A program made the position numbers and the translations under genes. From a virus, in IMG/VR virus record IMGVR_UViG_3300047388_000292, positions 1 through 64,000 of that record: 64,000 nucleotides of DNA; one strand, given 5' to 3'. Of this stretch, positions 1 through 64,000 are shown one piece after another (positions within the stretch are counted from its first letter, which is position 1; every line of letters begins with the position of its first letter). The notes under the pieces were generated by a model. The model made no database searches and was not told the DNA's origin. It saw only the letters and a list, made by a program, of their open reading frames with translations.

Positions 1-436
1 GGACGAGCATCGCAAACGGGTTGCCAGCACGATAGCCCTCCATGTAGCGGATCGCGTCGTTGTACATCGCACTGACGGTCTTAGCGACATGTGGTCGATA
101 CTCCGCAACTCTTCGAGCCTCAGCCTTCATGATCCGATCTGGCCTACGATCGCCAAACTCCTCGAGAAACAGACGTAAGTTCGCTGCGTGATAGTCGCAC
201 GTAGTCTGCTCTGGCCGCGGATGTTCTCGCTGCCACCAGTCCGCGACAGATCGAAGTGTGCCAGCGTAAACGTGCCCGTGAGGATGAAACTCCTTCTCGG
301 CCTCTACCTCTGCGTACCTCGCAGTGCCCTCCTCATTCGCGGACCCACGCTTCGGGTAGACCCCGATGTAGACCTTGCGACCGACCGCAGGGCTGTAGAC
401 CCAGACCTCAAATTTCTTCCCTCTCCGGCGAATCAA
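1..436 (-). CDS. int: Tyrosine integrase, N-terminal part (cut by window edge)
   Basis: Site-specific recombinase that would insert the phage genome into the host chromosome. Only about 145 N-terminal residues are present. Residues 3-50 (starting MIRRRGKKFEVWVY) resemble the AP2-like arm-site binding domain of phage integrases. Residues about 55-140, with a helix-rich stretch around DWWQREHP and AANLRLFLEEFG, resemble the SAM-like core-binding domain. The catalytic domain lies beyond position 1. The start is a TTG at 436 that overlaps the stop of the upstream excisionase-like gene (TTGA), with an AGGAGG ribosome site 4 bases before it. The family call rests on recognised domain pattern; catalytic residues cannot be checked here. 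Confidence 0.8.
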   Translation of the reverse strand, partial: MIRRRGKKFEVWVYSPAVGRKVYIGVYPKRGSANEEGTARYAEVEAEKEFHPHGHVYAGTLRSVADWWQREHPRPEQTTCDYHAANLRLFLEEFGDRRPDRIMKAEARRVAEYRPHVAKTVSAMYNDAIRYMEGYRAGNPFAMLV

Positions 437-651
437 CTCTCCTCCTCTCGTCGAGCCAGCCACGCTTCTACCTCAGACAATCTATACCTTCTTGATCGTC
501 CGTACCGATGACTTGGTAGACCATCGTGAAGTCTGTAGGCGATCCATCGCTCAGACATGCCAAGAACCTCAGCAAGTTGAGCCATCGTCAACATCGGCTC
601 GAACCCCGGACGCTGAGGAAACTGAAAGATCTTGGCTGTCTCAACAGTCAT
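433..651 (-). CDS. Excisionase-like helix-turn-helix protein
   Basis: A 72-residue protein with a MerR/Xis-type winged helix: LTMAQLAEVLGMSERWIAYRL is the helix-turn-helix, followed by GLPSHRYGRSRRYRLSEVEAWL, the usual wing and last helix of HTH_17 excisionases. It sits directly upstream of the integrase and their coding regions overlap, so the two are probably translated together. The likely role is recombination directionality (excision), though such proteins can also act as repressors. The ATG overlaps the stop of the preceding gene. Confidence 0.75.
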   Translation of the reverse strand: MTVETAKIFQFPQRPGFEPMLTMAQLAEVLGMSERWIAYRLHDGLPSHRYGRSRRYRLSEVEAWLARREEES

Positions 652-950
652 GGAATCCCACTCGTCTCAATGTCGAATGGACCGAACTTGAGGATCTCAA
701 CAACTCCACTCGGAGGCTTCATATTCATCAGCCACGCCTCGGCTACAGCGCGCTCAGGCGTAATCCAACGACTAACTGGTACGCCCTTGCGACGAAGATC
801 AATGATCCGACGAAGACGATCTTTATCTCGTCCCTCCGTGGAGTAGCGCCACTCAAATTCCTCCTTCTTGCAACCACGCGTCACGCAATACTCCCTGGTT
901 CGAGCGCAAACACACATACCAAGATGCACTGAGTATCGTTCTGTACTCAC
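648..950 (-). CDS. Hypothetical protein, 100 aa
   Basis: I do not recognise this protein. The N-terminal part has a cysteine group (CVCARTREYCVTRGC) that could bind metal; the middle is strongly basic (RDKDRLRRIIDLRRKG). It overlaps its neighbours on both sides by ATGA junctions, which supports it being translated in the integrase operon. Confidence 0.65.
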   Translation of the reverse strand: MSTERYSVHLGMCVCARTREYCVTRGCKKEEFEWRYSTEGRDKDRLRRIIDLRRKGVPVSRWITPERAVAEAWLMNMKPPSGVVEILKFGPFDIETSGIP

Positions 951-1441
951 GGCGTAGCCTTCCAGTCGCCAGCAAGAACCACAGCAGCCCGAGCGATCGT
1001 CAGCCGGCCGGCGCAGATCAGGCGGTGAAGAAGGTTCTCGACGAGATCCTTGGCGTGCGCCCCACCAGAGCCGGCGTAGGGCTCAGGCCACAGGTTGTGC
1101 GGATCGGTCGGATTCCCACCATCCTCGAGCGCAACGAGATGATCCTCTTCGTACAGCGACGCTGATCCCTTGTCGCCGTAGGCTCGCATCTGATAGAGCT
1201 TCAACGAATTAGTGTAGGATGTCGGCGGTCGAATCTTCGAGGTGTATCCCGAAACACAGATCGTGCCCTTCGGATTCGCGACCGCAACAGCATTGAGAGC
1301 GCCCGACGTGCAGGCTGCGTCAGGGGTTACCACACCATCAACGAGCGTCCGGACGTGACACGCCAGCGAGCTCGAACGCATCGATCCACACGCCGCGAGA
1401 GCAAGAACAATCAGGAGCACTGCACTACTTAGCCGAGTCAC
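947..1441 (-). CDS. Secreted lipoprotein with HNH-like nuclease domain
   Basis: The first 20 residues form a lipoprotein signal peptide ending in a lipobox (LALAAC, Cys18), so the protein is expected on the outer face of the host membrane. The mature part has EEDHLVALEDGG, NLWPEP and GAHAKDLVENLLHRLIC, in the order found in a family of actinobacterial HNH-like proteins; His and Asp/Asn residues at these positions are the likely active site. The start is a GTG at 1441 overlapping the stop of the small gene upstream (GTGA). A surface nuclease made by a lysogen could act on incoming DNA, but that role is inference. Confidence 0.7.
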   Translation of the reverse strand: MTRLSSAVLLIVLALAACGSMRSSSLACHVRTLVDGVVTPDAACTSGALNAVAVANPKGTICVSGYTSKIRPPTSYTNSLKLYQMRAYGDKGSASLYEEDHLVALEDGGNPTDPHNLWPEPYAGSGGAHAKDLVENLLHRLICAGRLTIARAAVVLAGDWKATP

Positions 1442-1545
1442 GTGCAGATGTCCTCAACTATCATCGAAGCCTGCTCCACCAGCCAGCCCAACATTCCTAA
1501 GAACTCGAGCACAAACATCTTAGTTAGATCCACAACCACACTCAT
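1438..1545 (-). CDS. Small hydrophobic protein, 35 aa
   Basis: A 35-residue gene fills the gap between its neighbours exactly. Its ATG overlaps the upstream stop (ATGA at 1542-1545) and its stop overlaps the downstream GTG (GTGA at 1438-1441). The protein has a hydrophobic core (MFVLEFLGMLGWLV), so it could be membrane-associated. No family recognised. The double overlap is the main evidence that it is real. Confidence 0.55.
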   Translation of the reverse strand: MSVVVDLTKMFVLEFLGMLGWLVEQASMIVEDICT

Positions 1546-1811
1546 GCCGGGATATCCCGGCCGATCTCTCGGCAACATTGGCTGCACGGGACATAGAGAC
1601 CATCACCAGTTCCAGTCGACAGGGTTCCGCGACGCATGGCCGGGTGTCTACCCTCCAACATGTCGATCGCATACTCCTCTATGCAACATAACGGATATCC
1701 ATAGTGAAGACCCTTTTCCATCACCCTAATCGCATCCTCAATCGGAGGCAAAGGCGCCCAAGTCGTAACGCCTAGATCGGTGATCGGATACCGATGATCA
1801 AGAAGCGCCAT
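1542..1811 (-). CDS. Hypothetical protein with CC pairs, 89 aa
   Basis: Unknown function. The pattern GYPLCCIEEY, then a PAMRRGTL stretch, then VPCSQCC near the C-terminus suggests a small metal-binding protein. The ATG at 1811 shares a base with the upstream stop (TGATG); a GTG one codon earlier is an alternative start. Confidence 0.65.
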   Translation of the reverse strand: MALLDHRYPITDLGVTTWAPLPPIEDAIRVMEKGLHYGYPLCCIEEYAIDMLEGRHPAMRRGTLSTGTGDGLYVPCSQCCREIGRDIPA

Positions 1812-2035
1812 CACTCATCTCCGTAGAGGACCGAAACGATTTCTGGATGCCCCAACGCAATCGCAATCCGATCAACAACGAAGATATCAATCGTCTTCCG
1901 TTTATGCCTGAGAACTGTTACATCGATGCCATGACAACGTCGATTGAACTCCTCTTCACTCAGATGCAGGTCACGCAGCCAGAAATCAAACGGTTCACGA
2001 GACCTATATGGGCTATCAGGATTACGCCTCGTCAT
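1811..2035 (-). CDS. Small hypothetical protein, 74 aa
   Basis: A basic, charged protein. The segment LSEEEFNRRCHGIDVTVLRHKR followed by IDIFVVDRIAIALGHPEIV is reminiscent of a helix-turn-helix pair, so DNA binding is possible but not established. It overlaps both neighbours by a few bases (ATGA at 2032-2035). Confidence 0.6.
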   Translation of the reverse strand: MTRRNPDSPYRSREPFDFWLRDLHLSEEEFNRRCHGIDVTVLRHKRKTIDIFVVDRIAIALGHPEIVSVLYGDE

Positions 2036-3102
2036 GCAGCCACCGCTCGCCTGCGATCAACAGCAGCTTGCCAGGCATCCAACCATCGCCACGAGTTGTC
2101 CTCGATCAGCAAGTTATCCCTGACAAACTCGCGCCCACGCTGACCTTCCTCCTCGCGCAACGACGGCTCTCGAAGCAACCGTAAGACAGCACGATGCCAG
2201 TCTCGAGAGCGATCCTTGGCTATGCACCCAACATCAGCCTGTCTGACGAACTCGAGATACTCCGGCTGAGGGGAAGCGACCCAAGGCACTCCAAGCGCCG
2301 AATACTCGAGCACCTTCAACCAACTCTTGCCCTGCCAGTTGTACCGATTCTCTGCAAGCGGAGCAATACCTACATCGAGGTGCGCAACCAAATGTGGGTA
2401 CTCAAGAAACTCCACGATGCCAGTCTCTCCCAGTTCCTCGTCGAGCCACAGAGACTTCCGAACATCCTCCTTGAGTCCTACAACCCGAAACCTAGCGCTA
2501 ACCTCCCTGATCGCTAACCCCACACCTCCACGAGTGACTTCGAGATCTCCAGGATGATTCTTCACCGTGCCACCCCATCCAACCGTATGCCCGTCTCGTT
2601 GTGCTCCGATGTCGAGGTAGTGCTGAGGAACACAATTACGAACCAGATGCACGCGGCCATGAGAAGCGTAGTTCTTAGCGATCCCAGGCGTCGATGCAAC
2701 CACCACATCCGCCATCGAGCACGCCCGCTTCAGATACTTCCACCCGGTCATGTTCTGGTTGTAAGACTTGTGCTGTGGATGATTACTAGGGAGATGCTGT
2801 AAGTCGTCGTCAATATCGACAACAACCGCTATCCCAAGCTCCTGGTAGAACGGAATCGAATCTGCATAGACCTGTTCCGCAGGACGCTGTAAGACGAGTA
2901 CATCAGCATCAGGAGGATCAACGATTCCCACAACCTCAATAGATCCGTCGTCATTTATCCCACTGCACTCGATCTGAATCTTCTCGTAATCAATGATCTC
3001 GATCTCGCCACGATCCGTAAGGACCTGAGCCGGCCATCTAACCCTCAACATCCCACACGCCTGAAGATCTGATGTAGTGATGGCGACACGCAACTTACCC
3101 AT
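2032..3102 (-). CDS. Glycosyltransferase, GT-B fold (GT4-like)
   Basis: A 356-residue enzyme with the two-domain pattern of GT4-like glycosyltransferases. The N-terminal domain has VVVDIDDDL and VVVASTPGIAKNY (the inter-domain segment of GT-B enzymes). The C-terminal nucleotide-sugar domain has VGWGGT and LDVGIAPL, then KVLEYSALGVPWVAS, the usual sugar-nucleotide binding helix. It presumably moves a sugar from a nucleotide donor to an unknown acceptor. It lies in a cluster with a GT2-like enzyme and a methyltransferase, all overlapping, so the three probably act on one substrate: virion proteins, phage DNA or host surface glycans. No signal peptide. Confidence 0.8.
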   Translation of the reverse strand: MGKLRVAITTSDLQACGMLRVRWPAQVLTDRGEIEIIDYEKIQIECSGINDDGSIEVVGIVDPPDADVLVLQRPAEQVYADSIPFYQELGIAVVVDIDDDLQHLPSNHPQHKSYNQNMTGWKYLKRACSMADVVVASTPGIAKNYASHGRVHLVRNCVPQHYLDIGAQRDGHTVGWGGTVKNHPGDLEVTRGGVGLAIREVSARFRVVGLKEDVRKSLWLDEELGETGIVEFLEYPHLVAHLDVGIAPLAENRYNWQGKSWLKVLEYSALGVPWVASPQPEYLEFVRQADVGCIAKDRSRDWHRAVLRLLREPSLREEEGQRGREFVRDNLLIEDNSWRWLDAWQAAVDRRRAVAA

Positions 3103-3445
3103 CGTCTTCCTCAGCCATCTTCGTAATACACGCTGAACAATGCATCAATGGTGGGTTGCGTGATTCATCACAGCCAACAGTTGTACATGTCGGTCCCTGC
3201 CTGACTCTGCGCTTCTTGTTCTTCGCCTTCGGGTCGGTAGCACCATGATGCATATTCCTACCCTGCGTCTTGACGGACTCGGAAATCTTCGCGAGCTGCT
3301 CGGCATGCCCTAGACAAAAAAGCCTCCACCGACCATGCCCAGGATCTTCGTGACAATCCGGATTCACGCACTCAAGAATCGGTCTACCCTTGTAGAAAAC
3401 TGTCGCACTCATATATCTAGGAACCACTAAAGACATGCCAATCAC
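3095..3445 (-). CDS. Cysteine-rich hypothetical protein, 116 aa
   Basis: Unknown function. Two clusters look like zinc sites: CVNPDCHEDPGHGRW with FCLGH, and CTTVGCDESRNPPLMHCSAC. The middle is lysine/arginine-rich (KAKNKKRRVRQG). The ATG at 3445 overlaps the stop of the GT2-like gene. It lies inside the glycosyltransferase cluster but nothing in it shows an enzymatic role. Confidence 0.65.
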   Translation of the reverse strand: MIGMSLVVPRYMSATVFYKGRPILECVNPDCHEDPGHGRWRLFCLGHAEQLAKISESVKTQGRNMHHGATDPKAKNKKRRVRQGPTCTTVGCDESRNPPLMHCSACITKMAEEDDG

Positions 3446-3933
3446 TCCGGCTTCACTAGGGAGATAACGTCGGTATGCCAGACCATCTCACCGAAATTCC
3501 TAAGTGTCGAGGAAATGAAATAGTAGTCACCCTCATACGCGTCCTCCTTCCACGTCCCCAGTTTCTCCGAAATATTCGGCACCACAATCATCTGGGTCGA
3601 AACATTCCCTAACGTAACTTGCTGTAGTTGCCATATCTCTGTCCCGTCGGCGTAACGCATCTTGAACAAATGAGGCGTATGCGGGTTCATCTCCACCGCT
3701 GCTCGAATAACATCAAACGCACCAGGAGCTGTTTCGTCATCGTCGTCTTGAAAGAGAATAAAATCTCCACGAGCGGCCCGCATGAGTTGGTTGCGCGCTT
3801 TATGCCCCCACGGGCAGTCCTGGTTGATCGACACAAGGATCTCATCACCCTCAAGCATCTGTGGACGAATGCTGTCAATCGTCCGAGATAAGGTCGGTCT
3901 CCCAGACGTCGCAATAATTGCCGTCAATCTCAT
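3442..3933 (-). CDS. Glycosyltransferase, GT-A fold (GT2-like)
   Basis: The first half has the GT2 pattern: an N-terminal strand LTAIIATSGRPTLSRTIDSI, then GDEILVSINQD, then RAARGDFILFQDDDDE, where the DDDD run fits the metal- and nucleotide-binding DXD motif. At 163 residues it is short for a GT2 enzyme, so it may be a minimal catalytic domain. The start at 3933 overlaps the methyltransferase stop (ATGA); an ATG at 3948 is possible. The acceptor is unknown; the neighbouring GT4-like enzyme and methyltransferase suggest one modification pathway. Confidence 0.75.
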   Translation of the reverse strand: MRLTAIIATSGRPTLSRTIDSIRPQMLEGDEILVSINQDCPWGHKARNQLMRAARGDFILFQDDDDETAPGAFDVIRAAVEMNPHTPHLFKMRYADGTEIWQLQQVTLGNVSTQMIVVPNISEKLGTWKEDAYEGDYYFISSTLRNFGEMVWHTDVISLVKPE

Positions 3934-4493
3934 GGCGTGTAAATCCACATCGTGTCGACGATCTTCACCGTACCCAACAAATCCTCATCTGATAACGCAT
4001 CAATCGCCTCAGCCACACCTGGACAACTATCCTCCAAGTAGTCATGACAGACGATCGCGCCGCCCGGAGCAAGGATCTTCAGAGAGTTCTCTACATCTCT
4101 ACGCACAGACTCTCGACGATGATCTCCGTCAATAAAGATCAGATCGAACATCGACCCAAGATCGTCAAGAACCGGCAGAGCCCAAGCACTGTCGGCAAGC
4201 ATCATCGCAACCTTACTCACCGCCCCATAAGCAGAGAGATTTGCCAGCATCCTCTCCCGGCTGCCTTCAAGCGATCCATATCCAGCGTGTGGATCAACCG
4301 CCACCACGTGCTTCGCAACCTTCGCCATGACGATCGCGCTATATCCGTAAGCCGACCCAATCTCCAACACACTCTTATCGACCGCCATATCTTGCAGAAC
4401 AACGGTCTCGTTCTCAGTCAGTGAGGTGGATATAAGCGGTCCACCATCAATCCGCATATCTCTCCACGGCAACAACATTTGCATCGTCTCCAT
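3930..4493 (-). CDS. SAM-dependent methyltransferase (class I)
   Basis: A 187-residue Rossmann-fold methyltransferase. Motif I is SVLEIGSAYGYSAIVMA, followed by the acidic ribose-binding end of strand 2 (VVAVDPHAG), and later DLIFIDGDHRRESVRRD and LKILAPGGAIVCHDY, the pattern of the Methyltransf_24 family, which often modifies sugars or small molecules. I place the start at 4493, where GAGGGAG lies 5 bases upstream; an in-frame start at 4607 would run deep into the helicase gene. It follows the helicase stop by 10 bases and precedes two glycosyltransferases, so sugar methylation is a reasonable guess. Confidence 0.8.
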   Translation of the reverse strand: METMQMLLPWRDMRIDGGPLISTSLTENETVVLQDMAVDKSVLEIGSAYGYSAIVMAKVAKHVVAVDPHAGYGSLEGSRERMLANLSAYGAVSKVAMMLADSAWALPVLDDLGSMFDLIFIDGDHRRESVRRDVENSLKILAPGGAIVCHDYLEDSCPGVAEAIDALSDEDLLGTVKIVDTMWIYTP

Positions 4494-4503
4494 TTCGTCT
4501 CCC

Positions 4504-5739
4504 TCATGTAACCGGCGCTCGTTGAAACTGCTGTGCATCTGTCCACATCTTCGCGAACGTCCCAGTCGATGGATCCCACACCACGTCGACCTCCGCCAAC
4601 GGGCCATGCCGGAACTTCAGCATCTTGATCCGCATCTTCGACTGCGCTCGCATCCCTTCGTCCTGCATCATTCCGAGGTAGAGGTCAGCAGCCTGGTACA
4701 CGGAGATGCTGCCACCCATATTCGTCCGTGATGACCCTCCCTCGGCGGCGTCCCTGCCATCCTGCGAGACCATGATGACCGCGGTATCGGTATCCATCGC
4801 GATCGTCTTCAAGTCATTGGTGATGTTCTCCAACTGCTCCCATTTCGGCACCCGCGTCGCGTACGACATCTTCATCCGCTGCACATAATCGATCGCACAG
4901 ACATCAGGCTTGTATCTCTCGATCTCAGCGTGGACACGATCGATCGTCCCTCCGCCGAAGCGGTCAAGAATCAATATCTCTCCCCGCGCCTTCGAGTAGA
5001 CCCGAGAGACGTCGCGCCAATGCTTGACCTGCATATCACTGAGGTCGTGACGCATGAAATCACTGTGCTTCCAGTGCATGACCATCGTGTGCAGACGATC
5101 TTCAACCTCGCGAGCAGACATCTCGGCCGAAAGCAAGAGTGCAACCTTGTCGTCTTCGAAAGCGCCTAGTAAATTGACCCCGGTAAGGAAGGATTTTCCG
5201 AGCCCGCTGAAACCGGCGTTCGTGACAACCCATCCCGGCTTGATGCCATCAGTCGTCTGATCGACTATCGGGATTCCGAGCGGCGTGCCTGGACGATGCT
5301 TTCCGTGCTCTTCTTCATACGCCTGGATCCGGAGTTCGAAGTCCTCAGAGAATCGTGCAACACGGCCGGAAGGAATGACCGTCGCAATCTCGCGAGCCGC
5401 CTCGAGCATGACCTCGTGCAAACTTCCTCGGCGATTCCAGTACTCCGGGTCCGACTTCGGCATCATCGAAAGTTCGATGACCTTCGCCTCGAAGTAGCGC
5501 CGGCGGACCTCAGCTAGGAACTCATCGAGTAGAGCCTCTACTGGCTCCGAGCTGTACTCGCCTCGCCAGTTCGGGAAGTTGTGCTGGACGAAAGACGCTG
5601 AGGGACAAGATCCATACTTGCGCGCGTACTCAGACGCCCAAGAGAAGATCTGGCCTACTTCTCGTCCCGGTTCATCCTGAGTGAAAAGCTCAGAAACAAC
5701 TCCCCGGGAGATGAGAAGATGTATGTTGCCCTCCGCCAA
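4504..5739 (-). CDS. DnaB-type replicative helicase
   Basis: A RecA-fold ATPase of 411 residues as drawn. The N-terminal helical part (1-145) resembles the DnaB N-domain. The motor domain has a Walker A variant GFSGLGKS (176-183), SAEMS, the Walker B region CAIDYVQ (281-287), then VSQ (DnaB H4-like) and IKMLKFRHGP near the end. It would unwind DNA at the phage fork. The TTG at 5739 has no good ribosome site. The frame is open upstream, and a strong GGAGAGG lies just before an ACG at 5772, so translation may begin there and add 11 residues starting TDVQRALVAKS. A promoter lies at 5846-5875. Confidence 0.85.
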   Translation of the reverse strand: MAEGNIHLLISRGVVSELFTQDEPGREVGQIFSWASEYARKYGSCPSASFVQHNFPNWRGEYSSEPVEALLDEFLAEVRRRYFEAKVIELSMMPKSDPEYWNRRGSLHEVMLEAAREIATVIPSGRVARFSEDFELRIQAYEEEHGKHRPGTPLGIPIVDQTTDGIKPGWVVTNAGFSGLGKSFLTGVNLLGAFEDDKVALLLSAEMSAREVEDRLHTMVMHWKHSDFMRHDLSDMQVKHWRDVSRVYSKARGEILILDRFGGGTIDRVHAEIERYKPDVCAIDYVQRMKMSYATRVPKWEQLENITNDLKTIAMDTDTAVIMVSQDGRDAAEGGSSRTNMGGSISVYQAADLYLGMMQDEGMRAQSKMRIKMLKFRHGPLAEVDVVWDPSTGTFAKMWTDAQQFQRAPVT

Positions 5740-5811
5740 ACTCTTGGCAACAAGGGCACGCTGAACGTCCGTATTCCTCTCCTAAGTTCGTCTCCGACCC
5801 CGGCTCCCCGG

Positions 5812-5843
5812 GGGTGTCGCCCCTCGTTGAATAGACGACACCC
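5812..5843 (-). promoter_or_regulatory. Inverted repeat at the helicase start site
   Basis: GGGTGTCG and CGACACCC form a perfect 8-bp inverted repeat with a 16-base spacer. One arm ends 2 bases from the -10 box of the promoter at 5846-5875, so it straddles the expected transcription start. It may be an operator, or a hairpin at the 5' end of the helicase mRNA. Confidence 0.45.
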
Positions 5844-5845
5844 AG

Positions 5846-5875
5846 AATCTACTCCACCTACCTTACCCCTGTCAA
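5846..5875 (-). promoter_or_regulatory. Sigma-70-like promoter for helicase operon
   Basis: On the minus strand, TTGACA (5875-5870) and TAGATT (5851-5846) are separated by 18 bases. This is the best match to a vegetative promoter in the window. It overlaps the end of the gene at 5872-6141 and faces the helicase, methyltransferase and glycosyltransferase genes. Confidence 0.6.
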
Positions 5876-6141
5876 GTAAGGCTACAAAGGGATTCCTTCC
5901 CAAATCCCACCAGCGCTGAGTGTTGACGAAGAGCGACATCAGAAAACGTGATCGAGGTGCCTGGTGGAAGATGCTCTGGCTTAGCGAGTTCTGGATCCTC
6001 GCACACAGTCATCGTCACCGATCCATTGATGTTCTTCCCCGCAGCTTTGACGCAAGCATGGATCGCCTCGGCAATCCCTACCAACAAACCAGGAGGGGCT
6101 TCTCCGTCGCACTCCAACGTGAATACAACGTGGTGTCTCAT
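5872..6141 (-). CDS. Hypothetical protein, 89 aa
   Basis: Unknown. The pattern of strand, helix (GLLVGIAEAIHACVKAAG), strand (GSVTMTVCED) suggests a small alpha/beta fold. Its start overlaps the stop of the Ig-like gene by ATGA (6138-6141). Its end runs into the helicase promoter. Confidence 0.6.
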   Translation of the reverse strand: MRHHVVFTLECDGEAPPGLLVGIAEAIHACVKAAGKNINGSVTMTVCEDPELAKPEHLPPGTSITFSDVALRQHSALVGFGKESLCSLT

Positions 6142-6596
6142 ACGCTCAGACTGAGCCCTGCTCCAACAGCCGCGCCGGGTCCTACAGTCACCGCAACGGG
6201 CTGGACCGAGAACGGCGTGACGCCATCCGGCTCGAGGATCGGCTGACCGGCAGCATCGGCAATCGTCGCTGAGATGTTCGCAGTCCCCTCGGCTACCGGA
6301 GCAACCTTGCCGCTCGTCGGATCCACAGTGGCGACCGCAGGATTGTCGCTGACGTACGTGACCACGGCGCCCTCAGGAGCAGGAGCGTCAGTGTCGCCCT
6401 TGTCGTCCACATAGTTGACGGCAGCCTGCTCGTTCGTGGTGTCTACGGTGATCGTTCCGGGCATGATGCTTCCTCCAATGGTAAGAATTGCGGTCACTGG
6501 TCCCAGCGGCCGGGGGAGTCGCTTGATCTTGGCCTTGATGGGACCGAGCTCGAAGACCAGCTCAACTTCCTCGACCAAGGCTTCATCGTCGCTCAT
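6138..6596 (-). CDS. Ig-like (Big2-type) domain protein
   Basis: The C-terminal part (about residues 48-150) fits a bacterial Ig-like domain: GTITVDTTN, then VVTYVSDNPAVATVDPTSG and VAPVAEGTANISATI, the hallmark of Big2 repeats that test whether values change over context. The N-terminal 45 residues are acidic then basic. Such domains usually sit on virion or surface proteins and bind carbohydrates weakly. Here it lies in the early region, away from the tail genes, which is unusual. No signal peptide. Confidence 0.7.
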   Translation of the reverse strand: MSDDEALVEEVELVFELGPIKAKIKRLPRPLGPVTAILTIGGSIMPGTITVDTTNEQAAVNYVDDKGDTDAPAPEGAVVTYVSDNPAVATVDPTSGKVAPVAEGTANISATIADAAGQPILEPDGVTPFSVQPVAVTVGPGAAVGAGLSLSV

Positions 6597-6614
6597 AGTC
6601 GTAGTCTACTTGTC

Positions 6615-6914
6615 CTACGTCAAGATGCCGAGAGCCCTCTCCCGGACCTCATCTTCGACAGAAGCCATCCGTGCCTCTCGCTCCTCTTCCTCAGCCACTG
6701 CGCAGTGCTCACAGGCTCCAACCGGCTGCGTCAACTCGACGAGGATGCTGCAGATGTGACCAACCGGGAAGTTCTCGTCGCCGTCCTCCTCCTCGACGAT
6801 GCACGCGTAGGTCGTGTAGTGACCAACCTCGAGATCACTCGTGGCATCAAGCATGCGGGCAATGGCCTTGGGATCGATTTTTGTTCTGACCCCTCCTATC
6901 GGTTCTACCCTCAT
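6615..6914 (-). CDS. Hypothetical acidic protein, 99 aa
   Basis: Unknown. Acidic, with IVEEEDGDENFPVGHICSILVEL and CEHCAVAEEEE, so a Cys-x2-Cys pair is present. ATGA overlap with the next upstream gene at 6911-6914. Confidence 0.6.
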   Translation of the reverse strand: MRVEPIGGVRTKIDPKAIARMLDATSDLEVGHYTTYACIVEEEDGDENFPVGHICSILVELTQPVGACEHCAVAEEEEREARMASVEDEVRERALGILT

Positions 6915-7267
6915 CCTCCTGCCGCCCTCCGCTTTAGCTCGGTGTAGAGCACCTCTCGATCCTCGGCAAGCGAGCGCTCCACAAGATCACGAACCCGCCG
7001 CATCTGCGCAAGCACCTGCTCATCTGGTCCATCCACGATAAAGGCAGTCAAGGTGACCGGGCCAGTAGTAGCGTTGCCAAATTGCTGCGTCGGCGTTACC
7101 TCAGCGTTCGAGTGGGCGTACATCAACAGTGGATTCCCAAACTGATCTCGAGGCCATCCTTGCCTGAGAGTATCGAGAGGATTCTCGCGATCCTCGTTGC
7201 GTCGAGCTTCCTTCATCTGCGCATTCGCAAGAGACAATTCGCTCCTTCTCTGCTGTTCCTCGGCCAT
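6911..7267 (-). CDS. Hypothetical protein, 118 aa
   Basis: Unknown. A charged N-terminal helix (residues 1-30) precedes a segment with PLLMYAHSNAEVTPTQQFGN and TLTAFIVDGPDEQVLAQMRRV. Translationally coupled to its neighbours (TGATG at 7267, ATGA at 6911). Confidence 0.6.
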   Translation of the reverse strand: MAEEQQRRSELSLANAQMKEARRNEDRENPLDTLRQGWPRDQFGNPLLMYAHSNAEVTPTQQFGNATTGPVTLTAFIVDGPDEQVLAQMRRVRDLVERSLAEDREVLYTELKRRAAGG

Positions 7268-7557
7268 CAGCGATCCCCACCCGGTCCGTCAAAGGTCGAC
7301 GGGAGCGGCTCTAGCGGCTTGATAGTTGGTCTGAGAGTGCTCTCTGGATCAACTGGACCCTCTCCCGGCTCATTCCTCGCGTCCTGCCAGTTCTTCGCGA
7401 CTGCAGCGATGTCGTGCAGACTCTCCGCGATGCTGATAAAGGTCTGTCCGAAGATCAAGACAGACTTGGCCGCGACCTCGTCAAACTTGTCGTCGTCGTG
7501 ATTCCTGATGGTGGCGACAATCTCTTCAACACCATTATGCAATTCCTCGAAGTGCAT
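7267..7557 (-). CDS. Hypothetical protein, 96 aa
   Basis: Unknown, mostly helical: HNGVEEIVATIRNHDDDKFD and ISIAESLHDIAAVAKNW, with a proline-rich C-terminus. The ribosome site GAGAGGAGACGAGAAG before the ATG is part of a 17-base leader that also occurs exactly at 54594-54610. Confidence 0.6.
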   Translation of the reverse strand: MHFEELHNGVEEIVATIRNHDDDKFDEVAAKSVLIFGQTFISIAESLHDIAAVAKNWQDARNEPGEGPVDPESTLRPTIKPLEPLPSTFDGPGGDR

Positions 7558-7581
7558 CTTCTCGTCTCCTCTCGTTGATTC

Positions 7582-7848
7582 CTACTCGCCCGTCTTGCGA
7601 TCACATCTCAGCTTGATCAGTTTCTCCGTGGACTGCGGGCGCCGGGTCTCGAGCCACGCCACGATCAGATCGACCTGCTCAGGGGTCCAGTAGCGCCATC
7701 CACGCTCGTCTCGCTGAGGCATCGCTCCAAGCGGCAGAGCCTTGTCCCGCGTCCACTGGCGGATCGTGTGCTGAGTCCTGTCGATGATCCCGCCGAGTTC
7801 CGCGAGGTAGATGCGACCAGGAACCTTCTTGCTGTGATCTCGTCCCAC
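7582..7848 (-). CDS. MerR-like helix-turn-helix regulator
   Basis: An 88-residue protein with a MerR-type helix-turn-helix: IYLAELGGIIDRTQHTIRQW, then a basic wing (RDERGWRYWTPEQVDLIVAWL). It probably binds DNA as a regulator or excisionase-like factor. I choose the GTG at 7848, preceded by AGGATCG; a longer frame to 7989 would cross the terminator at 7895-7941 and adds residues unlike a protein domain. A CCTGTCAGG palindrome at 7870-7878 lies just upstream, so it may control itself. Confidence 0.6.
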   Translation of the reverse strand: MGRDHSKKVPGRIYLAELGGIIDRTQHTIRQWTRDKALPLGAMPQRDERGWRYWTPEQVDLIVAWLETRRPQSTEKLIKLRCDRKTGE

Positions 7849-7869
7849 ACACGTCGATCCTAACAGACC

Positions 7870-7878
7870 CCTGTCAGG
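7870..7878. promoter_or_regulatory. Operator-like palindrome CCTGTCAGG
   Basis: A near relative of the CCTATTAGG sites elsewhere in the window, 20 bases upstream of the MerR-like gene. It is a weaker match than the five main sites. Confidence 0.35.
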
Positions 7879-7894
7879 TCGTAGGACGCTGTAG

Positions 7895-7941
7895 GTCAAG
7901 AAAGAGAGAACCCCGCCGGACGCTAGAACGACGGGGCTCTC
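7895..7941 (-). terminator. Rho-independent terminator
   Basis: On the minus strand a 10-bp stem (GAGAGCCCCG with CGGGGTTCTC, one G-U pair) spans 7941-7906 and is followed by TCTTTCTTG. It would end transcripts coming from the genes at 8323-12068 just before the MerR-like gene. Confidence 0.7.
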
Positions 7942-7989
7942 AAGAAACCCTTGCACGCTGTAGGACAGGTGGTAGGATCCCGCTCTCAC

Positions 7990-8322
7990 GAAGCGGTCGG
8001 AGTGTAGTCGCTACGCTCAGGAATTTCAATGACGCCCCGGTGATCGCAGGGGCACGAATTCGACCAGGAGCCTCTGGAGTGCGGGGAGGCACAACAACCA
8101 AATATCTCCTGATCGAACGACAGGCGCTGGAACACAGGGATACTGGAGCTGAGCCAGCGGCTGATCTGGAAGCGGATGGGACGGCCAGCTATATGCGAAG
8201 GCGCTAGGCCGCGGAAGATCAGTATGGGGTCTGGGAGGGCGGAGATATGTGGAATATGTTCCCCCCAAATCTGGTTTTTTCGCGCCAGGGATGGGCGGTT
8301 TGCGGCCCGCCCCGAAGTACGC
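7990..8322. other. Intergenic region without a convincing gene
   Basis: About 330 bases between the gene at 8323 and the terminator. Frames here give proline-rich translations without a ribosome site. It holds a GC-rich inverted repeat at 8293-8312 (GGGCGG with CCGCCC), a weak terminator candidate for the upstream gene, and a CCGCT/AGCGG hairpin near 7980-7996. Confidence 0.5.
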
Positions 8323-8514
8323 TTACTGCTCTGTTTTCTTTCCGTAAATCAAACAGAGAGCCCAACAGATCTTCGTCCACAACCCCCGCATCGGCTCATA
8401 CGGCGACCGTTGAATCAGCCGCTGCAACATGTCCAGATCATGCCTGCTGATCTCGATCGTGAACCGGTCTTCTTCCTCGTGCCAGCGCACCTCGGCATTC
8501 TTCTCAGGCGTCAT
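8323..8514 (-). CDS. Hypothetical protein, 63 aa
   Basis: Unknown; starts MTPEKNAEVRWHEEEDRF and has ISRHDLDMLQRLIQRSPY. The ATG at 8514 overlaps the upstream gene by 11 bases; a TTG at 8541 is an alternative start. Confidence 0.5.
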   Translation of the reverse strand: MTPEKNAEVRWHEEEDRFTIEISRHDLDMLQRLIQRSPYEPMRGLWTKICWALCLIYGKKTEQ

Positions 8515-8710
8515 CGAGGTAGAGCCGCCCGCACGAAGCAATCCTTGCCTCGAGAAGCTTGCGTAGACCAGCAGTCAACTCTGGCCCTTCCAGAGTTTCC
8601 GCCATGTCCTGCGCGAGTTGAGCGCACTGCTTGCTGATTGACCGAAGATCCTCCGGCAAATGAGCGAACTCAAAGTACCGGAGGATCTCCTCAGTTGCTG
8701 GGTGCATCAC
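8504..8710 (-). CDS. Hypothetical protein, 68 aa
   Basis: Unknown, predicted helical (ILRYFEFAHLPEDLRSISKQ, AQLAQDMAETLEG). The ATG overlaps the stop of the gene upstream (ATGA at 8707-8710). Confidence 0.55.
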   Translation of the reverse strand: MMHPATEEILRYFEFAHLPEDLRSISKQCAQLAQDMAETLEGPELTAGLRKLLEARIASCGRLYLDDA

Positions 8711-9192
8711 TCAGCCGGATCGTCGGCTACAGGCTCGCTCGGCGCGCTCTTCGACGTCTTTGCCTTCGCCGGCTCTGAAACCTGATTCAGAGTAAACACG
8801 GCTGCGTACCCGTCGTCCTTGTTGCCGAAGATCTTACCTTCGTCAGCGAGCTTCTTGAGCTTGCGTGCGATCTTACGAGAGCCTACACCGAGCGACTCTG
8901 CGATCTCCGGGGTCTTACGAGGGGTCTCGCCGCCAGCGTTCACGGCTTCGATGAGAGCCTCGTCAGTCACCTGATCGCCAGCATCTGCGTGGCCATTGGT
9001 CGAAACCGTTTCGCCGGTGATCTTCCCGAGCGCCTCGAGCGCCTTGCGTAGGCCAGAACGCTCGTCCTTCAGCGGCTTCGAGTGTTCTGCCAGAGCCTTC
9101 TTCGCCGCCTCAAAGTCTTTGTTGAGCTTCTCGAGCTCGCCTTGGACCTCGTCAAGACGGCTCTTGATCGCGGTAACTGCTGAGGTTGCCAT
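8707..9192 (-). CDS. Coiled-coil protein with winged-helix domain
   Basis: Residues 8-55 form a heptad-type coiled coil (AIKSRLDEVQGELEKLNKDF). Residues about 78-130 look like a winged helix-turn-helix (ALIEAVNAGGETPRKTPEIA, LGVGSRKIARKLKKLADEG, then a short wing DGYAAVFTL). The tail is Lys/Ala/Ser-rich. It may be a DNA-binding regulator or organiser. Strong ribosome site AGGAGGGACAT before the ATG. Confidence 0.6.
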   Translation of the reverse strand: MATSAVTAIKSRLDEVQGELEKLNKDFEAAKKALAEHSKPLKDERSGLRKALEALGKITGETVSTNGHADAGDQVTDEALIEAVNAGGETPRKTPEIAESLGVGSRKIARKLKKLADEGKIFGNKDDGYAAVFTLNQVSEPAKAKTSKSAPSEPVADDPAE

Positions 9193-9252
9193 ATGTCCCT
9201 CCTTGAGTGGATGAGTACCAACAAGGGAAAAAGATATCAGAACATATGCGAA

Positions 9253-9699
9253 CTATCGACGCTTTTTCTTCGTGATCTCGTCAAGAAGCTCTGCGACCAT
9301 AGCATCAGCGTGGCCGTTCTGAGTGCGAGAAACATGGAAAATCCTCACGATGCATCCTCGAGAGCGGAGTCGAGAAGCGAGACGATGAGCCGCAGTCCTG
9401 TAGGGCATCAGGCTTCGCTCCCTAACGCACCACAGACCCAGTACTTGCATGACAACGAGCTTAGAATCGCTGTAAATGCTGATCTCATCGCCGATTCCGA
9501 GGCTCTCCGTCAACGCCATATCGAGCGCGAGGATCAGCCCGGAATACTCGCCGGCGTTGATCGTGATCGAGCCGAGGAATCTGGTCTCCCGAGCGATCTC
9601 CAAGCCATCCAAGTAGAGGATCGCTCCACAAGCGCAGAACGTGAAGGTCTTTCGATCCCTAGTCCGTAGACCAGCGTCGCAGTATGCCTCGTAGATCAA
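9253..9699 (-). CDS. RNase H-like nuclease
   Basis: A 148-residue RNase HI fold with the expected acidic residues: Asp8 (YCDAG), Glu51 (NAGEYSGL), Asp78 (YSDSK) and Asp132 (NGHADAM). It could remove RNA from RNA-DNA hybrids, such as Okazaki primers, in phage replication. The ATG overlaps the stop of the helicase gene (9696-9699), so the two are coupled. The basic C-terminus ends in KKKRR. Confidence 0.8.
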   Translation of the reverse strand: MIYEAYCDAGLRTRDRKTFTFCACGAILYLDGLEIARETRFLGSITINAGEYSGLILALDMALTESLGIGDEISIYSDSKLVVMQVLGLWCVRERSLMPYRTAAHRLASRLRSRGCIVRIFHVSRTQNGHADAMVAELLDEITKKKRR

Positions 9700-11210
9700 A
9701 CAACAGTCCTCTCGGCGATCTCGACCTTCCAGCCCTTCTGGTTGTAGAGCATGTGAATACGAGTGCGGTACTGCGAAGCCAGCAGATCGACCTTCGGATC
9801 TCGGACATCGATGACCACGGCATTCTTCTTGCCTGGCGCCGGCCGCATGATCCGTCCTACAGGCTGCTTGACGACTTCGACGTTGCGAAAGGGGTACGCG
9901 AGGACCACGCGATCGAGCATAGGCGCATCGAATCCTTCTTCAGCGATCGTCGACAAGACGCAGATGTACGGAGAATCTGAGATCAACTCTCGGACTTCCA
10001 CAGCTTCTTTCCCGCTGCTCTCGCCTGTGAGCATGATCGTCGAAGCCGCAGCCTCTGCGTGTAACCCTTTGATCGTCTCGTAGATCGCCTTGAGATGCAT
10101 CTTACGACGCGAGATGACGAGGATCCGATGGCCACCCGTCATCTCCCCAATGACCTCCTCGGCGATCATCTCGTTGCGCGCAGAATCCGAACACAGCGCA
10201 GACATCATCGCGTTGTAGTTGTTGCGGACCACATCCATAATCGGTCGACCGGTCCTACGACTGATCACGACCTCGCCGTCGCCGTCGAGGCGCTCAACCT
10301 TCTGCGTCGAGTGGTAGTCGAATTCGAAGTCGGAGGTCAGAACGCGCACAGAAGGCGTCACGAGGGAATCTCCAGCCTCCTCAGCAGTCGTCTCGTGGAC
10401 GATTGGACCGATGATCGCCTGAACGATCGGGAAGAACAGAGGATCGCGGTCAGGTGTCGCAGAGACACCCCAGCGATAGCGGGCAGGGAACCTCTGGAGG
10501 ATGTCTTGAAGCGTCTCAGCACTCGTGTGGTGGCACTCATCCACGATCACCGACCCCCAAATGTCGAAGAACCGCCGGTGAATGGTGTGAAGGTCCACCG
10601 CCATGCGCTCGAGCTCGTTGTAGCGCGCCCAAATCGCCTGCCTAAGCGCCACCGTGATCGGCCGGAGATTTATCTCGCTCTCGCCGAGGTAGCCGGCGTC
10701 GTACCCAAGCTTCTCCTTGATCTGCTCGACCCACTGGCGCGCGAGCGCAGCCTTGTCGACAATGATGATCGTGGGCTGATCTACGCGCCTCAGAGCCTCG
10801 AGCGCGACTGCGGTCTTCCCCGCGGCGGTCGGAGCCTCGTAGATGCCCTGCTCGCACGTCACGAGAGCCTGCACAGCAGGTTCCTGGTAGTCGCGCATGG
10901 GGACCGGATCCAGGTTCAAGGGCCAGAACTCGTAAAAGCGCCGGCAGTCCTCCCACTCGATCGTCATGCCCCACTGAGCCATCCCCTGCGAGAACTGGTG
11001 CAGGAAGCCACGAGGGAGCAGGAGATCGCGTCCGTCGCGCAGGTAGAGGGGAATCTGGTCTGGCAGCCTCTCAGCGCCCCACACGAGCTCTCGGAGCGCC
11101 GTAGGTTTCGAGGGATTCGCAATCTGTAGGGCGCCCAGGAGCGACGGTAGGACATGCGGAGGGACCTCGGCCTCGCGCACACGGATGAATGAATCGACCC
11201 TGACCAACAT
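9696..11210 (-). CDS. SF2 DNA helicase (XPB/UvsW-like)
   Basis: A 504-residue superfamily 2 helicase: motif I APTAAGKT (126-133), motif II DECH (224-227), motif III SAT (250-252) and motif VI near residue 460 (QPVGRIMRP). The N-terminal 100 residues match the start of phage UvsW/RAD25-like helicases, which act in recombination-dependent replication and fork repair. It is coupled to an RNase H-like gene. The promoter box TAGGCT ends 6 bases before the ATG and there is no ribosome site, so the mRNA is probably leaderless. Confidence 0.85.
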   Translation of the reverse strand: MLVRVDSFIRVREAEVPPHVLPSLLGALQIANPSKPTALRELVWGAERLPDQIPLYLRDGRDLLLPRGFLHQFSQGMAQWGMTIEWEDCRRFYEFWPLNLDPVPMRDYQEPAVQALVTCEQGIYEAPTAAGKTAVALEALRRVDQPTIIIVDKAALARQWVEQIKEKLGYDAGYLGESEINLRPITVALRQAIWARYNELERMAVDLHTIHRRFFDIWGSVIVDECHHTSAETLQDILQRFPARYRWGVSATPDRDPLFFPIVQAIIGPIVHETTAEEAGDSLVTPSVRVLTSDFEFDYHSTQKVERLDGDGEVVISRRTGRPIMDVVRNNYNAMMSALCSDSARNEMIAEEVIGEMTGGHRILVISRRKMHLKAIYETIKGLHAEAAASTIMLTGESSGKEAVEVRELISDSPYICVLSTIAEEGFDAPMLDRVVLAYPFRNVEVVKQPVGRIMRPAPGKKNAVVIDVRDPKVDLLASQYRTRIHMLYNQKGWKVEIAERTVV

Positions 11211-11216
11211 GCTTGA

Positions 11217-11245
11217 AGCCTAACCCTATTAGGTCGGGACTACAA
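11217..11245 (-). promoter_or_regulatory. Promoter with embedded operator for SF2 helicase
   Basis: On the minus strand TTGTAG and TAGGCT are 17 bases apart, with the palindrome CCTAATAGG (11225-11233) in the spacer next to the -10 box. The ATG follows after 6 bases. A repressor on this palindrome would block RNA polymerase. Confidence 0.55.
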
Positions 11246-11252
11246 GACTTCT

Positions 11253-12068
11253 CTACTTCGTGAGCAGCACAACAGCGGTGACCGCGATGCCGATGATTGT
11301 GAGCAGCACTGCGAATACACTGATCCCAATCGCGATCCACGTAGCAGTGCTTGTGCTGCGCTGGCGTTGCTCGATGGCTTGAGCGTTGCCGCCTACAGAT
11401 TGCTGCTGGGATTTACGGAGAGATCCGATCTGCTGGACAAGCACGGCGCCAATCACGCCCATGACCGCAATCGCGATGGCTGCTGGTGCTACTCGGGCTG
11501 CGGTTGTCTCTCGCGTATCGATCAACTGCGACTTAGATCCGGCTGTCTCATATTGTACCTTCCTCAATTCGGCGATGTCTTTCATGATCGGCTCGTTCGT
11601 CGCAGCAATCTGAGCCTGAAGCTGCTGCCGAGTCGTCTCGACCTGCGTACGCATGGCGTCTGCGGCTGCGGCAACCTGATTCGCCAGTGCAGCAGCGGCC
11701 TGAGTCTGCACTTCAGCCTGCGTGGCGACGTTCCCCTGGTCGACCGCTCGAATGGCGTCAAGGCGTAGCGTCTCTGCATGCCGAAGCTCTTGGCTGTGGC
11801 GCTCCCGCATCGCCGCCATCGCTTCGGTGTACTCGGCACGCATCCCGCCGATTGACTCGGTGAACCGTTGGCGCATATCAGCGACACGCTCCTGCATACG
11901 GCTCTGAAGACTGAATTTGTCTTCTTGCGCAATCCGCAGATCATCCTGACGGAGGTTGGAGGCATCGACGAGATCGAGAACGTTGTCGGTCGGATCAAAT
12001 GCCTTCGCCCCTGACGCGTCAGTAGGTGCGCCGTTGGAACGGTCACGCTGGCGGTCTCGCCTAGCCAT
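11253..12068 (-). CDS. Coiled-coil membrane protein, two TM segments
   Basis: 271 residues. Residues 45-150 are rich in heptads (RMQERVADMRQRFTESIGG, MAAMRERHSQELRHAETLRL). Two hydrophobic segments follow: about 190-215 (ARVAPAAIAIAVMGVIGAVL) and about 243-270 (WIAIGISVFAVLLTIIGIAV). The long helical part is expected in the cytoplasm. It might be a superinfection-exclusion or membrane-anchoring factor; that is inference. It precedes the SF2 helicase, with the promoter of that gene in between. Confidence 0.6.
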   Translation of the reverse strand: MARRDRQRDRSNGAPTDASGAKAFDPTDNVLDLVDASNLRQDDLRIAQEDKFSLQSRMQERVADMRQRFTESIGGMRAEYTEAMAAMRERHSQELRHAETLRLDAIRAVDQGNVATQAEVQTQAAAALANQVAAAADAMRTQVETTRQQLQAQIAATNEPIMKDIAELRKVQYETAGSKSQLIDTRETTAARVAPAAIAIAVMGVIGAVLVQQIGSLRKSQQQSVGGNAQAIEQRQRSTSTATWIAIGISVFAVLLTIIGIAVTAVVLLTK

Positions 12069-12112
12069 TACAGCGCCTCAGCAGAAGAATCGATTGCAGT
12101 TATCCCAAACAA
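12068..12112 (-). CDS. Possible 14-aa leader peptide
   Basis: A TTG preceded by AGGAGG opens a 14-codon frame whose TAA overlaps the ATG of the membrane protein gene (TAATG). It would couple translation of the two. Very short, so uncertain. Confidence 0.3.
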   Translation of the reverse strand: MFGITAIDSSAEAL

Positions 12113-12241
12113 GATGGCCTCCTTCCATGTTCGGCCGGCCTTGCTCAGCCGCGATTCGGATCTAGATGATACCGATACCTTGCTTTTTCATGGAAGACCT
12201 ATTAGGTTAGATATATAGAACGAGACGAAAGGGGCGGCGAT
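12113..12241. other. Divergent control region
   Basis: Lies between two genes pointing away from each other, the membrane protein at 12068 and the secreted protein at 12242. It holds the plus-strand promoter and operator at 12185-12213. I see no clear minus-strand promoter. Confidence 0.5.
12185..12213 (+). promoter_or_regulatory. Promoter with operator for secreted protein gene
   Basis: TTTTCA and TAGATA are 17 bases apart, with CCTATTAGG (12198-12206) abutting the -10 box. The layout is the same as at 11217-11245, on the other strand. A leader of about 20-25 bases with GAAAGGGG follows. Confidence 0.5.
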
Positions 12242-12898
12242 ATGAAGAAGTTTCTTGTGGTGATGATCTTGATGACGACGACCTTGGTGCTCGCTTCGCC
12301 GGCGTCAGCTCGTCCTACACTCGCTGCAGGACGCGCGCTCGAGCACGCTTCACGCATCGAGACCATTGCTCAGCCCGCACAAGCTTCCTGCCCCGCCGGG
12401 GTACCCGTCCAGACGATTACCGTCGTCAATCAGGCGAACGTCCATCCGGTAGCACTCGCAAAGGTGGAGCGCGCCGTGGTCGATCAGTCGTTGCAGCTCC
12501 GGGCAGCGTGGGGAACCCCGTGCGTGACCTTCGGCCCCGCCGGCTGGGTCGTGACGCTTCAAGCTGGGACGCCCATCCAGAACGCGGGCGGGTCAACATC
12601 GCTGCCGCTAGCAGGCCACCACGACTACACCGGCGTCCCCTCGGCGGTCGTGACCACGGGCCGCAATCCGATGAGCGTCTGGTCCCGAGCGTTCACGCAC
12701 GAGATAGTCGAGATGCTAGTCGACCCGACCGACACGATGCGCTGGAAGCTCGGGCTGCTCGAGGTCTGCGATCCGGTTGAGAACTGGACATATCCGCTCG
12801 ACGGCGTCCAGGTTTCGGACTTCGTGCTCCCCGCCTACTTCACCAGCGGTCCCGGCCCGTGGGATGAGGCCGGGATGCTAGCTGGACCGTTCAGTTGA
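12242..12898 (+). CDS. Secreted protein with HE-type motif
   Basis: The only plus-strand gene in the left 54 kb. A clear signal peptide (KKFLVVMILMTTTLVLASPASA) ends near residue 23. The mature part has SRAFTHEIVEMLVDPTD, resembling a His-Glu metallopeptidase-like motif, and EVCDPVE and SDFVLPAYF further on; a third metal ligand is not obvious. Cysteines (CPAG, PCVTF, EVCDP) may form disulfides outside the cell. With its own operator-controlled promoter it is a candidate lysogenic conversion gene. Base composition is GC-richer than its neighbours. Its end overlaps the tail gene by 8 bases, convergently. Confidence 0.7.
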   Translation: MKKFLVVMILMTTTLVLASPASARPTLAAGRALEHASRIETIAQPAQASCPAGVPVQTITVVNQANVHPVALAKVERAVVDQSLQLRAAWGTPCVTFGPAGWVVTLQAGTPIQNAGGSTSLPLAGHHDYTGVPSAVVTTGRNPMSVWSRAFTHEIVEMLVDPTDTMRWKLGLLEVCDPVENWTYPLDGVQVSDFVLPAYFTSGPGPWDEAGMLAGPFS

Positions 12899-14027
12899 TC
12901 ACGTAGGAACAGCCACCGAAGTAGAAGCTGATGGGAGCGGTGCCGCTGTTGAGCGACCCAAGTATTCCGGTCGCACTTGCTACCTGAAAGAACGTCGCAA
13001 AGTAGTTCGGACTCTGAAACATGGTTCCCGGAAAAAGAACGTTTACCGCCGGTTTCATGCTCGCCGGAAGTGTGCCCAGAGTAGCCGCGGAGCCGCTTGA
13101 CTGGTCGATTGCTCCTCGCAGGAAGACGCGGTCGCCTACCAGGCGACCGCCCGGAGTCTCGCTGCCATGTGTTGCCATGCCGGTGCCAAGCGAAAGGTTG
13201 ACCCAGCCCGTGTCCTGCCGCCCGGAGACGATCCGCCAGTTCGTGCCGTCGGACTGAAGCGCCACGCTCGCGCCCGGCGCGCCGAGCAGGAAGCTGGCCG
13301 CGTTGGTCAGGCCGAGGCCCTGAATGAGCGTGCCGGACACGGTGACCGGGGTTGCGCCCGTGACGCTGGCGTTCGCCTGGACGGCCACCATCGCGTTAGG
13401 GTTGGCCAACGGGCTCGGGAGCGTGACCGTAGTGCTGGGAGCAGCGACGATGCATTGACCGCATCGCGCGGTAACCGATGCACCAGGCGCAACCATCTGA
13501 AGCGTTGGCCCAACAATTGAAGCAAAGTTCAGATACGAGAAAGAAGCGGAAGAAGCTGCTCCGTTCGGAACCAACACATAAGCAACGACGAGAAAGTTGT
13601 TTTGCAATGCCGGTCCGCCACTCTGCCCTGGAGCACCGGTCAAGTTCGCCAGAGTCGCTCCTACAGTCGCAGTCCCAGATATAACAATCGGAGATGTAAT
13701 ATCGCTAGAGTCTCCGCCAGTTTCAGAATCGAATACGCGTGGTCCGACCGCGTCTATTCTGGGATTTCCAGATGCATTGGCCGCATGACTTGGAGTCGCA
13801 ACCGAGGCGTCATTACGAACAATCCAAAGTCCGCCTTGGCTTGCAAAAGTATTTGCCACCAACCCTCTACCAGCAGCCATGTTACTAGCCATGCCTGCAC
13901 CAGCAGAACAAAGCAAGTCGTTTGCAGTAAATACACCGGGTCCCTGAGCCCAACCAACGGCAGCCTGGCGATCATCCTGCGCAACTGAGTTCAACTTCCC
14001 ATCGTAGAGCGCCCCATGAAATGTCAT
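12891..14027 (-). CDS. Minor tail / receptor-binding type protein
   Basis: 378 residues, last gene of the tail block. Rich in Ala, Ser, Thr, Gly and Asn, with beta-strand-like repeats (VSGTLIQGLGLTNAASFLLG), typical of a virion tip or fibre. The C-terminal half (nucleotides about 12900-13500) is clearly GC-richer than the N-terminal half, so the gene looks like a recombinant: phage-typical attachment end joined to a foreign tip. Receptor binding is inferred from position. Confidence 0.6.
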   Translation of the reverse strand: MTFHGALYDGKLNSVAQDDRQAAVGWAQGPGVFTANDLLCSAGAGMASNMAAGRGLVANTFASQGGLWIVRNDASVATPSHAANASGNPRIDAVGPRVFDSETGGDSSDITSPIVISGTATVGATLANLTGAPGQSGGPALQNNFLVVAYVLVPNGAASSASFSYLNFASIVGPTLQMVAPGASVTARCGQCIVAAPSTTVTLPSPLANPNAMVAVQANASVTGATPVTVSGTLIQGLGLTNAASFLLGAPGASVALQSDGTNWRIVSGRQDTGWVNLSLGTGMATHGSETPGGRLVGDRVFLRGAIDQSSGSAATLGTLPASMKPAVNVLFPGTMFQSPNYFATFFQVASATGILGSLNSGTAPISFYFGGCSYVIN

Positions 14028-14037
14028 ATTGTCTTCC

Positions 14038-15201
14038 TCACGCAGTCGACGTAAACGTAGTTTGAAAATTAGTTACCGTCTCTACTCCCTCATCACTGAT
14101 TCCAACTGTAAACGCGAATATCCTCACCGGTTGAGGACCAGAAAACCCAGATCCAGGCGGAGGAATCACGATCGATCCATAGTTAGAGACCAGATAACAA
14201 AAGTCCCCAATGTCAAAATCGACAAAGGGATTCAACGACGACGGAGACCCAGACGGAAGTTGATCAAACGAGTAGACCGTAATTCCATAGGCATTCGTCG
14301 TCGCTTCTCCTTGCGCGAATGCTGTGAGCACATCCGTCGTAACCTGATCAGAAATCGAAGTCTGCGACGTGAAGAGCCCAAGAGTCTGAATAGATCCAGG
14401 CCACTCTCCCTCGCCAACTGCGTACTGCCCGACTGCATAGACCTCATTCTCGATCTTCGATGCATCCTCTGTGGGACGTATATCCGAGAGGTTATTCGGG
14501 CCCTGCTTGAAACCAAAGAGCGCATTTGGGCGTACCTGCCCCCGTCCGTTGACCGTATAGGGTCCACCTACCGGCCAGATCCCGTTGTAGTAGAGATTGA
14601 GCTGGCGCGTCATTGGGTCAACTCGAAAATCAAATCCAGCCTCGAGTTGTGACAGCGTCGTGATCTGTTGGCCGATGTTCGCAAAGCGCTGAACTGTGAA
14701 GTTCCTAGTCTGAGTGTTCGCCGGCGTCTGTCCCATCGTCACGTAAATTGGAGCTCCCTGAGACTGCGAATCATAGATGCCTCTAGATAAGAGGTCGGCA
14801 ACGATTGCACATTGATCGACACTCGTATACTGCTGAGAAGTCGCAGTAGTCGTAGGCGATGGGCCTACATCCGAGTTGGAGCCAGTCTTCAGCAGATAGT
14901 GATTGAGCTTCTCAAACCACCCAACACATCCAATCTGCATCTGCGCCCGAGCTCCAGAGGGGGCAATTGTCCACACCGGACCTGACCACACAAGACTGTT
15001 GTTCCGATAGCAGATGATGCAAGTCGATACTTTCTTGACGAGCGCTGCCGCGGGATCTAGGACAGACAACGCCAACGATGCCGACTCGCGTGAGTTGAGC
15101 TGCGGGGTGATCGTCCTTGACGTCGCATTCGAGAGCTCCGCGAGGATCGACATATCTGACGACCGCGCTAGAAACCAATTCCAACTCGGGCTGGATGCCA
15201 T
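14038..15201 (-). CDS. Minor tail protein
   Basis: 387 residues, following the 15203 gene. It contains VDPMTRQLNLYYNGIWP and ALFGFKQGPNNLSDIRPTED, then FVDFDIGDFCYLVSNYGS and EGVETVTNFQTTF at the end. This fits the actinophage minor tail proteins of baseplate/tip type, which carry strand-rich domains. Starts MASSPSWNWFLARSSDMS two bases after the stop upstream. Confidence 0.65.
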   Translation of the reverse strand: MASSPSWNWFLARSSDMSILAELSNATSRTITPQLNSRESASLALSVLDPAAALVKKVSTCIICYRNNSLVWSGPVWTIAPSGARAQMQIGCVGWFEKLNHYLLKTGSNSDVGPSPTTTATSQQYTSVDQCAIVADLLSRGIYDSQSQGAPIYVTMGQTPANTQTRNFTVQRFANIGQQITTLSQLEAGFDFRVDPMTRQLNLYYNGIWPVGGPYTVNGRGQVRPNALFGFKQGPNNLSDIRPTEDASKIENEVYAVGQYAVGEGEWPGSIQTLGLFTSQTSISDQVTTDVLTAFAQGEATTNAYGITVYSFDQLPSGSPSSLNPFVDFDIGDFCYLVSNYGSIVIPPPGSGFSGPQPVRIFAFTVGISDEGVETVTNFQTTFTSTA

Positions 15202-15202
15202 G

Positions 15203-15922
15203 TCAGTTCTTTACAGCGATATACGGGTAGAACTGAGCATGTCCCGGGTCTGACCATATCTGCATGAAGGCAGAGAAGTGCTGAGTTATCCGTCCCTGTG
15301 ACAATGCGCCATTGTAGACAGCAATATCCTGCCCGAGAGCGATCGTATTCGATGCCGCAGCCGCTACAAGTAACTGAGTATTTCCTGTCGTTGAAGCTGC
15401 GACTGTTCCAGACAGCACCTGAGATGCGACGAGCACACCGTCTACATATATCGCCTGCACCTGAGCCGTAGGATCGTATGTGCCTTGAATGATCTGTGGA
15501 GGTCCGGTGAGGACACTGGCTGCAGTTAGCGTGTGCTGGGCCCCAGTCCACATACTCCAAGCGATCCCAGATCCGATTACCTCGAGTTGAGCTTGGCCGG
15601 GAGCATTGAATAAGTAGAAGGATGTCCCGTGGATAAGTTCCTGTACCGTGACTCCTTCGACAGTTACACCGCTCCCAAATGCAAATCCAGCGACTGATGC
15701 CTGAAATCCATCGAGCTGTGCTGTATACCCGCCTCTAGCACTGGTGAAGGGATCATCCTGTACCAGCGGAGGAAGTCCGAGCGTCGGGGATCCAACTGCT
15801 GGGAGGACGATTCCACCTACATCATCGAAGACATAGTTGAATGTAGATGGCTCTCCTAGCATCCAGCGAGACTCTAGGTACGGAACCTCAAGTTGTGCAT
15901 CTCTGAGGAATCTCTGTGCCAT
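15203..15922 (-). CDS. Minor tail protein
   Basis: 239 residues from the ATG at 15922 (a longer frame to 16045 would overlap the intein-bearing gene needlessly). Strand-rich, with VQAIYVDGVLVASQVLSGTV, resembling a concanavalin/LamG-like jelly roll, and ending QFYPYIAVKN. Such domains on phage tails often contact sugars. Close packing in the tail block supports a virion role. Confidence 0.6.
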   Translation of the reverse strand: MAQRFLRDAQLEVPYLESRWMLGEPSTFNYVFDDVGGIVLPAVGSPTLGLPPLVQDDPFTSARGGYTAQLDGFQASVAGFAFGSGVTVEGVTVQELIHGTSFYLFNAPGQAQLEVIGSGIAWSMWTGAQHTLTAASVLTGPPQIIQGTYDPTAQVQAIYVDGVLVASQVLSGTVAASTTGNTQLLVAAAASNTIALGQDIAVYNGALSQGRITQHFSAFMQIWSDPGHAQFYPYIAVKN

Positions 15923-15923
15923 A

Positions 15924-18812
15924 TCAGATCCACGCCGAGTTCCATGCAACAGTGGCGGAAGGACTCCCAATTGGGTTTGAGCCGGCAAGTTGAAGAATGT
16001 TATCCGCAGGCTGGATCTCAGGCCACCGCTGATTGTTGGTGTCAAACATCTGCATCACCGACGCCCCAGACTTGTTTGTCAGCGTATGGTTGAATGCGTC
16101 AATCTGAACAAAGTCCCCTTGTGCAATCGTCCCGTCTAGCGCGAAGCTAAACCCAGTCGAGAGGTTGTAGAGGACTGGATTTGTGATCCCTCCATTGATC
16201 GTCACGAGCGGTCTCGCGACCCACGTTCCCTTGTTTGTCGCCACGGCCTGCTGCGTCGGACCTGCTGATTGCGTAAGAGGTTGATTCGATGGCAGTGAGG
16301 TGGGGACATTGTATGTAAGCGGATATGAACGAGGGTAAGACCGCCCGAAGTAGACACCTGATCCAGTTAGCAGAGGAACGATTGCACTCACCTGAACCGG
16401 ACACAAGATCCTCGGATCAGATGCTCTCACGGCAAACTGAAAATCTCTCGTGAACCTAGTCCCGGTCGCATTTTGAGATATGTGAGATATCGCCGGCGAC
16501 TGCACGGTTCTAGCATTTAGGACAAAATCACAGGGCATGATTGCGTCTACACGCCAGTCAAGGAACGCCCACTGGCCTCCGAGCTGCGTAGCCGTGAGCC
16601 CAACGAATCCCGATTGCTTGTAACCAAACGCTTGAGCCAGCGCTCCTGTCAGCGTTGTGAAGCAAGTCGCTAGAACAGTCGGAGATTGGACTGCATGCGG
16701 ATCTTGCAAATAGACCGTCGCGACTACCGTGTCGTCGATCGTCTGCATTTGAACCCAGATGATGCTTGGAGTCGAGATCTGAGGACTAAGGGCTGCTGTC
16801 GCCAGTGTTGTCGTCCCAGAAGGCTGAATAGCTTGTATCGCTACCTGCCATGTTGCTCCGGTGTACTGAAGTACAGCCTGGAGATAAGAGTTCGATGCAG
16901 TGGCGGCAGAGATAACACCAATCGACTGCACAGTAGCCGTAGGTTGAAGCGCGACAGATGCCGTCACAACCTCATCGACAAACCCACCGCGAAGATTGTG
17001 GTAAGAGACTGTAGCTCCGCCGCTAAATGACGTGCATCGGCCATTCCCAGGTATCGACAGAGATTGCCCAGACAACTGCGACCAAAAAGCAACCGACTGA
17101 GAATCAAAGAACGCATCGTGCTGGTCCCACCAGTTGAACTTGATCGGGAACTCGGTCAGAGATTGGAGCGCTGCGAAAACAGCTAGCGCTGCGGCTGTCT
17201 GCGACGATACAAGTCCAATTGTCGGAGGAGACCCAAGGACTGCTACAAGATCTCGCTCCATCGCATTGAGTTCAGGTACCGACCCAGCTTCCATTGTGCC
17301 TGCGATCGTAACCGTGTTGTGCGTCGGGATCATTGACTCGCCAATGAGGTAGAGATGGCTCGGAGAATCAACGGAAATACAACGCATCGGGACGCTATCT
17401 ATCTGATTGACAGCAGTGATATATCGGTATTGCTCGTGCTCTGGATAGCGAATCTTGGAGCGACGATAGAGAAGTAGATCCGTCTTACGGCTAAGGCGGA
17501 ACGGACTATCTTCCGTGACAAACTGAACACGATAAGAAATCCCAGTGCATTTTTCGTACAGTCTCGCCCACTTGCTTGTGAGCGTCGGTCGATACCCAAG
17601 TGACCGAGCTAACTCAAGAACTTGGAGCGCAAGATGCTCAAGAGTAGAATCAAACTGAACTTCGCCTTTATCACCCACTGTTCCATCTGTATCGAGCAGA
17701 CCAGCAAGGAGTGCCCGACGTTGTTCGACAGAAGCTTCAAGGTACAAGCGAGGGATATGCTTGTTTCTATAGACGTCTAGATCACGAAGGATAGAAGGAA
17801 CACTTGGCCCTTCTATCGATCGGAAAGAATACGTAATAGGCCCTTTTAGTTTCCTAGTTGCATACCCGTCATGACTGACGTTTTCAATGACCTCTGGGTC
17901 GGCTGAGTAAATCTCTGGACTCCAACGACTTCCATCTCCCAGCCACGCCCCAAACGTATATGGAGCTAATGGAAGCTCTTTTACCACATATTGCAGAGGA
18001 CCAGCAACTCGAACTGCATGATTGACTACTCCATTAGGCCGTGAAGGAGCATGACTGGTATAGAGAGTTGCACGGATTTCTTCGGTTGTATGAATCTTGG
18101 CACTGCCACACCCAGACTTTTCCAACATCTGAATCTTGTGCTGAGCAGATGCGACAGCCGCTTCCGTCTCACTATCAAAGAGACCAATAGGTATGTGGCT
18201 TCTTGCAGGTCCGTAATACGCTAACCATCGGTCACCTTCTCGACATACCCCTCGATATCTAGATGTGGCTAGCTTGCGTCGATTGGAGACCCGAGGTTGA
18301 TGAACACGCTGACGTCGGATACGGGCTTCGAAATCAACTGTCTCCCATAGGTGATCTGCATCGGCAATGATTATTGTTCCATCTGAGAACACAACTTCGC
18401 GACAAGGTCTCCCTGATGGCTGCGGGTAGACGCCTGTGACATTACATGGATGACCAAGATCATCAAATACTTGATCACCTACATGAAGATCACCGAAAAG
18501 TTTCCATCCATTAGGTGTCGGAATAGGATGCGAACATGCGTTCGCTTTTCCGCCCCAATAACTGTCAAACAAAACTTCACCGTGCGCGGCAGGTCGAGGC
18601 TGCCGAGAGTCTCGAAGATCAGGTCCACGCAGTCCAGTGATGTCCTTGACGATGTATCTGTCCGGACGCAATCGATCGTTGATCACGAGCTGGTTGGCGA
18701 GAATGATTGGAGCATTGCGACCGAGCGCAAGCATCTCCGGAATTTCCGGAAAACGATGCTGATAGTTTGGGACCGCAGTCCGTGCTATCTGTTGAGCAAT
18801 AACTGGAGTCAT
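15924..18812 (-). CDS. Minor tail protein containing an intein
   Basis: 962 codons: N-extein residues 1-92, intein 93-499, C-extein 500-962. After splicing the protein would be 555 residues. The N-extein (LRPDRYIVKDITGLRGPD, SYWGGK) and the first C-extein part (TVTIAGTMEAGSVPELNAM) match the start of actinophage distal-tail/minor tail proteins. The rest is strand-rich (GSGVYFGRSYPRSYPLTYN). Cys93 and the closing His-Asn followed by Thr500 give the splice junctions. It lies between small tail genes, after the tape measure gene in transcription order. Confidence 0.8.
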   Translation of the reverse strand: MTPVIAQQIARTAVPNYQHRFPEIPEMLALGRNAPIILANQLVINDRLRPDRYIVKDITGLRGPDLRDSRQPRPAAHGEVLFDSYWGGKANACSHPIPTPNGWKLFGDLHVGDQVFDDLGHPCNVTGVYPQPSGRPCREVVFSDGTIIIADADHLWETVDFEARIRRQRVHQPRVSNRRKLATSRYRGVCREGDRWLAYYGPARSHIPIGLFDSETEAAVASAQHKIQMLEKSGCGSAKIHTTEEIRATLYTSHAPSRPNGVVNHAVRVAGPLQYVVKELPLAPYTFGAWLGDGSRWSPEIYSADPEVIENVSHDGYATRKLKGPITYSFRSIEGPSVPSILRDLDVYRNKHIPRLYLEASVEQRRALLAGLLDTDGTVGDKGEVQFDSTLEHLALQVLELARSLGYRPTLTSKWARLYEKCTGISYRVQFVTEDSPFRLSRKTDLLLYRRSKIRYPEHEQYRYITAVNQIDSVPMRCISVDSPSHLYLIGESMIPTHNTVTIAGTMEAGSVPELNAMERDLVAVLGSPPTIGLVSSQTAAALAVFAALQSLTEFPIKFNWWDQHDAFFDSQSVAFWSQLSGQSLSIPGNGRCTSFSGGATVSYHNLRGGFVDEVVTASVALQPTATVQSIGVISAATASNSYLQAVLQYTGATWQVAIQAIQPSGTTTLATAALSPQISTPSIIWVQMQTIDDTVVATVYLQDPHAVQSPTVLATCFTTLTGALAQAFGYKQSGFVGLTATQLGGQWAFLDWRVDAIMPCDFVLNARTVQSPAISHISQNATGTRFTRDFQFAVRASDPRILCPVQVSAIVPLLTGSGVYFGRSYPRSYPLTYNVPTSLPSNQPLTQSAGPTQQAVATNKGTWVARPLVTINGGITNPVLYNLSTGFSFALDGTIAQGDFVQIDAFNHTLTNKSGASVMQMFDTNNQRWPEIQPADNILQLAGSNPIGSPSATVAWNSAWI
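17316..18536 (-). mobile_element. Intein with LAGLIDADG and AP2-like domains
   Basis: 407 residues. Splicing blocks: Cys1 (CSHPIPTPNGWKLFGDL), a block B with ADADHLW, and the C-terminal blocks VPMRCISVDSPSHLYLIGES then PTHN, with Thr as the next residue. Two homing motifs are visible: TFGAWLGDGSR (whole-protein residues 286-296) and LLAGLLDTDGTVGD (368-381). Between block B and the first motif, residues about 184-230 (SRYRGVCREGDRWLAYYG, IGLFDSETEAAVA) match an AP2-type DNA-binding domain. It should splice out of the tail protein and may cut intein-free alleles. Confidence 0.85.
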
Positions 18813-19159
18813 GTCCCACCAGACGAGTCAAGCTGATCGGTAACCAGCCGAATCAACGCATTTACCTGCTGGGTTAGTGACCGCACCTGAGCACCAATCT
18901 GAGCAACAGTTGGAGGAGCTAAAGCCAAGTAAGCAACGTTGGTGGTTACAGCCGCAATTGCTTTCGCAGTCAATGCATCTTGATTCGCTTCCCGAACCGG
19001 CTGCGTCCAAGTAGTGCCGTCAAACATCCAACCAACGCCCGGCTGTGGAACCACATTCGATACGTCAATCCACGATGAAGGAGCTGCGTCTCCTGAGAAC
19101 TGCTGCGGACCCATAATCACCGTAGCCGGACTGCCGTGATCGAGACACACGAAGATCAT
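18809..19159 (-). CDS. Small tail protein, 116 aa
   Basis: C-terminal half has TAKAIAAVTTNVAYLALAPPT then IGAQVRSLTQQVNALIRL, a helical pattern common in short phage tail proteins after the tip genes. The N-terminal half has a VGWMFDGTTWTQP motif typical of such proteins. ATGA overlaps at both ends. Confidence 0.6.
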   Translation of the reverse strand: MIFVCLDHGSPATVIMGPQQFSGDAAPSSWIDVSNVVPQPGVGWMFDGTTWTQPVREANQDALTAKAIAAVTTNVAYLALAPPTVAQIGAQVRSLTQQVNALIRLVTDQLDSSGGT

Positions 19160-19707
19160 GACAGCGGACTCACCCAGCGGACGGAGAAGTGCTGGTACGG
19201 CCAGTTCGTTGATCCGTAGCAGTTAGTGGTTGCGGTGCCGACATAATGCGGAAATAGGTACTGCCCTGCGGTCATCTTGACGAGCGCCGAAATAACGGCA
19301 TTACCAATCAAGCCCGCACCCGCATCATGTGCAATCCAAAAACAACCCTGCGGCGTGCCAAGGGAGCCGGATCTGTTGGGTGGAAACAGTTGAAGGTCAA
19401 CACCTATGAACACGCCGCCCGTCGCACCCTGATCTATACGAAGGTTCAAGTCAACCTGATACCACCCATCAATGGGGACATTCGGGCCGTTGTTGAAGGC
19501 ATCGTTGCCCATGCCACCCAACAAGTCCTGAGTGGGGAAGGCGAGGTAGCTGGAAGCAGACACCGTGTCCGCTGCCTGCATGTGCCCTACGTAGATAGGA
19601 GGCGCCGCCGGGATCGGAGTAGCTACAAGTCTCTCTAGGATCGCTACTCGATGCTCCAGACTCGTAGGAGCAGGGATATGTTGGGGATTAGTAACTACTC
19701 TCGTCAT
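19156..19707 (-). CDS. Tail fibre-like protein, 183 aa
   Basis: From the ATG at 19707, which overlaps the tape measure stop (ATGA). A short helical N-terminus (LEHRVAILERLVATP, likely trimerising) precedes a jelly-roll-like domain: GWYQVDLNLRIDQGATGG, then AVISALVKMTAGQYLFPHYV and QHFSVRWVSPLS at the end. This is the TNF/C1q-like pattern of receptor-binding tips. Function inferred from fold pattern and position. Confidence 0.6.
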   Translation of the reverse strand: MTRVVTNPQHIPAPTSLEHRVAILERLVATPIPAAPPIYVGHMQAADTVSASSYLAFPTQDLLGGMGNDAFNNGPNVPIDGWYQVDLNLRIDQGATGGVFIGVDLQLFPPNRSGSLGTPQGCFWIAHDAGAGLIGNAVISALVKMTAGQYLFPHYVGTATTNCYGSTNWPYQHFSVRWVSPLS

Positions 19708-22700
19708 GGTGAAGTCGCCGAGTGCCATGCAATCGCCGCGCCCAGATAGCGCGGGTCAGTTGTCTGTGTAGGATTCGTGAGGTTGACATTGATGTTCTGA
19801 GTATTGGTGGAAGAGATCGAAGCTGATCCAGGCACGAATGGGACTCCGATGCCAGATCCACTCGCCGGGTTCGAGAACTGTGGAAGAAGAGCACCCATCC
19901 CAGTAAACATCGCTGCACGGAATGAAGACCACATCGTCGAAGAAAACGATTGAGGTTGCATCAACTGCCCGTTGAGAGTCATGAGTTGTTGGGTATTCGT
20001 TTCGAGTGCTGCCTCGTTCGAAGCGATCTGACCGATCAACCCCTCGAATTGCGTTGTCTGAGCTGCAGTCATCCCCGACTCGAGCTGAGAGATGGGGAGA
20101 GACGTCAGAGCTTGGATCAGTCGGACCCCTGACAGACCTTGCAGATTCACTGCCCCACCAGTCATCCCGGAAAGCTGCGAAATCAAACCTCCCTGTGCTC
20201 CCTGAAGTGCGTTGATCGATCCCTGTGTTACACCGATGGCTGCCGGCACATTTAGGCCACCCTGGATTGCCCCGATCGTCTGAAGCGCTCCGTACAGAGA
20301 TCCGAAAACCCCAGTCTGGAACTGAGAGACACGATTGATCCAATCGATCGTCGTCTGTCGAATCGCAACAGTCTGGTCTGAGAGCGCCTGCGTATTCTCT
20401 GCGATCTGTTCGGTAAGTTGTCCGATCTGGTCTGATAGTTGCTGTGAAAGGGCTAAGTTTCCTTGTTCATTGGCTTGATGCAAGAACCCACGAGCTTGTG
20501 CAAGTTGCCCTCGAAGGTCTGCGCCGGTCTGCTGAAGAACTCCATACTGAAGCTGTGCAGCAATAGTCGTCGCAGCGCCGCCCATTCCCTGCACTCCCTT
20601 GGCGACGACATTCTGCGCAAATGAAGTCCGACGCTGAAGCACATTGTTCTGGTACTGAGATTGCTGAGTAAAGTACTCAACCTGAGCTTGGAGCAGTTGG
20701 GTGGTGTAATCCGCGATCGATTGATTGAGTTGCTGGATCTGCTGCTCGGCTTGCGCGGCGACATCCTTGTTGCCCTCGGCTTGAGCCTTCTGGAGAACTT
20801 TCGTGTAAGCAGTGATCTGGGACTGAGCATTCGAAACAAGTTGATTCGTAACCGACACACCCTCTTGGCCCTTGCCAAAGAATCCACGGTTCTGCATGGT
20901 GGAAACCTGACCTTGTAGCCCTTGACTTTGCAACCCAAGCGTGTTCTGGATGCCTGACATCTGATCTGAGAGTTCAGTCCCCTCTGCCTGATAAAGCGAT
21001 TCTAAAGCTTGAGCGCTTTCGCCGGAGAGAGTCTGTGATCGCCCAACGAGATTTCCATACTGAAGTGCTAGTTTATTCGCCTGAGCGGCAGGGGAGAGAT
21101 GTTTGTTCTGGTTCTTCAGCTCTGAGATCTTCTTCTGAATCAGAGAGATCTTCAAAGCCTTATCTCGCCTGCCTCTAGATGTTACAGGAGTCTCGTTGTG
21201 CGCAACTCTAAGTTGTGTATTGAGACTGCTGATGCTCTTGTTATTTTCTGTAATCTGATGTTGGTCAGACGCACTTGCACGAACAGAAGCTAGTTGCTCA
21301 ATCTGCAACGGTGTATCTGACGCAAGGCTACGCTCACTAACGTGCAATCCCGACGCAAGTTGTGAGAGCACATCATGCTTGGCACTATCGACTAACTTTT
21401 GTTCTCGACCGATATTACGGTACTCAGTCCTGTATGCCCCAATAGTCGCCGCATCCTGTTGCGCTGGAGTCTCTCTCTGAACCGCAAGCCCCTGCTTATT
21501 CACGAAGATCGAGCTTTGCACAATCTTGTTTGACGCCTGAGTAAACATTGCTTGGACAGCTTGATCGAGCTGATCTAGTGGACCGCCTTGAGCCGTAATC
21601 TGACCAAGGTAGTTCATGAACTTAGTGAAATTCCCAACTACATCGTGCAGACCTGTGGAGAGAAGAGTGATCAACCTCGAGATATCCTTGGGAGAAATTG
21701 ACTGAGTCTGACCAGCGGCTGACAACTGAGCCAGAATCTGTATGAACTTCATGACCTGAGGGAGGGATATATTCAGTTGCGTCGCTGCCAAGCCAGCGCT
21801 TCCTGCTGTCCCAATCCCTCCAAACATGCCGCCTGTCTGCGCCGGCGTGATCGCTACATGCTCAGAAGCACCACCTTCTCCAGCAAGGAACATCGTCGGA
21901 TGATCCACAATCCCGTGGAATCCACCAGCGGCCGGAATGATTCCACCTGACTTATAACCAAGGAACTGTCTAAATGAAATACCACCGGGCATTGGTGTTC
22001 CATCGGCATGACCGTTATACCGAGTCAGAGGACCAGTTCCTGCAGCATTCGCCCACCCAGTCTCGATCCCAGACGGCCCACCCATCGCGGTACCAATAAA
22101 TTGTCCCCCTGTGAGTTGCTGCCCGGGCTGCACACCAGGAGTGAAGTCCTCCATGACATAGACGTTCCCGCGTGCAGTCTTATAAACAACGCCTCCTGTC
22201 CCCGGCCAACCCGGCCAGAGCCCGATCGACATAACAGTTCCAGGTAAGACCGCATCTACGCGTCCTTGCCCTCCAAAGTCCACACCCTGGTCAGTGCGCC
22301 CCAAATGAAGCGCTGAATAAGCCCCATGAGCTCCAGATCCTCCAGGCGCTCCAAACGGAACTCCTGCCGCTCCACTAGGAGCCATTTTCGAAAGAAATGC
22401 ATTAGCAGCAGCAGTAACATTTTTCAACACAGCTCCGCCGAGTACTGACCACGCTCCCCCAGGCCCACTCCACTTTGGCTGAGTTATTGTCTGAGCCGCA
22501 CCTGAACTTCCAAGCGCCCCAGGAGGAATACCGCCCTTCAGGAACTGCTTGTAAGCCCCCGACGTATATGTAGCCCATGCCCCAAGCCCTTGTGAACGCC
22601 ACTTCGAGACTGCCATCTTCGCATTTGTCAGCGGATCGAATACATTCCCAGGGAATGGGAGTCCCAAGATTTGCCACAGCCCTGAAGCACCTGAGGGATT

Positions 22701-25700
22701 GTGCGCGTCGACCGCTCCAGTTGACTCAGCCTCAGCGATAGCAGCCATAAGTGCGGCCATGTTGGGTGGTCCGCCAGCCTGATCCCAAAGACTTTCGAGC
22801 TGACCATATGACTCAATCGTTCCTCCTGCCGCATAAGAGCCCTGTAGAACGTGTGGAGCAGACGATAGATACTGAGCTAGCAACGCTCGCTGACGCTTCG
22901 CATGCTTCGGGTCGGTAGTCAAGACAACCTCGGGGTAACCACCCTCAGCAACTTGAATGATCTTTCCGCCCGGACGCGCTGACTCATACCCGCCAGTTGC
23001 ATGATGACCAATCCCCGCAGCACCACCTCCAGTTCCCCCACCGGCTGCCTGGAACTGCAACCAATTCATCGTGCTGATTGGCCCTAGTGTCTTCATGTCT
23101 TTGCCAGTCAGCGCAGGCGCACCCATAGATTTGAGCGCATTATTCATCAGAGTATTGATCGCTACCAACCCGTTTTGCACGCTCCTGGCAGCAAGATTGG
23201 TATTACCAGCGATTGTCTGATATGCGCCGGTCATCACAGCAACAAGAGCTTGTGACCCCTGCACAGTCCCAGTACCAAGGTTCGTGCTGATGTTTGCGAT
23301 GTTAGTCTGAACGACCTGCTTGACTTGCGTAAGAACATTTCCTGTCGTCGCATTGATTCCAGAGAATGTCGAGTCCCACAACTTTCCAGCAGCCACTACT
23401 GCGGCATTGACTGGATCAAGTTGTTTAGCAAGGAGATTTAGCCCTGTACGTTGTTTCGTAGTCAGATCAGGCATATTGGAGATTGTTATGATCTGACCCT
23501 CGAGCTTATGAAGTTGCGAAGTTGACAACTGAGCAGGATCAGTGATTCCCTTCAGCTCTGTCTGCAATTGCTTGAGTGCAGTGCTCGTTGTGGCCGTGTT
23601 GACGCTCTGAGTCAACACACCACCACCTCTCTGGCCTGGCGCTCCTGTTATCACATCACGCTGAGCACCGACAGGCCCCAACAACGATGCAAGCCCTGGA
23701 GCAGTGGTGCCGTGTGATGGGCCTCCGCCAAACAGCGCAGCAACAACGGTTGGCGCAATGAATGTGCCCAACACAGCAGCAATAGAGCCCGCTCCTATCG
23801 CTACTCCACCTGCAGCGGCTCCACTGCCTGCGCCTGCTGCCGCAGGAGCGATTATGCCTCCAGAACCTCGCACAAACCCAGCAGGAACAGCCCCAGTCAC
23901 TTCTGCGGTCCTGATCTCAACACCAGCAACTCCGCCTCCAGAGATCATCGCTTCCCTGATCGCCGCAGCAGCAGCCGCTCCTCCCTCTTCAAATGCGAGT
24001 CGCATCTCTGCTGCCGGTCCCGTCGCTGCTGCCCCACCGCCAAAAGCATTCTTGAGGCTAGTCCACGCACCCCCAAAGTTTCCAGTCGCGAGTGCTTTCA
24101 GGGCTCCGCCGAGTTGACGGATCATCGACAATGGATGAATCACAGCTTTACCAAGTGCACTGAATCGACTGATTGCTGTCGAGAAGTCCCATGCCTTCCA
24201 AGCAACTAGGAACGCCCCGAACGGAATCAGCACACCGTCATTCCACAGTGTCTTGAAGGGACCTCCAACATAGGTTCCTAGATTCACAAAGCCATCGAGA
24301 ATCTTGGTGAATAGCTCAAGGAAGAGAGTGACCGCTTTAGTCAACGGAGGCGCCACGATCATGTAGAAACGACCAAATCCCTCAATCAGAGGGACTAATA
24401 GATTCAAGAGAGCAATAGCTTCTTGCTTGTGTACCTCGAAAATCGTGTGAAGCTGCTGTTGCCCGCGAGTCGACGTCAGCCAGTCATGCAACTTGTCAAG
24501 CATCTGCGTCAGCGTGGTAACGATCGACTGCGCAGTGCCGGCGTCGGCGTGGAAGATCTGGTAAATGTCTTTGACTAGGATCTCAAGAAAATTCTTCCAA
24601 GTCTCGAAGAGGCCTACCAGATGATCGACAAGGTGGGTTACCTTATTCCAGTTACCAGGATCATTCCACTTCGTGAAGAAGTTATCGACCGCAGTGATGA
24701 AGCCACCCTTGAGAAATGTGTTCGCTACATAATCGATGATCTTCGAGACAAGCTCGAACGCCTGCACAAACGCATGTACTGATTTGGGCAATCTCGCAGC
24801 GAATATGTTCTCAAGATCATTGAAGATCTTCTTGCCGGGGCCCTCTATATATTGGAACAGAGGACGTAGTCCAGCGTCGATAATCTTGAAGTTTCTTGTG
24901 GCCGCATTAGCGATCAACTGCACGTATCCGTACGCCACTCCGACGAGTTGCCCGAGGATTGTCGTAGCAGCCTTCCGGGCATTGCCCGTCGCGTTGTCCC
25001 AATGCTTGTTCAGGTTGTCGACTTGCTTCGCGAGTGCAAGTTCCGCTCCGGCACCAGGACCAAGCTGCGACATCTGGAACTTGAGCTGGGCATTCGCTGC
25101 CGTCTGCGCCTGCGCAAGGTTCTGCTGGGCGGTAGCAGCTTGCTGAGAGTTCTTTCCGTACTGCGCAACAGCAGCGTTGGCCTGCGCCTGCGCAAGCGCG
25201 ACATTCTGAGTATTGGTCTGGAGCGTCTTGTAAAGAGCACTCGTGTCAGAGATCGTCGACTTCATCACTGCAGCATCTGCGCCGCCTCCTACGGCAGTCG
25301 TAGCCAGCGAAGCGCCACCGAGTAGAGCTCCGCCTCCCAACGCCCCAGCGGCCGACCCAGCAAGTCCTATACCGGTCATCAGAAGGTGCTCGAGACCAAG
25401 ACCGGCAAAAGCTCCTAACGAACCTGCAGACGCGTACCTAAGTCCAGGCGTAAATCTACCTCCGCCTCCACCACCCCCTGTAAGCAGAGCCCCAAGACCT
25501 CCTCCGCCGCCTCCATCACCTACTGTCAAAATTAGTCTCGCAGCTTCGTCTCGAGCCATCCTCGCTGCGTAAGCAAACTTGATCGCCGCCGACGACGCCG
25601 GATCGAAGCTACGCGCGATCCCATCGAGTTCACGAGCCATCTGGCGATATCCGATTGACGCCGCGTTGGTGTCCATCGTTCCTTTTCGCAACGAGGCAGT

Positions 25701-26432
25701 AAAGCTGTCGTAGCGACGCTGAGTATTCGTTATGCGATCAACAAGTTGTTGATGAGCAGCCTGTTCCTTTTGAATCGCCAAAAGTTGAGCATCAGTATCC
25801 CGCTGTTGCTGCATGCGGATGTCGTGAACCGCGTTTGCATTAGCAACCTGCTGAGCGGTATATGCTGCAAGGTTGCTCTTGGACTCGTTGAGGATGTCCT
25901 GAACAGCTTTGGACTGGAGCGCATATTGCCGGGCTTCCTCCGTACCGACCTCGTACGCTCGAGCAAGCTTCGAGTACTCCTGAGCCAAGCGCTGCGCTTC
26001 GACCTCTTGCTGACGTGTCAGGGTCGTCTGCTTGTTGAAAGAGTCCTGGAGATTCCCCATGACCGCGTCAAGTCGCTCAGCCTGCTCCGCGAGCTTCGCC
26101 TCCTTGTCACCAGCGGTGTCTGCGGAGCGACTGTAATCATCAAGCGCAGTCTTCGCCTGCCTTACATCACTTGTCTGTTTCTGTGTAGCCTGAGATGCAC
26201 GATCAAGCGCTTGACGTTGCTTGTCGAGGCTTGTGGTCGCTTTATCAACAGATTCAGTTGTCTGCTGCAACCCTTGATCGAGCCCGGCGGTCGGGTGAGA
26301 ACGAACCGTCTCCGCGCCGGCGACCTTCTTCAGAGCCTCAATCTCAGCAGCAAGCTTCGCGAGACCGGGGCCAGCTCGGTCGATTAGATCGACGAGAATC
26401 TCAATAAGGAAGGTTGATGAATCCTCAGACAT
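19704..26432 (-). CDS. Tape measure protein with cell-wall domains
   Basis: 2242 residues, setting tail length. Residues 1-310 are coiled coil (AGPGLAKLAAEIEALKK onward). About 320-390 is Gly/Ala-rich and hydrophobic. The stretch to about 1180 is helical. Residues about 1200-1297 look like a lysozyme-like transglycosylase (MAALMAAIAEAESTGAVD, NPSGASGLWQI). Residues about 1354-1494 resemble an M23-type peptidase fold (RTDQGVDFGGQG), but the first His of the zinc site is replaced. The C-terminal third is again coiled coil rich in Gln. At the usual length-to-tail ratio of about 1.5 angstrom per residue the tail would be roughly 300 nm or longer. Confidence 0.9.
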   Translation of the reverse strand: MSEDSSTFLIEILVDLIDRAGPGLAKLAAEIEALKKVAGAETVRSHPTAGLDQGLQQTTESVDKATTSLDKQRQALDRASQATQKQTSDVRQAKTALDDYSRSADTAGDKEAKLAEQAERLDAVMGNLQDSFNKQTTLTRQQEVEAQRLAQEYSKLARAYEVGTEEARQYALQSKAVQDILNESKSNLAAYTAQQVANANAVHDIRMQQQRDTDAQLLAIQKEQAAHQQLVDRITNTQRRYDSFTASLRKGTMDTNAASIGYRQMARELDGIARSFDPASSAAIKFAYAARMARDEAARLILTVGDGGGGGGLGALLTGGGGGGGRFTPGLRYASAGSLGAFAGLGLEHLLMTGIGLAGSAAGALGGGALLGGASLATTAVGGGADAAVMKSTISDTSALYKTLQTNTQNVALAQAQANAAVAQYGKNSQQAATAQQNLAQAQTAANAQLKFQMSQLGPGAGAELALAKQVDNLNKHWDNATGNARKAATTILGQLVGVAYGYVQLIANAATRNFKIIDAGLRPLFQYIEGPGKKIFNDLENIFAARLPKSVHAFVQAFELVSKIIDYVANTFLKGGFITAVDNFFTKWNDPGNWNKVTHLVDHLVGLFETWKNFLEILVKDIYQIFHADAGTAQSIVTTLTQMLDKLHDWLTSTRGQQQLHTIFEVHKQEAIALLNLLVPLIEGFGRFYMIVAPPLTKAVTLFLELFTKILDGFVNLGTYVGGPFKTLWNDGVLIPFGAFLVAWKAWDFSTAISRFSALGKAVIHPLSMIRQLGGALKALATGNFGGAWTSLKNAFGGGAAATGPAAEMRLAFEEGGAAAAAAIREAMISGGGVAGVEIRTAEVTGAVPAGFVRGSGGIIAPAAAGAGSGAAAGGVAIGAGSIAAVLGTFIAPTVVAALFGGGPSHGTTAPGLASLLGPVGAQRDVITGAPGQRGGGVLTQSVNTATTSTALKQLQTELKGITDPAQLSTSQLHKLEGQIITISNMPDLTTKQRTGLNLLAKQLDPVNAAVVAAGKLWDSTFSGINATTGNVLTQVKQVVQTNIANISTNLGTGTVQGSQALVAVMTGAYQTIAGNTNLAARSVQNGLVAINTLMNNALKSMGAPALTGKDMKTLGPISTMNWLQFQAAGGGTGGGAAGIGHHATGGYESARPGGKIIQVAEGGYPEVVLTTDPKHAKRQRALLAQYLSSAPHVLQGSYAAGGTIESYGQLESLWDQAGGPPNMAALMAAIAEAESTGAVDAHNPSGASGLWQILGLPFPGNVFDPLTNAKMAVSKWRSQGLGAWATYTSGAYKQFLKGGIPPGALGSSGAAQTITQPKWSGPGGAWSVLGGAVLKNVTAAANAFLSKMAPSGAAGVPFGAPGGSGAHGAYSALHLGRTDQGVDFGGQGRVDAVLPGTVMSIGLWPGWPGTGGVVYKTARGNVYVMEDFTPGVQPGQQLTGGQFIGTAMGGPSGIETGWANAAGTGPLTRYNGHADGTPMPGGISFRQFLGYKSGGIIPAAGGFHGIVDHPTMFLAGEGGASEHVAITPAQTGGMFGGIGTAGSAGLAATQLNISLPQVMKFIQILAQLSAAGQTQSISPKDISRLITLLSTGLHDVVGNFTKFMNYLGQITAQGGPLDQLDQAVQAMFTQASNKIVQSSIFVNKQGLAVQRETPAQQDAATIGAYRTEYRNIGREQKLVDSAKHDVLSQLASGLHVSERSLASDTPLQIEQLASVRASASDQHQITENNKSISSLNTQLRVAHNETPVTSRGRRDKALKISLIQKKISELKNQNKHLSPAAQANKLALQYGNLVGRSQTLSGESAQALESLYQAEGTELSDQMSGIQNTLGLQSQGLQGQVSTMQNRGFFGKGQEGVSVTNQLVSNAQSQITAYTKVLQKAQAEGNKDVAAQAEQQIQQLNQSIADYTTQLLQAQVEYFTQQSQYQNNVLQRRTSFAQNVVAKGVQGMGGAATTIAAQLQYGVLQQTGADLRGQLAQARGFLHQANEQGNLALSQQLSDQIGQLTEQIAENTQALSDQTVAIRQTTIDWINRVSQFQTGVFGSLYGALQTIGAIQGGLNVPAAIGVTQGSINALQGAQGGLISQLSGMTGGAVNLQGLSGVRLIQALTSLPISQLESGMTAAQTTQFEGLIGQIASNEAALETNTQQLMTLNGQLMQPQSFSSTMWSSFRAAMFTGMGALLPQFSNPASGSGIGVPFVPGSASISSTNTQNINVNLTNPTQTTDPRYLGAAIAWHSATSP

Positions 26433-26434
26433 AC

Positions 26435-26566
26435 TTACTTCTTCTTGTCTTTACCCTTGCGCTTCTTTTTGACCGCCTGGAACATCTTCTTACAGAGAGA
26501 AGATTCGCGATCGAGTTCAGCTTCCTGATCTTCTTCCTGCTTCTGTATGTCCCATATCTTCTTCAT
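26435..26566 (-). CDS. Small lysine-rich protein, 43 aa
   Basis: Starts MKKIWDIQKQEEDQEAELDR and ends in a basic run KKKRKGKDKKK. The ATG directly follows the stop of the upstream gene and the TAA lies 2 bases before the tape measure ATG. This exact packing supports a real gene. Function unknown; basic tail suggests nucleic-acid or scaffold contact. Confidence 0.6.
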   Translation of the reverse strand: MKKIWDIQKQEEDQEAELDRESSLCKKMFQAVKKKRKGKDKKK

Positions 26567-26755
26567 CTATCGCATCCGATCCAGACACGGCCATCTGTGA
26601 ACCCACCTGGCGTCTCTGCCATATCCATCAACAACAATTCCCTTACCTCGCTGCCCACACACACAACAATTAGGTGCGTCTGCATTCCAAACAACTTGCA
26701 TGCCAATCGAGTAATTGAACGAAGTTGTCGTTGTGAGGGAGGGATAAATCTGCAT
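26567..26755 (-). CDS. Small cysteine-containing protein, 62 aa
   Basis: Has CCVCGQRGKGIVVDGYG and a C-terminal RWVHRWPCLDRMR, the pattern of a small zinc-finger fold. GGGAG lies 8 bases before the ATG. It sits between the tail chaperone and the tape measure genes. Function unknown. Confidence 0.6.
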   Translation of the reverse strand: MQIYPSLTTTTSFNYSIGMQVVWNADAPNCCVCGQRGKGIVVDGYGRDARWVHRWPCLDRMR

Positions 26756-26760
26756 TCAAA

Positions 26761-27240
26761 TCACTCCCAAGGATCTCCTGGATCATCCGGTAGCTCACGA
26801 ATCTGTTTCATCCCTGGAAGATCTGGCTGCGCATACTCAATCGATCTAGCCACTGCACGACGGCTAGCACGCATAAACGCGGTGTCTGCTACTTCATCAA
26901 TACGTTTGCGATCAGCTTCACTCATCGTTGCTTCTTCCTTCAGCCGGTCGTACATCTCCTCAACCTGTTCGAATACATCAGAGATGTTGATCTTCTCCGG
27001 ATCGAAGTCTTTGGTATATAGCGCACCGATGTGAGCGAGCCGTCGCTTGTCTATCTCCTCGGCAGCCTGACGACGCTTCCAAGCGTCCATTGCAGCTAGC
27101 ACACGTCGGTAGGGCCACTCGAGTAATTCCTCGATCGTCTCTGGATGTGATCCGCTGTACTCCTCGAGGAATTCGATCGCTGTCAGTCCTCTTCGGGCGG
27201 CTGGAGCCTCTTCCTCTCCGCTGCCAACCTCCGTGCCCAC
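26761..27240 (-). CDS. Tail assembly chaperone, frameshift extension
   Basis: The second frame of the tail chaperone pair. Helical (MYDRLKEEATMSEADRKRI), ending LPDDPGDPWE. Ribosomes that slip by -1 on the T7 run at 27258-27264 in the upstream gene enter this frame at SRATAQVGTEV and continue to 26761, giving a fusion that would prime the tape measure protein during tail assembly. A GTG at 27240 also opens the frame, but the overlap and slippery run favour the fusion. Confidence 0.75.
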   Translation of the reverse strand: MGTEVGSGEEEAPAARRGLTAIEFLEEYSGSHPETIEELLEWPYRRVLAAMDAWKRRQAAEEIDKRRLAHIGALYTKDFDPEKINISDVFEQVEEMYDRLKEEATMSEADRKRIDEVADTAFMRASRRAVARSIEYAQPDLPGMKQIRELPDDPGDPWE

Positions 27241-27974
27241 CTGCGCAGTCGCTCGCGAAAAAAACGTTCGAGCTCCTCGTAATTCTGATGGATGAAGACA
27301 TCCATCATCTCCTCGCCCTCATTCATTGAAAGCCCTCCCTCGTCCATTGGGCGACTCCAGATCTCTATAACCGCGAGACGCTCGCGTGGTGGAACTCGAA
27401 GCCAGATGCACTGAGCCTCAGCGAGAATCTCCGGAGCATAAGACGCAAGCTTTGCGAACCCGCGCACAAAAGAGTCAACGCCGGCGAAATCACCTTGAGT
27501 GAAGTCGATTGCCAACTTTCCACTGTCGTCAAAAGAGACCATGTCAGGAACAGACATAAGACTAGGAAGATCCTGGGTTGAGATCCCCTCGGGCCCGCTC
27601 ATAAGCTCGTCGAGCTTACGTCCGAGCAGCCCTGTGAACTGCATCATCGCGAGATACGAGAGCGGTTTCTGGACGTATGTCGCCTCGAATGGCTCCTCAA
27701 CATCGACGATCTGCCGTCCTTGGCGACGCTTGCCGTAAAGCATCCCTGAAACTTTCCACGCTCGCTCTGGGACTTCCTTGAGCACATCGTCGAGATCGGC
27801 ATTGGAGGCAGGAACATCATCAACTGGCTCATCGACGTCCTGCTCCTCAGCAAACGCTTCCAGAGCTTCGGTGTTGAGCGCTGAAGGACGCATTGACTCT
27901 TCCGATACCGGAACTTCCTGAATATCTTTGTCTTGGATCTCGGTAGTGCTCATGTCCATCTCCTCTTGGGTCAC
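27183..27974 (-). CDS. Tail assembly chaperone
   Basis: 263 residues. An acidic N-terminus leads into LYGKRRQGRQIVDVEEPFEA, then AMMQFTGLLGRKLDELM, VDSFVRGFAKLASYAPEILA and a C-terminal basic stretch. The position just upstream of the tape measure gene and the overlapping -1 frame identify it as the short (G-like) form. Its N-terminal residues before MSTTEIQ may be extra: a start at that Met is possible. Confidence 0.75.
   Translation of the reverse strand: MTQEEMDMSTTEIQDKDIQEVPVSEESMRPSALNTEALEAFAEEQDVDEPVDDVPASNADLDDVLKEVPERAWKVSGMLYGKRRQGRQIVDVEEPFEATYVQKPLSYLAMMQFTGLLGRKLDELMSGPEGISTQDLPSLMSVPDMVSFDDSGKLAIDFTQGDFAGVDSFVRGFAKLASYAPEILAEAQCIWLRVPPRERLAVIEIWSRPMDEGGLSMNEGEEMMDVFIHQNYEELERFFRERLRRWARRLAAERKRLQPPEED
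27258..27264 (-). other. Programmed -1 frameshift slippery site
   Basis: On the minus strand, CGT TTT TTT CGC provides seven T residues, a perfect T-TTT-TTT slippery heptamer, about 75 bases before the first-frame stop. The shift by -1 joins the two tail chaperone frames. Confidence 0.7.
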
Positions 27975-28510
27975 GCGAGGCTCTTTAGCTCTCGCTCAAA
28001 TATCTCGACGTCAGCGGGCAAAGCCGAGAACATCTCTTCATAGGTCCGACACCCGAACTCAGCGCCTTCCTGACCAGCAACGGAGTGTCGGAAGACTGTG
28101 TCTCCGAACATCCCCTCGAAACGCATCACCTTCCTCGTTGCGGGAGTGATCTGGTGTGGTTCCTCACCAAAGATCCCGGTCCCGCGGTCCTTGAAGATCG
28201 GATAGTCGGCCTGGTCGGAATCTCCAGACGTGAAGCTCCTACGACCAGAGTCGATCGGCGGGATCCCTACGGCGCCATGGATCATGTCGCCAGCAGAAAT
28301 GACCGGGTGACGACCAACGTGCTCCTCGAGGTCCCCTGTGGTCCCGTAGTCGCCCGTGATCGACTCGGCGACGTTCACCCGCAACAGACCCTCACCCTGC
28401 TCGGTCACGCGGTCTACAAGGCGCTCGAGCAACGCATGAACCGCCAGCGCCGTGAGGGCGTCGGTGTTCGACTCAATTCGAACTACGAGATCTGCTAGGG
28501 CGTCGTCCAC
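27971..28510 (-). CDS. HK97 gp10-like tail completion protein
   Basis: 179 residues. Has AVHALLERLVDRVTEQGE early, then YPIFKDRGTGIFGEEPH and TRKVMRFEG, the pattern of gp10-like neck/tail-completion proteins. The start is a GTG at 28510 with no clear ribosome site. The end overlaps the tail chaperone start (ATGA). Confidence 0.6.
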   Translation of the reverse strand: MDDALADLVVRIESNTDALTALAVHALLERLVDRVTEQGEGLLRVNVAESITGDYGTTGDLEEHVGRHPVISAGDMIHGAVGIPPIDSGRRSFTSGDSDQADYPIFKDRGTGIFGEEPHQITPATRKVMRFEGMFGDTVFRHSVAGQEGAEFGCRTYEEMFSALPADVEIFERELKSLA

Positions 28511-28583
28511 GGGCGGGTACAGTCGAATAGACCTATCCGCACGGGGGCGCCTGCGCCTTCCACCCGATGCTTGTCCTACAGAC

Positions 28584-28607
28584 TAGCGCTTCTCACGCAA
28601 AGCGCTA
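28584..28607 (-). terminator. Stem-loop at the end of the 28605 gene
   Basis: TAGCGCTT and AAGCGCTA form an 8-bp stem with an 8-base loop, overlapping the stop codon of the gene ending at 28605. There is no U-run, so it may be a weak terminator or a processing site. Confidence 0.4.
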
Positions 28608-29129
28608 ATTGCCCATAACATTTGCGATGCACTGCTCGCGCCACGCCAGGTAGCCGTTCGGATCCGGGTCGCGGAGCACATCCCCGAACTTCGCCATCAG
28701 CCAGTGCTGGAACGGGTACTCGTGCTCAGGGCCGAGGTTGAAGTCTTTCAGCAAGATGGGGACGGCATGCCGCACGGTGACGTAAAGCGGTCCAACGACC
28801 TCGCCGTCCTGGTCGGCGGACTTGGTGATCTCCTCCCGCATCATCCGGTTCAGCTTACGAACCTGCGCCTCCCGCGGGCTCGGATCATGCCACTGACGGC
28901 GCCGGTCTCTCGCCGTTGACCGCGCAGGATGGCGGTGTTGACGCTTTTGCTGAACGCGACGCTCCCTGCGATTTGCCCGCTCTGCGGGTCCGGTCGCACT
29001 GGCAAGGAGCTTCACGACCGCCCGAGCCCTGTTCGGCGCTTCATCCTTCAGACGGCGAAGCAGATCCTCATACTGCGCACGAGTGACCGTGACATCTGTC
29101 TTATATGGGTTCCTCTCCTGCTTCGGCAT
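28605..29129 (-). CDS. Hypothetical basic protein, 174 aa
   Basis: Very basic middle (RANRRERRVQQKRQHRHPAR) and a C-terminal domain (PEHEYPFQHWLMAKFGDV, LAWREQCIANVMGN). Unknown family; its place in the tail block suggests an assembly role. Starts just after the spike gene stop. Confidence 0.6.
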   Translation of the reverse strand: MPKQERNPYKTDVTVTRAQYEDLLRRLKDEAPNRARAVVKLLASATGPAERANRRERRVQQKRQHRHPARSTARDRRRQWHDPSPREAQVRKLNRMMREEITKSADQDGEVVGPLYVTVRHAVPILLKDFNLGPEHEYPFQHWLMAKFGDVLRDPDPNGYLAWREQCIANVMGN

Positions 29130-32100
29130 TTACGAGAGGACCTCGATGATCACATACCCTGAACCGCCGTTACCGCCGTTGCCGCCTGCCCCTGGTGCCC
29201 CACCGTTCCACGCACCACCACCACCGCCGCCGCCGCCACCACCTGTGTTCGCCGATGCGCTTGCTCCATTCCCCCCGGCTGCCGTGCCAGACCCACCAGC
29301 TCCAACGCTTCCTACCGCTGCCGAAAGGCTGCCTGCGCCTCCGCCTAGTCCGCCCAGGGTGGCGCTGGTCGGGCCTCCACCTCCACCACCGCTGCCGGTC
29401 TGGCCGAACGGATCACCGCTACCGTCGCCAATGGTCGAGCTGGCGTAGCCGCCTTGTCCGGCTGACGGCTGGCTACTCGCTGCGCCAGTCCCTCCACCTT
29501 GAGCGCCCCAAAGGCGCGAGTTGACGAGGCCAGAGCTATTGGCACCGCCCCCCGCCCCGGGGCCACCGCCGTAAGCTCGTACCGTTGTGGCTCCGATCGC
29601 GACCGTGGTCGCGGAGCCGCCGTTTCCTGGGCTGCCCGCGCTACCAGAGGCTCCTCCGCCGGTCCCTCCGCCCGCTCCTGCGCCTGTGCCACCTGCGCCG
29701 ATGGTTACATTTGCCGTTGTCGCTGAGCCTACCGGCACGATTTGCGACACAAATGTCCCGGAGCAGCCGCCGGATCCGCCGACTTGTGTGGCAGTGCCGC
29801 CTGAGACGCCACCTCCGGCACCCTGCCCGCCGCCGCCTATGGCGGTAACACGTACCAGGGTCGCGCCTGCGGGTAATGGCCAGGATCCGTTCGAGGCCGT
29901 GAGCAGGAAGACGTCGCCGCCCGCGTGCGTGTCATCGACGTTCCCGCGAGCGAACCGGAACGTGCCCTGAGAAGCGCTGGCCGTGTAGCCGTGAAACTCA
30001 CAGTTGACCATTGCCACGGTGCTGTTGCTGGTCACGTCTGTCCTGACCCCGCATTGCATAGTGTGGACTGCGCGGTCGTCCACGGCGACGCACGATTCCA
30101 TCTTGTTCGTTACCCCGCTCATGGCGACCCAGTAGTAACCGTAGTAACCCGTGACACCATCGTCTGCGCAGTTGTAGACACGGCAGTGGGCTAACGTTAT
30201 GTCATTGTTGCCCTGGATCCAGATGCCGTGGCCGCCCGACCATTCCGACACTAGGTGGTGAATATCCAACCATCCGCAGTATTGGATCAGCACAAGGCTC
30301 TGCGTGTTAGTCGCACCACCGTCCTGGTAGACGCGGTTGTGCGCGAAAGTGCTGTGAATCACCTGCGAGAGATACAGCGAGTAGTTGCCTGGCGCGGTTG
30401 ACGTGCAATGGATGGTGTTATGCGACGCGTCAACATGCCGCCACGGCAATCCCAAAGTGATCGTGACGGTACCGCTGGCGGTCGCATTGAGACTCATCGT
30501 CCATGTGGCGGTCGTCGCCCCCGATACGAGATATGACCCTTGGGCGATGCCGGTGCCAATGAGCTGCGCGTAAGTCATGTTCACGCTCTGCGTGCCGGTG
30601 ATGCTGGTGATAGTCGGCGAGCCGTTCGTCGTCGTGCCGGTCACAGTTACGGTACCGGAGGTGATGACAAAAGCCAACTGTTGCGCGGTGATCACGTTGC
30701 CGATCACTTCGACCTCGCTCGCGGCTAAGCCCAGGCCGCGGCCGTTGCTCGTCGTTGAATCGAGGATGTTGCCCTGAATGATTATCTTGCGGCCGAACCA
30801 CGGGTCGAGCTGGGTGGCGCCCGCGAACCCACCGATGAACATTGCGTAGGAGCCGATGCCGACGCAGTTGTTGACGCAGATGTTGTTTGCAACGATGAAC
30901 TGCGAGTATTCGGTCGCGGCGGTGGTGGAAAGCTCGAATTGGATCGCAGCACTGCCGCCGGTTCCGGTCACGGAGCAGTTGTTGCCGATGATCTCCCCTC
31001 GCACCTCGGTGGTGCTCACCGACCCCGTGGTGACAAAGGTGATGCACTCGGTCGCGCAGTTCTCAATGTAGTTGCCGATGGCGTAGCAATGTTGCATGTG
31101 AAGCCCGACAGTGGCGCGCGCCCCGAAAGCAATCGCGTTGTTCTCCGCAACAGTGCAGATCACGCCGGTGAACCGGCAGTACAGAGCGTGCGCCCGAGTA
31201 CAGTTCTCCAGCTCAAGTACCGCAGCGGTCCAGTTCGACACCTGCACCTCGGCGACGAAGATGTCGGAGTTCTGGTTGGCTGAACTGCACCAGATGACCG
31301 CATGCTGCTGTGTTCCGGTTTCGAGCTGGGTGCCGGGGAAGGTGCCTCCGCGCAGGCCCCAGTTTGACACGCCAGCCTGCGGAACCTGGCCACCCCATAC
31401 GCCACCGTAGCCTGCTTTGAATTTCATGTGGACCGTGACGCCCCGCAGATCCCAGGCCACGTTCGACTTTGGCACAAGACCACCAACGATGTACTGGGCG
31501 CCGATGACCCCTATGATCGTCCCGCCGCCATGCGCAGACACGGCATCCTCGGCCGCTTGCCACGCCGCAGTGTCGTCCGTTCCAAATTTCACAGTCGCGC
31601 CACTCGCGACGGTCGTGCTGGCGTTCGCTGGCGTGCCGCCGCCTTGAGTCGTGACGAGGCTCGCGACGTTCCCGGCGACGGTGCTGATGTACCCGTACAG
31701 CATTCCTCCGGCCGTGCCAGCGCCTACAACCATGACGTACTGGCCTGCGTTCGCGGCAGTCGTCCAACCTGCGGTAGCTGACGAGACGGTGTTGGTGCCC
31801 GACGTGATCGCGCCGTCCGCGACGACCTTGGCGTCTCCCTTCGCGTTCCACGGAGCTTGAGCAACAGAGACGATCTCGCGTAACGCCGGAGCGGTGATCG
31901 TGCTCGACCCCATAACCTGGGTACGGCCAAACGCATCGGTCCCGCTCGCGGTCACCGCCGAGGATGGAAGCTGCGGCGTCCAGTTCACGAACGTCGTGTC
32001 GGTCGCCGGGTCATGCCCGATGTTGCCGTTGGCGTTGGAGGTGTAAAGCGCGCCGCTACGGGACACCCACGCGCCCTGGGCGTAGGTTGTGCCGACTAGC

Positions 32101-32450
32101 CAGGGAACGATCGTGCCGGTGGGACCGGGCGGGCCGGATAGCCCGGTCGGTCCTTGTGGTCCGAAAGCGGTCGAAAGTTCAAGCCCAGTTCCTGAACTGA
32201 TTACAAATGCATCATCAGCAGGATTGCCGGTGAGAATTGCAGCTCTAGGACCAGTAGGTCCAGCTAATGCCGCTACAACTATGCCGGGCTGGAGATTTAG
32301 TCCATCTCCTACAGCAGCTTGATACTCGGCCGGGAGGAAATACCCCCACTGTCCAAGAGCTACAACACCTTGCGATGTTTGAATTGCAGCAGTGTTGCTC
32401 CTCGTCGGGTCAAGTAGACCTACGAAGGTATATATGGAACCGGCTGGCAC
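29130..32450 (-). CDS. Large spike-like tail protein
   Basis: 1106 residues. In order: an N-terminal attachment part (QGVVALGQWGYFLPAEYQAAVGDGLNLQPG), a short collagen-like run (GPQGPTGLSGPPGPTG, about 95-110), a carbohydrate-binding-like segment (AQGAWVSRSGALYTSNANGN), a central right-handed beta-helix of pectate-lyase type (HGGGTIIGVIGAQYIVGGLV, VIGNVITAQQLAFVITSG), and a glycine-rich C-terminal domain (about 860-1106). It probably binds or digests a surface glycan. The start is GTG at 32450. Nucleotides below about 32.1 kb are GC-richer than those above. Confidence 0.75.
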   Translation of the reverse strand: MPAGSIYTFVGLLDPTRSNTAAIQTSQGVVALGQWGYFLPAEYQAAVGDGLNLQPGIVVAALAGPTGPRAAILTGNPADDAFVISSGTGLELSTAFGPQGPTGLSGPPGPTGTIVPWLVGTTYAQGAWVSRSGALYTSNANGNIGHDPATDTTFVNWTPQLPSSAVTASGTDAFGRTQVMGSSTITAPALREIVSVAQAPWNAKGDAKVVADGAITSGTNTVSSATAGWTTAANAGQYVMVVGAGTAGGMLYGYISTVAGNVASLVTTQGGGTPANASTTVASGATVKFGTDDTAAWQAAEDAVSAHGGGTIIGVIGAQYIVGGLVPKSNVAWDLRGVTVHMKFKAGYGGVWGGQVPQAGVSNWGLRGGTFPGTQLETGTQQHAVIWCSSANQNSDIFVAEVQVSNWTAAVLELENCTRAHALYCRFTGVICTVAENNAIAFGARATVGLHMQHCYAIGNYIENCATECITFVTTGSVSTTEVRGEIIGNNCSVTGTGGSAAIQFELSTTAATEYSQFIVANNICVNNCVGIGSYAMFIGGFAGATQLDPWFGRKIIIQGNILDSTTSNGRGLGLAASEVEVIGNVITAQQLAFVITSGTVTVTGTTTNGSPTITSITGTQSVNMTYAQLIGTGIAQGSYLVSGATTATWTMSLNATASGTVTITLGLPWRHVDASHNTIHCTSTAPGNYSLYLSQVIHSTFAHNRVYQDGGATNTQSLVLIQYCGWLDIHHLVSEWSGGHGIWIQGNNDITLAHCRVYNCADDGVTGYYGYYWVAMSGVTNKMESCVAVDDRAVHTMQCGVRTDVTSNSTVAMVNCEFHGYTASASQGTFRFARGNVDDTHAGGDVFLLTASNGSWPLPAGATLVRVTAIGGGGQGAGGGVSGGTATQVGGSGGCSGTFVSQIVPVGSATTANVTIGAGGTGAGAGGGTGGGASGSAGSPGNGGSATTVAIGATTVRAYGGGPGAGGGANSSGLVNSRLWGAQGGGTGAASSQPSAGQGGYASSTIGDGSGDPFGQTGSGGGGGGPTSATLGGLGGGAGSLSAAVGSVGAGGSGTAAGGNGASASANTGGGGGGGGGGAWNGGAPGAGGNGGNGGSGYVIIEVLS

Positions 32451-32462
32451 CGGCAGTCCAAA

Positions 32463-33452
32463 CTACGCGTACAGTTGCTCGACCCGCTCGCCGAATCGAG
32501 CATTCGGATCAGCGATGTTTGGGTCAGCGAAAGCACGGAAGACCTGTGGCAGCGTCTGTTGAGCACCGGTCTTGTCGAACGTCAGCCTAGATGCCTGCGG
32601 AGACCTCGTCACGATGCGGAAGAGGTGCGCGACAATACGCCCAGAAGAAGTCCCGATAGTCTTCTGCGCGATAACGGCTAGACGTCGCTGCGTGTAGAAG
32701 AGTGGCCCTCCCATAGGCAGATGGCGCTCGTTAGGAGACTGGGTTACGTCTGTGGTGATCGCTCCGCCTTCCCACGCGAGCTGAATGTTCTCGAGCGTGG
32801 TTTCGGCGAGTTGTGTAGTAACTGTCATCTCCCAGTTGTCAGGCAACGCAGTGATTGCCGTCAAGATCTGGTCAACGTCGATCATCGTCTCAGTGTTGTT
32901 CCGGTCGACGTGAACTCCAGCTTTCGTTGATCCGAGTTCAGTCCACGGAGCAACTGGATCAAATAATCCAAAGCCTGGTGTCGTGCGCACAATATTGACC
33001 AGAGGAGTCGTGCCGCCGGTCAGAGCCTGCAGAGAAGATGGAGCCTGAATCAGAGGCTGCGCAGTCAGCGCATTGTGCCCGGCGAATGTGACAACCATCG
33101 GAGTAGCGGGGAACGGTCCACCTGTAACCGTCACGCTGCTCGCGCCGTCCGGGTTGATCGACGCAAGAGCATTCAGAGCCGTCTGGACCTGCGTAGAAGT
33201 CGCACCAAACGGGATGTTCGCCGTAGCCAACGAGTTGAACGCAAGGACAAAGTTGCCACCTGACGGAGTCCCCGTCATCGTGATCGTCTGGACCTCAGTG
33301 GTATATGTCGAAGCGACGGTGTTCAGGTTGACGACCGACGTGAGATTGCCCGGATAGGCGGCGGTAATCGGAGCAATGAGGAGTCGTGCAGGGGCGCGAA
33401 TAAATCCGTCGCCGATAGGACTAACCCGCTGAAATGCGCCGGCAAGAGCCAT
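32463..33452 (-). CDS. Major tail tube protein with Ig-like insert
   Basis: 329 residues. The N-terminal ring part begins MALAGAFQRVSPIGDGFIRA, and the end (FRAFADPNIADPNARFGERV) matches actinophage tail tubes. Residues about 55-165 carry an Ig-like insert: MTGTPSGGNFVLAFNSLATA, then ASSVTVTGGPFPATPMVVTF and TGGTTPLVNIVRTTPG. The same module occurs in the head protein at 44428-45204. The insert is expected to project from the tube. Confidence 0.75.
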   Translation of the reverse strand: MALAGAFQRVSPIGDGFIRAPARLLIAPITAAYPGNLTSVVNLNTVASTYTTEVQTITMTGTPSGGNFVLAFNSLATANIPFGATSTQVQTALNALASINPDGASSVTVTGGPFPATPMVVTFAGHNALTAQPLIQAPSSLQALTGGTTPLVNIVRTTPGFGLFDPVAPWTELGSTKAGVHVDRNNTETMIDVDQILTAITALPDNWEMTVTTQLAETTLENIQLAWEGGAITTDVTQSPNERHLPMGGPLFYTQRRLAVIAQKTIGTSSGRIVAHLFRIVTRSPQASRLTFDKTGAQQTLPQVFRAFADPNIADPNARFGERVEQLYA

Positions 33453-33461
33453 CTATCGCTC

Positions 33462-33797
33462 CTAGTCGCTCGGTTGGGTAGGGGCGGACGGCTGTGACGA
33501 AGACGGAGACCCTAAAACAGAAGGAGGAGAAATGATCGCTGTCTGACCGCGATCTAGTTCGTCTGATTCATCTGAACCATCCGTCTTATCTAGCTCATCT
33601 GCTTCGTCTGAACCCTCTGACTCGACCTCAACCTCATAATGAGATGAGATCTGACGAAGTTCGTCGCCAGAGATCTCCATGAAATCAGGATTGCCACGAA
33701 CCAAGAGACGTTCCCTGCCTTCATCGTCCGGATTCAGGCGGATGTACTCAGTATTGTCACTTGGCGATGCGCCACCGATGAATCTAACCAGTGGCAC
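33462..33797 (-). CDS. Acidic hypothetical protein, 111 aa
   Basis: N-terminal 50 residues are ordered (MPLVRFIGGASPSDNTEYI), then a long acidic Ser/Asp/Glu-rich tail (DEADELDKTDGSDESDELD). Typical of a small head-tail or tail-associated protein, but no family recognised. GTG start with GAGGA 6 bases upstream. Confidence 0.6.
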   Translation of the reverse strand: MPLVRFIGGASPSDNTEYIRLNPDDEGRERLLVRGNPDFMEISGDELRQISSHYEVEVESEGSDEADELDKTDGSDESDELDRGQTAIISPPSVLGSPSSSQPSAPTQPSD

Positions 33798-33859
33798 TAA
33801 TGGTCCTCGCGGCCTTCACGGTAACTAGAAACGCTACGTGCGCGTGACTACTACGGCCT

Positions 33860-33886
33860 ATGGGTATTTTTACCCAGCGACTACTT
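33860..33886 (-). promoter_or_regulatory. 27-bp repeated element, copy 1
   Basis: Differs at two positions from the copy at 49479-49505. The core is an inverted repeat TGGGTA-4-TACCCA. It follows the stop of the gene at 33885-34571 and precedes the tail block. Candidate late promoter, operator or terminator. Confidence 0.55.
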
Positions 33887-34571
33887 AGTAGCTAGCCAAC
33901 TGCACCGTGTAGCGAAGTCTTCTACCCATATATATCCAGTAGGGACCAGTTCGCTCACGATTATCTCCGGGAAGCGCAAATGGAAGTCCAGAGTTTTTAG
34001 TTGGCGGTCTCTGAAGAGTTTGTACGCGGCCACCAAAAGTGGGATCTCGACGTATGCACATATGAACGGCAGCAGACAATAGATGGACCTGCCGGTTCAC
34101 TTCTCCCTCGGCGTCGATCCCTGGTTGCCGACGCAGATCATCTTGATTCACAGGCCCTGCCTTACAGAGAATCTCGAGAGAAAGCTGGCAGTCGAGAGTG
34201 TCAAACTGATCAGCATCTGCTCCACGCGATGGTCCTACAACAGCGCATCGAGATGTGACCGAAGGCCAGAAGTCAGATGAAGACTGCATCAACGATGGAC
34301 GCGCACCAATAAAAAAGTTCTGTGGTGCAATGCGCTCTATGTGAACACCAACCGCTTGATACTTGACGCCGGCGGACCCGAGAGCCTGTGCGTATACCTG
34401 ATCCCGCTGCGTCCAAATTGTCTCTTGGCGTTTGCACTCATCCTCAAGATGAAGAACAACCTGCATCAACGCCGCACGCTCGATTACATACGCCTCGTCC
34501 CCGTGGACCGGAAACAGATGATCCGCATTTCCTCCTCCAGGCTGAACACTACTCGGAAAAACGCTCATCAA
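33885..34571 (-). CDS. Head-to-tail connector-type protein, 228 aa
   Basis: Unknown family by sequence. ERAALMQVVLHLEDECKRQE suggests a helix; VGVHIERIAPQNFFIGARP and ILCKAGPVNQDDLRRQPGID are strand-rich. Its place just before the tail tube and after the 34578 gene suggests a head-closure or tail-terminator protein. The 27-bp element begins at its stop. Confidence 0.55.
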   Translation of the reverse strand: MMSVFPSSVQPGGGNADHLFPVHGDEAYVIERAALMQVVLHLEDECKRQETIWTQRDQVYAQALGSAGVKYQAVGVHIERIAPQNFFIGARPSLMQSSSDFWPSVTSRCAVVGPSRGADADQFDTLDCQLSLEILCKAGPVNQDDLRRQPGIDAEGEVNRQVHLLSAAVHMCIRRDPTFGGRVQTLQRPPTKNSGLPFALPGDNRERTGPYWIYMGRRLRYTVQLASY

Positions 34572-34577
34572 GCACTC

Positions 34578-35489
34578 TTACGGGAAAGGCCACGGTCCAG
34601 TCAACATTCCCCACCCTCTTCCGCCTGTCATGAGACCCTCAGTACGAAGAGGATTCCTTGTCACATACCCAGGATCGAGCAATCCGCTGAGAGTCGACGC
34701 CGGCAATGGTGTTACGGTGCGCATCGCCAGTCCGGGCTGGATCACCATCAGGTCGCGCCACTCCTGCGTGAGCTCGCGAACTAACCGCGGAGCAAGCTCT
34801 TTCAGCGACGCGATCATGTCCGGATAGGACGTGACCTCAGAGGTCTGCGTCGAGCTTGCTGTCTTCCACTGACGAGACCAGAACTCGATAGCCGGATTGA
34901 TGAGTTGGAGCGCAAGCCGCTTGGACAGATAATCGAGGAAGACAATCCCAAGCCCTGATTCGGAGTCCGGGGAGACCGTTGTCCCGAGCACGCGCCACTT
35001 GATCACCTCGGCCTGCTGCTGCAACCACAGGTCACCGAATCGCTCGTCTTTGCGCAACGCCGACAAAGTCAGCGGCATATGCGCTGTGACGCCCATGACG
35101 ATCATCCCAATCTGAGACCCAACTCCGGGTCCGTGATCTCCAATGTAGATCGGGAATTCCGGGGAATCCTTCGGCCCAAAACCAGGCAGAACGAACTGCC
35201 ACCAGGCCATGAAATCGCCTTCTCCAAGGGACGATATATCGGTAGTCAGCCAGTCATGGCGTACGTTGTTCCCGTCCTGATCAGTTGGATAGATCGTGAT
35301 TGCATTCGGTACTGATGGATTGATGACGGGGGCTCTCGAGATAAGTGGACGTACAAAGATCGACACAGTCGCCCCCGGAACCATTGCAATCACCTGACCG
35401 TTCAGAATGATCGAGTCGTAGATGCTTCCAGGTGCATCAATTGGAACAAAGACCGGCGTGCGTTGAGAGGGGATAGTACCCGGGCTCAT
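34578..35489 (-). CDS. Head-tail adaptor-type protein, 303 aa
   Basis: The N-terminal half is strand-rich (GATVSIFVRPLISRAPVINP, TIYPTDQDGNNVRHDW), with a pattern seen in phage neck proteins. The C-terminal half is helical (YLSKRLALQLINPAIEFW, MIASLKELAPRLVRELTQEW). Function inferred from position and alpha/beta layout. Confidence 0.5.
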   Translation of the reverse strand: MSPGTIPSQRTPVFVPIDAPGSIYDSIILNGQVIAMVPGATVSIFVRPLISRAPVINPSVPNAITIYPTDQDGNNVRHDWLTTDISSLGEGDFMAWWQFVLPGFGPKDSPEFPIYIGDHGPGVGSQIGMIVMGVTAHMPLTLSALRKDERFGDLWLQQQAEVIKWRVLGTTVSPDSESGLGIVFLDYLSKRLALQLINPAIEFWSRQWKTASSTQTSEVTSYPDMIASLKELAPRLVRELTQEWRDLMVIQPGLAMRTVTPLPASTLSGLLDPGYVTRNPLRTEGLMTGGRGWGMLTGPWPFP

Positions 35490-37561
35490 CTTTTCTGGAT
35501 TCTACCGCTTCGGTTGCCAAGCGATGGAGGATTCTGTGGAGGCCCGAGTTTCACGAATGGAATTCCTCGTCTGTCAAGTTCTGGCGAATCTCTTGGAGGA
35601 CCTACTCGCACGGATGGGATCCCTCGAGATCCTAACGTGACCTCGCCATACGCAGTCAGATTCGACAAAGGAACGAAGATCGGGACAACCGCTCCTGTCT
35701 GAGACTGTGTCGCTGAAGCAAAGAACACAGAGACCACTACGGTTGATTGCGCGTTCGAAACAGTCTGGCTTGCGACTATCAACAACATTGCAGTCTTCAT
35801 CGTCGCTGTAGCAGTAGCCGTCGACATTGCTGCTGGCGTAAAATGCCCCGCTGCAGTCATGTTTACAGACCCAGTGGTGCTGACGACCGCAGTTGGAGAT
35901 AGTTGTGCTGCGGAGTTCACTGAAACAAGCGAGGTAGTAGTCACAGACGGAGCAACGATAAATGGCTGAATAACAGTAGGCTGTGCGATCGTACTCGAAA
36001 CGCTGCTTGCAGCGGAAACAATAAGTACTCGAGCAGTCAGCGGTGTAGTGGCACCCAATATCGAGCTTGCGGTTGGGGCGATAAATGCGACACCAGGAGA
36101 CGTTACCCCAGCGACCGACGATGTAATGCTCGTCACCGATGGAGAGAGAAGACTCGCAGCGGACATAGGAGAAATAGCCGAAGTCGTGCTATTCGATGTC
36201 GGCGATATCAAGGTAGCTGCTGAAACCGGCACAGACACGCTCGAGACCATTATTGCCGAAACCGTGAACATAGCCGCCGCGGTAATCGGAACAGCAGCAG
36301 CACTTGAGCTTGTAGAAATCAAGTTCACAAACGTCTTGGCACTAACCGGAACAACTGCCGCAGAAACTGCGCTGACGACTGGCACAAGCTGTGGTGCTCC
36401 CGCGAGGATCGTAACATTCACAGAACCAATGCTCGTGATAGCCAGGGTGATAAATGTAGGCGCGCTGGTTGGCGTGGTCGCTGTTGAGATAGACGTAACC
36501 GAAGGTACAAGTAGCACAGGCGCAGAGATTGGAACTGTCGCAGAGCTAATCGCGGTTGTGGTCGAAGTAATCAAAGCAGCAGCAGTAAGCGGGATGCCTG
36601 CAACAGAACTAGAGTTCGTAGTAACACTCAAAAATGTCTGTGCCGTTATGGGTATATTCGCTGTGCTGATGGCCCCAGCGGCTACAGTAAAGAACGTCTG
36701 CGCACTGATCGGGACACTGGTTGCACTAACCGCTGTAGCAGTTGGAGTAATAAACGGCAAACCGTTTTGTATTGGCGAAATTGACGCCGTAACAGACGTT
36801 GCTGTCGGCACAAACAATGCTGCTGCTGTCAATAGCCCAGTGGGGGTCGTCGTGCTGCCGGTAGATATGGATAGAAGTGAAGCTGCCGTGAGCGGCACTA
36901 CAACAGCGCCAGTAGTCGTGGCGATCACGGAGAAGAACGTTTGTGCGGAGATAGGTACAACAACAGAACCTATAGCTGTCGCGTTGGGCACCAAGAACGT
37001 CGTGGCGCTCACGGGGATGACCGCATTGGACACAGCAATCCCGGACACTGTGAATAAACTTGTAGCCGTCAGAGGCGCACTCGTAGAAGAGACCGCGACG
37101 GCAGTCGGATTGATCGGCTGTTGGACAGTAGTCTGCCCGGTCGCAGTAGATGTCGAGCTTACAGACGGACCAAGCAGCGCAGCAGCAGTAGTCGGGCTAG
37201 AAGCTGAGCTCGAGCTAGTTGTAGTCAACGAGAAGAACGTCTGTGCGCTTGTTAGCACAGAGGCAGATGCATTCGCAATAGCTGATGGAGTCAATAGCGC
37301 AGCAGCAGTCACAGGCACTGTAGATGTAGAACTAGACTGTGCGGTTGGAGCAATCAACGACGGAGCGGTTATCGTCACAGCAGCTTGCGTTTGAGCATTG
37401 GCAGACACGACAAATGATGTCGTCGCAGTAATTATTACAGCGGCTGCGCTTATGACTGCGGCAGTTACCGCGCCAAGGTCCGCCGCGGTTATTGCGTTCG
37501 AGTTTACATTCGGGAGCTTCCCGACGAGAAGCGGCCCGGGTCCCGGCAGGAACAGGGTCAT
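35486..37561 (-). CDS. Repeat protein: about 30 copies of a 20-residue unit
   Basis: 691 residues, extraordinarily rich in Ala, Ser, Thr and Val. Units of about 20 residues recur with the pattern VPISA-x-x-F-x-x-x-x-x-AIS-x-A, for example ATVPISAPVLLVPSVTSIST and AVVPVSAKTFVNLISTSSSA. The alternating hydrophobic pattern suits a beta-solenoid or a fibre. The C-terminus has shorter repeats around RGIPSVRVGPP and RGIPFVKLGPP. It overlaps the adaptor-type gene downstream (ATGA). No signal peptide; expected to be a virion fibre or decoration, which is inference. Confidence 0.65.
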   Translation of the reverse strand: MTLFLPGPGPLLVGKLPNVNSNAITAADLGAVTAAVISAAAVIITATTSFVVSANAQTQAAVTITAPSLIAPTAQSSSTSTVPVTAAALLTPSAIANASASVLTSAQTFFSLTTTSSSSASSPTTAAALLGPSVSSTSTATGQTTVQQPINPTAVAVSSTSAPLTATSLFTVSGIAVSNAVIPVSATTFLVPNATAIGSVVVPISAQTFFSVIATTTGAVVVPLTAASLLSISTGSTTTPTGLLTAAALFVPTATSVTASISPIQNGLPFITPTATAVSATSVPISAQTFFTVAAGAISTANIPITAQTFLSVTTNSSSVAGIPLTAAALITSTTTAISSATVPISAPVLLVPSVTSISTATTPTSAPTFITLAITSIGSVNVTILAGAPQLVPVVSAVSAAVVPVSAKTFVNLISTSSSAAAVPITAAAMFTVSAIMVSSVSVPVSAATLISPTSNSTTSAISPMSAASLLSPSVTSITSSVAGVTSPGVAFIAPTASSILGATTPLTARVLIVSAASSVSSTIAQPTVIQPFIVAPSVTTTSLVSVNSAAQLSPTAVVSTTGSVNMTAAGHFTPAAMSTATATATMKTAMLLIVASQTVSNAQSTVVVSVFFASATQSQTGAVVPIFVPLSNLTAYGEVTLGSRGIPSVRVGPPRDSPELDRRGIPFVKLGPPQNPPSLGNRSGRIQKR

Positions 37562-37567
37562 GACGGC

Positions 37568-38116
37568 CTAGTCAGGCGAGCGGATGTTGGCCCACTGGGT
37601 GGTCCAGGACCCGGCGACGCTCAGGGTCTTGGAGATCCAGATGGTCTGGTTCACCGAGTGGTCAAACGCCGCCGAGGTGCCTCCGAACACCACAAGGAGC
37701 TGGGTGTTGGCGGTCGCCGCGACGCCGCCGGACACGAAGAACCCGGTGCCCTTGATCGTGGCGTTGGTCCCGCCCGGCGCGCCGGTGGTCAGCACGGTCA
37801 GCATCATCCGCAGATACCAGGGGCCCGACAGCGAGGAGGCCGGCACGGTCTGGGCGATCGAGGCCCCGAGCGTGGTGCCGGAGGCGTTGGTGGTGGAGAT
37901 GGTCGGGCTGATGGTCAGCGCCCCGGTCGCCGCGGTGGTGATCAGCCCGCCCGCCTCGACGATGTACATCTTCCCCGGCCGCGGGTCGTAGGCGAAGATC
38001 GGCGTGTACTGCTGGCTGTTCCACATGCCGACCGCGGTGGTCGCCGCATTGGCGGCTAGCGGATCGGTGATGGCCGGCTCGACCGGGCCGGCATCCTGTA
38101 GGTATTGCCTCGCCAT
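37568..38116 (-). CDS. Structural-type protein, 182 aa
   Basis: Strand-rich with AYDPRPGKMYIVEAGGLIT, TAATGALTISPTIST, and FFVSGGVAATANTQLLVVFG. This pattern occurs in phage structural proteins of unknown role. First gene of a GC-rich block running to 41.1 kb. Confidence 0.55.
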   Translation of the reverse strand: MARQYLQDAGPVEPAITDPLAANAATTAVGMWNSQQYTPIFAYDPRPGKMYIVEAGGLITTAATGALTISPTISTTNASGTTLGASIAQTVPASSLSGPWYLRMMLTVLTTGAPGGTNATIKGTGFFVSGGVAATANTQLLVVFGGTSAAFDHSVNQTIWISKTLSVAGSWTTQWANIRSPD

Positions 38117-38875
38117 CTACAAGATCCCTCCTTGGGGAGCCATGAACGGGATTGCCCGAAAGCTCGGCTGAGGGCCCACCACAGCAGCGGCGGGCGTCGA
38201 TACGACCTCCAGCACAACGATCGTGTACGGGCCGGTTGACGTGCCGGAATAGCCGAACGATTGCGAGCCGGTGGACGTCTCATCGTCCAGCTCGGTTAGG
38301 TAGAGGGTGTAGTTCGTGCTGAACGCCTGCGCGAACGGCGACGCTGTCGGCCCCGGCGCACCCGAGCCGTGAGTGGTCGCCGCGGGCGACGGCGACTCCA
38401 CCGCATGCGCCGACCAGTCGCCCGCAGCCCAGCAGACGGACGAATCCACCTTCGTCATCGTTATCGCCCCGGTCTGCGGCGATGACGTCGCGCCCGTCAC
38501 CAGCTGAGACGCCCCGACCGAGATCGTGTCGGTGCCCTGCGCGCGGAACTGATAGACGCCCATCCCCATCGCCATCGCAGCGCTGCTGGGACAGTTGGCC
38601 GTGATGATGCCGGAGCTGCCCGCGGTCGCGACGGCAGTCCATACGGCCACGCCACAGTCGGTTCCCGTCGTGCTATGGACTTGCTGCGGCGTCCAGGACA
38701 GACCCGATCCCGTGTTCGTCGGCGCGCTCCAGGCGTGCGACCCGTTGCCTTCGTTCCCCGCGAGGCAGACGAGAACATCACCCGTCTGCCACGTCAGTGT
38801 TGCCGATGCTTGGCTGTTGGTTCCGGTGGTGCCGCTGTTGGCTGAGGAGAACGCGATGAGGGTTGGCGCGGCCAT
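38117..38875 (-). CDS. Structural-type protein, 252 aa
   Basis: Strand-rich, Ser/Thr/Gly-rich, with TLTWQTGDVLVCLAGNEGN and VWTAVATAGSSGIITANCP, a pattern of jelly-roll or Ig-like fold. Third from the end of the GC-rich block. Function unknown. Confidence 0.5.
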   Translation of the reverse strand: MAAPTLIAFSSANSGTTGTNSQASATLTWQTGDVLVCLAGNEGNGSHAWSAPTNTGSGLSWTPQQVHSTTGTDCGVAVWTAVATAGSSGIITANCPSSAAMAMGMGVYQFRAQGTDTISVGASQLVTGATSSPQTGAITMTKVDSSVCWAAGDWSAHAVESPSPAATTHGSGAPGPTASPFAQAFSTNYTLYLTELDDETSTGSQSFGYSGTSTGPYTIVVLEVVSTPAAAVVGPQPSFRAIPFMAPQGGIL

Positions 38876-38878
38876 CGT

Positions 38879-39271
38879 CTACAGCGTCTCGTAGACAACC
38901 GACCCTGAGATCGTCGTTGGCGCTGTCGCCGTCAGGATGACCTGAAACGCCGTGTCGGTCGGGAACGGGGAGCCGATGCCGACCGACATCGTGTTCTCCG
39001 TGACCGTCACGCCTTTCGTGGTCACGGTCCCTCCGAAGAACGTGGCCGAGCCGATGTCACGCCACGTGGCGCCATTGTCGAGCGAGTATTGAATGTCGAT
39101 CGTGAGCGCATCGGCAGGCGTGAGCGTGTTCAGCCACGGGTGGTTGCCGGCGCCGGCGCGCTCGATGATGACCTCGGCCTGCGACCAGGGCTGCGCGCTG
39201 TGCGCGAACGTGTTGAACGCGGTTTGCCCGGCGGCCAGCGTGATCGTTGGAATGTTCTGCGTTACCGACAC
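38879..39271 (-). CDS. Structural-type protein, 130 aa
   Basis: Has DIQYSLDNGATWRDIGSATF, resembling fibre or sialidase-like strand pairs, and FQVILTATAPTTISGSVVY at the end. High GC. Unknown. Confidence 0.5.
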   Translation of the reverse strand: MSVTQNIPTITLAAGQTAFNTFAHSAQPWSQAEVIIERAGAGNHPWLNTLTPADALTIDIQYSLDNGATWRDIGSATFFGGTVTTKGVTVTENTMSVGIGSPFPTDTAFQVILTATAPTTISGSVVYETL

Positions 39272-39295
39272 GGCAAAGCCCCCCGAGAGGTTGGT

Positions 39296-41152
39296 TTACG
39301 GGTTGATCGGCGTGCCGTCGTCGTAACGGTTCCCCGCCCCCCACACGTTCCCGGAGTCGGTGCCGCGCTGGTGGACGGTGCCGTTGTCCCAGCCCGCGAT
39401 CGGGCCGTACACGCCGCACTGGCCGGTGACGCCGCGCCCGAAGACGTTATTGGCGATGTAGTCGCCGATCGTCGGATACGGCTTCTGCGTTCCCTGCCCC
39501 GGATACAGGCAGACCGCGACTTGGCTGCCGTCAGCATAGTTCGGTCCGGCGGGAGCCAGATAGTTGTATTCGGCGTCGAGCGTGACCTGGTTGAAGTCGG
39601 GGAACACTGACAGGTCGCCTGAGCAGCCTGCGTTCCCGCCGCCGACAACTGCGCCCGGTAGCGTGGCGGCCTGGTCGCCGCAGTTGATGTAGTCGTGAAT
39701 GGCGGTGAGCTTGTTGCCCGGCCCGTTGCCGTTGCCACCGATCCCGTTCATGTGGAATGTGGATTGGACGACGAGGCCGTGCTCCCACGAGTCCTTGACG
39801 ATGCAGTTCCCGTCGCAGTGGTCGGGGCCGTTGCCGCCGTGATTGTTGACGTGGTCCTCGTAGAAGTTGCCGTAGGAGATGTTTGCGCGGTTGACCTGGA
39901 TCGTCGACCCGTCCGATGCGGTGTAGGTCGGCATGTCAGCCGTGTCGATCTCGTCGTAGCTCATCACGAGCGGGCCGTTGACGTCCACGTAACCGATGAC
40001 CTTCGAGTTCTTCAGCGTCACGCACGGCGTCGCCGGGGAGCTGGTGCCGTTGCCAGCGTTGTCGGAGAAGCTGCCGGTGATGAGCAGGCCCGAGATGGTG
40101 ACGTTGCACGAGTTGACCTCCACGGCCTGATTGCTGGCGTTCCAAGTCCAGCCCGGGCCGGAGGTCGCGTCCTGCGGGACGCGCGTGAGGACCGTTCCGG
40201 CCGGCACGCCGGTGCTGCTGGGGCCGGGCCAGCAGCCGCCCCACGGGTCGGGGCTGTCGGGCGCGTTCGGGGTGCTCGCCGGGCAGTTGCCGCTCGGCGT
40301 GGTCGACGTGGTGCTCGTCGTGCTGGTTGTGGTGGTCGGCGTTGTCGAGGTTGTCGAGGTGGTGGTCGGCGTCGTGGTGCTCGTGGTCGTGCTGGTCGCT
40401 CCGGTCCCCGAGACGTAGGCGCTGACCGGATTGGAGTTCCACTGCAGCGCGGGCGAGTAAGGGTTCGGGAAGCCGCTGCCGGACCAGTCGAGATTCGACC
40501 CGCCTGAGCCCATGTCCCGGTAGCTGATCGTGCCGCCCGTCTTAGCGCCGAGCGCGATCCAGTACCGGGTGCCGCTGGTGATGCTCGCGTCGCCGGCCAG
40601 CGGGACGGTCGCCCACCCCGCCGCGTTAGAAGCGATGGTGGCGGTGTCGAGGCGGGCGCCCGGCTTGCCTGCGCTGTCGGCATACAGTCCGACCTGCGCG
40701 CCGTCCGTGGAGTCGAGGTACACGCTTACGCTGGCGGCAGTGCCGGACGCACCGGCCGTGTAGCCGAATGCCTCGCTTGCAGGCGCAGAGCTTCCGTCGT
40801 GGGTGCCTTGGACAGTTTGGCTTCCCAGCAGCACCGTGCTGGGTGGAGGAGGGGGGGGCGTTGTCGGGACGGTGAAGCTGCCGATGATCGTTTCGGTGTG
40901 CGCGCCCGGCGCAAGGCCCGTCTGATTCAGCGGACTCGTACAGGCAGCCGGCGTGCCGCCGTCAAGCGAGCACTGGAAAGTCGCGCCCGGCTCATCGGAC
41001 GAGAAGCTGAAGGATGGGCTTGAGCCGGCGCCGAGGGCGACCGCGCCGCCGATCCCGAGGATCAGCGCGAGGAGGCCGAGGACGATGTAGGTGGTCAGGT
41101 CGGGCTTGTAGATTCGGCGCACGTCAGCTCGCCAGTTCGGTGTTACCGGCAT
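39296..41152 (-). CDS. Membrane-anchored spike-like protein
   Basis: 618 residues. A transmembrane segment at about 20-42 (YIVLGLLALILGIGGAVALG) precedes an Ser/Pro-rich stretch, a strand-rich domain (about 110-245, LGSQTVQGTHDGSSA), a Thr/Ser-rich linker (about 250-290) and a right-handed beta-helix domain to the end (SCNVTISGLLITGSFSDN, YEDHVNNHGGNGPDHCDG). The layout is that of a bacterial surface protein rather than a virion part. It overlaps the gene upstream by 29 bases, and a GTG at 41122 is a good alternative start. GC is well above the neighbours. Its place inside the head-tail block points to a cargo or lysogenic conversion gene. Confidence 0.6.
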   Translation of the reverse strand: MPVTPNWRADVRRIYKPDLTTYIVLGLLALILGIGGAVALGAGSSPSFSFSSDEPGATFQCSLDGGTPAACTSPLNQTGLAPGAHTETIIGSFTVPTTPPPPPPSTVLLGSQTVQGTHDGSSAPASEAFGYTAGASGTAASVSVYLDSTDGAQVGLYADSAGKPGARLDTATIASNAAGWATVPLAGDASITSGTRYWIALGAKTGGTISYRDMGSGGSNLDWSGSGFPNPYSPALQWNSNPVSAYVSGTGATSTTTSTTTPTTTSTTSTTPTTTTSTTSTTSTTPSGNCPASTPNAPDSPDPWGGCWPGPSSTGVPAGTVLTRVPQDATSGPGWTWNASNQAVEVNSCNVTISGLLITGSFSDNAGNGTSSPATPCVTLKNSKVIGYVDVNGPLVMSYDEIDTADMPTYTASDGSTIQVNRANISYGNFYEDHVNNHGGNGPDHCDGNCIVKDSWEHGLVVQSTFHMNGIGGNGNGPGNKLTAIHDYINCGDQAATLPGAVVGGGNAGCSGDLSVFPDFNQVTLDAEYNYLAPAGPNYADGSQVAVCLYPGQGTQKPYPTIGDYIANNVFGRGVTGQCGVYGPIAGWDNGTVHQRGTDSGNVWGAGNRYDDGTPINP

Positions 41153-41600
41153 CCGTGCGTTGGTATGGGCCTGGATGCGATCCTTCTACTAACCCAGCCT
41201 CAATCAGCAAATTGAGCTGCTCAAACACTTGCCGAATCGTATCCTCGAGCGTGCCCGATATATCGAGCTTATCGGCCTCTGGATTCTGCGGGTTGAAGGT
41301 ATGTGGGTCCAGCATCAGAGACCGAGTCAGCGCAGCCAGAGTGTTTCGAGGGCCATACGCTGTCTCATCTTCCTCATCTGCTATGAACCCGAGGACACGT
41401 CTAGTTAGAGACAAACGCTTGAACTTTGTTTCTGGTAGCACAGCACCAGGACCACCACCTGCAGTGAGGCTGACGCTCGCCCGAACACCAAGCATAAGAG
41501 CGGCTGCTACAGCAACCGGATCAGTCACCTCTGGCGTGACTCCCTCGGGGATAGACGCAACGTCTGCGGGAGTGATCTCGATCGAATCTGAAGCTTCCAT
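41124..41600 (-). CDS. Hypothetical protein, 158 aa
   Basis: Acidic N-terminus, then AVAAALMLGVRASVSLTAGG and LEDTIRQVFEQLNLLIEAG, helical. Unknown; near the head-tail connector genes. Confidence 0.55.
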   Translation of the reverse strand: MEASDSIEITPADVASIPEGVTPEVTDPVAVAAALMLGVRASVSLTAGGGPGAVLPETKFKRLSLTRRVLGFIADEEDETAYGPRNTLAALTRSLMLDPHTFNPQNPEADKLDISGTLEDTIRQVFEQLNLLIEAGLVEGSHPGPYQRTDAGNTELAS

Positions 41601-41609
41601 CGCCTCCTC

Positions 41610-42245
41610 CTAACTTCCGGTGATGGATAGTGACATCGCAGCCGAAGCGATTGTGGGCGGAGTTTGGGTCGTGCTGATTACCGTGCTCGTGACACTCGCG
41701 ACCCACAGCAAGTTTGAGCCAGAAATCGTCGCCGAGTCGCTGATGCAGAACCCGAGCAGCGTCGAGGTCGAGGCCGTGCAGGCGCCCCAAGTGATCGCAC
41801 CATTGTTCGTTACGACCGACGGGGTAGCGCTGGTCGCAGCGTTTGTCCATGTGCCGACCGTAGGTGTCAAGATCGCGTAGCCGGTGTAGGCTGCAACGGT
41901 TCCCGCAACGGTGGTGCCGGTGCTCGCGGTGGTCGGCGCAGTCGTGAGCAGTGATAGGCCGATGACGGCCGGCAGTGTCCACTGCGAGCCGTGGCCGACG
42001 CACATGTCGCCAACCTTCGCCATCGAATACTGCGCCATCCCAGTAAGCGCAGTCGGACAACCAGCCGCGTCGAGCTCGCGAGCGATCTCCAAACCTTCGG
42101 GAATTTCGTGTGCGGCTAGGTTGCAGATGTCCTGAAGCACATCCCGGAAACGCTCGATATCCTCGAGCCGCGTGTTCATCCAACGCTTGCCGTACTCGGT
42201 AAGCCGTGCTGGTTCAAGCTCGAGATAGACCGGCTCAATGCTCAT
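41610..42245 (-). CDS. Head protein with fibre-like C-terminal domain
   Basis: 211 residues in two parts. Residues 1-80 are helical (LTEYGKRWMNTRLEDIERF, IPEGLEIARELDAAGC). Residues 85-211 look like a phage fibre/decoration domain: YTGYAILTPTVGTWTNAA, SVVTNNGAITWGACTAST, LLGFCISDSATISGS. This C-terminal pattern is common in actinophage surface proteins. It may decorate the head or neck. Confidence 0.6.
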   Translation of the reverse strand: MSIEPVYLELEPARLTEYGKRWMNTRLEDIERFRDVLQDICNLAAHEIPEGLEIARELDAAGCPTALTGMAQYSMAKVGDMCVGHGSQWTLPAVIGLSLLTTAPTTASTGTTVAGTVAAYTGYAILTPTVGTWTNAATSATPSVVTNNGAITWGACTASTSTLLGFCISDSATISGSNLLWVASVTSTVISTTQTPPTIASAAMSLSITGS

Positions 42246-42527
42246 TTACCCGGTGTTCCTTCCATTCGGCATAGATTGGAACATTTGCTGAGGCATGCCG
42301 GGAACTGCGATCTCTACGCGCTTCTTCGCAGGTTCACCGCGCAATTGCCCAGCGATGTCATCGGCAGCAAAGTCGTCGAGCGGAAACTGCCATTGCCGGC
42401 CAAACTGATCATCCTTGAACACAAGCACACGGCCAGCGATGATTGTCTGTCCCGGATTCTGAGGATCAGGTGCCTGCTGTTCGGCGATGACGTATCCAAC
42501 TCCGATGATTGTTTCTGCAATCGGCAT
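42246..42527 (-). CDS. Hypothetical protein, 93 aa
   Basis: Unknown. Has YVIAEQQAPDPQNPGQTIIA and RVLVFKDDQFGRQWQFPLDD. Shares a base with the next gene upstream (start at 42527). Probably a small virion or connector component by position. Confidence 0.55.
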   Translation of the reverse strand: MPIAETIIGVGYVIAEQQAPDPQNPGQTIIAGRVLVFKDDQFGRQWQFPLDDFAADDIAGQLRGEPAKKRVEIAVPGMPQQMFQSMPNGRNTG

Positions 42528-43117
42528 CAGACATTCACTCCTGCCGGCTGCTGAATCTCACCCTCGTAAATACCACGATCCCATTCAACAATCGCCGGCC
42601 GATTCTTGTGTTCGCGCTCATATGCAATGGCGTCCTTCACCAACGGATCTGAGGAAACCGAGAACTTCTCAAGGATCTGACGCACATCCCACTGGTCAAA
42701 TCCATCGAACGGCTCGCGCTCACGAACTGAGACGAAGTCCACAATGTCAGCACGACTCATACCGCCCTCGGCACGCTCGTAGTCCTTGGCCTGCCTGACC
42801 GTCGACACATCTGCGTCTCTCAGGCGATCGATGATTTCCTGCGGATGCAAACCAACATAGTCAGGCCACGGCGGCTTGACTTCTGCACCCTCGAGCGTCC
42901 GCACACCGGCCAACTCTGTCGCCTTGACGCGATACGAATACGCCTCGGACACAGTCAGCGGCTCGAAGCGCTCGCGATACCAGTCCGACCCCTCCTTGAT
43001 CTTGTCGCGGATGAAGTCGTGGACCTCCCAGTCCGAGAGCACAGTGCCCTCTTGATGAACGAAGTGGTCGTTGTTGACGTTTCGAACAGTCGTGTGCTTT
43101 TTCAGCAGGTATGCCAT
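42527..43117 (-). CDS. Hypothetical head-module protein, 196 aa
   Basis: From the ATG at 43117 with GAGG 5 bases upstream; an in-frame start at 43270 would overlap the capsid gene. Has LKKHTTVRNVNNDHFVHQEG, and DWYRERFEPLTVSEAYSYRV. Directly follows the major capsid gene, a usual place for head-completion or connector proteins. Confidence 0.55.
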   Translation of the reverse strand: MAYLLKKHTTVRNVNNDHFVHQEGTVLSDWEVHDFIRDKIKEGSDWYRERFEPLTVSEAYSYRVKATELAGVRTLEGAEVKPPWPDYVGLHPQEIIDRLRDADVSTVRQAKDYERAEGGMSRADIVDFVSVREREPFDGFDQWDVRQILEKFSVSSDPLVKDAIAYEREHKNRPAIVEWDRGIYEGEIQQPAGVNV

Positions 43118-43140
43118 CAGGGCCTCGCTCCTGTTAGTTA

Positions 43141-44400
43141 CTAAAAACTTTTCATGTACAAAAATGCTTCGGGGCGCCGCAGACGACCAAACCGAGCCGA
43201 CGCCTGACGGAAGAAGTGCTTCTTGGCACCGTGGTCGACGATGATCTCCGACTGCGGTCCCTGCACCCACTTCAGCTCGTTGAAAGCGGCTGAGAGTGCA
43301 ACCATGCCGTCAGCGACATCAGCGATGCGCTCACCTTCATGGACGTACTCGGTGGTGTACATGAGCTCGCCGTTGAGCAGGTACTTCGTCAACGCACCCA
43401 TGCCTCGGGAGTATCCCTGCGTCTCCGAACGGTAGCCGGAGTCGGTAACGATGAGCTTCGGTGCCGGAGCCACATTCGAATCGACCTCGTCCATGCCTCC
43501 TCCCCAGAGCAGCGTCTGCATGTCTGCTGCCGTCGGCAAGTAGACGTTGCGGTCCGTCGGCGTGAGATAACCGCGGGCCTGGTTCGAACGCTGCAGATTC
43601 GAGAACGTAATCGTGTTCTGGTGGATCCTTGACGCGTAGACGCCGATGTCGTTGGCGATCAACTGCTGACCCGAACGAATGTCGTCGATCGGCGTGGAGT
43701 TCACGCGGTCCGTCCACGGCACCGACGTCGTGATGTTGTGGGTGCTCATGTACGGCCACGTGATCGTCGCTGATCCCTGGTCGTAGGTGACCACGAGGGA
43801 CTGACCCTTGAACATAGCCCAGCGCATGACTTCGGTAAGACGCTCGTTGCGCAACTGGAGCATGCGTCCCTGAGTAACAAGGTCGACACCTGCGCGAGCG
43901 CGGATCGACTCATCCTTCGAGGTCATGCGCAGCCACAGATCCTCCTGAATTGCCACCATCTCGTCGAGGAGGAGCAGCTCAGAGACTTCCTGAGTAAACG
44001 CCATCTTCGGGACGAAGATTTTCGGAGAAGCATCCGGAGCGCGGAACTGCCCGATTCCGAAGGCCGCGACTTCCGCGATCTCCCGCTTGATCGTGCGGTC
44101 ATAGCACGGGACCAGCGGTGCAATCTGCGGGCCCATAGTTGGCAGCCGCTCGAGCACCGTCTCGAGATTGCGTCGCACCAGATCGGTAATCGCTGCCTGT
44201 TGGAAGACATCGAACACGTTCTGGTCTCCGGCCTGTGCGCCGGCAATGAGTGGCATTCCGTGCGGATACTTCTGCTGGAACCACTCCCACGACCCAACCA
44301 TCGGTCGTGAATCGTCAGCTCGACGCCGGGGGTGTCCGAGATGATCGTGAGATCCCCCGTGTAGATACTTCATCCGCTTGCGGTTTTTGCGGTCGGCCAT
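43141..44400 (-). CDS. Major capsid protein (HK97 fold)
   Basis: 419 residues, of the lambda gpE-like branch of the HK97 fold. The N-terminal part is likely flexible (residues 1-45), then FQQAAITDLVRRNLETVLER, APLVPCYDRTIKREIAEV, KIFVPKMAFTQEVSELLL and a C-terminal AKKHFFRQASARFGRLRRPE. Position after the protease/scaffold and decoration genes is the standard head order. Forms the capsid shell. Confidence 0.8.
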   Translation of the reverse strand: MADRKNRKRMKYLHGGSHDHLGHPRRRADDSRPMVGSWEWFQQKYPHGMPLIAGAQAGDQNVFDVFQQAAITDLVRRNLETVLERLPTMGPQIAPLVPCYDRTIKREIAEVAAFGIGQFRAPDASPKIFVPKMAFTQEVSELLLLDEMVAIQEDLWLRMTSKDESIRARAGVDLVTQGRMLQLRNERLTEVMRWAMFKGQSLVVTYDQGSATITWPYMSTHNITTSVPWTDRVNSTPIDDIRSGQQLIANDIGVYASRIHQNTITFSNLQRSNQARGYLTPTDRNVYLPTAADMQTLLWGGGMDEVDSNVAPAPKLIVTDSGYRSETQGYSRGMGALTKYLLNGELMYTTEYVHEGERIADVADGMVALSAAFNELKWVQGPQSEIIVDHGAKKHFFRQASARFGRLRRPEAFLYMKSF

Positions 44401-44427
44401 GTGATGCTCCTTTCTATTCCGGCCGAC

Positions 44428-45204
44428 CTAGTACCAATCGCAGGTCGGGAGGGATGTCTTTGCCGTGGCCCCATACTGGAACCAGTTCGGCAACTTCGAA
44501 ATGTCGAAGACACACTCGTGGAAGTACATCGGGATGGCCTCGTTATCTCCGACGACATTCCCGAAGAAGTCTCGATCAGGACCATCGAAGACACCCAGGA
44601 GATGCTGAGCGAAGGTACCCGGAGTGGTATGCACTGGCGTCACTACAGGAGTCGTGCCCCCGGTCAACCCGGAGCTGTTGGCAGTGATCAATGGCTGCGG
44701 CAAGTTCCCAAGTAGACCACCGAACGTCACAACCAGTGGCGTACCAGGGAACGCACCGCCGGTTACCGTAACGTTCGCGGTTGCACCAATCGTCGGCAAC
44801 GCAACTAGCGCCGCCTGGAGCACCGTTGACGTGGAGTTGAACGCAATGTTGGTAGTAGTTGCGCCGTTGAACGTCAGCGTGTAGGTGCCTCCTGTCGGAG
44901 TACCCGTAGTCGTGAGCGTCTGCACATCGTTGGCGTTGGATCCTGTGCCTGTGTATGCAGATACCTTGGTCGCGTCGTTCGGAGACTCGCCGAGGAACGT
45001 CCCGATCGGCAGTACATACGCCTGAATCGTCTGAAGAAAGGACCCCCAGATATTCTGATACTGCAAAGGCGCCGAGATGGTCGTCGCAGTGAGCGTCGAG
45101 GCATCGAAGACGGCCGATTTGATGCTCCTCGTACCAGTGAACGCCCGAATACAGGTCGGCCGCGGAATCTCACGAGAGCGGAGGGTCTGTTGAATCGGTG
45201 ACAT
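44428..45204 (-). CDS. Head decoration-type protein with Ig-like insert
   Basis: 258 residues. The outer parts (ISAPLQYQNIWGSFLQTIQA, AIPMYFHECVFDISKLPNW) flank an Ig-like module at about 95-205: TGTPTGGTYTLTFNGATTTN, GATANVTVTGGAFPGTPLVV, LTGGTTPVVTPVHTTPG. The same module is in the tail tube protein. Between the protease/scaffold and capsid genes, as decoration proteins often are. Confidence 0.6.
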   Translation of the reverse strand: MSPIQQTLRSREIPRPTCIRAFTGTRSIKSAVFDASTLTATTISAPLQYQNIWGSFLQTIQAYVLPIGTFLGESPNDATKVSAYTGTGSNANDVQTLTTTGTPTGGTYTLTFNGATTTNIAFNSTSTVLQAALVALPTIGATANVTVTGGAFPGTPLVVTFGGLLGNLPQPLITANSSGLTGGTTPVVTPVHTTPGTFAQHLLGVFDGPDRDFFGNVVGDNEAIPMYFHECVFDISKLPNWFQYGATAKTSLPTCDWY

Positions 45205-45208
45205 CTAC

Positions 45209-45742
45209 CTACTCCTCCTTCCCGCCAACAACCGGCGCGAGTTCGAGTTCCAGAGTCCCGCCAAGGGACTTCCGCATCCACGCCTCGAGCTGCTCACCGG
45301 TCATCTCTCCCTCGCCGGGGTTCTGACCCTCCGGCTTGAGGTCAGGACGCCCGGGAAGCGGACTCGTGAGCAGGTTGGCCTTCTGCGCGAGAGCAAGCGT
45401 GCCCTCGTCATCCTTCGGCAGTGCAGCAACGATGCGATCAACGATTTGAGTGACCGTCTGGTGCTCGCTGCGATGCTCCTCGGAGAGGTTGAGCTTGATC
45501 GCTACCTGACCGTCGTCTGAGCGAAGGACATCCTCAATCACCCGGAGAAATCCCGGACAATCCTTGAAGCCCATCTCAGAGAGCTTCGTCAGACGATCTG
45601 TGACGCCGTCTTCCTTGCGCTGCTTTCGGTAATCCTCGAGCTCGCGCTGCTCGGTCTGACTGGCATCCATCTCTCGCTGAAGCAGCTCCCGCGCATTGTC
45701 GTCGAGGTTGAGCCGATCCAGCAGTTCGAGGGTGAGACCCAT
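45209..45742 (-). CDS. Nested scaffold protein (in-frame internal start)
   Basis: The last 177 codons of the protease gene start again at an ATG at 45742 with AAGGAGGA 6 bases upstream. The product is helical and charged (LELLDRLNLDDNARELLQRE, then QLEAWMRKSLGG near the end), as scaffolds are. Lambda C/Nu3 works this way, giving free scaffold from an in-frame internal start. Confidence 0.65.
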   Translation of the reverse strand: MGLTLELLDRLNLDDNARELLQREMDASQTEQRELEDYRKQRKEDGVTDRLTKLSEMGFKDCPGFLRVIEDVLRSDDGQVAIKLNLSEEHRSEHQTVTQIVDRIVAALPKDDEGTLALAQKANLLTSPLPGRPDLKPEGQNPGEGEMTGEQLEAWMRKSLGGTLELELAPVVGGKEE

Positions 45743-47488
45743 GAGGGTTCCTCCTTGCTGGGGGGTTGACGGCTCGGAGAGCCGGAGTGCAGATGCCCGC
45801 TCAAGCGGGTCTTCGGGAAGAGAAGTGTTCGTCTTGCTGTCGCCCTGACTACTGTCAGTAAGCGTTGGATAACGCTTTTTCACAGCAGCGCGAATCGTGG
45901 CTAGACGCGTGCCAGTCTCATTCTGAACACCGCGAGACAAAGCATTGCGCGCGTGAGCCAGATCATGAATTGGATACTCGCGCGTCTTCGGGAAGACAAA
46001 AGCGGTGTCAGGAAGATCCTTGCGTGACTTGGCTGTCAGCGTCGCAAGATTGAGTTCATCTTCAGAAAGACTGAGGTCAGATTCCATCTGGAGGATAGCC
46101 TGTACCTCCTGCTTGTCGGTGTCGGCGTCTTCGTCCGTCACCCACTTCTGCTCCACAACCTTCCATTCACCGAAGTCGCTGAGATGAAGAATTCCTTCCG
46201 AATCCATTGAGTACGGGATCACCCAAGCATCGTTGGTTCCATCCGGATCCCCATAGTCGAGCCGCACAAGAGCTTTCGAAGCAGACACATCCATGACATC
46301 GAAATAAGCATTCTCCTCGTCATAGTCCGGAGAGCGTCCCATCGTGCGCAACTGCTCGTAGATCTGCCGCTGTACTTGTATAAGGGACGGCTCATCGCCC
46401 CACTGAACATCAGTAGCAAGCTTGAGTTCAGCCTCGAGCGATTCGATCGGACCGCGAGTGGAAAATATCGGACGCTTCGGTTGAGGCTCAGGTGCCGGTA
46501 CCTTGATGTCCTCCGAGAGAAGCATGTCGACGATCGTTCGATTGTCAGAGAAACAATTCGACCCGTACGGTTCCATGCCGGTTACCCACGGTCGATTCGT
46601 CAGAGCAACATGCTCGATAACGTGCGGATAAGTCTTTGCCGTCTCCTGGTTGGCATAACGATGCAAGATCCCACAAGAGCGAGAGAGCACCGACCCGCGC
46701 TCAACCATTCCTTCAACTTCAGGCTCGGTGAACTTGTGACCTCCGAGAATTACCTTCTCGCCCGGACGAGTCGTCGAATCGGCGATCTTCATCCTGACGA
46801 TCGTCCCTGTGTTCTCAAACGTCCCGTTGGCGTGAGTCTTCGGAATCGTGACGTGCTCAACAGCCTTCTCGTTGAAGGCATCTACCAAATCCTCGAGACC
46901 GATCTCCTTGTTGTGATTCTCAGCATGCCCCGGAACAAACACGAGCGGTACCTTCTCTTTGCCGCCTGGAGCATCGGGATTCGGTCGCATCGCGAGCGTC
47001 CCGGAGCGAAGGATCGGAGCCCAGATCAGACCCTCGGCATCCTTCTGCAGGTCAACTCGCTCGCCGAGAAGATCAGCACGCGCGAAGACCTCAATCGAGA
47101 GGTGATCGGAATCAAGAAGGGTCTCGTCGAGATCAGGACCGCCGGCCTCGACAAGCGATGTCGCATCCATCGCAGCGCAACGGGAGGCAGACCATGATGC
47201 GCCGGCAGGGCCTCCCCACATCAAATCGTCAGCATGCTCAGGACTAGGCTCTCCAGCAGGACATCCGCCGCCACCGGAAGCAAACGGCATCGCGTGGCCA
47301 GAGTGGTACTCAGCCATCGAACGCACATGATCATCGGAAATCTGCTGTCCCGAGGCGATCTTGCGACCTGACTTCAACGAGATCTCGTGGACCTGATCCT
47401 CGCTGACGTGACCGTCCTTGATCATCTGTAGCCCGCGCTGCGCAGCCGTTTTCATGGCGGTCGAAGGGGTATGTTTAGTCTTCGCCAT
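45209..47488 (-). CDS. Head maturation protease fused to scaffold
   Basis: 759 residues. Residues 1-115 contain a helical domain (LQMIKDGHVSEDQVHEISLK) and WGGPAGASWSASRCA. Residues about 125-320 are the prohead protease-like part, with IPKTHANGTFENTGTIV and the typical HVIEHVALTNRPWVTGMEP. A conserved C-terminal module appears near 505-560 (FVFPKTREYPIHDLAHARNA, the DUF6582 pattern). The last 177 residues are a helical scaffold with its own start site at 45742. It cleaves capsid precursors during head maturation. Confidence 0.75.
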   Translation of the reverse strand: MAKTKHTPSTAMKTAAQRGLQMIKDGHVSEDQVHEISLKSGRKIASGQQISDDHVRSMAEYHSGHAMPFASGGGGCPAGEPSPEHADDLMWGGPAGASWSASRCAAMDATSLVEAGGPDLDETLLDSDHLSIEVFARADLLGERVDLQKDAEGLIWAPILRSGTLAMRPNPDAPGGKEKVPLVFVPGHAENHNKEIGLEDLVDAFNEKAVEHVTIPKTHANGTFENTGTIVRMKIADSTTRPGEKVILGGHKFTEPEVEGMVERGSVLSRSCGILHRYANQETAKTYPHVIEHVALTNRPWVTGMEPYGSNCFSDNRTIVDMLLSEDIKVPAPEPQPKRPIFSTRGPIESLEAELKLATDVQWGDEPSLIQVQRQIYEQLRTMGRSPDYDEENAYFDVMDVSASKALVRLDYGDPDGTNDAWVIPYSMDSEGILHLSDFGEWKVVEQKWVTDEDADTDKQEVQAILQMESDLSLSEDELNLATLTAKSRKDLPDTAFVFPKTREYPIHDLAHARNALSRGVQNETGTRLATIRAAVKKRYPTLTDSSQGDSKTNTSLPEDPLERASALRLSEPSTPQQGGTLMGLTLELLDRLNLDDNARELLQREMDASQTEQRELEDYRKQRKEDGVTDRLTKLSEMGFKDCPGFLRVIEDVLRSDDGQVAIKLNLSEEHRSEHQTVTQIVDRIVAALPKDDEGTLALAQKANLLTSPLPGRPDLKPEGQNPGEGEMTGEQLEAWMRKSLGGTLELELAPVVGGKEE

Positions 47489-47661
47489 CAGGCAAATTCC
47501 TTGACTGTCCGTTGAAGCTCATCGCGATGAATAATTTCTAACCCACGCATGTGAATCTCAATTTCCGGAGCGCAAAAGCAATTGGATTCGAGCACATGTC
47601 CAGGTTCAGTATCTGGAACAACATGAACTTCGCCTTCATACTCTTGAACAATCCAACCCAT
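47488..47661 (-). CDS. Small hypothetical protein, 57 aa
   Basis: Starts MGWIVQEYEGEVHVVPDTEP and has a cysteine pair (NCFCAP). It exactly fills the gap between the 47661-48218 gene and the protease gene, overlapping each by one base (TGATG at both ends). Unknown function. Confidence 0.6.
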   Translation of the reverse strand: MGWIVQEYEGEVHVVPDTEPGHVLESNCFCAPEIEIHMRGLEIIHRDELQRTVKEFA

Positions 47662-48218
47662 CAGACCGTCGCCGCCTCAACATACTCAGTCAGGAAGGTC
47701 TCTGAGGGAGATGGAGCCGGATCAAGACCAAGCAGCACGCGACACGGATTGCAGTTGTCTGCAATGTCGAGCAGAACTGCGTGGACTTCGTCAGCGACGT
47801 CGGCGTATTCCTCTGGGATATCGAGCTTCGCGATGTGCCCGTATGGCCACTGCTTCGTGCCGGGGACATCTGCGTAAGCGATGCCGACGCCCGGAGTTCC
47901 TGCATCTGGGTGGCCGGGATGTGACCCTGCAGGAGGACCATGACGCCAGTCGGTACGACCTCTCAAAGTATCTTTCAAGACTCCACACAGGCCCCGAGTC
48001 TTAGGACCAAAACGCTTGAAATTGTCATGAAAACAAGCAGTCCAGGGATGAGGGCTGGCGGCGTAATGCTTGAGCAGAAAACGGAGATAAGACATCTTTT
48101 GTCGATCTGCTGTCACAGCCTCAAATCGAGCAAGCAACGTCATAATTGCTTGATCAATCCGCTCATCTTGAGCAACTTCAATACGATTCCTCGCAGCGGC
48201 TTCAACAACAGCATCCAT
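47661..48218 (-). CDS. Hypothetical protein, 185 aa
   Basis: Unknown family. Helical N-terminus (DAVVEAAARNRIEVAQDE), then SYLRFLLKHYAASPHPWTAC and RGRTDWRHGPPAGSHPGHPD, an His/Pro/Gly-rich loop, and EEYADVADEVHAVLLDIAD with a final NCNPCRVLLGLDPAP. Its place before the protease could fit a portal- or MuF-linked factor, but I cannot show this. Confidence 0.5.
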   Translation of the reverse strand: MDAVVEAAARNRIEVAQDERIDQAIMTLLARFEAVTADRQKMSYLRFLLKHYAASPHPWTACFHDNFKRFGPKTRGLCGVLKDTLRGRTDWRHGPPAGSHPGHPDAGTPGVGIAYADVPGTKQWPYGHIAKLDIPEEYADVADEVHAVLLDIADNCNPCRVLLGLDPAPSPSETFLTEYVEAATV

Positions 48219-48748
48219 CAGACCAACATCGCCTTCTTCTTCGCTGCAGCAGCTTCTCGGCAACAGGCTCGACAATAACGATGCCCATTTCTGCGAATCC
48301 CTCGATTAGTACTACCACGTGGAGCATCATCGTCAAGTCGATGGCCATTGCGGCAGTAAAGGAAAACTTCAATACGTTGCACAGATTGTTCTGCGTACTT
48401 CGCTACACACTCCTCGATCACAGCCCGACGACGAGAACTCATAAGCGGATAGACAGCGACCATGATGTCGATCGCGCGTCTTGCTGTAACTCGATACTCC
48501 CAGTGTTCATTCCCGGCGACTGTGATGCTATTCATCCTCACGGGTCCTGGGAAGGTTGCAGTTAGCCGATCAAGAGGCTCTCGGAAATTCTGCGATGCAA
48601 TGACAAGTGGATAACCAGAATGATCAATCCGGCTCTCCGGACGCCGATCATCTCCGTACCAACCGAAGCACCCTTCACCTTCAAGGAACCCAGCGATCCA
48701 GTAGATCTCGGGATCTCGCTCCCATGTTTGAACTGACGCGTCAGACAT
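48218..48748 (-). CDS. LAGLIDADG-type homing endonuclease
   Basis: One LAGLIDADG-like motif, IYWIAGFLEGEGCFGWYG, early in the protein, then NEHWEYRVTARRAIDIM. The C-terminus carries a zinc-type site, CRNGHR, and YCRACCREAA. A single motif suggests a homodimer. Start at 48748, as an earlier ATG would overlap the upstream gene fully. A free-standing homing gene in an intergenic spot. Confidence 0.75.
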   Translation of the reverse strand: MSDASVQTWERDPEIYWIAGFLEGEGCFGWYGDDRRPESRIDHSGYPLVIASQNFREPLDRLTATFPGPVRMNSITVAGNEHWEYRVTARRAIDIMVAVYPLMSSRRRAVIEECVAKYAEQSVQRIEVFLYCRNGHRLDDDAPRGSTNRGIRRNGHRYCRACCREAAAAKKKAMLV

Positions 48749-48968
48749 TCGCAGTCTCCACTTGTGCCATGTTGCGAAGCATCTCCCCCATCTCGAAATC
48801 CGACATCCCGGGAGAGAAGATGTGTCCACATCCGCTGCACTTGAGCACCACGTTCAGCTCGTCGGCATATTCCTCGACTCGCTGAAAATGCTTGTATGAC
48901 AGGATGTTTCGGCGCATCTTGCAGTTAGGACAAAGCAGCCGACTACCCTGCATCAGGCGTGGCTTCAT
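48741..48968 (-). CDS. Zinc-ribbon protein, 75 aa
   Basis: CPNCKMRR early and CSGCGHIFSPGMSD later form a four-cysteine ribbon. Start at the ATG at 48968 (a TTG at 48977 is possible). Lies between two homing-type nucleases. Function unknown, perhaps regulator. Confidence 0.6.
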   Translation of the reverse strand: MKPRLMQGSRLLCPNCKMRRNILSYKHFQRVEEYADELNVVLKCSGCGHIFSPGMSDFEMGEMLRNMAQVETANV

Positions 48969-48969
48969 C

Positions 48970-49419
48970 TCATACAACTTCCATCATTGGTTTGAATTCA
49001 GACCAACGACGACCTGCCAATATCCTACTAATCTGGCATGGATGAACCCCTACCATCGCGGCAATCGCTCTGTGTGTAATCCCAAAATTATGATGCAAGT
49101 AGATTGCCTGAACAAGCTCTTCAGTTAGTTTCGTACCGATACCTCGACGAATATTTACGGCCTGCGTCACAACTTCCATGTGATCGGGATTGACGCATGA
49201 CGGCTGCCTACAAAGATGATCAATGACCATCCCTTCAGCGATCTGTTCGTGTCGATCTTCATAATATGCTCGATGCGCACCTACAGACCTTCCATTCCTC
49301 CTCGTCTGAGGATAAGTACGAAATTTACCTCGCGGAGTAGCTAACGCCCACAGCCAACATGGAGACGTATAGCCACAATCCTTCTCAACGTACTGAATTG
49401 GAGATTTAGCAGGCATCAT
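48970..49419 (-). CDS. HNH homing endonuclease with C-terminal helix-turn-helix
   Basis: 149 residues. The HNH core: GMVIDHLCRQPSCVNPDHME, with His in DH and the NPDH motif, and zinc-type Cys. A C-terminal helix-turn-helix (LVQAIYLHHNFGITHRAIAA, GVHPCQISRILAG) should bind DNA. Such nucleases move themselves into intergenic spots in phages. Confidence 0.8.
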   Translation of the reverse strand: MMPAKSPIQYVEKDCGYTSPCWLWALATPRGKFRTYPQTRRNGRSVGAHRAYYEDRHEQIAEGMVIDHLCRQPSCVNPDHMEVVTQAVNIRRGIGTKLTEELVQAIYLHHNFGITHRAIAAMVGVHPCQISRILAGRRWSEFKPMMEVV

Positions 49420-49478
49420 GTAGCGACGCTGAGCGCAGCACTGCGCCCAATCATCTGCTCGCGCGCCTATAAAGGTCG

Positions 49479-49505
49479 ATGGGTATTTATACCCAGCGAT
49501 TACTT
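49479..49505 (-). promoter_or_regulatory. 27-bp repeated element, copy 2
   Basis: Near-identical to 33860-33886. The minus strand reads CTGGGTATAAATACCC: an inverted repeat that includes TATAAATA, the T4-type late -10 sequence. It lies in the gap upstream of the head block. Confidence 0.55.
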
Positions 49506-49547
49506 TGCGTAAGATGCCGCCATGCAGTAGGATTGCTCTTGCAACAC
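49500..49547 (-). CDS. Possible 15-aa leader peptide
   Basis: GGAGGAGAG directly precedes a GTG that opens 15 codons (MLQEQSYCMAASYAK) whose TAA lies in the 27-bp element. Very short, so its reality is uncertain. Confidence 0.3.
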   Translation of the reverse strand: MLQEQSYCMAASYAK

Positions 49548-49565
49548 CTCTCCTCCCTCAGACTT

Positions 49566-49590
49566 GCGCCTCGGTTCCGGACCGGGGCGC
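49566..49590. terminator. Strong stem-loop after regulator gene
   Basis: GCGCC-C-CGGT and ACCG-A-GGCGC pair around a 5-base loop (minus strand), one mismatch. It lies just past the LuxR-like gene stop at 49597 but lacks a U-run. Rest of the 49420-49596 gap holds the leader frame and the 27-bp element. Confidence 0.4.
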
Positions 49591-49596
49591 TCGTCG

Positions 49597-49947
49597 TTAG
49601 GCAGCGTTACGATGCCCGAGAGTGAGTCCGCCAGAGTTGTAATAGAGATGATTACTCGACTCTGGAACGGTAACTACGCCATCAGAATCCAAAGCAAGTA
49701 TCTCTAAGGCTATGGCAAGGACTACGGCATGAAGAGTATTCTTCGCGCCTAATCTTTCGCGTGCGGCCTCAAGAGTCTTGTGGACTGTTTGCTCGATTAC
49801 AAAACATTCTTGCGCGATCTTCCGGTTAGTCTTCCCGGTAGCGCGGAGTGAGAGAAACTGCTGCTGCCTATATGACAGCAGGGGTCTAGGAGGACGCGGC
49901 TGGACCGACTGGGCGCCCTGCGGCTGCCCTGCGGGAATCGTCTCCAT
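49597..49947 (-). CDS. LuxR-type helix-turn-helix regulator
   Basis: 116 residues from the ATG at 49947. The helix-turn-helix is LSYRQQQFLSLRATGKTNRK, then IAQECFVIEQTVHKTLEAAR and RLGAKNTLHAVVLA, a full GerE/LuxR pattern. There is no sensor domain. A longer TTG start at 49998 is possible. It may control late or lysogenic genes; it lies just upstream of the 27-bp element and the late block. Confidence 0.75.
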   Translation of the reverse strand: METIPAGQPQGAQSVQPRPPRPLLSYRQQQFLSLRATGKTNRKIAQECFVIEQTVHKTLEAARERLGAKNTLHAVVLAIALEILALDSDGVVTVPESSNHLYYNSGGLTLGHRNAA

Positions 49948-50410
49948 CAGACAAAAGCGTAGCAAGACGCTGTAGGTCGCAGCCGAAGTCGGTCTCAATC
50001 CACGCTTCAGCGGATTTCTCGAGCGCGTCTATAAGCCCGGCTGCAATCAGTTCACATCCAGTCATCTCGGCTGATTGAGACAACCACCAAAACAAGAACA
50101 TTCCGACGATCTCGTGGGCCTGATGAACGGCTTTAGGGTGTGCTTCTTCGTAGGACGCCTTGATTCGCTGTAGGACTTCGGCGACCTTCGACATCCTCGA
50201 GTCCGCATCCACAAAGCAGACTTGACCCGCATCGCCCTTCAACGACCGCGGAGGCCCGTCGTTGGGGACCAGGACTACAGTCTTCGCGCGCGAGTAGCGC
50301 TCAGCAAACGGAAGACCGAGGGGCACGAGATCGTCTGTAGACGAAGCTCCACGCACAATGAGAAGGTCACACTCCTCATCAATGCTCGGCAGATGCCGAC
50401 CCTCGGTCAA
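49886..50410 (-). CDS. Hypothetical protein, 174 aa
   Basis: Unknown alpha/beta fold: ECDLLIVRGASSTDDLVPLG, TVVLVPNDGPPRSLKGD then QVCFVDADSRMSKVAEVL, and a helical C-terminal half (HEIVGMFLFWWLSQSAE). It lies under an operator at 50445-50453. It overlaps the LuxR-like gene by 62 bases. Confidence 0.6.
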   Translation of the reverse strand: MTEGRHLPSIDEECDLLIVRGASSTDDLVPLGLPFAERYSRAKTVVLVPNDGPPRSLKGDAGQVCFVDADSRMSKVAEVLQRIKASYEEAHPKAVHQAHEIVGMFLFWWLSQSAEMTGCELIAAGLIDALEKSAEAWIETDFGCDLQRLATLLSDGDDSRRAAAGRPVGPAASS

Positions 50411-50444
50411 TCCCAGCTCGTTGATCGTCCTACTGTACCACAGA

Positions 50445-50453
50445 CCTATTAGG
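50445..50453. promoter_or_regulatory. Operator palindrome
   Basis: CCTATTAGG, with flanks giving ACCTATTAGGTT, 35 bases upstream of the 50410 start. A TGTAGGAC motif abuts it on one side (50455) and a GTCCTAC motif lies on the other. Confidence 0.5.
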
Positions 50454-50489
50454 TTGTAGGACGCTTCTCACGACGCTTCGCACGTGCGA

Positions 50490-50759
50490 TCAGGAGCCTA
50501 CGGTCGAAGTCGTCCACTCGCCGCCACACGTAGGACAAACGGACGGATGCGGATCTGGCTCGTCTAGAGCCGGCGTGACTGCCCACCATGATTTCCCATC
50601 TTCTTTCTTCCCGCCAATGTTCTCCGTCTTGACCATCACGATGGTGTCCTCGATTGAGTCAAGGCATTGGAGCGAATCACCCCACGCGTCATAGACCTCA
50701 AGCAGTCGAGATCCGTCGGTGATGTACTTCGGACGGATCAGGGGTGGCGCTGCGCTCAT
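50490..50759 (-). CDS. Zinc-containing hypothetical protein, 89 aa
   Basis: C-terminal CPTCGGEW and a C in DSLQCLDSI; middle MVKTENIGGKKEDGKSWW. Unknown. Confidence 0.55.
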   Translation of the reverse strand: MSAAPPLIRPKYITDGSRLLEVYDAWGDSLQCLDSIEDTIVMVKTENIGGKKEDGKSWWAVTPALDEPDPHPSVCPTCGGEWTTSTVGS

Positions 50760-50810
50760 GGCTAGGGAGAGCGGGGACTACAACCACCGTAGCGCGATTA
50801 TCAGGAATGT

Positions 50811-51020
50811 CTAGCGGATCTGTCCCGAGACAGCCAAGACCATGAAACACCAAAATCCAAAGCCTACGACAAACCGTAGGCCACTCGGGATGCTCTTGTC
50901 GCCAACAAACTTCCAGACCGCGTAGATCAGGAGAAGCGGCCAGAGGAAAACAAGGAAGATGAGTGGAAACGCAGGAAGCGAGACTCCAGTTCGTCTTGAA
51001 GTGCGGAAGAAGAACCTCAT
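50811..51020 (-). CDS. Small membrane protein, 69 aa
   Basis: Two hydrophobic segments (FPLIFLVFLWPLLLIYAVWK and GLRFVVGFGFWCFMVLAVSG). Starts MRFFFRTSRRTGV, so the N-terminus is basic and probably inside. ATGA overlap with the gene upstream. Possibly an exclusion or lysis-related protein, unknown. Confidence 0.6.
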   Translation of the reverse strand: MRFFFRTSRRTGVSLPAFPLIFLVFLWPLLLIYAVWKFVGDKSIPSGLRFVVGFGFWCFMVLAVSGQIR

Positions 51021-51265
51021 TGATATGACTTCCATGCAGTCGAATATCGATCTTTGATATATCTCATCGCAGAGATTGCATTATCGACCGGATTGAGATA
51101 ATCAATCATCCGTGCATGAGCGAGATCACGGTCCTCCTGCCACATCTCCCAGTAGTTACCTTGATGCGCCCACGGACGCACAACCCTGCCACTAGGGATA
51201 TGTCCATCTTGGATGTTCTCTACGCGCTTGATGTATCGAACAATATCGCGTGCTAGATCACTCAT
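51017..51265 (-). CDS. Hypothetical protein, 82 aa
   Basis: Starts MSDLARDIVRYIKRVENIQ, mid HQGNYWEMWQEDRDLAHAR. Unknown; helical and charged. ATGA overlap with both neighbours. Confidence 0.6.
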   Translation of the reverse strand: MSDLARDIVRYIKRVENIQDGHIPSGRVVRPWAHQGNYWEMWQEDRDLAHARMIDYLNPVDNAISAMRYIKDRYSTAWKSYQ

Positions 51266-51438
51266 GGTTGGATCCCCAACTGTCCGTTACGAAGTCTTCC
51301 AGCCATCCACTCGAGATAGTCAGCTCGACGGGGATTCTTGTTCAAAGCATGTTCTGCCGCTTCGTCTTCCCAAGACTCAATCAAATCGACAACTGCATTC
51401 ACGTAGCGAGCGTGGAGCATGATCTTTATCTGATCCAT
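51262..51438 (-). CDS. Small hypothetical protein, 58 aa
   Basis: Starts MDQIKIMLHARYVNAVVDLI and ends GRLRNGQLGIQP. It fills the gap between neighbours exactly: TGATG with the gene upstream and ATGA downstream. Unknown. Confidence 0.6.
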   Translation of the reverse strand: MDQIKIMLHARYVNAVVDLIESWEDEAAEHALNKNPRRADYLEWMAGRLRNGQLGIQP

Positions 51439-51632
51439 CACGCACGTCGCTTCTGCTCGCGGCGAATCTCATCCAATACGCGCACTGCCCGTCGACAACG
51501 ATCGACTTCCATTTGAGCAGCATCGTAGTGGCCTGCATCAAAGAACTCGCGCGCTTCTCGACCAGCCTCTTCCAATTCCTTGAGCGCTCGTGTAGCTCGT
51601 GCCACATCGAGTCCCGGGAAGAGATCGATCAT
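51438..51632 (-). CDS. Hypothetical protein, 64 aa
   Basis: Helical (RATRALKELEEAGREAREF, DRCRRAVRVLDEIRREQ). Unknown. Three bases from the upstream gene. Confidence 0.6.
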   Translation of the reverse strand: MIDLFPGLDVARATRALKELEEAGREAREFFDAGHYDAAQMEVDRCRRAVRVLDEIRREQKRRA

Positions 51633-51635
51633 CGT

Positions 51636-51884
51636 TTACTCCTCGAAAATATCCATCCGTAGGCCGGGAGAATGTCTAGGTAGTGCTTTGTCCTCGCGCT
51701 TCTTCGCCGGCTGTGCTCGAGTTCCGGAAACGCGGCGGATGTGGGCCTCTTCGTCAGCAAGGTAGGTGTCGATCGCATCGCGCACGATCTGAGAGACCGT
51801 AGTCCCCTCTCCCTGAGCAAATCGCCGGAGCTCGCTCTCCATCTCATCGTTGATTCGCACCCGCAGGACTGTAGATGACGCCAT
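51636..51884 (-). CDS. Ribbon-helix-helix (CopG-like) regulator
   Basis: N-terminal pattern TVLRVRINDEMESELRRFA, then EGTTVSQIVRDAIDTYLADE, matches a CopG-type ribbon-helix-helix. Binds DNA as a dimer. The operator and a -10-like TAGGTT stand 7 bases before the ATG; no ribosome site is present, so the mRNA may be leaderless. May be part of the lysis-lysogeny control. Confidence 0.7.
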   Translation of the reverse strand: MASSTVLRVRINDEMESELRRFAQGEGTTVSQIVRDAIDTYLADEEAHIRRVSGTRAQPAKKREDKALPRHSPGLRMDIFEE

Positions 51885-51893
51885 GAGAGCGAA

Positions 51894-51902
51894 CCTATCA
51901 GG
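51894..51902. promoter_or_regulatory. Operator palindrome
   Basis: CCTATCAGG (minus strand CCTGATAGG), within AACCTGATAGGTT, 10 bases upstream of the CopG-like start. It overlaps the -10 box TAGGTT, so a bound protein would silence the gene. Confidence 0.5.
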
Positions 51903-51912
51903 TTAGAACGCT

Positions 51913-52119
51913 TCATGTAGATTTCTCCTCGTTTTTCTCGCGCTCAATGTCCTGCCGCTCCCGTTCCCACGCGCCGTGACGGCAATGCCGCTTGCAACAA
52001 CACAGGCACGATGGATGGCCGCACCACTTGGCCAACCTTCTCGCCTCTTCCCTCGCAACAGCCTTGATCTTCTTCCGTTTCTCCCGCTCAACCAGCCATC
52101 TATGAAACCAGCGAATCAT
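51913..52119 (-). CDS. Basic Cys-rich protein, 68 aa
   Basis: Has WCGHPSCLCCCKRHCRHG, a zinc-type Cys/His group, between two charged helices (EREKRKKIKAVAREEARRL, RQDIEREKNEEKST). Unknown; may bind nucleic acid. One-base overlap with upstream stop. Confidence 0.55.
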   Translation of the reverse strand: MIRWFHRWLVEREKRKKIKAVAREEARRLAKWCGHPSCLCCCKRHCRHGAWERERQDIEREKNEEKST

Positions 52120-52403
52120 CAGTCCTCCAAGGTCTCGTTCAGCGCAGCGCGAGGACGCTGAGGTTGACCTACTACTTCAGCGAGCCTGTGCAATTCAAAT
52201 CCCAAACGACCTGCCCCCAACGCTGGCGTGTCCCAGAACGCCTCCACCACTCTCGTGGCCGCGTCCCGTACAGGATCAGGCAACGCCAGAAGGGCATCCA
52301 CAATGCACGCGGCATTCCTCCGCTTCAACGCGAAATGATCGGGCATCGAAGTGGGGAGCTGCGACAGCACCGCCTCGATCGCTCTCTCCCGCTCAGGAGT
52401 CAT
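52119..52403 (-). CDS. Hypothetical protein, 94 aa
   Basis: Helical pattern: RAIEAVLSQLPTSMPDHFAL, CIVDALLALPDPVRDAATRV. Unknown. Confidence 0.6.
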   Translation of the reverse strand: MTPERERAIEAVLSQLPTSMPDHFALKRRNAACIVDALLALPDPVRDAATRVVEAFWDTPALGAGRLGFELHRLAEVVGQPQRPRAALNETLED

Positions 52404-52753
52404 ATCCGCCTCGTCGGAGTCTTGTCAATACGCAACGCATCACTACGTCGGGCATGAATCAACGTCGAGTACAGGTCGTTGGTGGTCTGGCAGTCAAGGG
52501 CGTTCGATGCGCCGGTGCGAGTGTCAGTGACTCGGATGATCGAGGTCAAAGTCCGCGGACCGTGGCAAACAACATCAATATCTCCGTGATCGCGGAACAC
52601 AGTCCAAGTAATCGGCCAACCTCGGTAGATGATCAACTCAGTCTGCCCTGACTTGATTGTCCACGGGCCGGACAGATGACCGTTAGTCTGTAGCGCGTTC
52701 GCCGTCACTGGCAGTACTAATAGCAGCACGAGAATTAGGATGGCCTTCTTCAT
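52400..52753 (-). CDS. Secreted hypothetical protein, 117 aa
   Basis: Clear signal peptide MKKAILILVLLLVLPVTANA. The start at 52753 has AAGGA 9 bases upstream. The mature part is strand-rich (TELIIYRGWPITWTVFRDHG). Unknown role outside the cell. An ATGA junction (52400-52403) links its end to the 52119 gene. Confidence 0.65.
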   Translation of the reverse strand: MKKAILILVLLLVLPVTANALQTNGHLSGPWTIKSGQTELIIYRGWPITWTVFRDHGDIDVVCHGPRTLTSIIRVTDTRTGASNALDCQTTNDLYSTLIHARRSDALRIDKTPTRRI

Positions 52754-52755
52754 TC

Positions 52756-53079
52756 TTAGTTCCTTTCTTCCAGAGCGTCGACCCACTTTCGCCACTCCTC
52801 ATTGTCTCGGACTAGCCGGCGGACGTCGTCAGAGACTTCGAGGTGGTCATACTCAGCAAACTCATCACTATCTCCACCAACTCCCCGCGCGCACACGAAG
52901 CCGTACTTGATCCTCTGGTAGATGTGCACATGTTCTCCGTCTCTGACTTCGTCGTCGAGTTGATCGAGCGCATCAATGTTGTAGGTGTCTGGATTGTGCA
53001 CAACGCGCAAGAAGACCGGATAACGAGAGATATACATCTTGCTGCCACGGGCCGGCCCACCAATGAATGTCGCAGCCAT
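52756..53079 (-). CDS. Hypothetical protein, 107 aa
   Basis: Starts MAATFIGGPARGSKMYISRY. Mid VCARGVGGDSDEFAEYDHLE. It looks like the phage proteins with FxGGP start seen in many actinophages; their role is unknown. Confidence 0.6.
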   Translation of the reverse strand: MAATFIGGPARGSKMYISRYPVFLRVVHNPDTYNIDALDQLDDEVRDGEHVHIYQRIKYGFVCARGVGGDSDEFAEYDHLEVSDDVRRLVRDNEEWRKWVDALEERN

Positions 53080-53372
53080 CAGACCTCCTCAGTTTTCCGG
53101 GCTTCCATGAACATCGCAGTCACGATCTCAATCAACTGCATACCAGTCACATACTCTGACCCGTCACTTGAGATCTTCTCTGCAGATTCATTGATCGCGT
53201 CAAAAGCAATAGTGCAGTTCTTGATCAGATCGACGGGACTGAAGTCCAGCGAAGAATGAAGTTTGTCGCGAACATAGGACATCACTCGAAATCTCTGATC
53301 TCCATTCAAAGGTTCGAGGGCTTTCAGCACTGTCGAGATCGCGCGGAGTTCTGGGTCTTGCTGAGTCGCCAT
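53079..53372 (-). CDS. Hypothetical protein, 97 aa
   Basis: Helical: PELRAISTVLKALEPLNGDQ (a DprA/Cas-like helical start) and MQLIEIVTAMFMEARKTEEV. Start at 53372 (TGATG with the gene upstream). Unknown. Confidence 0.55.
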   Translation of the reverse strand: MATQQDPELRAISTVLKALEPLNGDQRFRVMSYVRDKLHSSLDFSPVDLIKNCTIAFDAINESAEKISSDGSEYVTGMQLIEIVTAMFMEARKTEEV

Positions 53373-53641
53373 CACTTCTCCAACTTCGCGAGCTCGCGTT
53401 TGCCAGATTCCAGAAGAGGAACAACAGGATCCTCTTTCGTCACGCGAGCAGTTCTGTAAGAGTCATGGCTTGGCCAAGTGATCAAGCCGGCGTAGAGCAA
53501 CTTCTCTCGGAGCCGGCGGTCAGGGCGCTTCTTCTCCCCGTCAATGGTGTAACGACCAGCGCGGTTGATTCTCAGCTTCTCATCTCGCGCAGCGCGGAGA
53601 ATCCGCAAGACTTCGGGTTTATCTAAATCATCAAAGTACAT
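53372..53641 (-). CDS. Winged-helix-like hypothetical protein, 89 aa
   Basis: KPEVLRILRAARDEKLRINR, then REKLLYAGLITWPSHDSYRT suggests a small winged helix. Its leader, CACGAGAGGAGACGAAG, is a relative of the 17-base leader at 54594 and 7561. The start at 53641 is best. Confidence 0.55.
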   Translation of the reverse strand: MYFDDLDKPEVLRILRAARDEKLRINRAGRYTIDGEKKRPDRRLREKLLYAGLITWPSHDSYRTARVTKEDPVVPLLESGKRELAKLEK

Positions 53642-53840
53642 CTTCGTCTCCTCTCGTGAACCGTTCAACCAGCGCAGGTGGAACGTCCTCTACGTACGTA
53701 GAAACAATTCCTTCAACACCTTGAATGTCGCGCATGATCCTCCAATAGTCATTCAAACTAGCGTCGGTGACACGGATCCTCACATCGAACTCAACGAAGA
53801 TATTGTCTCCGTAGCGGATCACCTGGAAATTCTCAGGCAT
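53631..53840 (-). CDS. Hypothetical protein, 69 aa
   Basis: Has PENFQVIRYGDNIFVEFDVR and RIMRDIQGVEGIVSTYVED, a small alpha/beta pattern similar to ACT-like folds. GAGAAGATAAAG is the ribosome site. Overlaps next gene by 8. Confidence 0.55.
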   Translation of the reverse strand: MPENFQVIRYGDNIFVEFDVRIRVTDASLNDYWRIMRDIQGVEGIVSTYVEDVPPALVERFTRGDEDVL

Positions 53841-54210
53841 CTTTATCTTCTCTCGGCTCTGGTACGACGTTGTGGCAGACAATGCATTTTTTGCCGTGGT
53901 AGATCTTGCGCATCTCTTTGCTGTCGCAGACGGTACAAGGCACGCGAGAAGACGAAGCAGCCAGAGCTTCTTCCAAGACCTCTCGAGAATCGCGGGTATT
54001 AGGACGCTTCCCAGTCTCGGCTTCGATCTGATCTCCTATGGACTCTCGGATCTGAGCATTAGCTTTGCGTTTAGGAACCTCAGAGACTTCCCGAGCGATC
54101 TGCTTCAAGATCCAAGCATTGCGGGATAGACCTCCTCGAAGCTTCTCCATCTCGTTGTAGATCACACGGGGCATACGTACCGTCACCTGCTCCCAGCCAT
54201 CATCAGCCAT
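53833..54210 (-). CDS. RHH-like regulator with zinc ribbon, 125 aa
   Basis: N-terminal WEQVTVRMPRVIYNEMEKL suits a ribbon-helix-helix; C-terminal CTVCDSKEM and CIVCHNVVPEP form a four-cysteine ribbon. Probably DNA-binding. Confidence 0.6.
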   Translation of the reverse strand: MADDGWEQVTVRMPRVIYNEMEKLRGGLSRNAWILKQIAREVSEVPKRKANAQIRESIGDQIEAETGKRPNTRDSREVLEEALAASSSRVPCTVCDSKEMRKIYHGKKCIVCHNVVPEPREDKDA

Positions 54211-54514
54211 TTCCGTCTCCTTTCATGCGCAGGATCAGTCGCGCGAGCGGAGCCAAACGCCGGCGGCATTGGTATGGCGTAGGCGGAGCGAATAGTGGAA
54301 GACTTCTACGGAAGTGAAACTCCTGCTCGAGTGCGTTGCAATAACGCTTCAGATCACGGACTTCCTGGCGACGCTCTCGGTAGCGCGCTATCAAAATAGC
54401 TACGTCGGCAGGAGCAGGTCGGTGATCTGAAGGCCAGAAACGACCATCACCGAAGTTAGCGTAAGAACTTAGACGCTGAACTACTTCGCTAAACATGTTG
54501 TCCTGCACAGCCAT
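54203..54514 (-). CDS. Hypothetical protein, 103 aa
   Basis: Starts MAVQDNMFSEVVQRLSSYAN, with GGAGGAGAAACAC upstream. Basic helix RERRQEVRDLKRYCNALEQE follows. Unknown. First clear gene of the minus operon. Confidence 0.6.
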   Translation of the reverse strand: MAVQDNMFSEVVQRLSSYANFGDGRFWPSDHRPAPADVAILIARYRERRQEVRDLKRYCNALEQEFHFRRSLPLFAPPTPYQCRRRLAPLARLILRMKGDGNG

Positions 54515-54591
54515 GTGTTTCTCCTCCATTCAAGAATTCCTTGACTTGATTGCTCCCCAAACCGCTTCTGCACATAGCAAATCGTAGGCAC
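54481..54591 (-). CDS. Possible 36-aa protein
   Basis: A GTG at 54591, 2 bases after the 17-base leader CAACGAGAGGAGACGAG, opens a frame of 36 codons (MPTICYVQKRFGEQ, ending CLAK). It overlaps the next gene start by 34 bases. Supported only by the leader. Confidence 0.35.
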   Translation of the reverse strand: MPTICYVQKRFGEQSSQGILEWRRNTWLCRTTCLAK

Positions 54592-54619
54592 TGCTCGTCT
54601 CCTCTCGTTGAAGCCATGA

Positions 54620-54717
54620 GTCAGTCAGTGAATGACTGAATGAATGAATCTATCACGATCCGTCCTACAATCCCAAAATTTTCCTCATTCAGTCATTCAT
54701 TCAGTGAATCATTCAAT
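54620..54717. repeat. Iteron-like inverted repeat cluster
   Basis: Two blocks rich in GAATGA/TCATTC. CTGAATGAATGA at 54636-54647 is perfectly repeated in inverted orientation at 54693-54704, with more partial copies around. The 45-base space between holds an AT-rich CAAAATTTTC. Candidate replication origin or control region. Confidence 0.6.
54647..54676 (-). promoter_or_regulatory. Candidate promoter for the minus operon
   Basis: TTGGGA and TAGATT with an 18-base spacer (minus strand), inside the iteron-like repeats, so protein bound there would block it. TAGATT is the same -10 box as in the 5846-5875 promoter. Confidence 0.45.
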
Positions 54718-55147
54718 GCCCTGCGGCCCATTTCCCCCAAATTATCCGATTGTGTTTGCTGCCTACCATCGGGGGCGCTAGGGCGCCGGTATGTGCTCAG
54801 TCGTTTCCCCCTGGGGGTGGGGAATGTATCGATTTGCAGGGCTTTGTACCTACTGAGGATGTAGGTAGGAACATGTTCGAGTGTGCGTGAGGAGCAAGGT
54901 GGGAAGTCATATCAAGTCAGTGGAGAGGCTAGTCAGATGCCTTACAATGGCTGTCTGTAGCCTCACACTGTGGTTCGAAGGTATGTCCAGTATCTACCTA
55001 CCTTCATCCCGCGGATTTCAGATCTTCTCGCTACATGTCCGGTGTCCTACGGCATATGTCCGCCGATCTCGGCGCATGTAGTGGAGTAGAGGTCTACTGA
55101 GCTTAGGAAGGCTTACATCCGCGCGATTCTGACGCTACGGTGGGATC
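54718..55147. other. Non-coding control region
   Basis: About 430 bases with no convincing gene. Frames with starts at 54640 and 54881 look unlike proteins. It is probably the leader of the plus-strand operon. Confidence 0.5.
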
Positions 55148-55450
55148 ATGGAGATAGGATCAGTAGTTACTACTGTTGATTCTGTATGTGGGAGGAGTAT
55201 TGTCGTGCACATGTCGACCACACACCTAGCCACTAGTTCGGTCTCTCCGAGTAGCGCGATTCTCGACATGGCAGGGATGCCGTGCGGACTACGGCCGGAT
55301 ACTGCCGATCAAGCTAGGTGTATGTGCCGGCCTACTCATATCCTCGCGCAAGGTACCTTTCGGTATCTGCGCCATGATCTCGGTGTCTGTGATGTCTATG
55401 CGATCGAGCTTGCCTTGATCGTCGCTTCTCGAGCCCGCGATACCAACTAG
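55148..55450 (+). CDS. Doubtful protein, 100 aa
   Basis: Open frame of 100 codons just upstream of the first clear plus gene (MEIGSVVTTVDSVCGRS, ending YAIELALIVASRARDTN). Composition with many Cys and Met is unusual and no ribosome site is clear. It might be non-coding leader. Confidence 0.3.
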   Translation: MEIGSVVTTVDSVCGRSIVVHMSTTHLATSSVSPSSAILDMAGMPCGLRPDTADQARCMCRPTHILAQGTFRYLRHDLGVCDVYAIELALIVASRARDTN

Positions 55451-55459
55451 GGAGATCTA

Positions 55460-55708
55460 ATGTCCGCAGCACTCATCCGCAAGTCCGATCCTACCCTCGA
55501 CAGCTATACGCAGCGAGAAGATTGGGAGCTCAGGCGCCGTAGTATGCGCTATCCGATCGGATCGGCCGAGCGTACTGCGTTCGCCTATGCGGCGGATCGT
55601 ATGTTTGATCGGATCGACTATGCGGCTAGGGTTGATCTCGCCAAGCTTGGCCAATCGATCTCAGGCCGGCGCGACGACCTACACACTATCGTCTCGGAGG
55701 AGATCTAA
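55460..55708 (+). CDS. Hypothetical protein, 82 aa
   Basis: First clear gene of the rightward operon. Starts MSAALIRKSDPTLDSYTQRE, has AERTAFAYAADRMFDRIDYA. Ribosome site GGGAGATCTA. Unknown. Confidence 0.65.
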   Translation: MSAALIRKSDPTLDSYTQREDWELRRRSMRYPIGSAERTAFAYAADRMFDRIDYAARVDLAKLGQSISGRRDDLHTIVSEEI

Positions 55709-55710
55709 TC

Positions 55711-55806
55711 ATGCCCGCCGATGACCGCCGATATATGCCGTTTGAGCTCCGCGCGATCGATGATCCGCGCTACCGTGGGGAGATCTCGCGCAATGCGCCA
55801 CCATAG
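55711..55806 (+). CDS. Microprotein, 31 aa
   Basis: MPADDRRYMPFELRAIDDPR then YRGEISRNAPP. GGAGGAGATC upstream, overlaps next gene by 14 bases. Unknown. Confidence 0.5.
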   Translation: MPADDRRYMPFELRAIDDPRYRGEISRNAPP

Positions 55807-56011
55807 CGATTGTGATGGATTTCGCACTGAGCATAGAGTCTCGATTGTCTCAGCCGGCGCCGGAATGTATCGCGCGGTGTGCGAAGACTGCGGGGCCCTA
55901 CATGCCGGCGCCTATGGTCGAACCTATTCGGCCAATGACGTTTGGCGCATGTATGCCGATCATCCCCGCGAGATCCCGTGTGATGGCCGATGCCGGCAAT
56001 GGGAAGACTAA
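55793..56011 (+). CDS. Cys/His-rich protein, 72 aa
   Basis: HHSDCDGFRTEHR, CEDCGALHAGA and CDGRCRQW suggest a zinc-binding fold. Unknown. Confidence 0.6.
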   Translation: MRHHSDCDGFRTEHRVSIVSAGAGMYRAVCEDCGALHAGAYGRTYSANDVWRMYADHPREIPCDGRCRQWED

Positions 56012-56015
56012 CGCC

Positions 56016-56111
56016 ATGCGAACCTATATCTATGAATACGATGGCGCCCTATATCGGGTTACTGTCGACTATGCCGGACATATCGTCCGGTTTGAGGAGA
56101 TCTCGACATGA
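56016..56111 (+). CDS. Microprotein, 31 aa
   Basis: MRTYIYEYDGALYRVTVDYA then GHIVRFEEIST: a beta-hairpin-like fold. ATGA overlap with next gene. Unknown. Confidence 0.55.
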   Translation: MRTYIYEYDGALYRVTVDYAGHIVRFEEIST

Positions 56112-56218
56112 CCGCACAAGTTCTAATCAGTCATCGCGCGGAGCTCGCTTGTAGGCTCGCTGAGCTCCGGCGCATGTCCGATCATACAATTGTCAATAGG
56201 CCGGCGCACAAGCGCTAA
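56108..56218 (+). CDS. Microprotein, 36 aa
   Basis: Helical (VLISHRAELACRLAELRRMS). Overlaps the previous gene by ATGA. Unknown. Confidence 0.5.
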   Translation: MTAQVLISHRAELACRLAELRRMSDHTIVNRPAHKR

Positions 56219-56231
56219 AGGAGATCGATCG

Positions 56232-56375
56232 ATGACTGAGCTCCGCCCAGATCAGCGATGCCACCATCGCGATTGTCCGCGCAAGCGCGATAAGGGTTGG
56301 ACTACATGCGCCAGACATCACACCGCGGGAATTAGCATCCGCCAATGGAATAAGCGCACTAAGGGGAAGCGATGA
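56232..56375 (+). CDS. Small Cys/His protein, 47 aa
   Basis: QRCHHRDCPRKRDKGWTTCA then RHHTAG: a Cys/His zinc-type site with basic ends. Ribosome site GGAGATCGATCG. Unknown. Confidence 0.6.
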   Translation: MTELRPDQRCHHRDCPRKRDKGWTTCARHHTAGISIRQWNKRTKGKR

Positions 56376-56563
56376 CAATCGAGCTCATCGAACGTGAGGC
56401 TAGCGGCGAGCTTTGCGCGCTTGTATCGGTCAACGGAGACTTGATCGAGGTAACCCGCCGTTTCGGTAGCTGGACCACGCTACCTAACGAGAACACTGGC
56501 AAGTTTCGAGAGATCTTGCCGGCATATGCGCGCGAGCTCCAGCTTGCGGCAAAACATATCTAG
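56372..56563 (+). CDS. Hypothetical protein, 63 aa
   Basis: MTIELIEREASGELCALVSV then RRFGSWTTLPNENTGKFREI. Unknown. ATGA overlap. Confidence 0.6.
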   Translation: MTIELIEREASGELCALVSVNGDLIEVTRRFGSWTTLPNENTGKFREILPAYARELQLAAKHI

Positions 56564-56576
56564 AGGAGATCGAACT

Positions 56577-57215
56577 ATGTTCGGAGACATCACAAACGAG
56601 ACTGTCCGCGATACGGAAGACCGGCGCTATGGCGACGTCGATATGGGTGGCTGGACGATCTACGCTCAGCGCTTCTCAGCGCCGATCCGGGAAGGCTTCC
56701 ACTACTTCGGCAGCTTTGAAGAGGAGACCTACTCAGGGCCCTGCAATAGCGCTGAGGATGTCTGGACAGAGATCCTCGAGATACGCGCGGAGATTCGCCC
56801 CAACGGGCTAGCCGCACTTGATCCGCGCGGGAATGCATTGGAGCTCGAACGCGCTTCAATTATCGCGCTAGCACGGCGCCTAAGCAATCCTGGGGAGTTT
56901 GACGCCGAGACATCCTATAACGGACCTGGGCGATTTGAGGGTGCCGACGATCGCGCGCTAGTAGTCTCGCTGGACATTCTGAGCTCGCACGGCTACGCCG
57001 ACGATCAGGCCGGCTCGACAGAGTACGGTCTCTATCTCGAACGTTTCGGCCGGCATGTCCTCGCGCATGACGATCGCGGGTTTGTCGTGGCATATCGCAT
57101 GGACACGGAGGAGCTCGCACAAGCGGAGCTAGACGCTGAGGATGCGCGACAGAATCCGATTTGTGAGAAGTGCGGAGAATCGCACGACGAAATGAATCCA
57201 ACATGCGCGTCTTAG
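56577..57215 (+). CDS. Hypothetical protein with C-terminal zinc knuckle, 212 aa
   Basis: Mid NSAEDVWTEILEIRAEIRPN; C-terminal CEKCGESHDEMNPTC. Unknown; acidic overall. Confidence 0.65.
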   Translation: MFGDITNETVRDTEDRRYGDVDMGGWTIYAQRFSAPIREGFHYFGSFEEETYSGPCNSAEDVWTEILEIRAEIRPNGLAALDPRGNALELERASIIALARRLSNPGEFDAETSYNGPGRFEGADDRALVVSLDILSSHGYADDQAGSTEYGLYLERFGRHVLAHDDRGFVVAYRMDTEELAQAELDAEDARQNPICEKCGESHDEMNPTCAS

Positions 57216-57418
57216 TCTTAGCCGGCATCGTCGGATTCATCATCGCGGCACAATTCCTAGTGCGAGGCCAAGACTCGACGTTTCTACCACCGCAGCGCGT
57301 ACCCACTGGAGTCTGTCTCCGCGGATATGCGCAGGATGCCGAGTATGTCCGGTCTACGGATACCGTGCGAGTCTTGTGCTCAGACGGTACATACGTCGTC
57401 GGCACCTATCACCCGTAG
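57203..57418 (+). CDS. Secreted or membrane small protein, 71 aa
   Basis: Starts MRVLVLAGIVGFIIAAQFLV, a signal anchor; the rest has Cys residues (CLRGYAQDAE, VLCSDGTYVV). Overlaps the previous gene by 13 bases. Unknown. Confidence 0.6.
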   Translation: MRVLVLAGIVGFIIAAQFLVRGQDSTFLPPQRVPTGVCLRGYAQDAEYVRSTDTVRVLCSDGTYVVGTYHP

Positions 57419-57446
57419 GTCAATCAACGTCTGAGGAGACGAGAGA

Positions 57447-57737
57447 ATGAGTAACGCACACTTCACTACCGCGCGGGATCTCCGCGCAAGTCAGACTGCC
57501 GAGTATCGCGCTAAGACAGCGCGTATGGAATTCGAGCACAAGCTACGCGCGATCGATGGTCTACGGGTCTCGACTATGGGGGCTACCCGAGACATCCTCG
57601 CCGCGCGCTACGTCGCGCGCATCCGGAACAAGCGCAAGCGAGAATACGCAAGCGCATATCTGGCGTTCTTACGTCAGGAAGCGACGATTGCGCCAGCTCA
57701 TAACGGTCTCTCTTTCATGGCCGCGCAAGCGGTCTAG
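57447..57737 (+). CDS. Basic helical protein, 96 aa
   Basis: FTTARDLRASQTAEYRAKTA and YVARIRNKRKREYASAYLAF. Ribosome leader GAGGAGACGAGAGA. Unknown. Confidence 0.6.
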   Translation: MSNAHFTTARDLRASQTAEYRAKTARMEFEHKLRAIDGLRVSTMGATRDILAARYVARIRNKRKREYASAYLAFLRQEATIAPAHNGLSFMAAQAV

Positions 57738-57775
57738 ATGAGACTACGCGCGATCTTGAGAGGAGATGAGACGCG

Positions 57776-57976
57776 ATGACTGATTCTCAGACGGTTTACT
57801 ACGTCTGCGACCGTTGCGCGCATGTTGAATCATGGCCAAGCGAACATGCTGATGAGATGCCTGACCGATGCGAGAATTGCCGAACATGCGCTAACCAACA
57901 CGGACCATTCGAGGATCTCGGCACGGCTGAGGATCTCTCACAAGACATCCTCGACAATCAAGGGACGTATCGATGA
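57776..57976 (+). CDS. Zinc-ribbon protein, 66 aa
   Basis: CDRCAHVESW and CENCRTCANQHG give a four-cysteine ribbon. Unknown. Confidence 0.6.
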   Translation: MTDSQTVYYVCDRCAHVESWPSEHADEMPDRCENCRTCANQHGPFEDLGTAEDLSQDILDNQGTYR

Positions 57977-58068
57977 TCGATAGCAAGCGCACACAATCCG
58001 CGCGAGCCGAGACCTTGCGCCGACGCACAGTTCGAGCAATCAAATACGGGACGGAGACGAGACGATGA
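57973..58068 (+). CDS. Microprotein, 31 aa
   Basis: Basic (MIDSKRTQSARAETLRRRTV). ATGA overlaps on both sides. Unknown. Confidence 0.5.
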   Translation: MIDSKRTQSARAETLRRRTVRAIKYGTETRR

Positions 58069-58955
58069 CCGATACAACCACAATTCGCGCCGAGATCGGC
58101 ACTAGCGGAGACTTCGGCGAGGTTACGCTTACAAGTGATCCACACGAAGCTATCGGCGACGCGGTCGAGCTCGAACATTCTTGTGAAGATGCTGCCTGCG
58201 ACATCTCGCGGGCCCTTGACGATGGTTTCCCGCTATGGTCAGCATATCTCTTGCAGGGTGCTACAGAGTGCCCGTTGCTTGACGCTGTCATCGGACACTA
58301 CGCAGGCACGGAAGCCTTGCCAGACTGGCAGGAAGCCGCAGAAGCCGAACGCGTTGCATGGCTCGCTTCCGACACCTGGACTAAGCACGCACACGAGTGC
58401 GAGTCTTGCGGCGCCTACACATTTGGCGATGACTATTGGACTCCTGAGCGTTGCGAGAACTGTCTAGCCGTATTCCCGCGGCTATCCGACGATGAGCTAG
58501 ACGAGTTTGTCACTGGCTATATCGAGTCTGCCTTATGGTCGAGCTCGATTGAGGAAGACTTCGCCCGCGCGCATAACGCCGAGACGGGCGATGACATCGC
58601 GCCAGATACGTCTATGCAATCGTTCGGTCTCACGGATGACGATATCTCCGATGACGCACGCTCAGCGATCGAGGATGAGTGCCGAGACTTCTGTAAGGCT
58701 ACCTACGCCGATCTCTGCGCTTACGTCGAACGTATGGGGGAATGGCACGGTCAAGACTCAGTCCGCGGCGCCGATGCGCGCTATAGCGGTTGGGAGCAAG
58801 CCGGCGGCGACTTCTGGCTTACTCGCAACGGTCACGGCGTCGGATTCTGGGATAGGGGACTAGGCGAGCTAGGAGACCGTCTCACGGCTGCCTCTAAGCC
58901 TCACGGATCGTCTGACCTATACATCGGCGACGATGGGAAGGTGTCTGTCTCGTGA
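58065..58955 (+). CDS. Conserved phage protein with zinc ribbon, 296 aa
   Basis: CESCGAYTFGDDYWTPERC then ENC gives a ribbon near residue 110. The C-terminus DFWLTRNGHGVGFWDRGLGE is a conserved actinophage stretch of unknown function. Strongly acidic. Confidence 0.7.
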   Translation: MTDTTTIRAEIGTSGDFGEVTLTSDPHEAIGDAVELEHSCEDAACDISRALDDGFPLWSAYLLQGATECPLLDAVIGHYAGTEALPDWQEAAEAERVAWLASDTWTKHAHECESCGAYTFGDDYWTPERCENCLAVFPRLSDDELDEFVTGYIESALWSSSIEEDFARAHNAETGDDIAPDTSMQSFGLTDDDISDDARSAIEDECRDFCKATYADLCAYVERMGEWHGQDSVRGADARYSGWEQAGGDFWLTRNGHGVGFWDRGLGELGDRLTAASKPHGSSDLYIGDDGKVSVS

Positions 58956-59086
58956 GCGCTGAGCGTAAGCCTCAGAGTGCGTCTAAGGAATGGGCCCGCG
59001 GTAAGGCGGGAGTGTCGAGCCTAGTCCGTTGGTCTGAGGATCGAAAGAGTATCCGCGCCGAGCTCCGTCGATCTGGGTTGCTGTGA
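58952..59086 (+). CDS. Small basic protein, 44 aa
   Basis: GTG start overlapping the previous stop (GTGA). MSAERKPQSASKEWARGKAG. Unknown. Confidence 0.5.
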   Translation: MSAERKPQSASKEWARGKAGVSSLVRWSEDRKSIRAELRRSGLL

Positions 59087-59313
59087 TGACTAGCTCTAAG
59101 CCGTTTATCTACATCGATCGACGTCCCGGCAAACCGATCGAGCGCGGTATTCCATCCGGTGTTCGAGTTGCAATACACCTTCCCGGGCGAGATTGTCTAG
59201 AGCTCCACGTCGACCCTAATGGTTGCTGGCGCGTCCAGGTTGGGCCCGAGCTGGGCGAGTCAGGCGAGTTTCGCAAGCTTGCCGATGGGCGCCTAATCAA
59301 GTGGGAGCGATGA
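59086..59313 (+). CDS. Hypothetical protein, 75 aa
   Basis: MTSSKPFIYIDRRPGKPIER then GVRVAIHLPGRDCLELHVDP. Strand-rich. TGATG with the previous gene. Unknown. Confidence 0.55.
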   Translation: MTSSKPFIYIDRRPGKPIERGIPSGVRVAIHLPGRDCLELHVDPNGCWRVQVGPELGESGEFRKLADGRLIKWER

Positions 59314-59396
59314 GATTTACTCGCCGACCATATCCAACGAGCATGGTTGTCTACATGCTCGCAATCAGTAAAGCTAAAAGAGACGAGAGACGATGA
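59310..59396 (+). CDS. Microprotein, 28 aa
   Basis: MRFTRRPYPTSMVVYMLAIS then KAKRDERR. ATGA overlap with both neighbours. Unknown. Confidence 0.45.
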   Translation: MRFTRRPYPTSMVVYMLAISKAKRDERR

Positions 59397-59635
59397 GTCA
59401 GTTTCCATATACAGACGAGACCGGTAGGCGAGTCAGGCCGGCGCCGCTGACGTTCGAGATCGAATGGCTTGATTACAAGCGTAAGGTGATCGGGCGAGAT
59501 GAGATCCGTAAGGTGGATCTCTCGGCGGCGATCAACTACGCCTGCAATCAGTTGAAAGCAGCCAAGCGCTCTCCAATATGGGACGCTCACGGCTTCTTTG
59601 TCCAGTCCAAGCGAGAGGAGATGATGCAACGATGA
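59393..59635 (+). CDS. Hypothetical protein, 80 aa
   Basis: LTFEIEWLDYKRKVIGRDEI and AAINYACNQLKAAKRSPIWD. Alpha/beta. ATGA with the next gene. Unknown. Confidence 0.6.
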   Translation: MSQFPYTDETGRRVRPAPLTFEIEWLDYKRKVIGRDEIRKVDLSAAINYACNQLKAAKRSPIWDAHGFFVQSKREEMMQR

Positions 59636-59994
59636 GCACAACTGAGAAACATCAGGGATATACAAACTACGCGACGTTTGGCGTAGCGGTAACACTCGAC
59701 AATAATCGGCCGTGGGCGGAACGCATTCACGCGATTACGTTTGCAGCGATCGATAATGCTCCAACCGACGAGAACGTCTCCGGGAACATCTGGACCGTTG
59801 AGGAAACGGAGCGCTTCCGGCTCTCCGATGCGATCAGGGATTACGTAGAGAATCTATGCGAGTCTGGCATCCGATCGGTGAGCGACGCTGGCCTAATGGC
59901 GTCTCAGATGGTGCAAGCTGGACTATGCGAGGTCGATTGGCAGGATCTCGCGCGCACCTATCTCGACCTAGCGAAAACTGAGTGGGAGCGATGA
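59632..59994 (+). CDS. Conserved phage protein, 120 aa
   Basis: HQGYTNYATFGVAVTLDNNR matches a family found in many phages and plasmids with NYxTF/W motif; then DAIRDYVENLCESG. Function unknown. Confidence 0.65.
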   Translation: MSTTEKHQGYTNYATFGVAVTLDNNRPWAERIHAITFAAIDNAPTDENVSGNIWTVEETERFRLSDAIRDYVENLCESGIRSVSDAGLMASQMVQAGLCEVDWQDLARTYLDLAKTEWER

Positions 59995-60488
59995 CAGAAT
60001 CATTTGAGAATCTGCGCGCCACGTCGCTGAACCCAGAGCAGCACGAGCGCACGTGTGGATACTGGTACACGGTGACCAATGGCGCGATGGCTCATACAGC
60101 GTTCGCTACTCGTGCCGGACTAAACCGCTGGCTACAGGAGCGTGGGTTGAGTCTCAAGACTGACCTACCCGCACAAGGCGAGTGGGGTACTACCGCGATC
60201 GTCGGCACATATCGCAAACGCGCGTATTTGTACGACACTGACAAATTCGAGGAGATGCTTAGCGATCTAGAGGGTTCGCCAGATTACCGCGATCGTCGAG
60301 ACCGCGCGATTGCTACTGCGGTTCTCGACAATGCTAACTATATCGACGGACAAATCGATGATGAACTGAGAGAGATACCCGGGGAGATCGAGACAATCTG
60401 GCGTCTCGCCCGATCACTGGACTGTGACTACGTACGGTTGGATGCAGACGGACCAGTTGACGAGACCCTGCCGACCTGGGATTGGTAG
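59991..60488 (+). CDS. Conserved actinophage protein, 165 aa
   Basis: CGYWYTVTNGAMAHTAFATR then AGLNRWLQERGLSL, followed by IVGTYRKRAYLYDTDKFEEM. I recognise the pattern from actinophages, function unknown. ATGA with the previous gene. Confidence 0.65.
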   Translation: MTESFENLRATSLNPEQHERTCGYWYTVTNGAMAHTAFATRAGLNRWLQERGLSLKTDLPAQGEWGTTAIVGTYRKRAYLYDTDKFEEMLSDLEGSPDYRDRRDRAIATAVLDNANYIDGQIDDELREIPGEIETIWRLARSLDCDYVRLDADGPVDETLPTWDW

Positions 60489-60899
60489 ATGAATCCAGCC
60501 GTAGCCATCGGCGCCACAGTTCTAGGCGCCGTCGCAGCAATCTCGCTCAGCACATCACCTGGAGGGGGGAGTCCTACTCCTGCGAGCACTCCTAAGCCCA
60601 TAGACCTATGCGCGACGAGTCAACCCGCGGCTTACTGCACCGCGCTCGCATGGCAACGCGCAGGAAGCCCAGAGACAACGCCACCGCACTCGGCGAGCAA
60701 GGGAGATCCGCTGAGAGGAGCCCTCTACAAGATCGCCCCGCCGATCATCGTCGCGAAGACAACCAAGACGCCGAAGACCAAGACGAGAACGAAAACGGTT
60801 TACAAGACTCGAACTATCACTCAATACCGCACAACGCCAACTCCAGTCCAGACGACGACGTTCTCGGTGCTGGGAAAAACAAAAACGCAAATTCCATAG
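60489..60899 (+). CDS. Membrane-anchored Thr/Lys-rich protein, 136 aa
   Basis: N-terminal signal anchor (AVAIGATVLGAVAAISLSTS), a Pro/Ser linker, and a repetitive Thr/Lys stretch (KTTKTPKTKTRTKTVYKT). Expected outside the membrane. Unknown. Confidence 0.6.
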   Translation: MNPAVAIGATVLGAVAAISLSTSPGGGSPTPASTPKPIDLCATSQPAAYCTALAWQRAGSPETTPPHSASKGDPLRGALYKIAPPIIVAKTTKTPKTKTRTKTVYKTRTITQYRTTPTPVQTTTFSVLGKTKTQIP

Positions 60900-60913
60900 A
60901 GGGAGATGAACAC

Positions 60914-61156
60914 ATGAACACTCGAAGGATCATTAGCACAATCTCAATCGCGGGGTCTATTGCACTCGGCGTCTCCGCTTGCGGCGGACAATCCGGCCCG
61001 TGCGTCGTTCTCGCGAACGGCGGAAATACGCTCTGCGGCGGAACGGCTGCGAGCTGGTGTCGAGCGACAGACCCACTACGGCAATTAGCGGCGAGTAATC
61101 TGACGAACTCCTCAAACGATCTCTGCCAAACGATCGAGAGTCAGTACCCACAATGA
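60914..61156 (+). CDS. Small lipoprotein, 80 aa
   Basis: Lipobox in IALGVSAC (Cys23) with GAGGGAG upstream. Contains Cys residues (GPCVVLANGG, LCGGTAASWC) that may pair. Phage lipoproteins of this size often block superinfection; inference. Confidence 0.65.
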   Translation: MNTRRIISTISIAGSIALGVSACGGQSGPCVVLANGGNTLCGGTAASWCRATDPLRQLAASNLTNSSNDLCQTIESQYPQ

Positions 61157-61323
61157 AGTTTCCATACAACATGATCGAAAAGCTAGAGGAATATCGAGAC
61201 TACTACTCAGTCTCACCAAACTCAGACGCGTGGCGCCGACTTGGCGAGAAGTCCGTCAACGAGATCAAACAGGACGAGATCGCTCTATGCCGACTTGAAG
61301 ATGACGGAGGACCCTGCCGATGA
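61153..61323 (+). CDS. Small protein, 56 aa
   Basis: MKFPYNMIEKLEEYRDYYSV then SDAWRRLGEKSVNEIKQDEI. ATGA overlaps on both sides. Unknown. Confidence 0.55.
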   Translation: MKFPYNMIEKLEEYRDYYSVSPNSDAWRRLGEKSVNEIKQDEIALCRLEDDGGPCR

Positions 61324-61505
61324 CTGAGCAAGACTACTGCCGCACAGTCGCCTTTGGACTAATTCGCGCCGCCGATGCCGCACTCTGGCACGCACATTCA
61401 CTACTCGACGCCGCCAAAGACGAACACCGCGATCGAACGCGCGAGGTAGCACAACGAACGCGACGACTTGGAGATGACCTACACAACGTAATCGAGTGCT
61501 CATGA
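61320..61505 (+). CDS. Small helical protein, 61 aa
   Basis: AFGLIRAADAALWHAHSLLD then RTRRLGDDLHNVIECS. Unknown. Confidence 0.55.
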   Translation: MTEQDYCRTVAFGLIRAADAALWHAHSLLDAAKDEHRDRTREVAQRTRRLGDDLHNVIECS

Positions 61506-61720
61506 CGATATTCGTCGCGATCGTGCTGACCGCCGATGAAGCCAAGGCTGCGGCTAATGCTTGTGCGTCGGTAATGACGGCTGGCCGCGGGTTGTTTTCT
61601 CTTGGCCATCCAGTATTCACCGCTGCTCTCGCCATCGAAGATGCGATGGTCAAAGCCGGCGCAATGGACCCACTACCACGCCATCTGCGAAACAAAGAAG
61701 AGAAATATGACCTGGGCTGA
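61502..61720 (+). CDS. Small protein, 72 aa
   Basis: IFVAIVLTADEAKAAANACA then FTAALAIEDAMVKAGAMDPL. Helical, partly hydrophobic. ATGA with previous. Unknown. Confidence 0.55.
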   Translation: MTIFVAIVLTADEAKAAANACASVMTAGRGLFSLGHPVFTAALAIEDAMVKAGAMDPLPRHLRNKEEKYDLG

Positions 61721-62006
61721 GACCGTCCAACGCCGGAACCGTCTGATTGCCGTCGCCGCTGAGCTTGAGTCCGCGGAGGAGCGCATCCGAGAAGCTGTAG
61801 TCGCGTGGGAGAAGACCGTCGAGCTCGCTGAGGATCCCGACTTCGGTCTTCCCTGCTGCGCTCAGAGTCCTTGCCACGACCTACACGACGAGATGATCGC
61901 TGTATGCCGTCGCCTACGACTCTCTCGGCGAGTTGTCGAGCACCGAGTAGAAGCGCTGAGGCGAGAAGCTCAGAATGTCCCACAACGAGAGGAGATCCAC
62001 GCATGA
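61707..62006 (+). CDS. Helical protein, 99 aa
   Basis: WAETVQRRNRLIAVAAELES and SRRVVEHRVEALRREAQNV; a CCAQSPCHDLH group lies between. Unknown. Confidence 0.6.
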   Translation: MTWAETVQRRNRLIAVAAELESAEERIREAVVAWEKTVELAEDPDFGLPCCAQSPCHDLHDEMIAVCRRLRLSRRVVEHRVEALRREAQNVPQREEIHA

Positions 62007-62137
62007 GCCAAGATAACTGGCACAAACTCCGAGACTGGCTAACGAGAGTCTTCGGCGAGACTGAAGGCGAAAAGATGTTTGCCGATCACGTCAAAGAAGC
62101 CCGGAAGAACGGACTCGAACTACCACAGGACAAATAG
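62003..62137 (+). CDS. Microprotein, 44 aa
   Basis: SQDNWHKLRDWLTRVFGETE then FADHVKEARKNGLELPQDK. ATGA with previous. Unknown. Confidence 0.55.
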   Translation: MSQDNWHKLRDWLTRVFGETEGEKMFADHVKEARKNGLELPQDK

Positions 62138-62142
62138 CCTAA

Positions 62143-62151
62143 CCTGATAGG
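62143..62151. promoter_or_regulatory. Operator palindrome
   Basis: CCTGATAGG (AACCTGATAGGCT) between two genes of the plus operon. A TTGACTGTAGGACAAT stretch follows. Its -10-like right half could drive the genes from 62192. Confidence 0.5.
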
Positions 62152-62191
62152 CTTGACTGTAGGACAATTCAACGAGTTGAAGGAGACGAGA

Positions 62192-62416
62192 ATGACTGTT
62201 GTAGATGATGATGAGAGGGCTCGAGATGCTGCGATCGAGAGCGAACTTCTTCCCGGCCCTTACCGAATCAATCCTGCCACCGATCAAGCAATGAGGCTTG
62301 AGTACCAAGTCCCCGAGCGAGGCCACGTCGTCGTGACCGATGTATTTGGGGGTTGCGAAAGGACGATCACGGCGGATGAGTGGAACGAGTGGAAGCGTTG
62401 CGGGTCAAATGACTGA
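62192..62416 (+). CDS. Hypothetical protein, 74 aa
   Basis: From the ATG at 62192 with GAAGGAGACGAGA. Has GPYRINPATDQAMRLEYQVP then TVTADEWNEWKRCG-like end (TITADEWNEWKRCG). Unknown. Confidence 0.6.
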   Translation: MTVVDDDERARDAAIESELLPGPYRINPATDQAMRLEYQVPERGHVVVTDVFGGCERTITADEWNEWKRCGSND

Positions 62417-62537
62417 CGTCGAGAGAGTCATCGGATCTTCAATCGCTATCGGATTTTGGGCGATGATCACCGCAGTAGGTATCGGCGAGTTGGCCTACAA
62501 GATCACGACGAAGATCATTGAGAGGAGGCGAGGATGA
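62409..62537 (+). CDS. Single-TM microprotein, 42 aa
   Basis: One membrane segment (VIGSSIAIGFWAMITAVGIG) with basic end (IIERRRG). Overlaps both neighbours. Unknown. Confidence 0.55.
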   Translation: MTDVERVIGSSIAIGFWAMITAVGIGELAYKITTKIIERRRG

Positions 62538-62770
62538 TGAGCGACGTCAAGATGAATCCTGAGATCCTGCAACATGGCGTCGAGGCAACTATCGCACAAC
62601 TACACGACTATCCCCGCCGGATCGTCGTCGCGCTGACAGAGGACGAGATCATGGAGTTAGACAGGATGTGCGTCGAACCGAAGTACGAGATGTCTCAGGT
62701 TGTCCGGGAAGACATCCACAAAAAGCTTCGCACCGCGCAAATGGATGCCTTTGTAGCGAGACACGGATGA
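62534..62770 (+). CDS. RHH-like protein, 78 aa
   Basis: RRIVVALTEDEIMELDRMC then YEMSQVVREDIHKKLRTAQ resembles a ribbon-helix-helix. Possible regulator. ATGATGA start, two ATG choices. Confidence 0.55.
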   Translation: MMSDVKMNPEILQHGVEATIAQLHDYPRRIVVALTEDEIMELDRMCVEPKYEMSQVVREDIHKKLRTAQMDAFVARHG

Positions 62771-63171
62771 GTGATACTAAATACGTCCATCTCGGCGAGG
62801 AGGAAATCTCTATCTTCCAGTCGATCGCTGCGTCGCTGGAGAAAATCGCTAATCCTCCAATCATCATGGATGATCATAGTAATCCGATCCTTTTATCAAC
62901 TCTCCCTCAATACCTCGCCGGCCTGCGTGAAGCGCTAGATAGCGCAATGAAGTCACAGGCTTATTGGTGTTCACGATACGACGAAGCAATTTCTCACAGT
63001 CTCCCACATCGCAGAGATCCAGTCGCGACGTACATCAAGCGTTGGCGAAACCGCTACGACGAGAACACCTCGGGATGGATCGCGCTCGACAACCTCCTCG
63101 ATGATTATCGCTTACATGCCGACACCGGCACCAAGCTCAGCGACGACGTCAGAATAGGAGATGAATCATGA
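62767..63171 (+). CDS. Hypothetical protein, 134 aa
   Basis: FQSIAASLEKIANPPIIMDD then PQYLAGLREALDSAMKSQA. Helical. ATGA with both neighbours. Unknown. Confidence 0.6.
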   Translation: MSDTKYVHLGEEEISIFQSIAASLEKIANPPIIMDDHSNPILLSTLPQYLAGLREALDSAMKSQAYWCSRYDEAISHSLPHRRDPVATYIKRWRNRYDENTSGWIALDNLLDDYRLHADTGTKLSDDVRIGDES

Positions 63172-63848
63172 AACTTGTAGGTATGGTTTCCTTCTGGGAT
63201 GAAGACCCAAACTTGCTACGCAGTTGCTTCGATGGGATGACAAAGCTTGGCGTTACTCACGTCGTCGCAGTAGACGGAGTCCTTGACCTCTACCCCGGCG
63301 GAGAATCAAACTCTGCCGTCTACAAACACAAGATCATACTCGAGATGACAGAAGCCCGCGGAATGGATCTCCTCCTCTACCGCAACCAAGAGCGCTGGAC
63401 TGGGAACGAAGTCGGCAAACGACAGTTCATGCTAGATCTAGCGCTCGCCATAACGACAGCCGAGGACTGGCTCCTCGTCTGGGACACCGACTACGTCCTG
63501 CTGGAACCATTCCATCCAAGATATCTGTTGGAACATACCGACCTCAACTTTGCCGATGTTTCCTACGGCGAGGACCCAGACCATCTCTACCACGCCCGCT
63601 TACTTATGCGCGCTCAGACCGGACTCCAGTTGAGGACAAACCACTACGCCTACTACGAGGACCTCACTGATGTGATCGGCTCGTGGTTCCTACCAGACAA
63701 CCGCCGCGACGGCGGAGAGAATCCGCAAGCACTCGACCTGACCAAGCTCATCCGAGTCCACCACGACCATTCTCTGCGTCCACAGGAGAGGCTCGACGGG
63801 CGCACGGTGTTCTATGAGCGGCGCGATGAACAGAAAGTGGAGTGGTAA
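63168..63848 (+). CDS. Glycosyltransferase-like protein (GT2-type), 226 aa
   Basis: The N-terminal strand-helix MKLVGMVSFWDEDPNLLRSC, the THVVAVDGVLDLYPGGES stretch, and DWLLVWDTDYVLLEP with a DxD-type motif (DTD) point to a GT-A fold. This is a third glycosyltransferase, apart from the 2-4.5 kb cluster. The donor and acceptor are unknown. Confidence 0.65.
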   Translation: MKLVGMVSFWDEDPNLLRSCFDGMTKLGVTHVVAVDGVLDLYPGGESNSAVYKHKIILEMTEARGMDLLLYRNQERWTGNEVGKRQFMLDLALAITTAEDWLLVWDTDYVLLEPFHPRYLLEHTDLNFADVSYGEDPDHLYHARLLMRAQTGLQLRTNHYAYYEDLTDVIGSWFLPDNRRDGGENPQALDLTKLIRVHHDHSLRPQERLDGRTVFYERRDEQKVEW

Positions 63849-64000
63849 TGAACAAGCTACGTGGGGAGTGGGGCACCTGGATCGAAAACAAAGATCATCA
63901 CATAACAACGATCGTGGGATGGCTACCAGACGATGAGAGTGAACCGACAAGCCACAAAATGGCGATGGAGTCTCATCGTGACGCACATCTTCTCGTCGAT
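63848..64000 (+). CDS. Partial hypothetical protein (window edge)
   Basis: Starts MNKLRGEWGTWIENKDHHIT, with TAATG overlap with the previous gene; runs past the end. Unknown. Confidence 0.5.
   Translation, partial: MNKLRGEWGTWIENKDHHITTIVGWLPDDESEPTSHKMAMESHRDAHLLVD

Follow-up and report, generated by a model that had tools for sequence, protein, structure and literature searches.

A probable class 3 LAGLIDADG intein with an AP2-like segment in a Dit-like minor tail protein gene of a phage

Introduction

Homing copies inteins only between alleles of one gene, and the entry of inteins into non-homologous genes is therefore a standing question. The question is raised by a phage minor tail protein gene, in which the original prediction had placed an intein. 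The gene resides in a stretch of 64 kb, hereafter the window, which is part of an IMG/VR phage record of 98,427 bp. The intein, its motifs and the tail host are borne out by the present analysis; the N-terminal boundary and the Cys assigned to residue 1 are not. With corrected boundaries, the feature is very probably a complete class 3 LAGLIDADG intein lodged in a Dit-like gene. Positions are those of the window unless another label precedes them, and ^ marks an insertion point or an extein-intein border.

The host gene and its neighbourhood

A single open frame of 962 codons (15924-18812, minus strand) spans exteins and intein. The C-terminal part of its product matches phrog_5577 (minor tail protein, 2.9e-18), phrog_33 (distal tail protein, Dit, 3.8e-8) and Pfam SPP1_Dit (PF22768, 2e-6; 28.4 bits, above the cut-off of 25), so that a virion tail protein as host, as originally proposed, is supported by all three profiles. 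The central region resembles profiles of terminases with inteins (phrog_19299, 1.6e-30; phrog_15, 1.2e-25), and the intein match is far beyond chance. The gene lies downstream of the tape measure gene, two small genes intervening, and more tail genes follow; tape measure gene, Dit and further tail genes is the usual siphophage order.

19704-26432, minus strand: tape measure protein, 2242 aa (size, position, weak phrog_1272, phrog_10613 and phrog_167 matches)
18546-18812, minus strand: N-extein, 89 aa, ending ...DSYWGGK (frame; alignment with intein-free Dit homologues)
15924-17315, minus strand: C-extein, 463 aa plus stop, beginning TVTIAG, Dit/minor tail C-terminal domain (SPP1_Dit, phrog_5577, phrog_33)
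14038-15201, minus strand: minor tail protein, downstream of the Dit gene (phrog_1885, 2e-10)

Dit minor tail proteins of the phiBT1/phiC31 gp44 type have homologous exteins and occupy an equal position after the tape measure gene, but are intein-free. They also lack about 200 extra residues found, in comparison with phiBT1 gp44, between the N- and C-terminal Dit domains of the protein encoded here (15924-17315), possibly a carbohydrate-binding beta domain. The tape measure protein shows a weak transglycosylase SLT match, and a patatin-like phospholipase gene is found elsewhere in the same phage (L010:2163-3098, plus strand; Pfam 8.8e-21). No RNA family or tRNA was detected within the 64-kb window.

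Boundaries of the intein

Close relatives were sought in viral contigs through the Dit, tape measure and neighbouring tail genes, and none was found. Since no close phage relative with or without the intein is available, the empty site has been deduced from homologues about 30% identical. Intein-free Dit homologues were found in Streptomyces phages (phiBT1 gp44, Samora, Lilbooboo, Heather, Sycamore, Shady). Had the region been a normal domain of the tail protein, some homologues might have carried it: all Dit homologues found lack it. At the junction they read DY(M/L)NGR-TVTLTLEV or DYMGGR-T(I/V)(S/A)LSLEV, versus DSYWGGK^intein^TVTIAGTM here. As these homologues join ...GR directly to TVT, the tripeptide ANA, which precedes the Cys taken originally as residue 1, is part of the intein. 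An N-terminal HMM made from nine Dit homologues assigns 14.6 bits to the spliced protein with the GGK^T junction, versus 6.7 bits with the Cys1 junction. This HMM was used instead of a whole-Dit MAFFT alignment, whose N-terminal part was shifted by the extra domain of about 200 aa.

Class 3 DnaB inteins matched in the PDB align residue 4 to 4 or 3 to 3, and Ala is therefore residue 1. The start is set three codons upstream of 18536, at 18545, by Dit homologues, by the boundaries of 140 relatives and by the class 3 signature. It follows that the intein measures 410 aa rather than 407, and that the predicted spliced product has 552 residues rather than the 555 first calculated. The opposite end agrees with the original description: the intein terminates in ...MIPTHN, with terminal His-Asn intact, and is followed by Thr (+1).

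17316-18545, minus strand: intein, very probably of class 3, 410 aa, Ala1...Asn410, corrected boundaries (Dit homologues, boundaries of relatives, PDB class 3 inteins)
18534-18536, minus strand: Cys4, formerly read as Cys1, not conserved (position 4 in 236 parsed relatives)
18345-18353, minus strand: block B His65-x-Trp67 (H B:10, W B:12; invariant in 66 relatives; MchDnaB1 numbering identical)
18126-18263, minus strand: AP2-like segment, intein residues 95-140 (Pfam AP2 E=0.024; phage HNH homing endonuclease 9e-6; TEM1 AP2 0.053)
17931-17957, minus strand: LAGLIDADG motif 1, TFGAWLGDG, Asp204 (alignment of relatives)
17682-17711, minus strand: LAGLIDADG motif 2, LLAGLLDTDG, Asp287 (Pfam LAGLIDADG_3 and Hom_end, alignment)
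17379-17381, minus strand: block F Cys389 (C F:4), predicted splicing nucleophile (invariant in 66; aligns with MchDnaB1 block F Cys)
17316-17324, minus strand: block G Thr408-His409-Asn410 (T G:5, penultimate His, terminal Asn; invariant in 66)
Inferred empty Dit site, intein removed: TATTGGGGCGGAAAA^ACGGTTACG

Class assignment and predicted splicing

What defines a class 3 intein is a Trp at B:12, a Cys at F:4 and a Thr at G:5, together with a residue 1 that is no nucleophile (PMC3196547, PMC5050341, PMC7664689). The WCT triplet is complete in the Dit intein, with Trp67 in ADADHLW, Cys389 in MRCISVD and Thr408 in IPTHN. His65, Trp67, Cys389, Thr408, His409 and Asn410 are invariant in an alignment of 66 relatives. 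With the boundary set by homologue alignment, residue 1 is Ala, and no Cys, Ser or Thr nucleophile occupies this place. In the PDB, the sequences nearest to the Dit intein are those of two class 3 inteins, MchDnaB1 and M. smegmatis DnaB i1 (MsmDnaB i1), matched in register at E ~1e-25; Cys389 aligns with the block F Cys of 6rix and 6bs8. The AlphaFold model of the full intein has a HINT fold (pLDDT 89.9, with low confidence at residues 95-122 only). In a Foldseek search this model matched PI-SceI (2e-18) and the class 3 structures 6rix, 6riy and 6bs8 (~3e-7 to 6e-7, target TM ~0.8). MchDnaB1 (PDB 6rix) and MsmDnaB i1 (PDB 6bs8) thus share with the Dit intein the WCT triplet, the His65/Trp67 numbering, a non-nucleophilic residue 1, the THN end and the HINT fold; they differ as mini-inteins without endonuclease residing in helicases, whereas the Dit intein features LAGLIDADG and AP2-like parts and resides in a tail protein.

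Judging from these residues, the Dit precursor would splice by class 3 chemistry. Cys389 in block F, activated by His65 and acting with Thr408, would attack the Lys(-1)-Ala1 bond, and the acyl group would move from Cys389 to Thr+1. Asn410 would then cyclise with the assistance of His409, and the exteins would join as ...SYWGGK-TVTIAG... in a protein of 552 aa. Thr at +1 is a weaker nucleophile than Cys, but is common among relatives nonetheless. Both LAGLIDADG motifs of the original description are present: Pfam LAGLIDADG_3 (PF14528) and Hom_end (PF05204) score above cut-off, and the acidic residues D204 and D287 are kept. As both Asp residues are kept, endonuclease activity is plausible, and the LAGLIDADG part could cut the intein-less allele and sustain homing.

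Two other readings of the element have been weighed. Class 1 inteins usually begin with Cys, and a Cys near the start together with His-Asn^Thr at the end would suit a class 1 intein in which the Cys at 18536 is residue 1 and initiating nucleophile, and the product measures 555 aa. This reading is very unlikely and was rejected: the full WCT triplet is present, class 3 inteins are the nearest structures, removal of ANA from the extein improves the fit to Dit homologues by 8 bits, and numbering from Ala1 makes His65 and Trp67 coincide with the MchDnaB1 numbers. The Cys itself is not conserved: of 236 parsed relatives, 223 have L, I or V at position 4 and 2 have Cys (two scans overlap, so that this set includes certain contigs twice). 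Alternatively, the element might be a degenerate intein that no longer splices, leaving Dit interrupted or supplied by another copy. The sequence comes from a metagenomic contig, and a precedent exists in a class 3 intein pseudogene that has lost Cys F:4 and His B:10 (PMC3196547). Degeneration appears most improbable here, as all catalytic positions are intact, including the two lost in the pseudogene, the frame of 962 codons is open, both LAGLIDADG Asp residues are kept, and a non-exhaustive look at the record revealed no second Dit gene. A complete class 3 intein, predicted to splice, is the preferred reading.

The AP2-like segment

The stretch from block B to LAGLIDADG motif 1 is taken up by residues ~88-150. 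An AP2-type DNA-binding domain had been predicted in this place; the location is right, membership in the Pfam family is not supported. The score against Pfam AP2 (PF00847; 15.3 bits, E=0.024) is below the gathering threshold of 33.3, and the segment is accordingly named AP2-like only. The PDB sequence match is the AP2/ERF domain of TEM1 (0.053), and tblastn finds phage homing endonucleases, the best being that of Cronobacter phage GAP52 (9e-6). Modelled alone by AlphaFold, the segment folds as beta-beta-beta-alpha with low confidence (pLDDT ~60); TEM1 AP2 is among the matches of the Foldseek search of the PDB, none significant for this domain.

AP2 was found in none of the 140 relatives searched by regular expression and phmmer. 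When the 66 aligned members were searched as whole proteins with Pfam AP2 at E <= 0.05 none scored, the Dit intein itself included, which makes this a weak test. The segment possibly derives from an HNH-AP2 homing endonuclease. It probably adds DNA contacts to the endonuclease. In actinobacterial class 3 inteins of DnaB and FtsK genes (L092-L171; Micromonospora, Dactylosporangium, others), the slot between block B and motif 1 is occupied by an insert of another kind.

Relatives and their insertion sites

Class 3 relatives were parsed from two viral-contig scans and one genome scan. Samples were ranked by similarity and restricted by search patterns, so that rarity is bounded only loosely. Of the 140 relatives in the first sample, 133 lie between Lys and Ser/Thr, 130 show Gly at -2 and 108 start with Ala; the seven apparent exceptions to the Lys and Ser/Thr register are mostly parser errors, corrected on re-parsing. 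Hosts are nearly all Walker A proteins (GK^S/T), such as terminases, DnaB, FtsK-like and RecA-like proteins. The Dit junction has the Lys^Thr register used by class 3 inteins in these motifs. The same register marks the TerL1-a inteins of mycobacteriophages, inserted between the invariant P-loop Lys and Thr (Kelley et al. 2016, PMC5050341); inteins of class 1 as well as class 3 are described there from these phages. The TerL1-a inteins reside in the terminase Walker A, whereas the Dit intein interrupts a Dit strand.

Two hosts in the sample are not P-loop proteins: dCTP deaminase and, in Bxz1-group mycobacteriophages, a Cas4/RecB-like exonuclease. The closest relative by identity (47%), L169, is inserted in a dCTP deaminase at a GK^S site outside a P-loop (ARLEGK^SSLG); this class 3 intein spans L169:3501-4538 in a Chloroflexi MAG contig. 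Like the Dit intein, those of the Bxz1-group exonuclease (Ghost gp214) and of L169 lie between Lys and Thr or Ser in a non-NTPase gene. Their hosts, however, are enzymes of nucleotide or DNA metabolism and not virion parts, and they have no AP2-like segment.

The best full-length phage matches in a single piece are the DnaB intein of Brevibacterium phage Rousseau (OV696622, 35%) and the terminase intein of Stenotrophomonas phage SOVA965 (PP079418, 34%). Both are class 3 inteins with LAGLIDADG, as the Dit intein, and run from GK^A or GK^P to THN^T or S. In contrast to it, they occupy the P-loop of DnaB or terminase and lack the AP2-like segment. The Dit of Rousseau itself is intein-free. No other tail-gene host was recognized from flanking residues among parsed loci, and no tail-gene or Dit host is annotated in 60 phage records evenly sampled from the 732 with matches. 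In a FastTree phylogeny the Dit intein sits on a long isolated branch, with no specific donor.

Origin of the insertion

The usual sites of class 3 inteins are vacant in this phage, as the P-loops of terminase, DnaB, FtsK-like and RecA-like proteins are all empty. The terminase has a weak profile match (phrog_9, 1.2e-4) and a clear P-loop, GSRESGKT. The dCTP deaminase, with a VVGK^SS site, and the Cas4-like exonuclease are also uninterrupted.

4504-5739, minus strand: DnaB helicase, empty P-loop GFSGLGK^SF, usual class 3 site (Pfam DnaB_C; P-loop)

To measure the likeness of the Dit site to P-loop DNA, the genome was scored, after removal of the intein, with a weight matrix derived from 52 P-loop intein sites of viruses; the scoring was repeated with several window lengths and training sets. 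With the viral matrix, the Dit core GGCGGAAAA^ACG comes out at the top of 194,372 positions at -9..+3 and in second place at -12..+3, and drops to ranks 29 and 40 genome-wide with longer flanks. Matrices built from all sites, viral and genomic, place it at ranks 10-22 with short flanks and 214-241 with long ones. Among the 116-118 in-frame K^S/T sites, the viral matrix puts Dit first as long as no more than 12 upstream bases are included; longer flanks lower it to ranks 8-24. The resemblance to a P-loop is thus real at the core but short, being confined to ~15 bp. As the core is short and several windows were tried, the idea that the intein entered ectopically, at a mimic of a P-loop, is moderately supported.

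The most likely origin, and a fairly probable one, is an ectopic move of a P-loop-site intein into Dit. The endonuclease of such an intein would prompt its copying into the GGK^T codons of Dit, which mimic P-loop DNA. It is conceivable, and put forward tentatively, that class 3 inteins spread in this way beyond P-loop enzymes, by mimicry of the codons of a Walker A motif (GGK^T, GK^S). In this phage, with four empty P-loops of its own, the target would be a tail-hub gene, and a DNA-binding AP2-like domain from a phage HNH homing endonuclease would have helped. The site may have been reached instead regardless of P-loop likeness, by a tail-specific lineage whose endonuclease was retargeted to Dit by the AP2-like segment, the K^T register persisting solely through the preference of class 3 splicing for it. 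The long isolated branch, the presence of the AP2-like segment in the Dit intein alone within the sample, and flanks unlike P-loop sites past ~12 bp would fit such a history. It is nevertheless rather unlikely: the parsed loci and the 60 sampled records hold no further Dit intein, and masking the K and T codons leaves the core a near-best P-loop mimic, in second place among 118 sites and third among 117. Ectopic entry from a P-loop site remains the favoured origin.

Precedents and significance

The combination of parts had been thought rare. Rarity holds within some 140 relatives, where neither another tail-gene host nor AP2 was seen, and does not extend to structural genes in general, since other inteins in such genes of phages are known, including one in a phage minor head protein (PMC7468147). 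A further intein, in this case of class 1 type (Cys...VVLHN^S) and equipped with an HNH endonuclease, interrupts the portal gene of the same phage (P0002, 1336 aa). It looks unusual that one phage should carry inteins of two classes in two of its virion genes.

L010:11004-15014, corresponding to record positions 75004-79014, minus strand: portal gene with class 1 intein (Intein_splicing 2.5e-11, phrog_5351 HNH 1.5e-8, portal phrog_2662 1.3e-5)

Neither a Dit host nor an AP2-like segment in a class 3 intein is reported in the literature searched, most subscription journals lying outside it, and published accounts of MIJ3, cluster J, phiCbK, IBB_35, the ShiLan element and Oenococcus X27 describe no Dit-gene intein. 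Class 3 inteins were already known; the Dit host and the AP2-like segment are what is new with respect to the searchable literature.

The Dit intein is a concrete and testable candidate for an ectopic event, in which an intein of P-loop type is found in a structural gene, at DNA resembling a P-loop, in a phage whose own P-loops are empty. Class 3 splicing would, moreover, take place here in a protein of the tail tip, one that must undergo processing before assembly. Splicing of mycobacterial DnaB inteins is reported to respond to environmental stress (PMC6195587); given that report, assembly of the virion could in principle depend on intracellular conditions.
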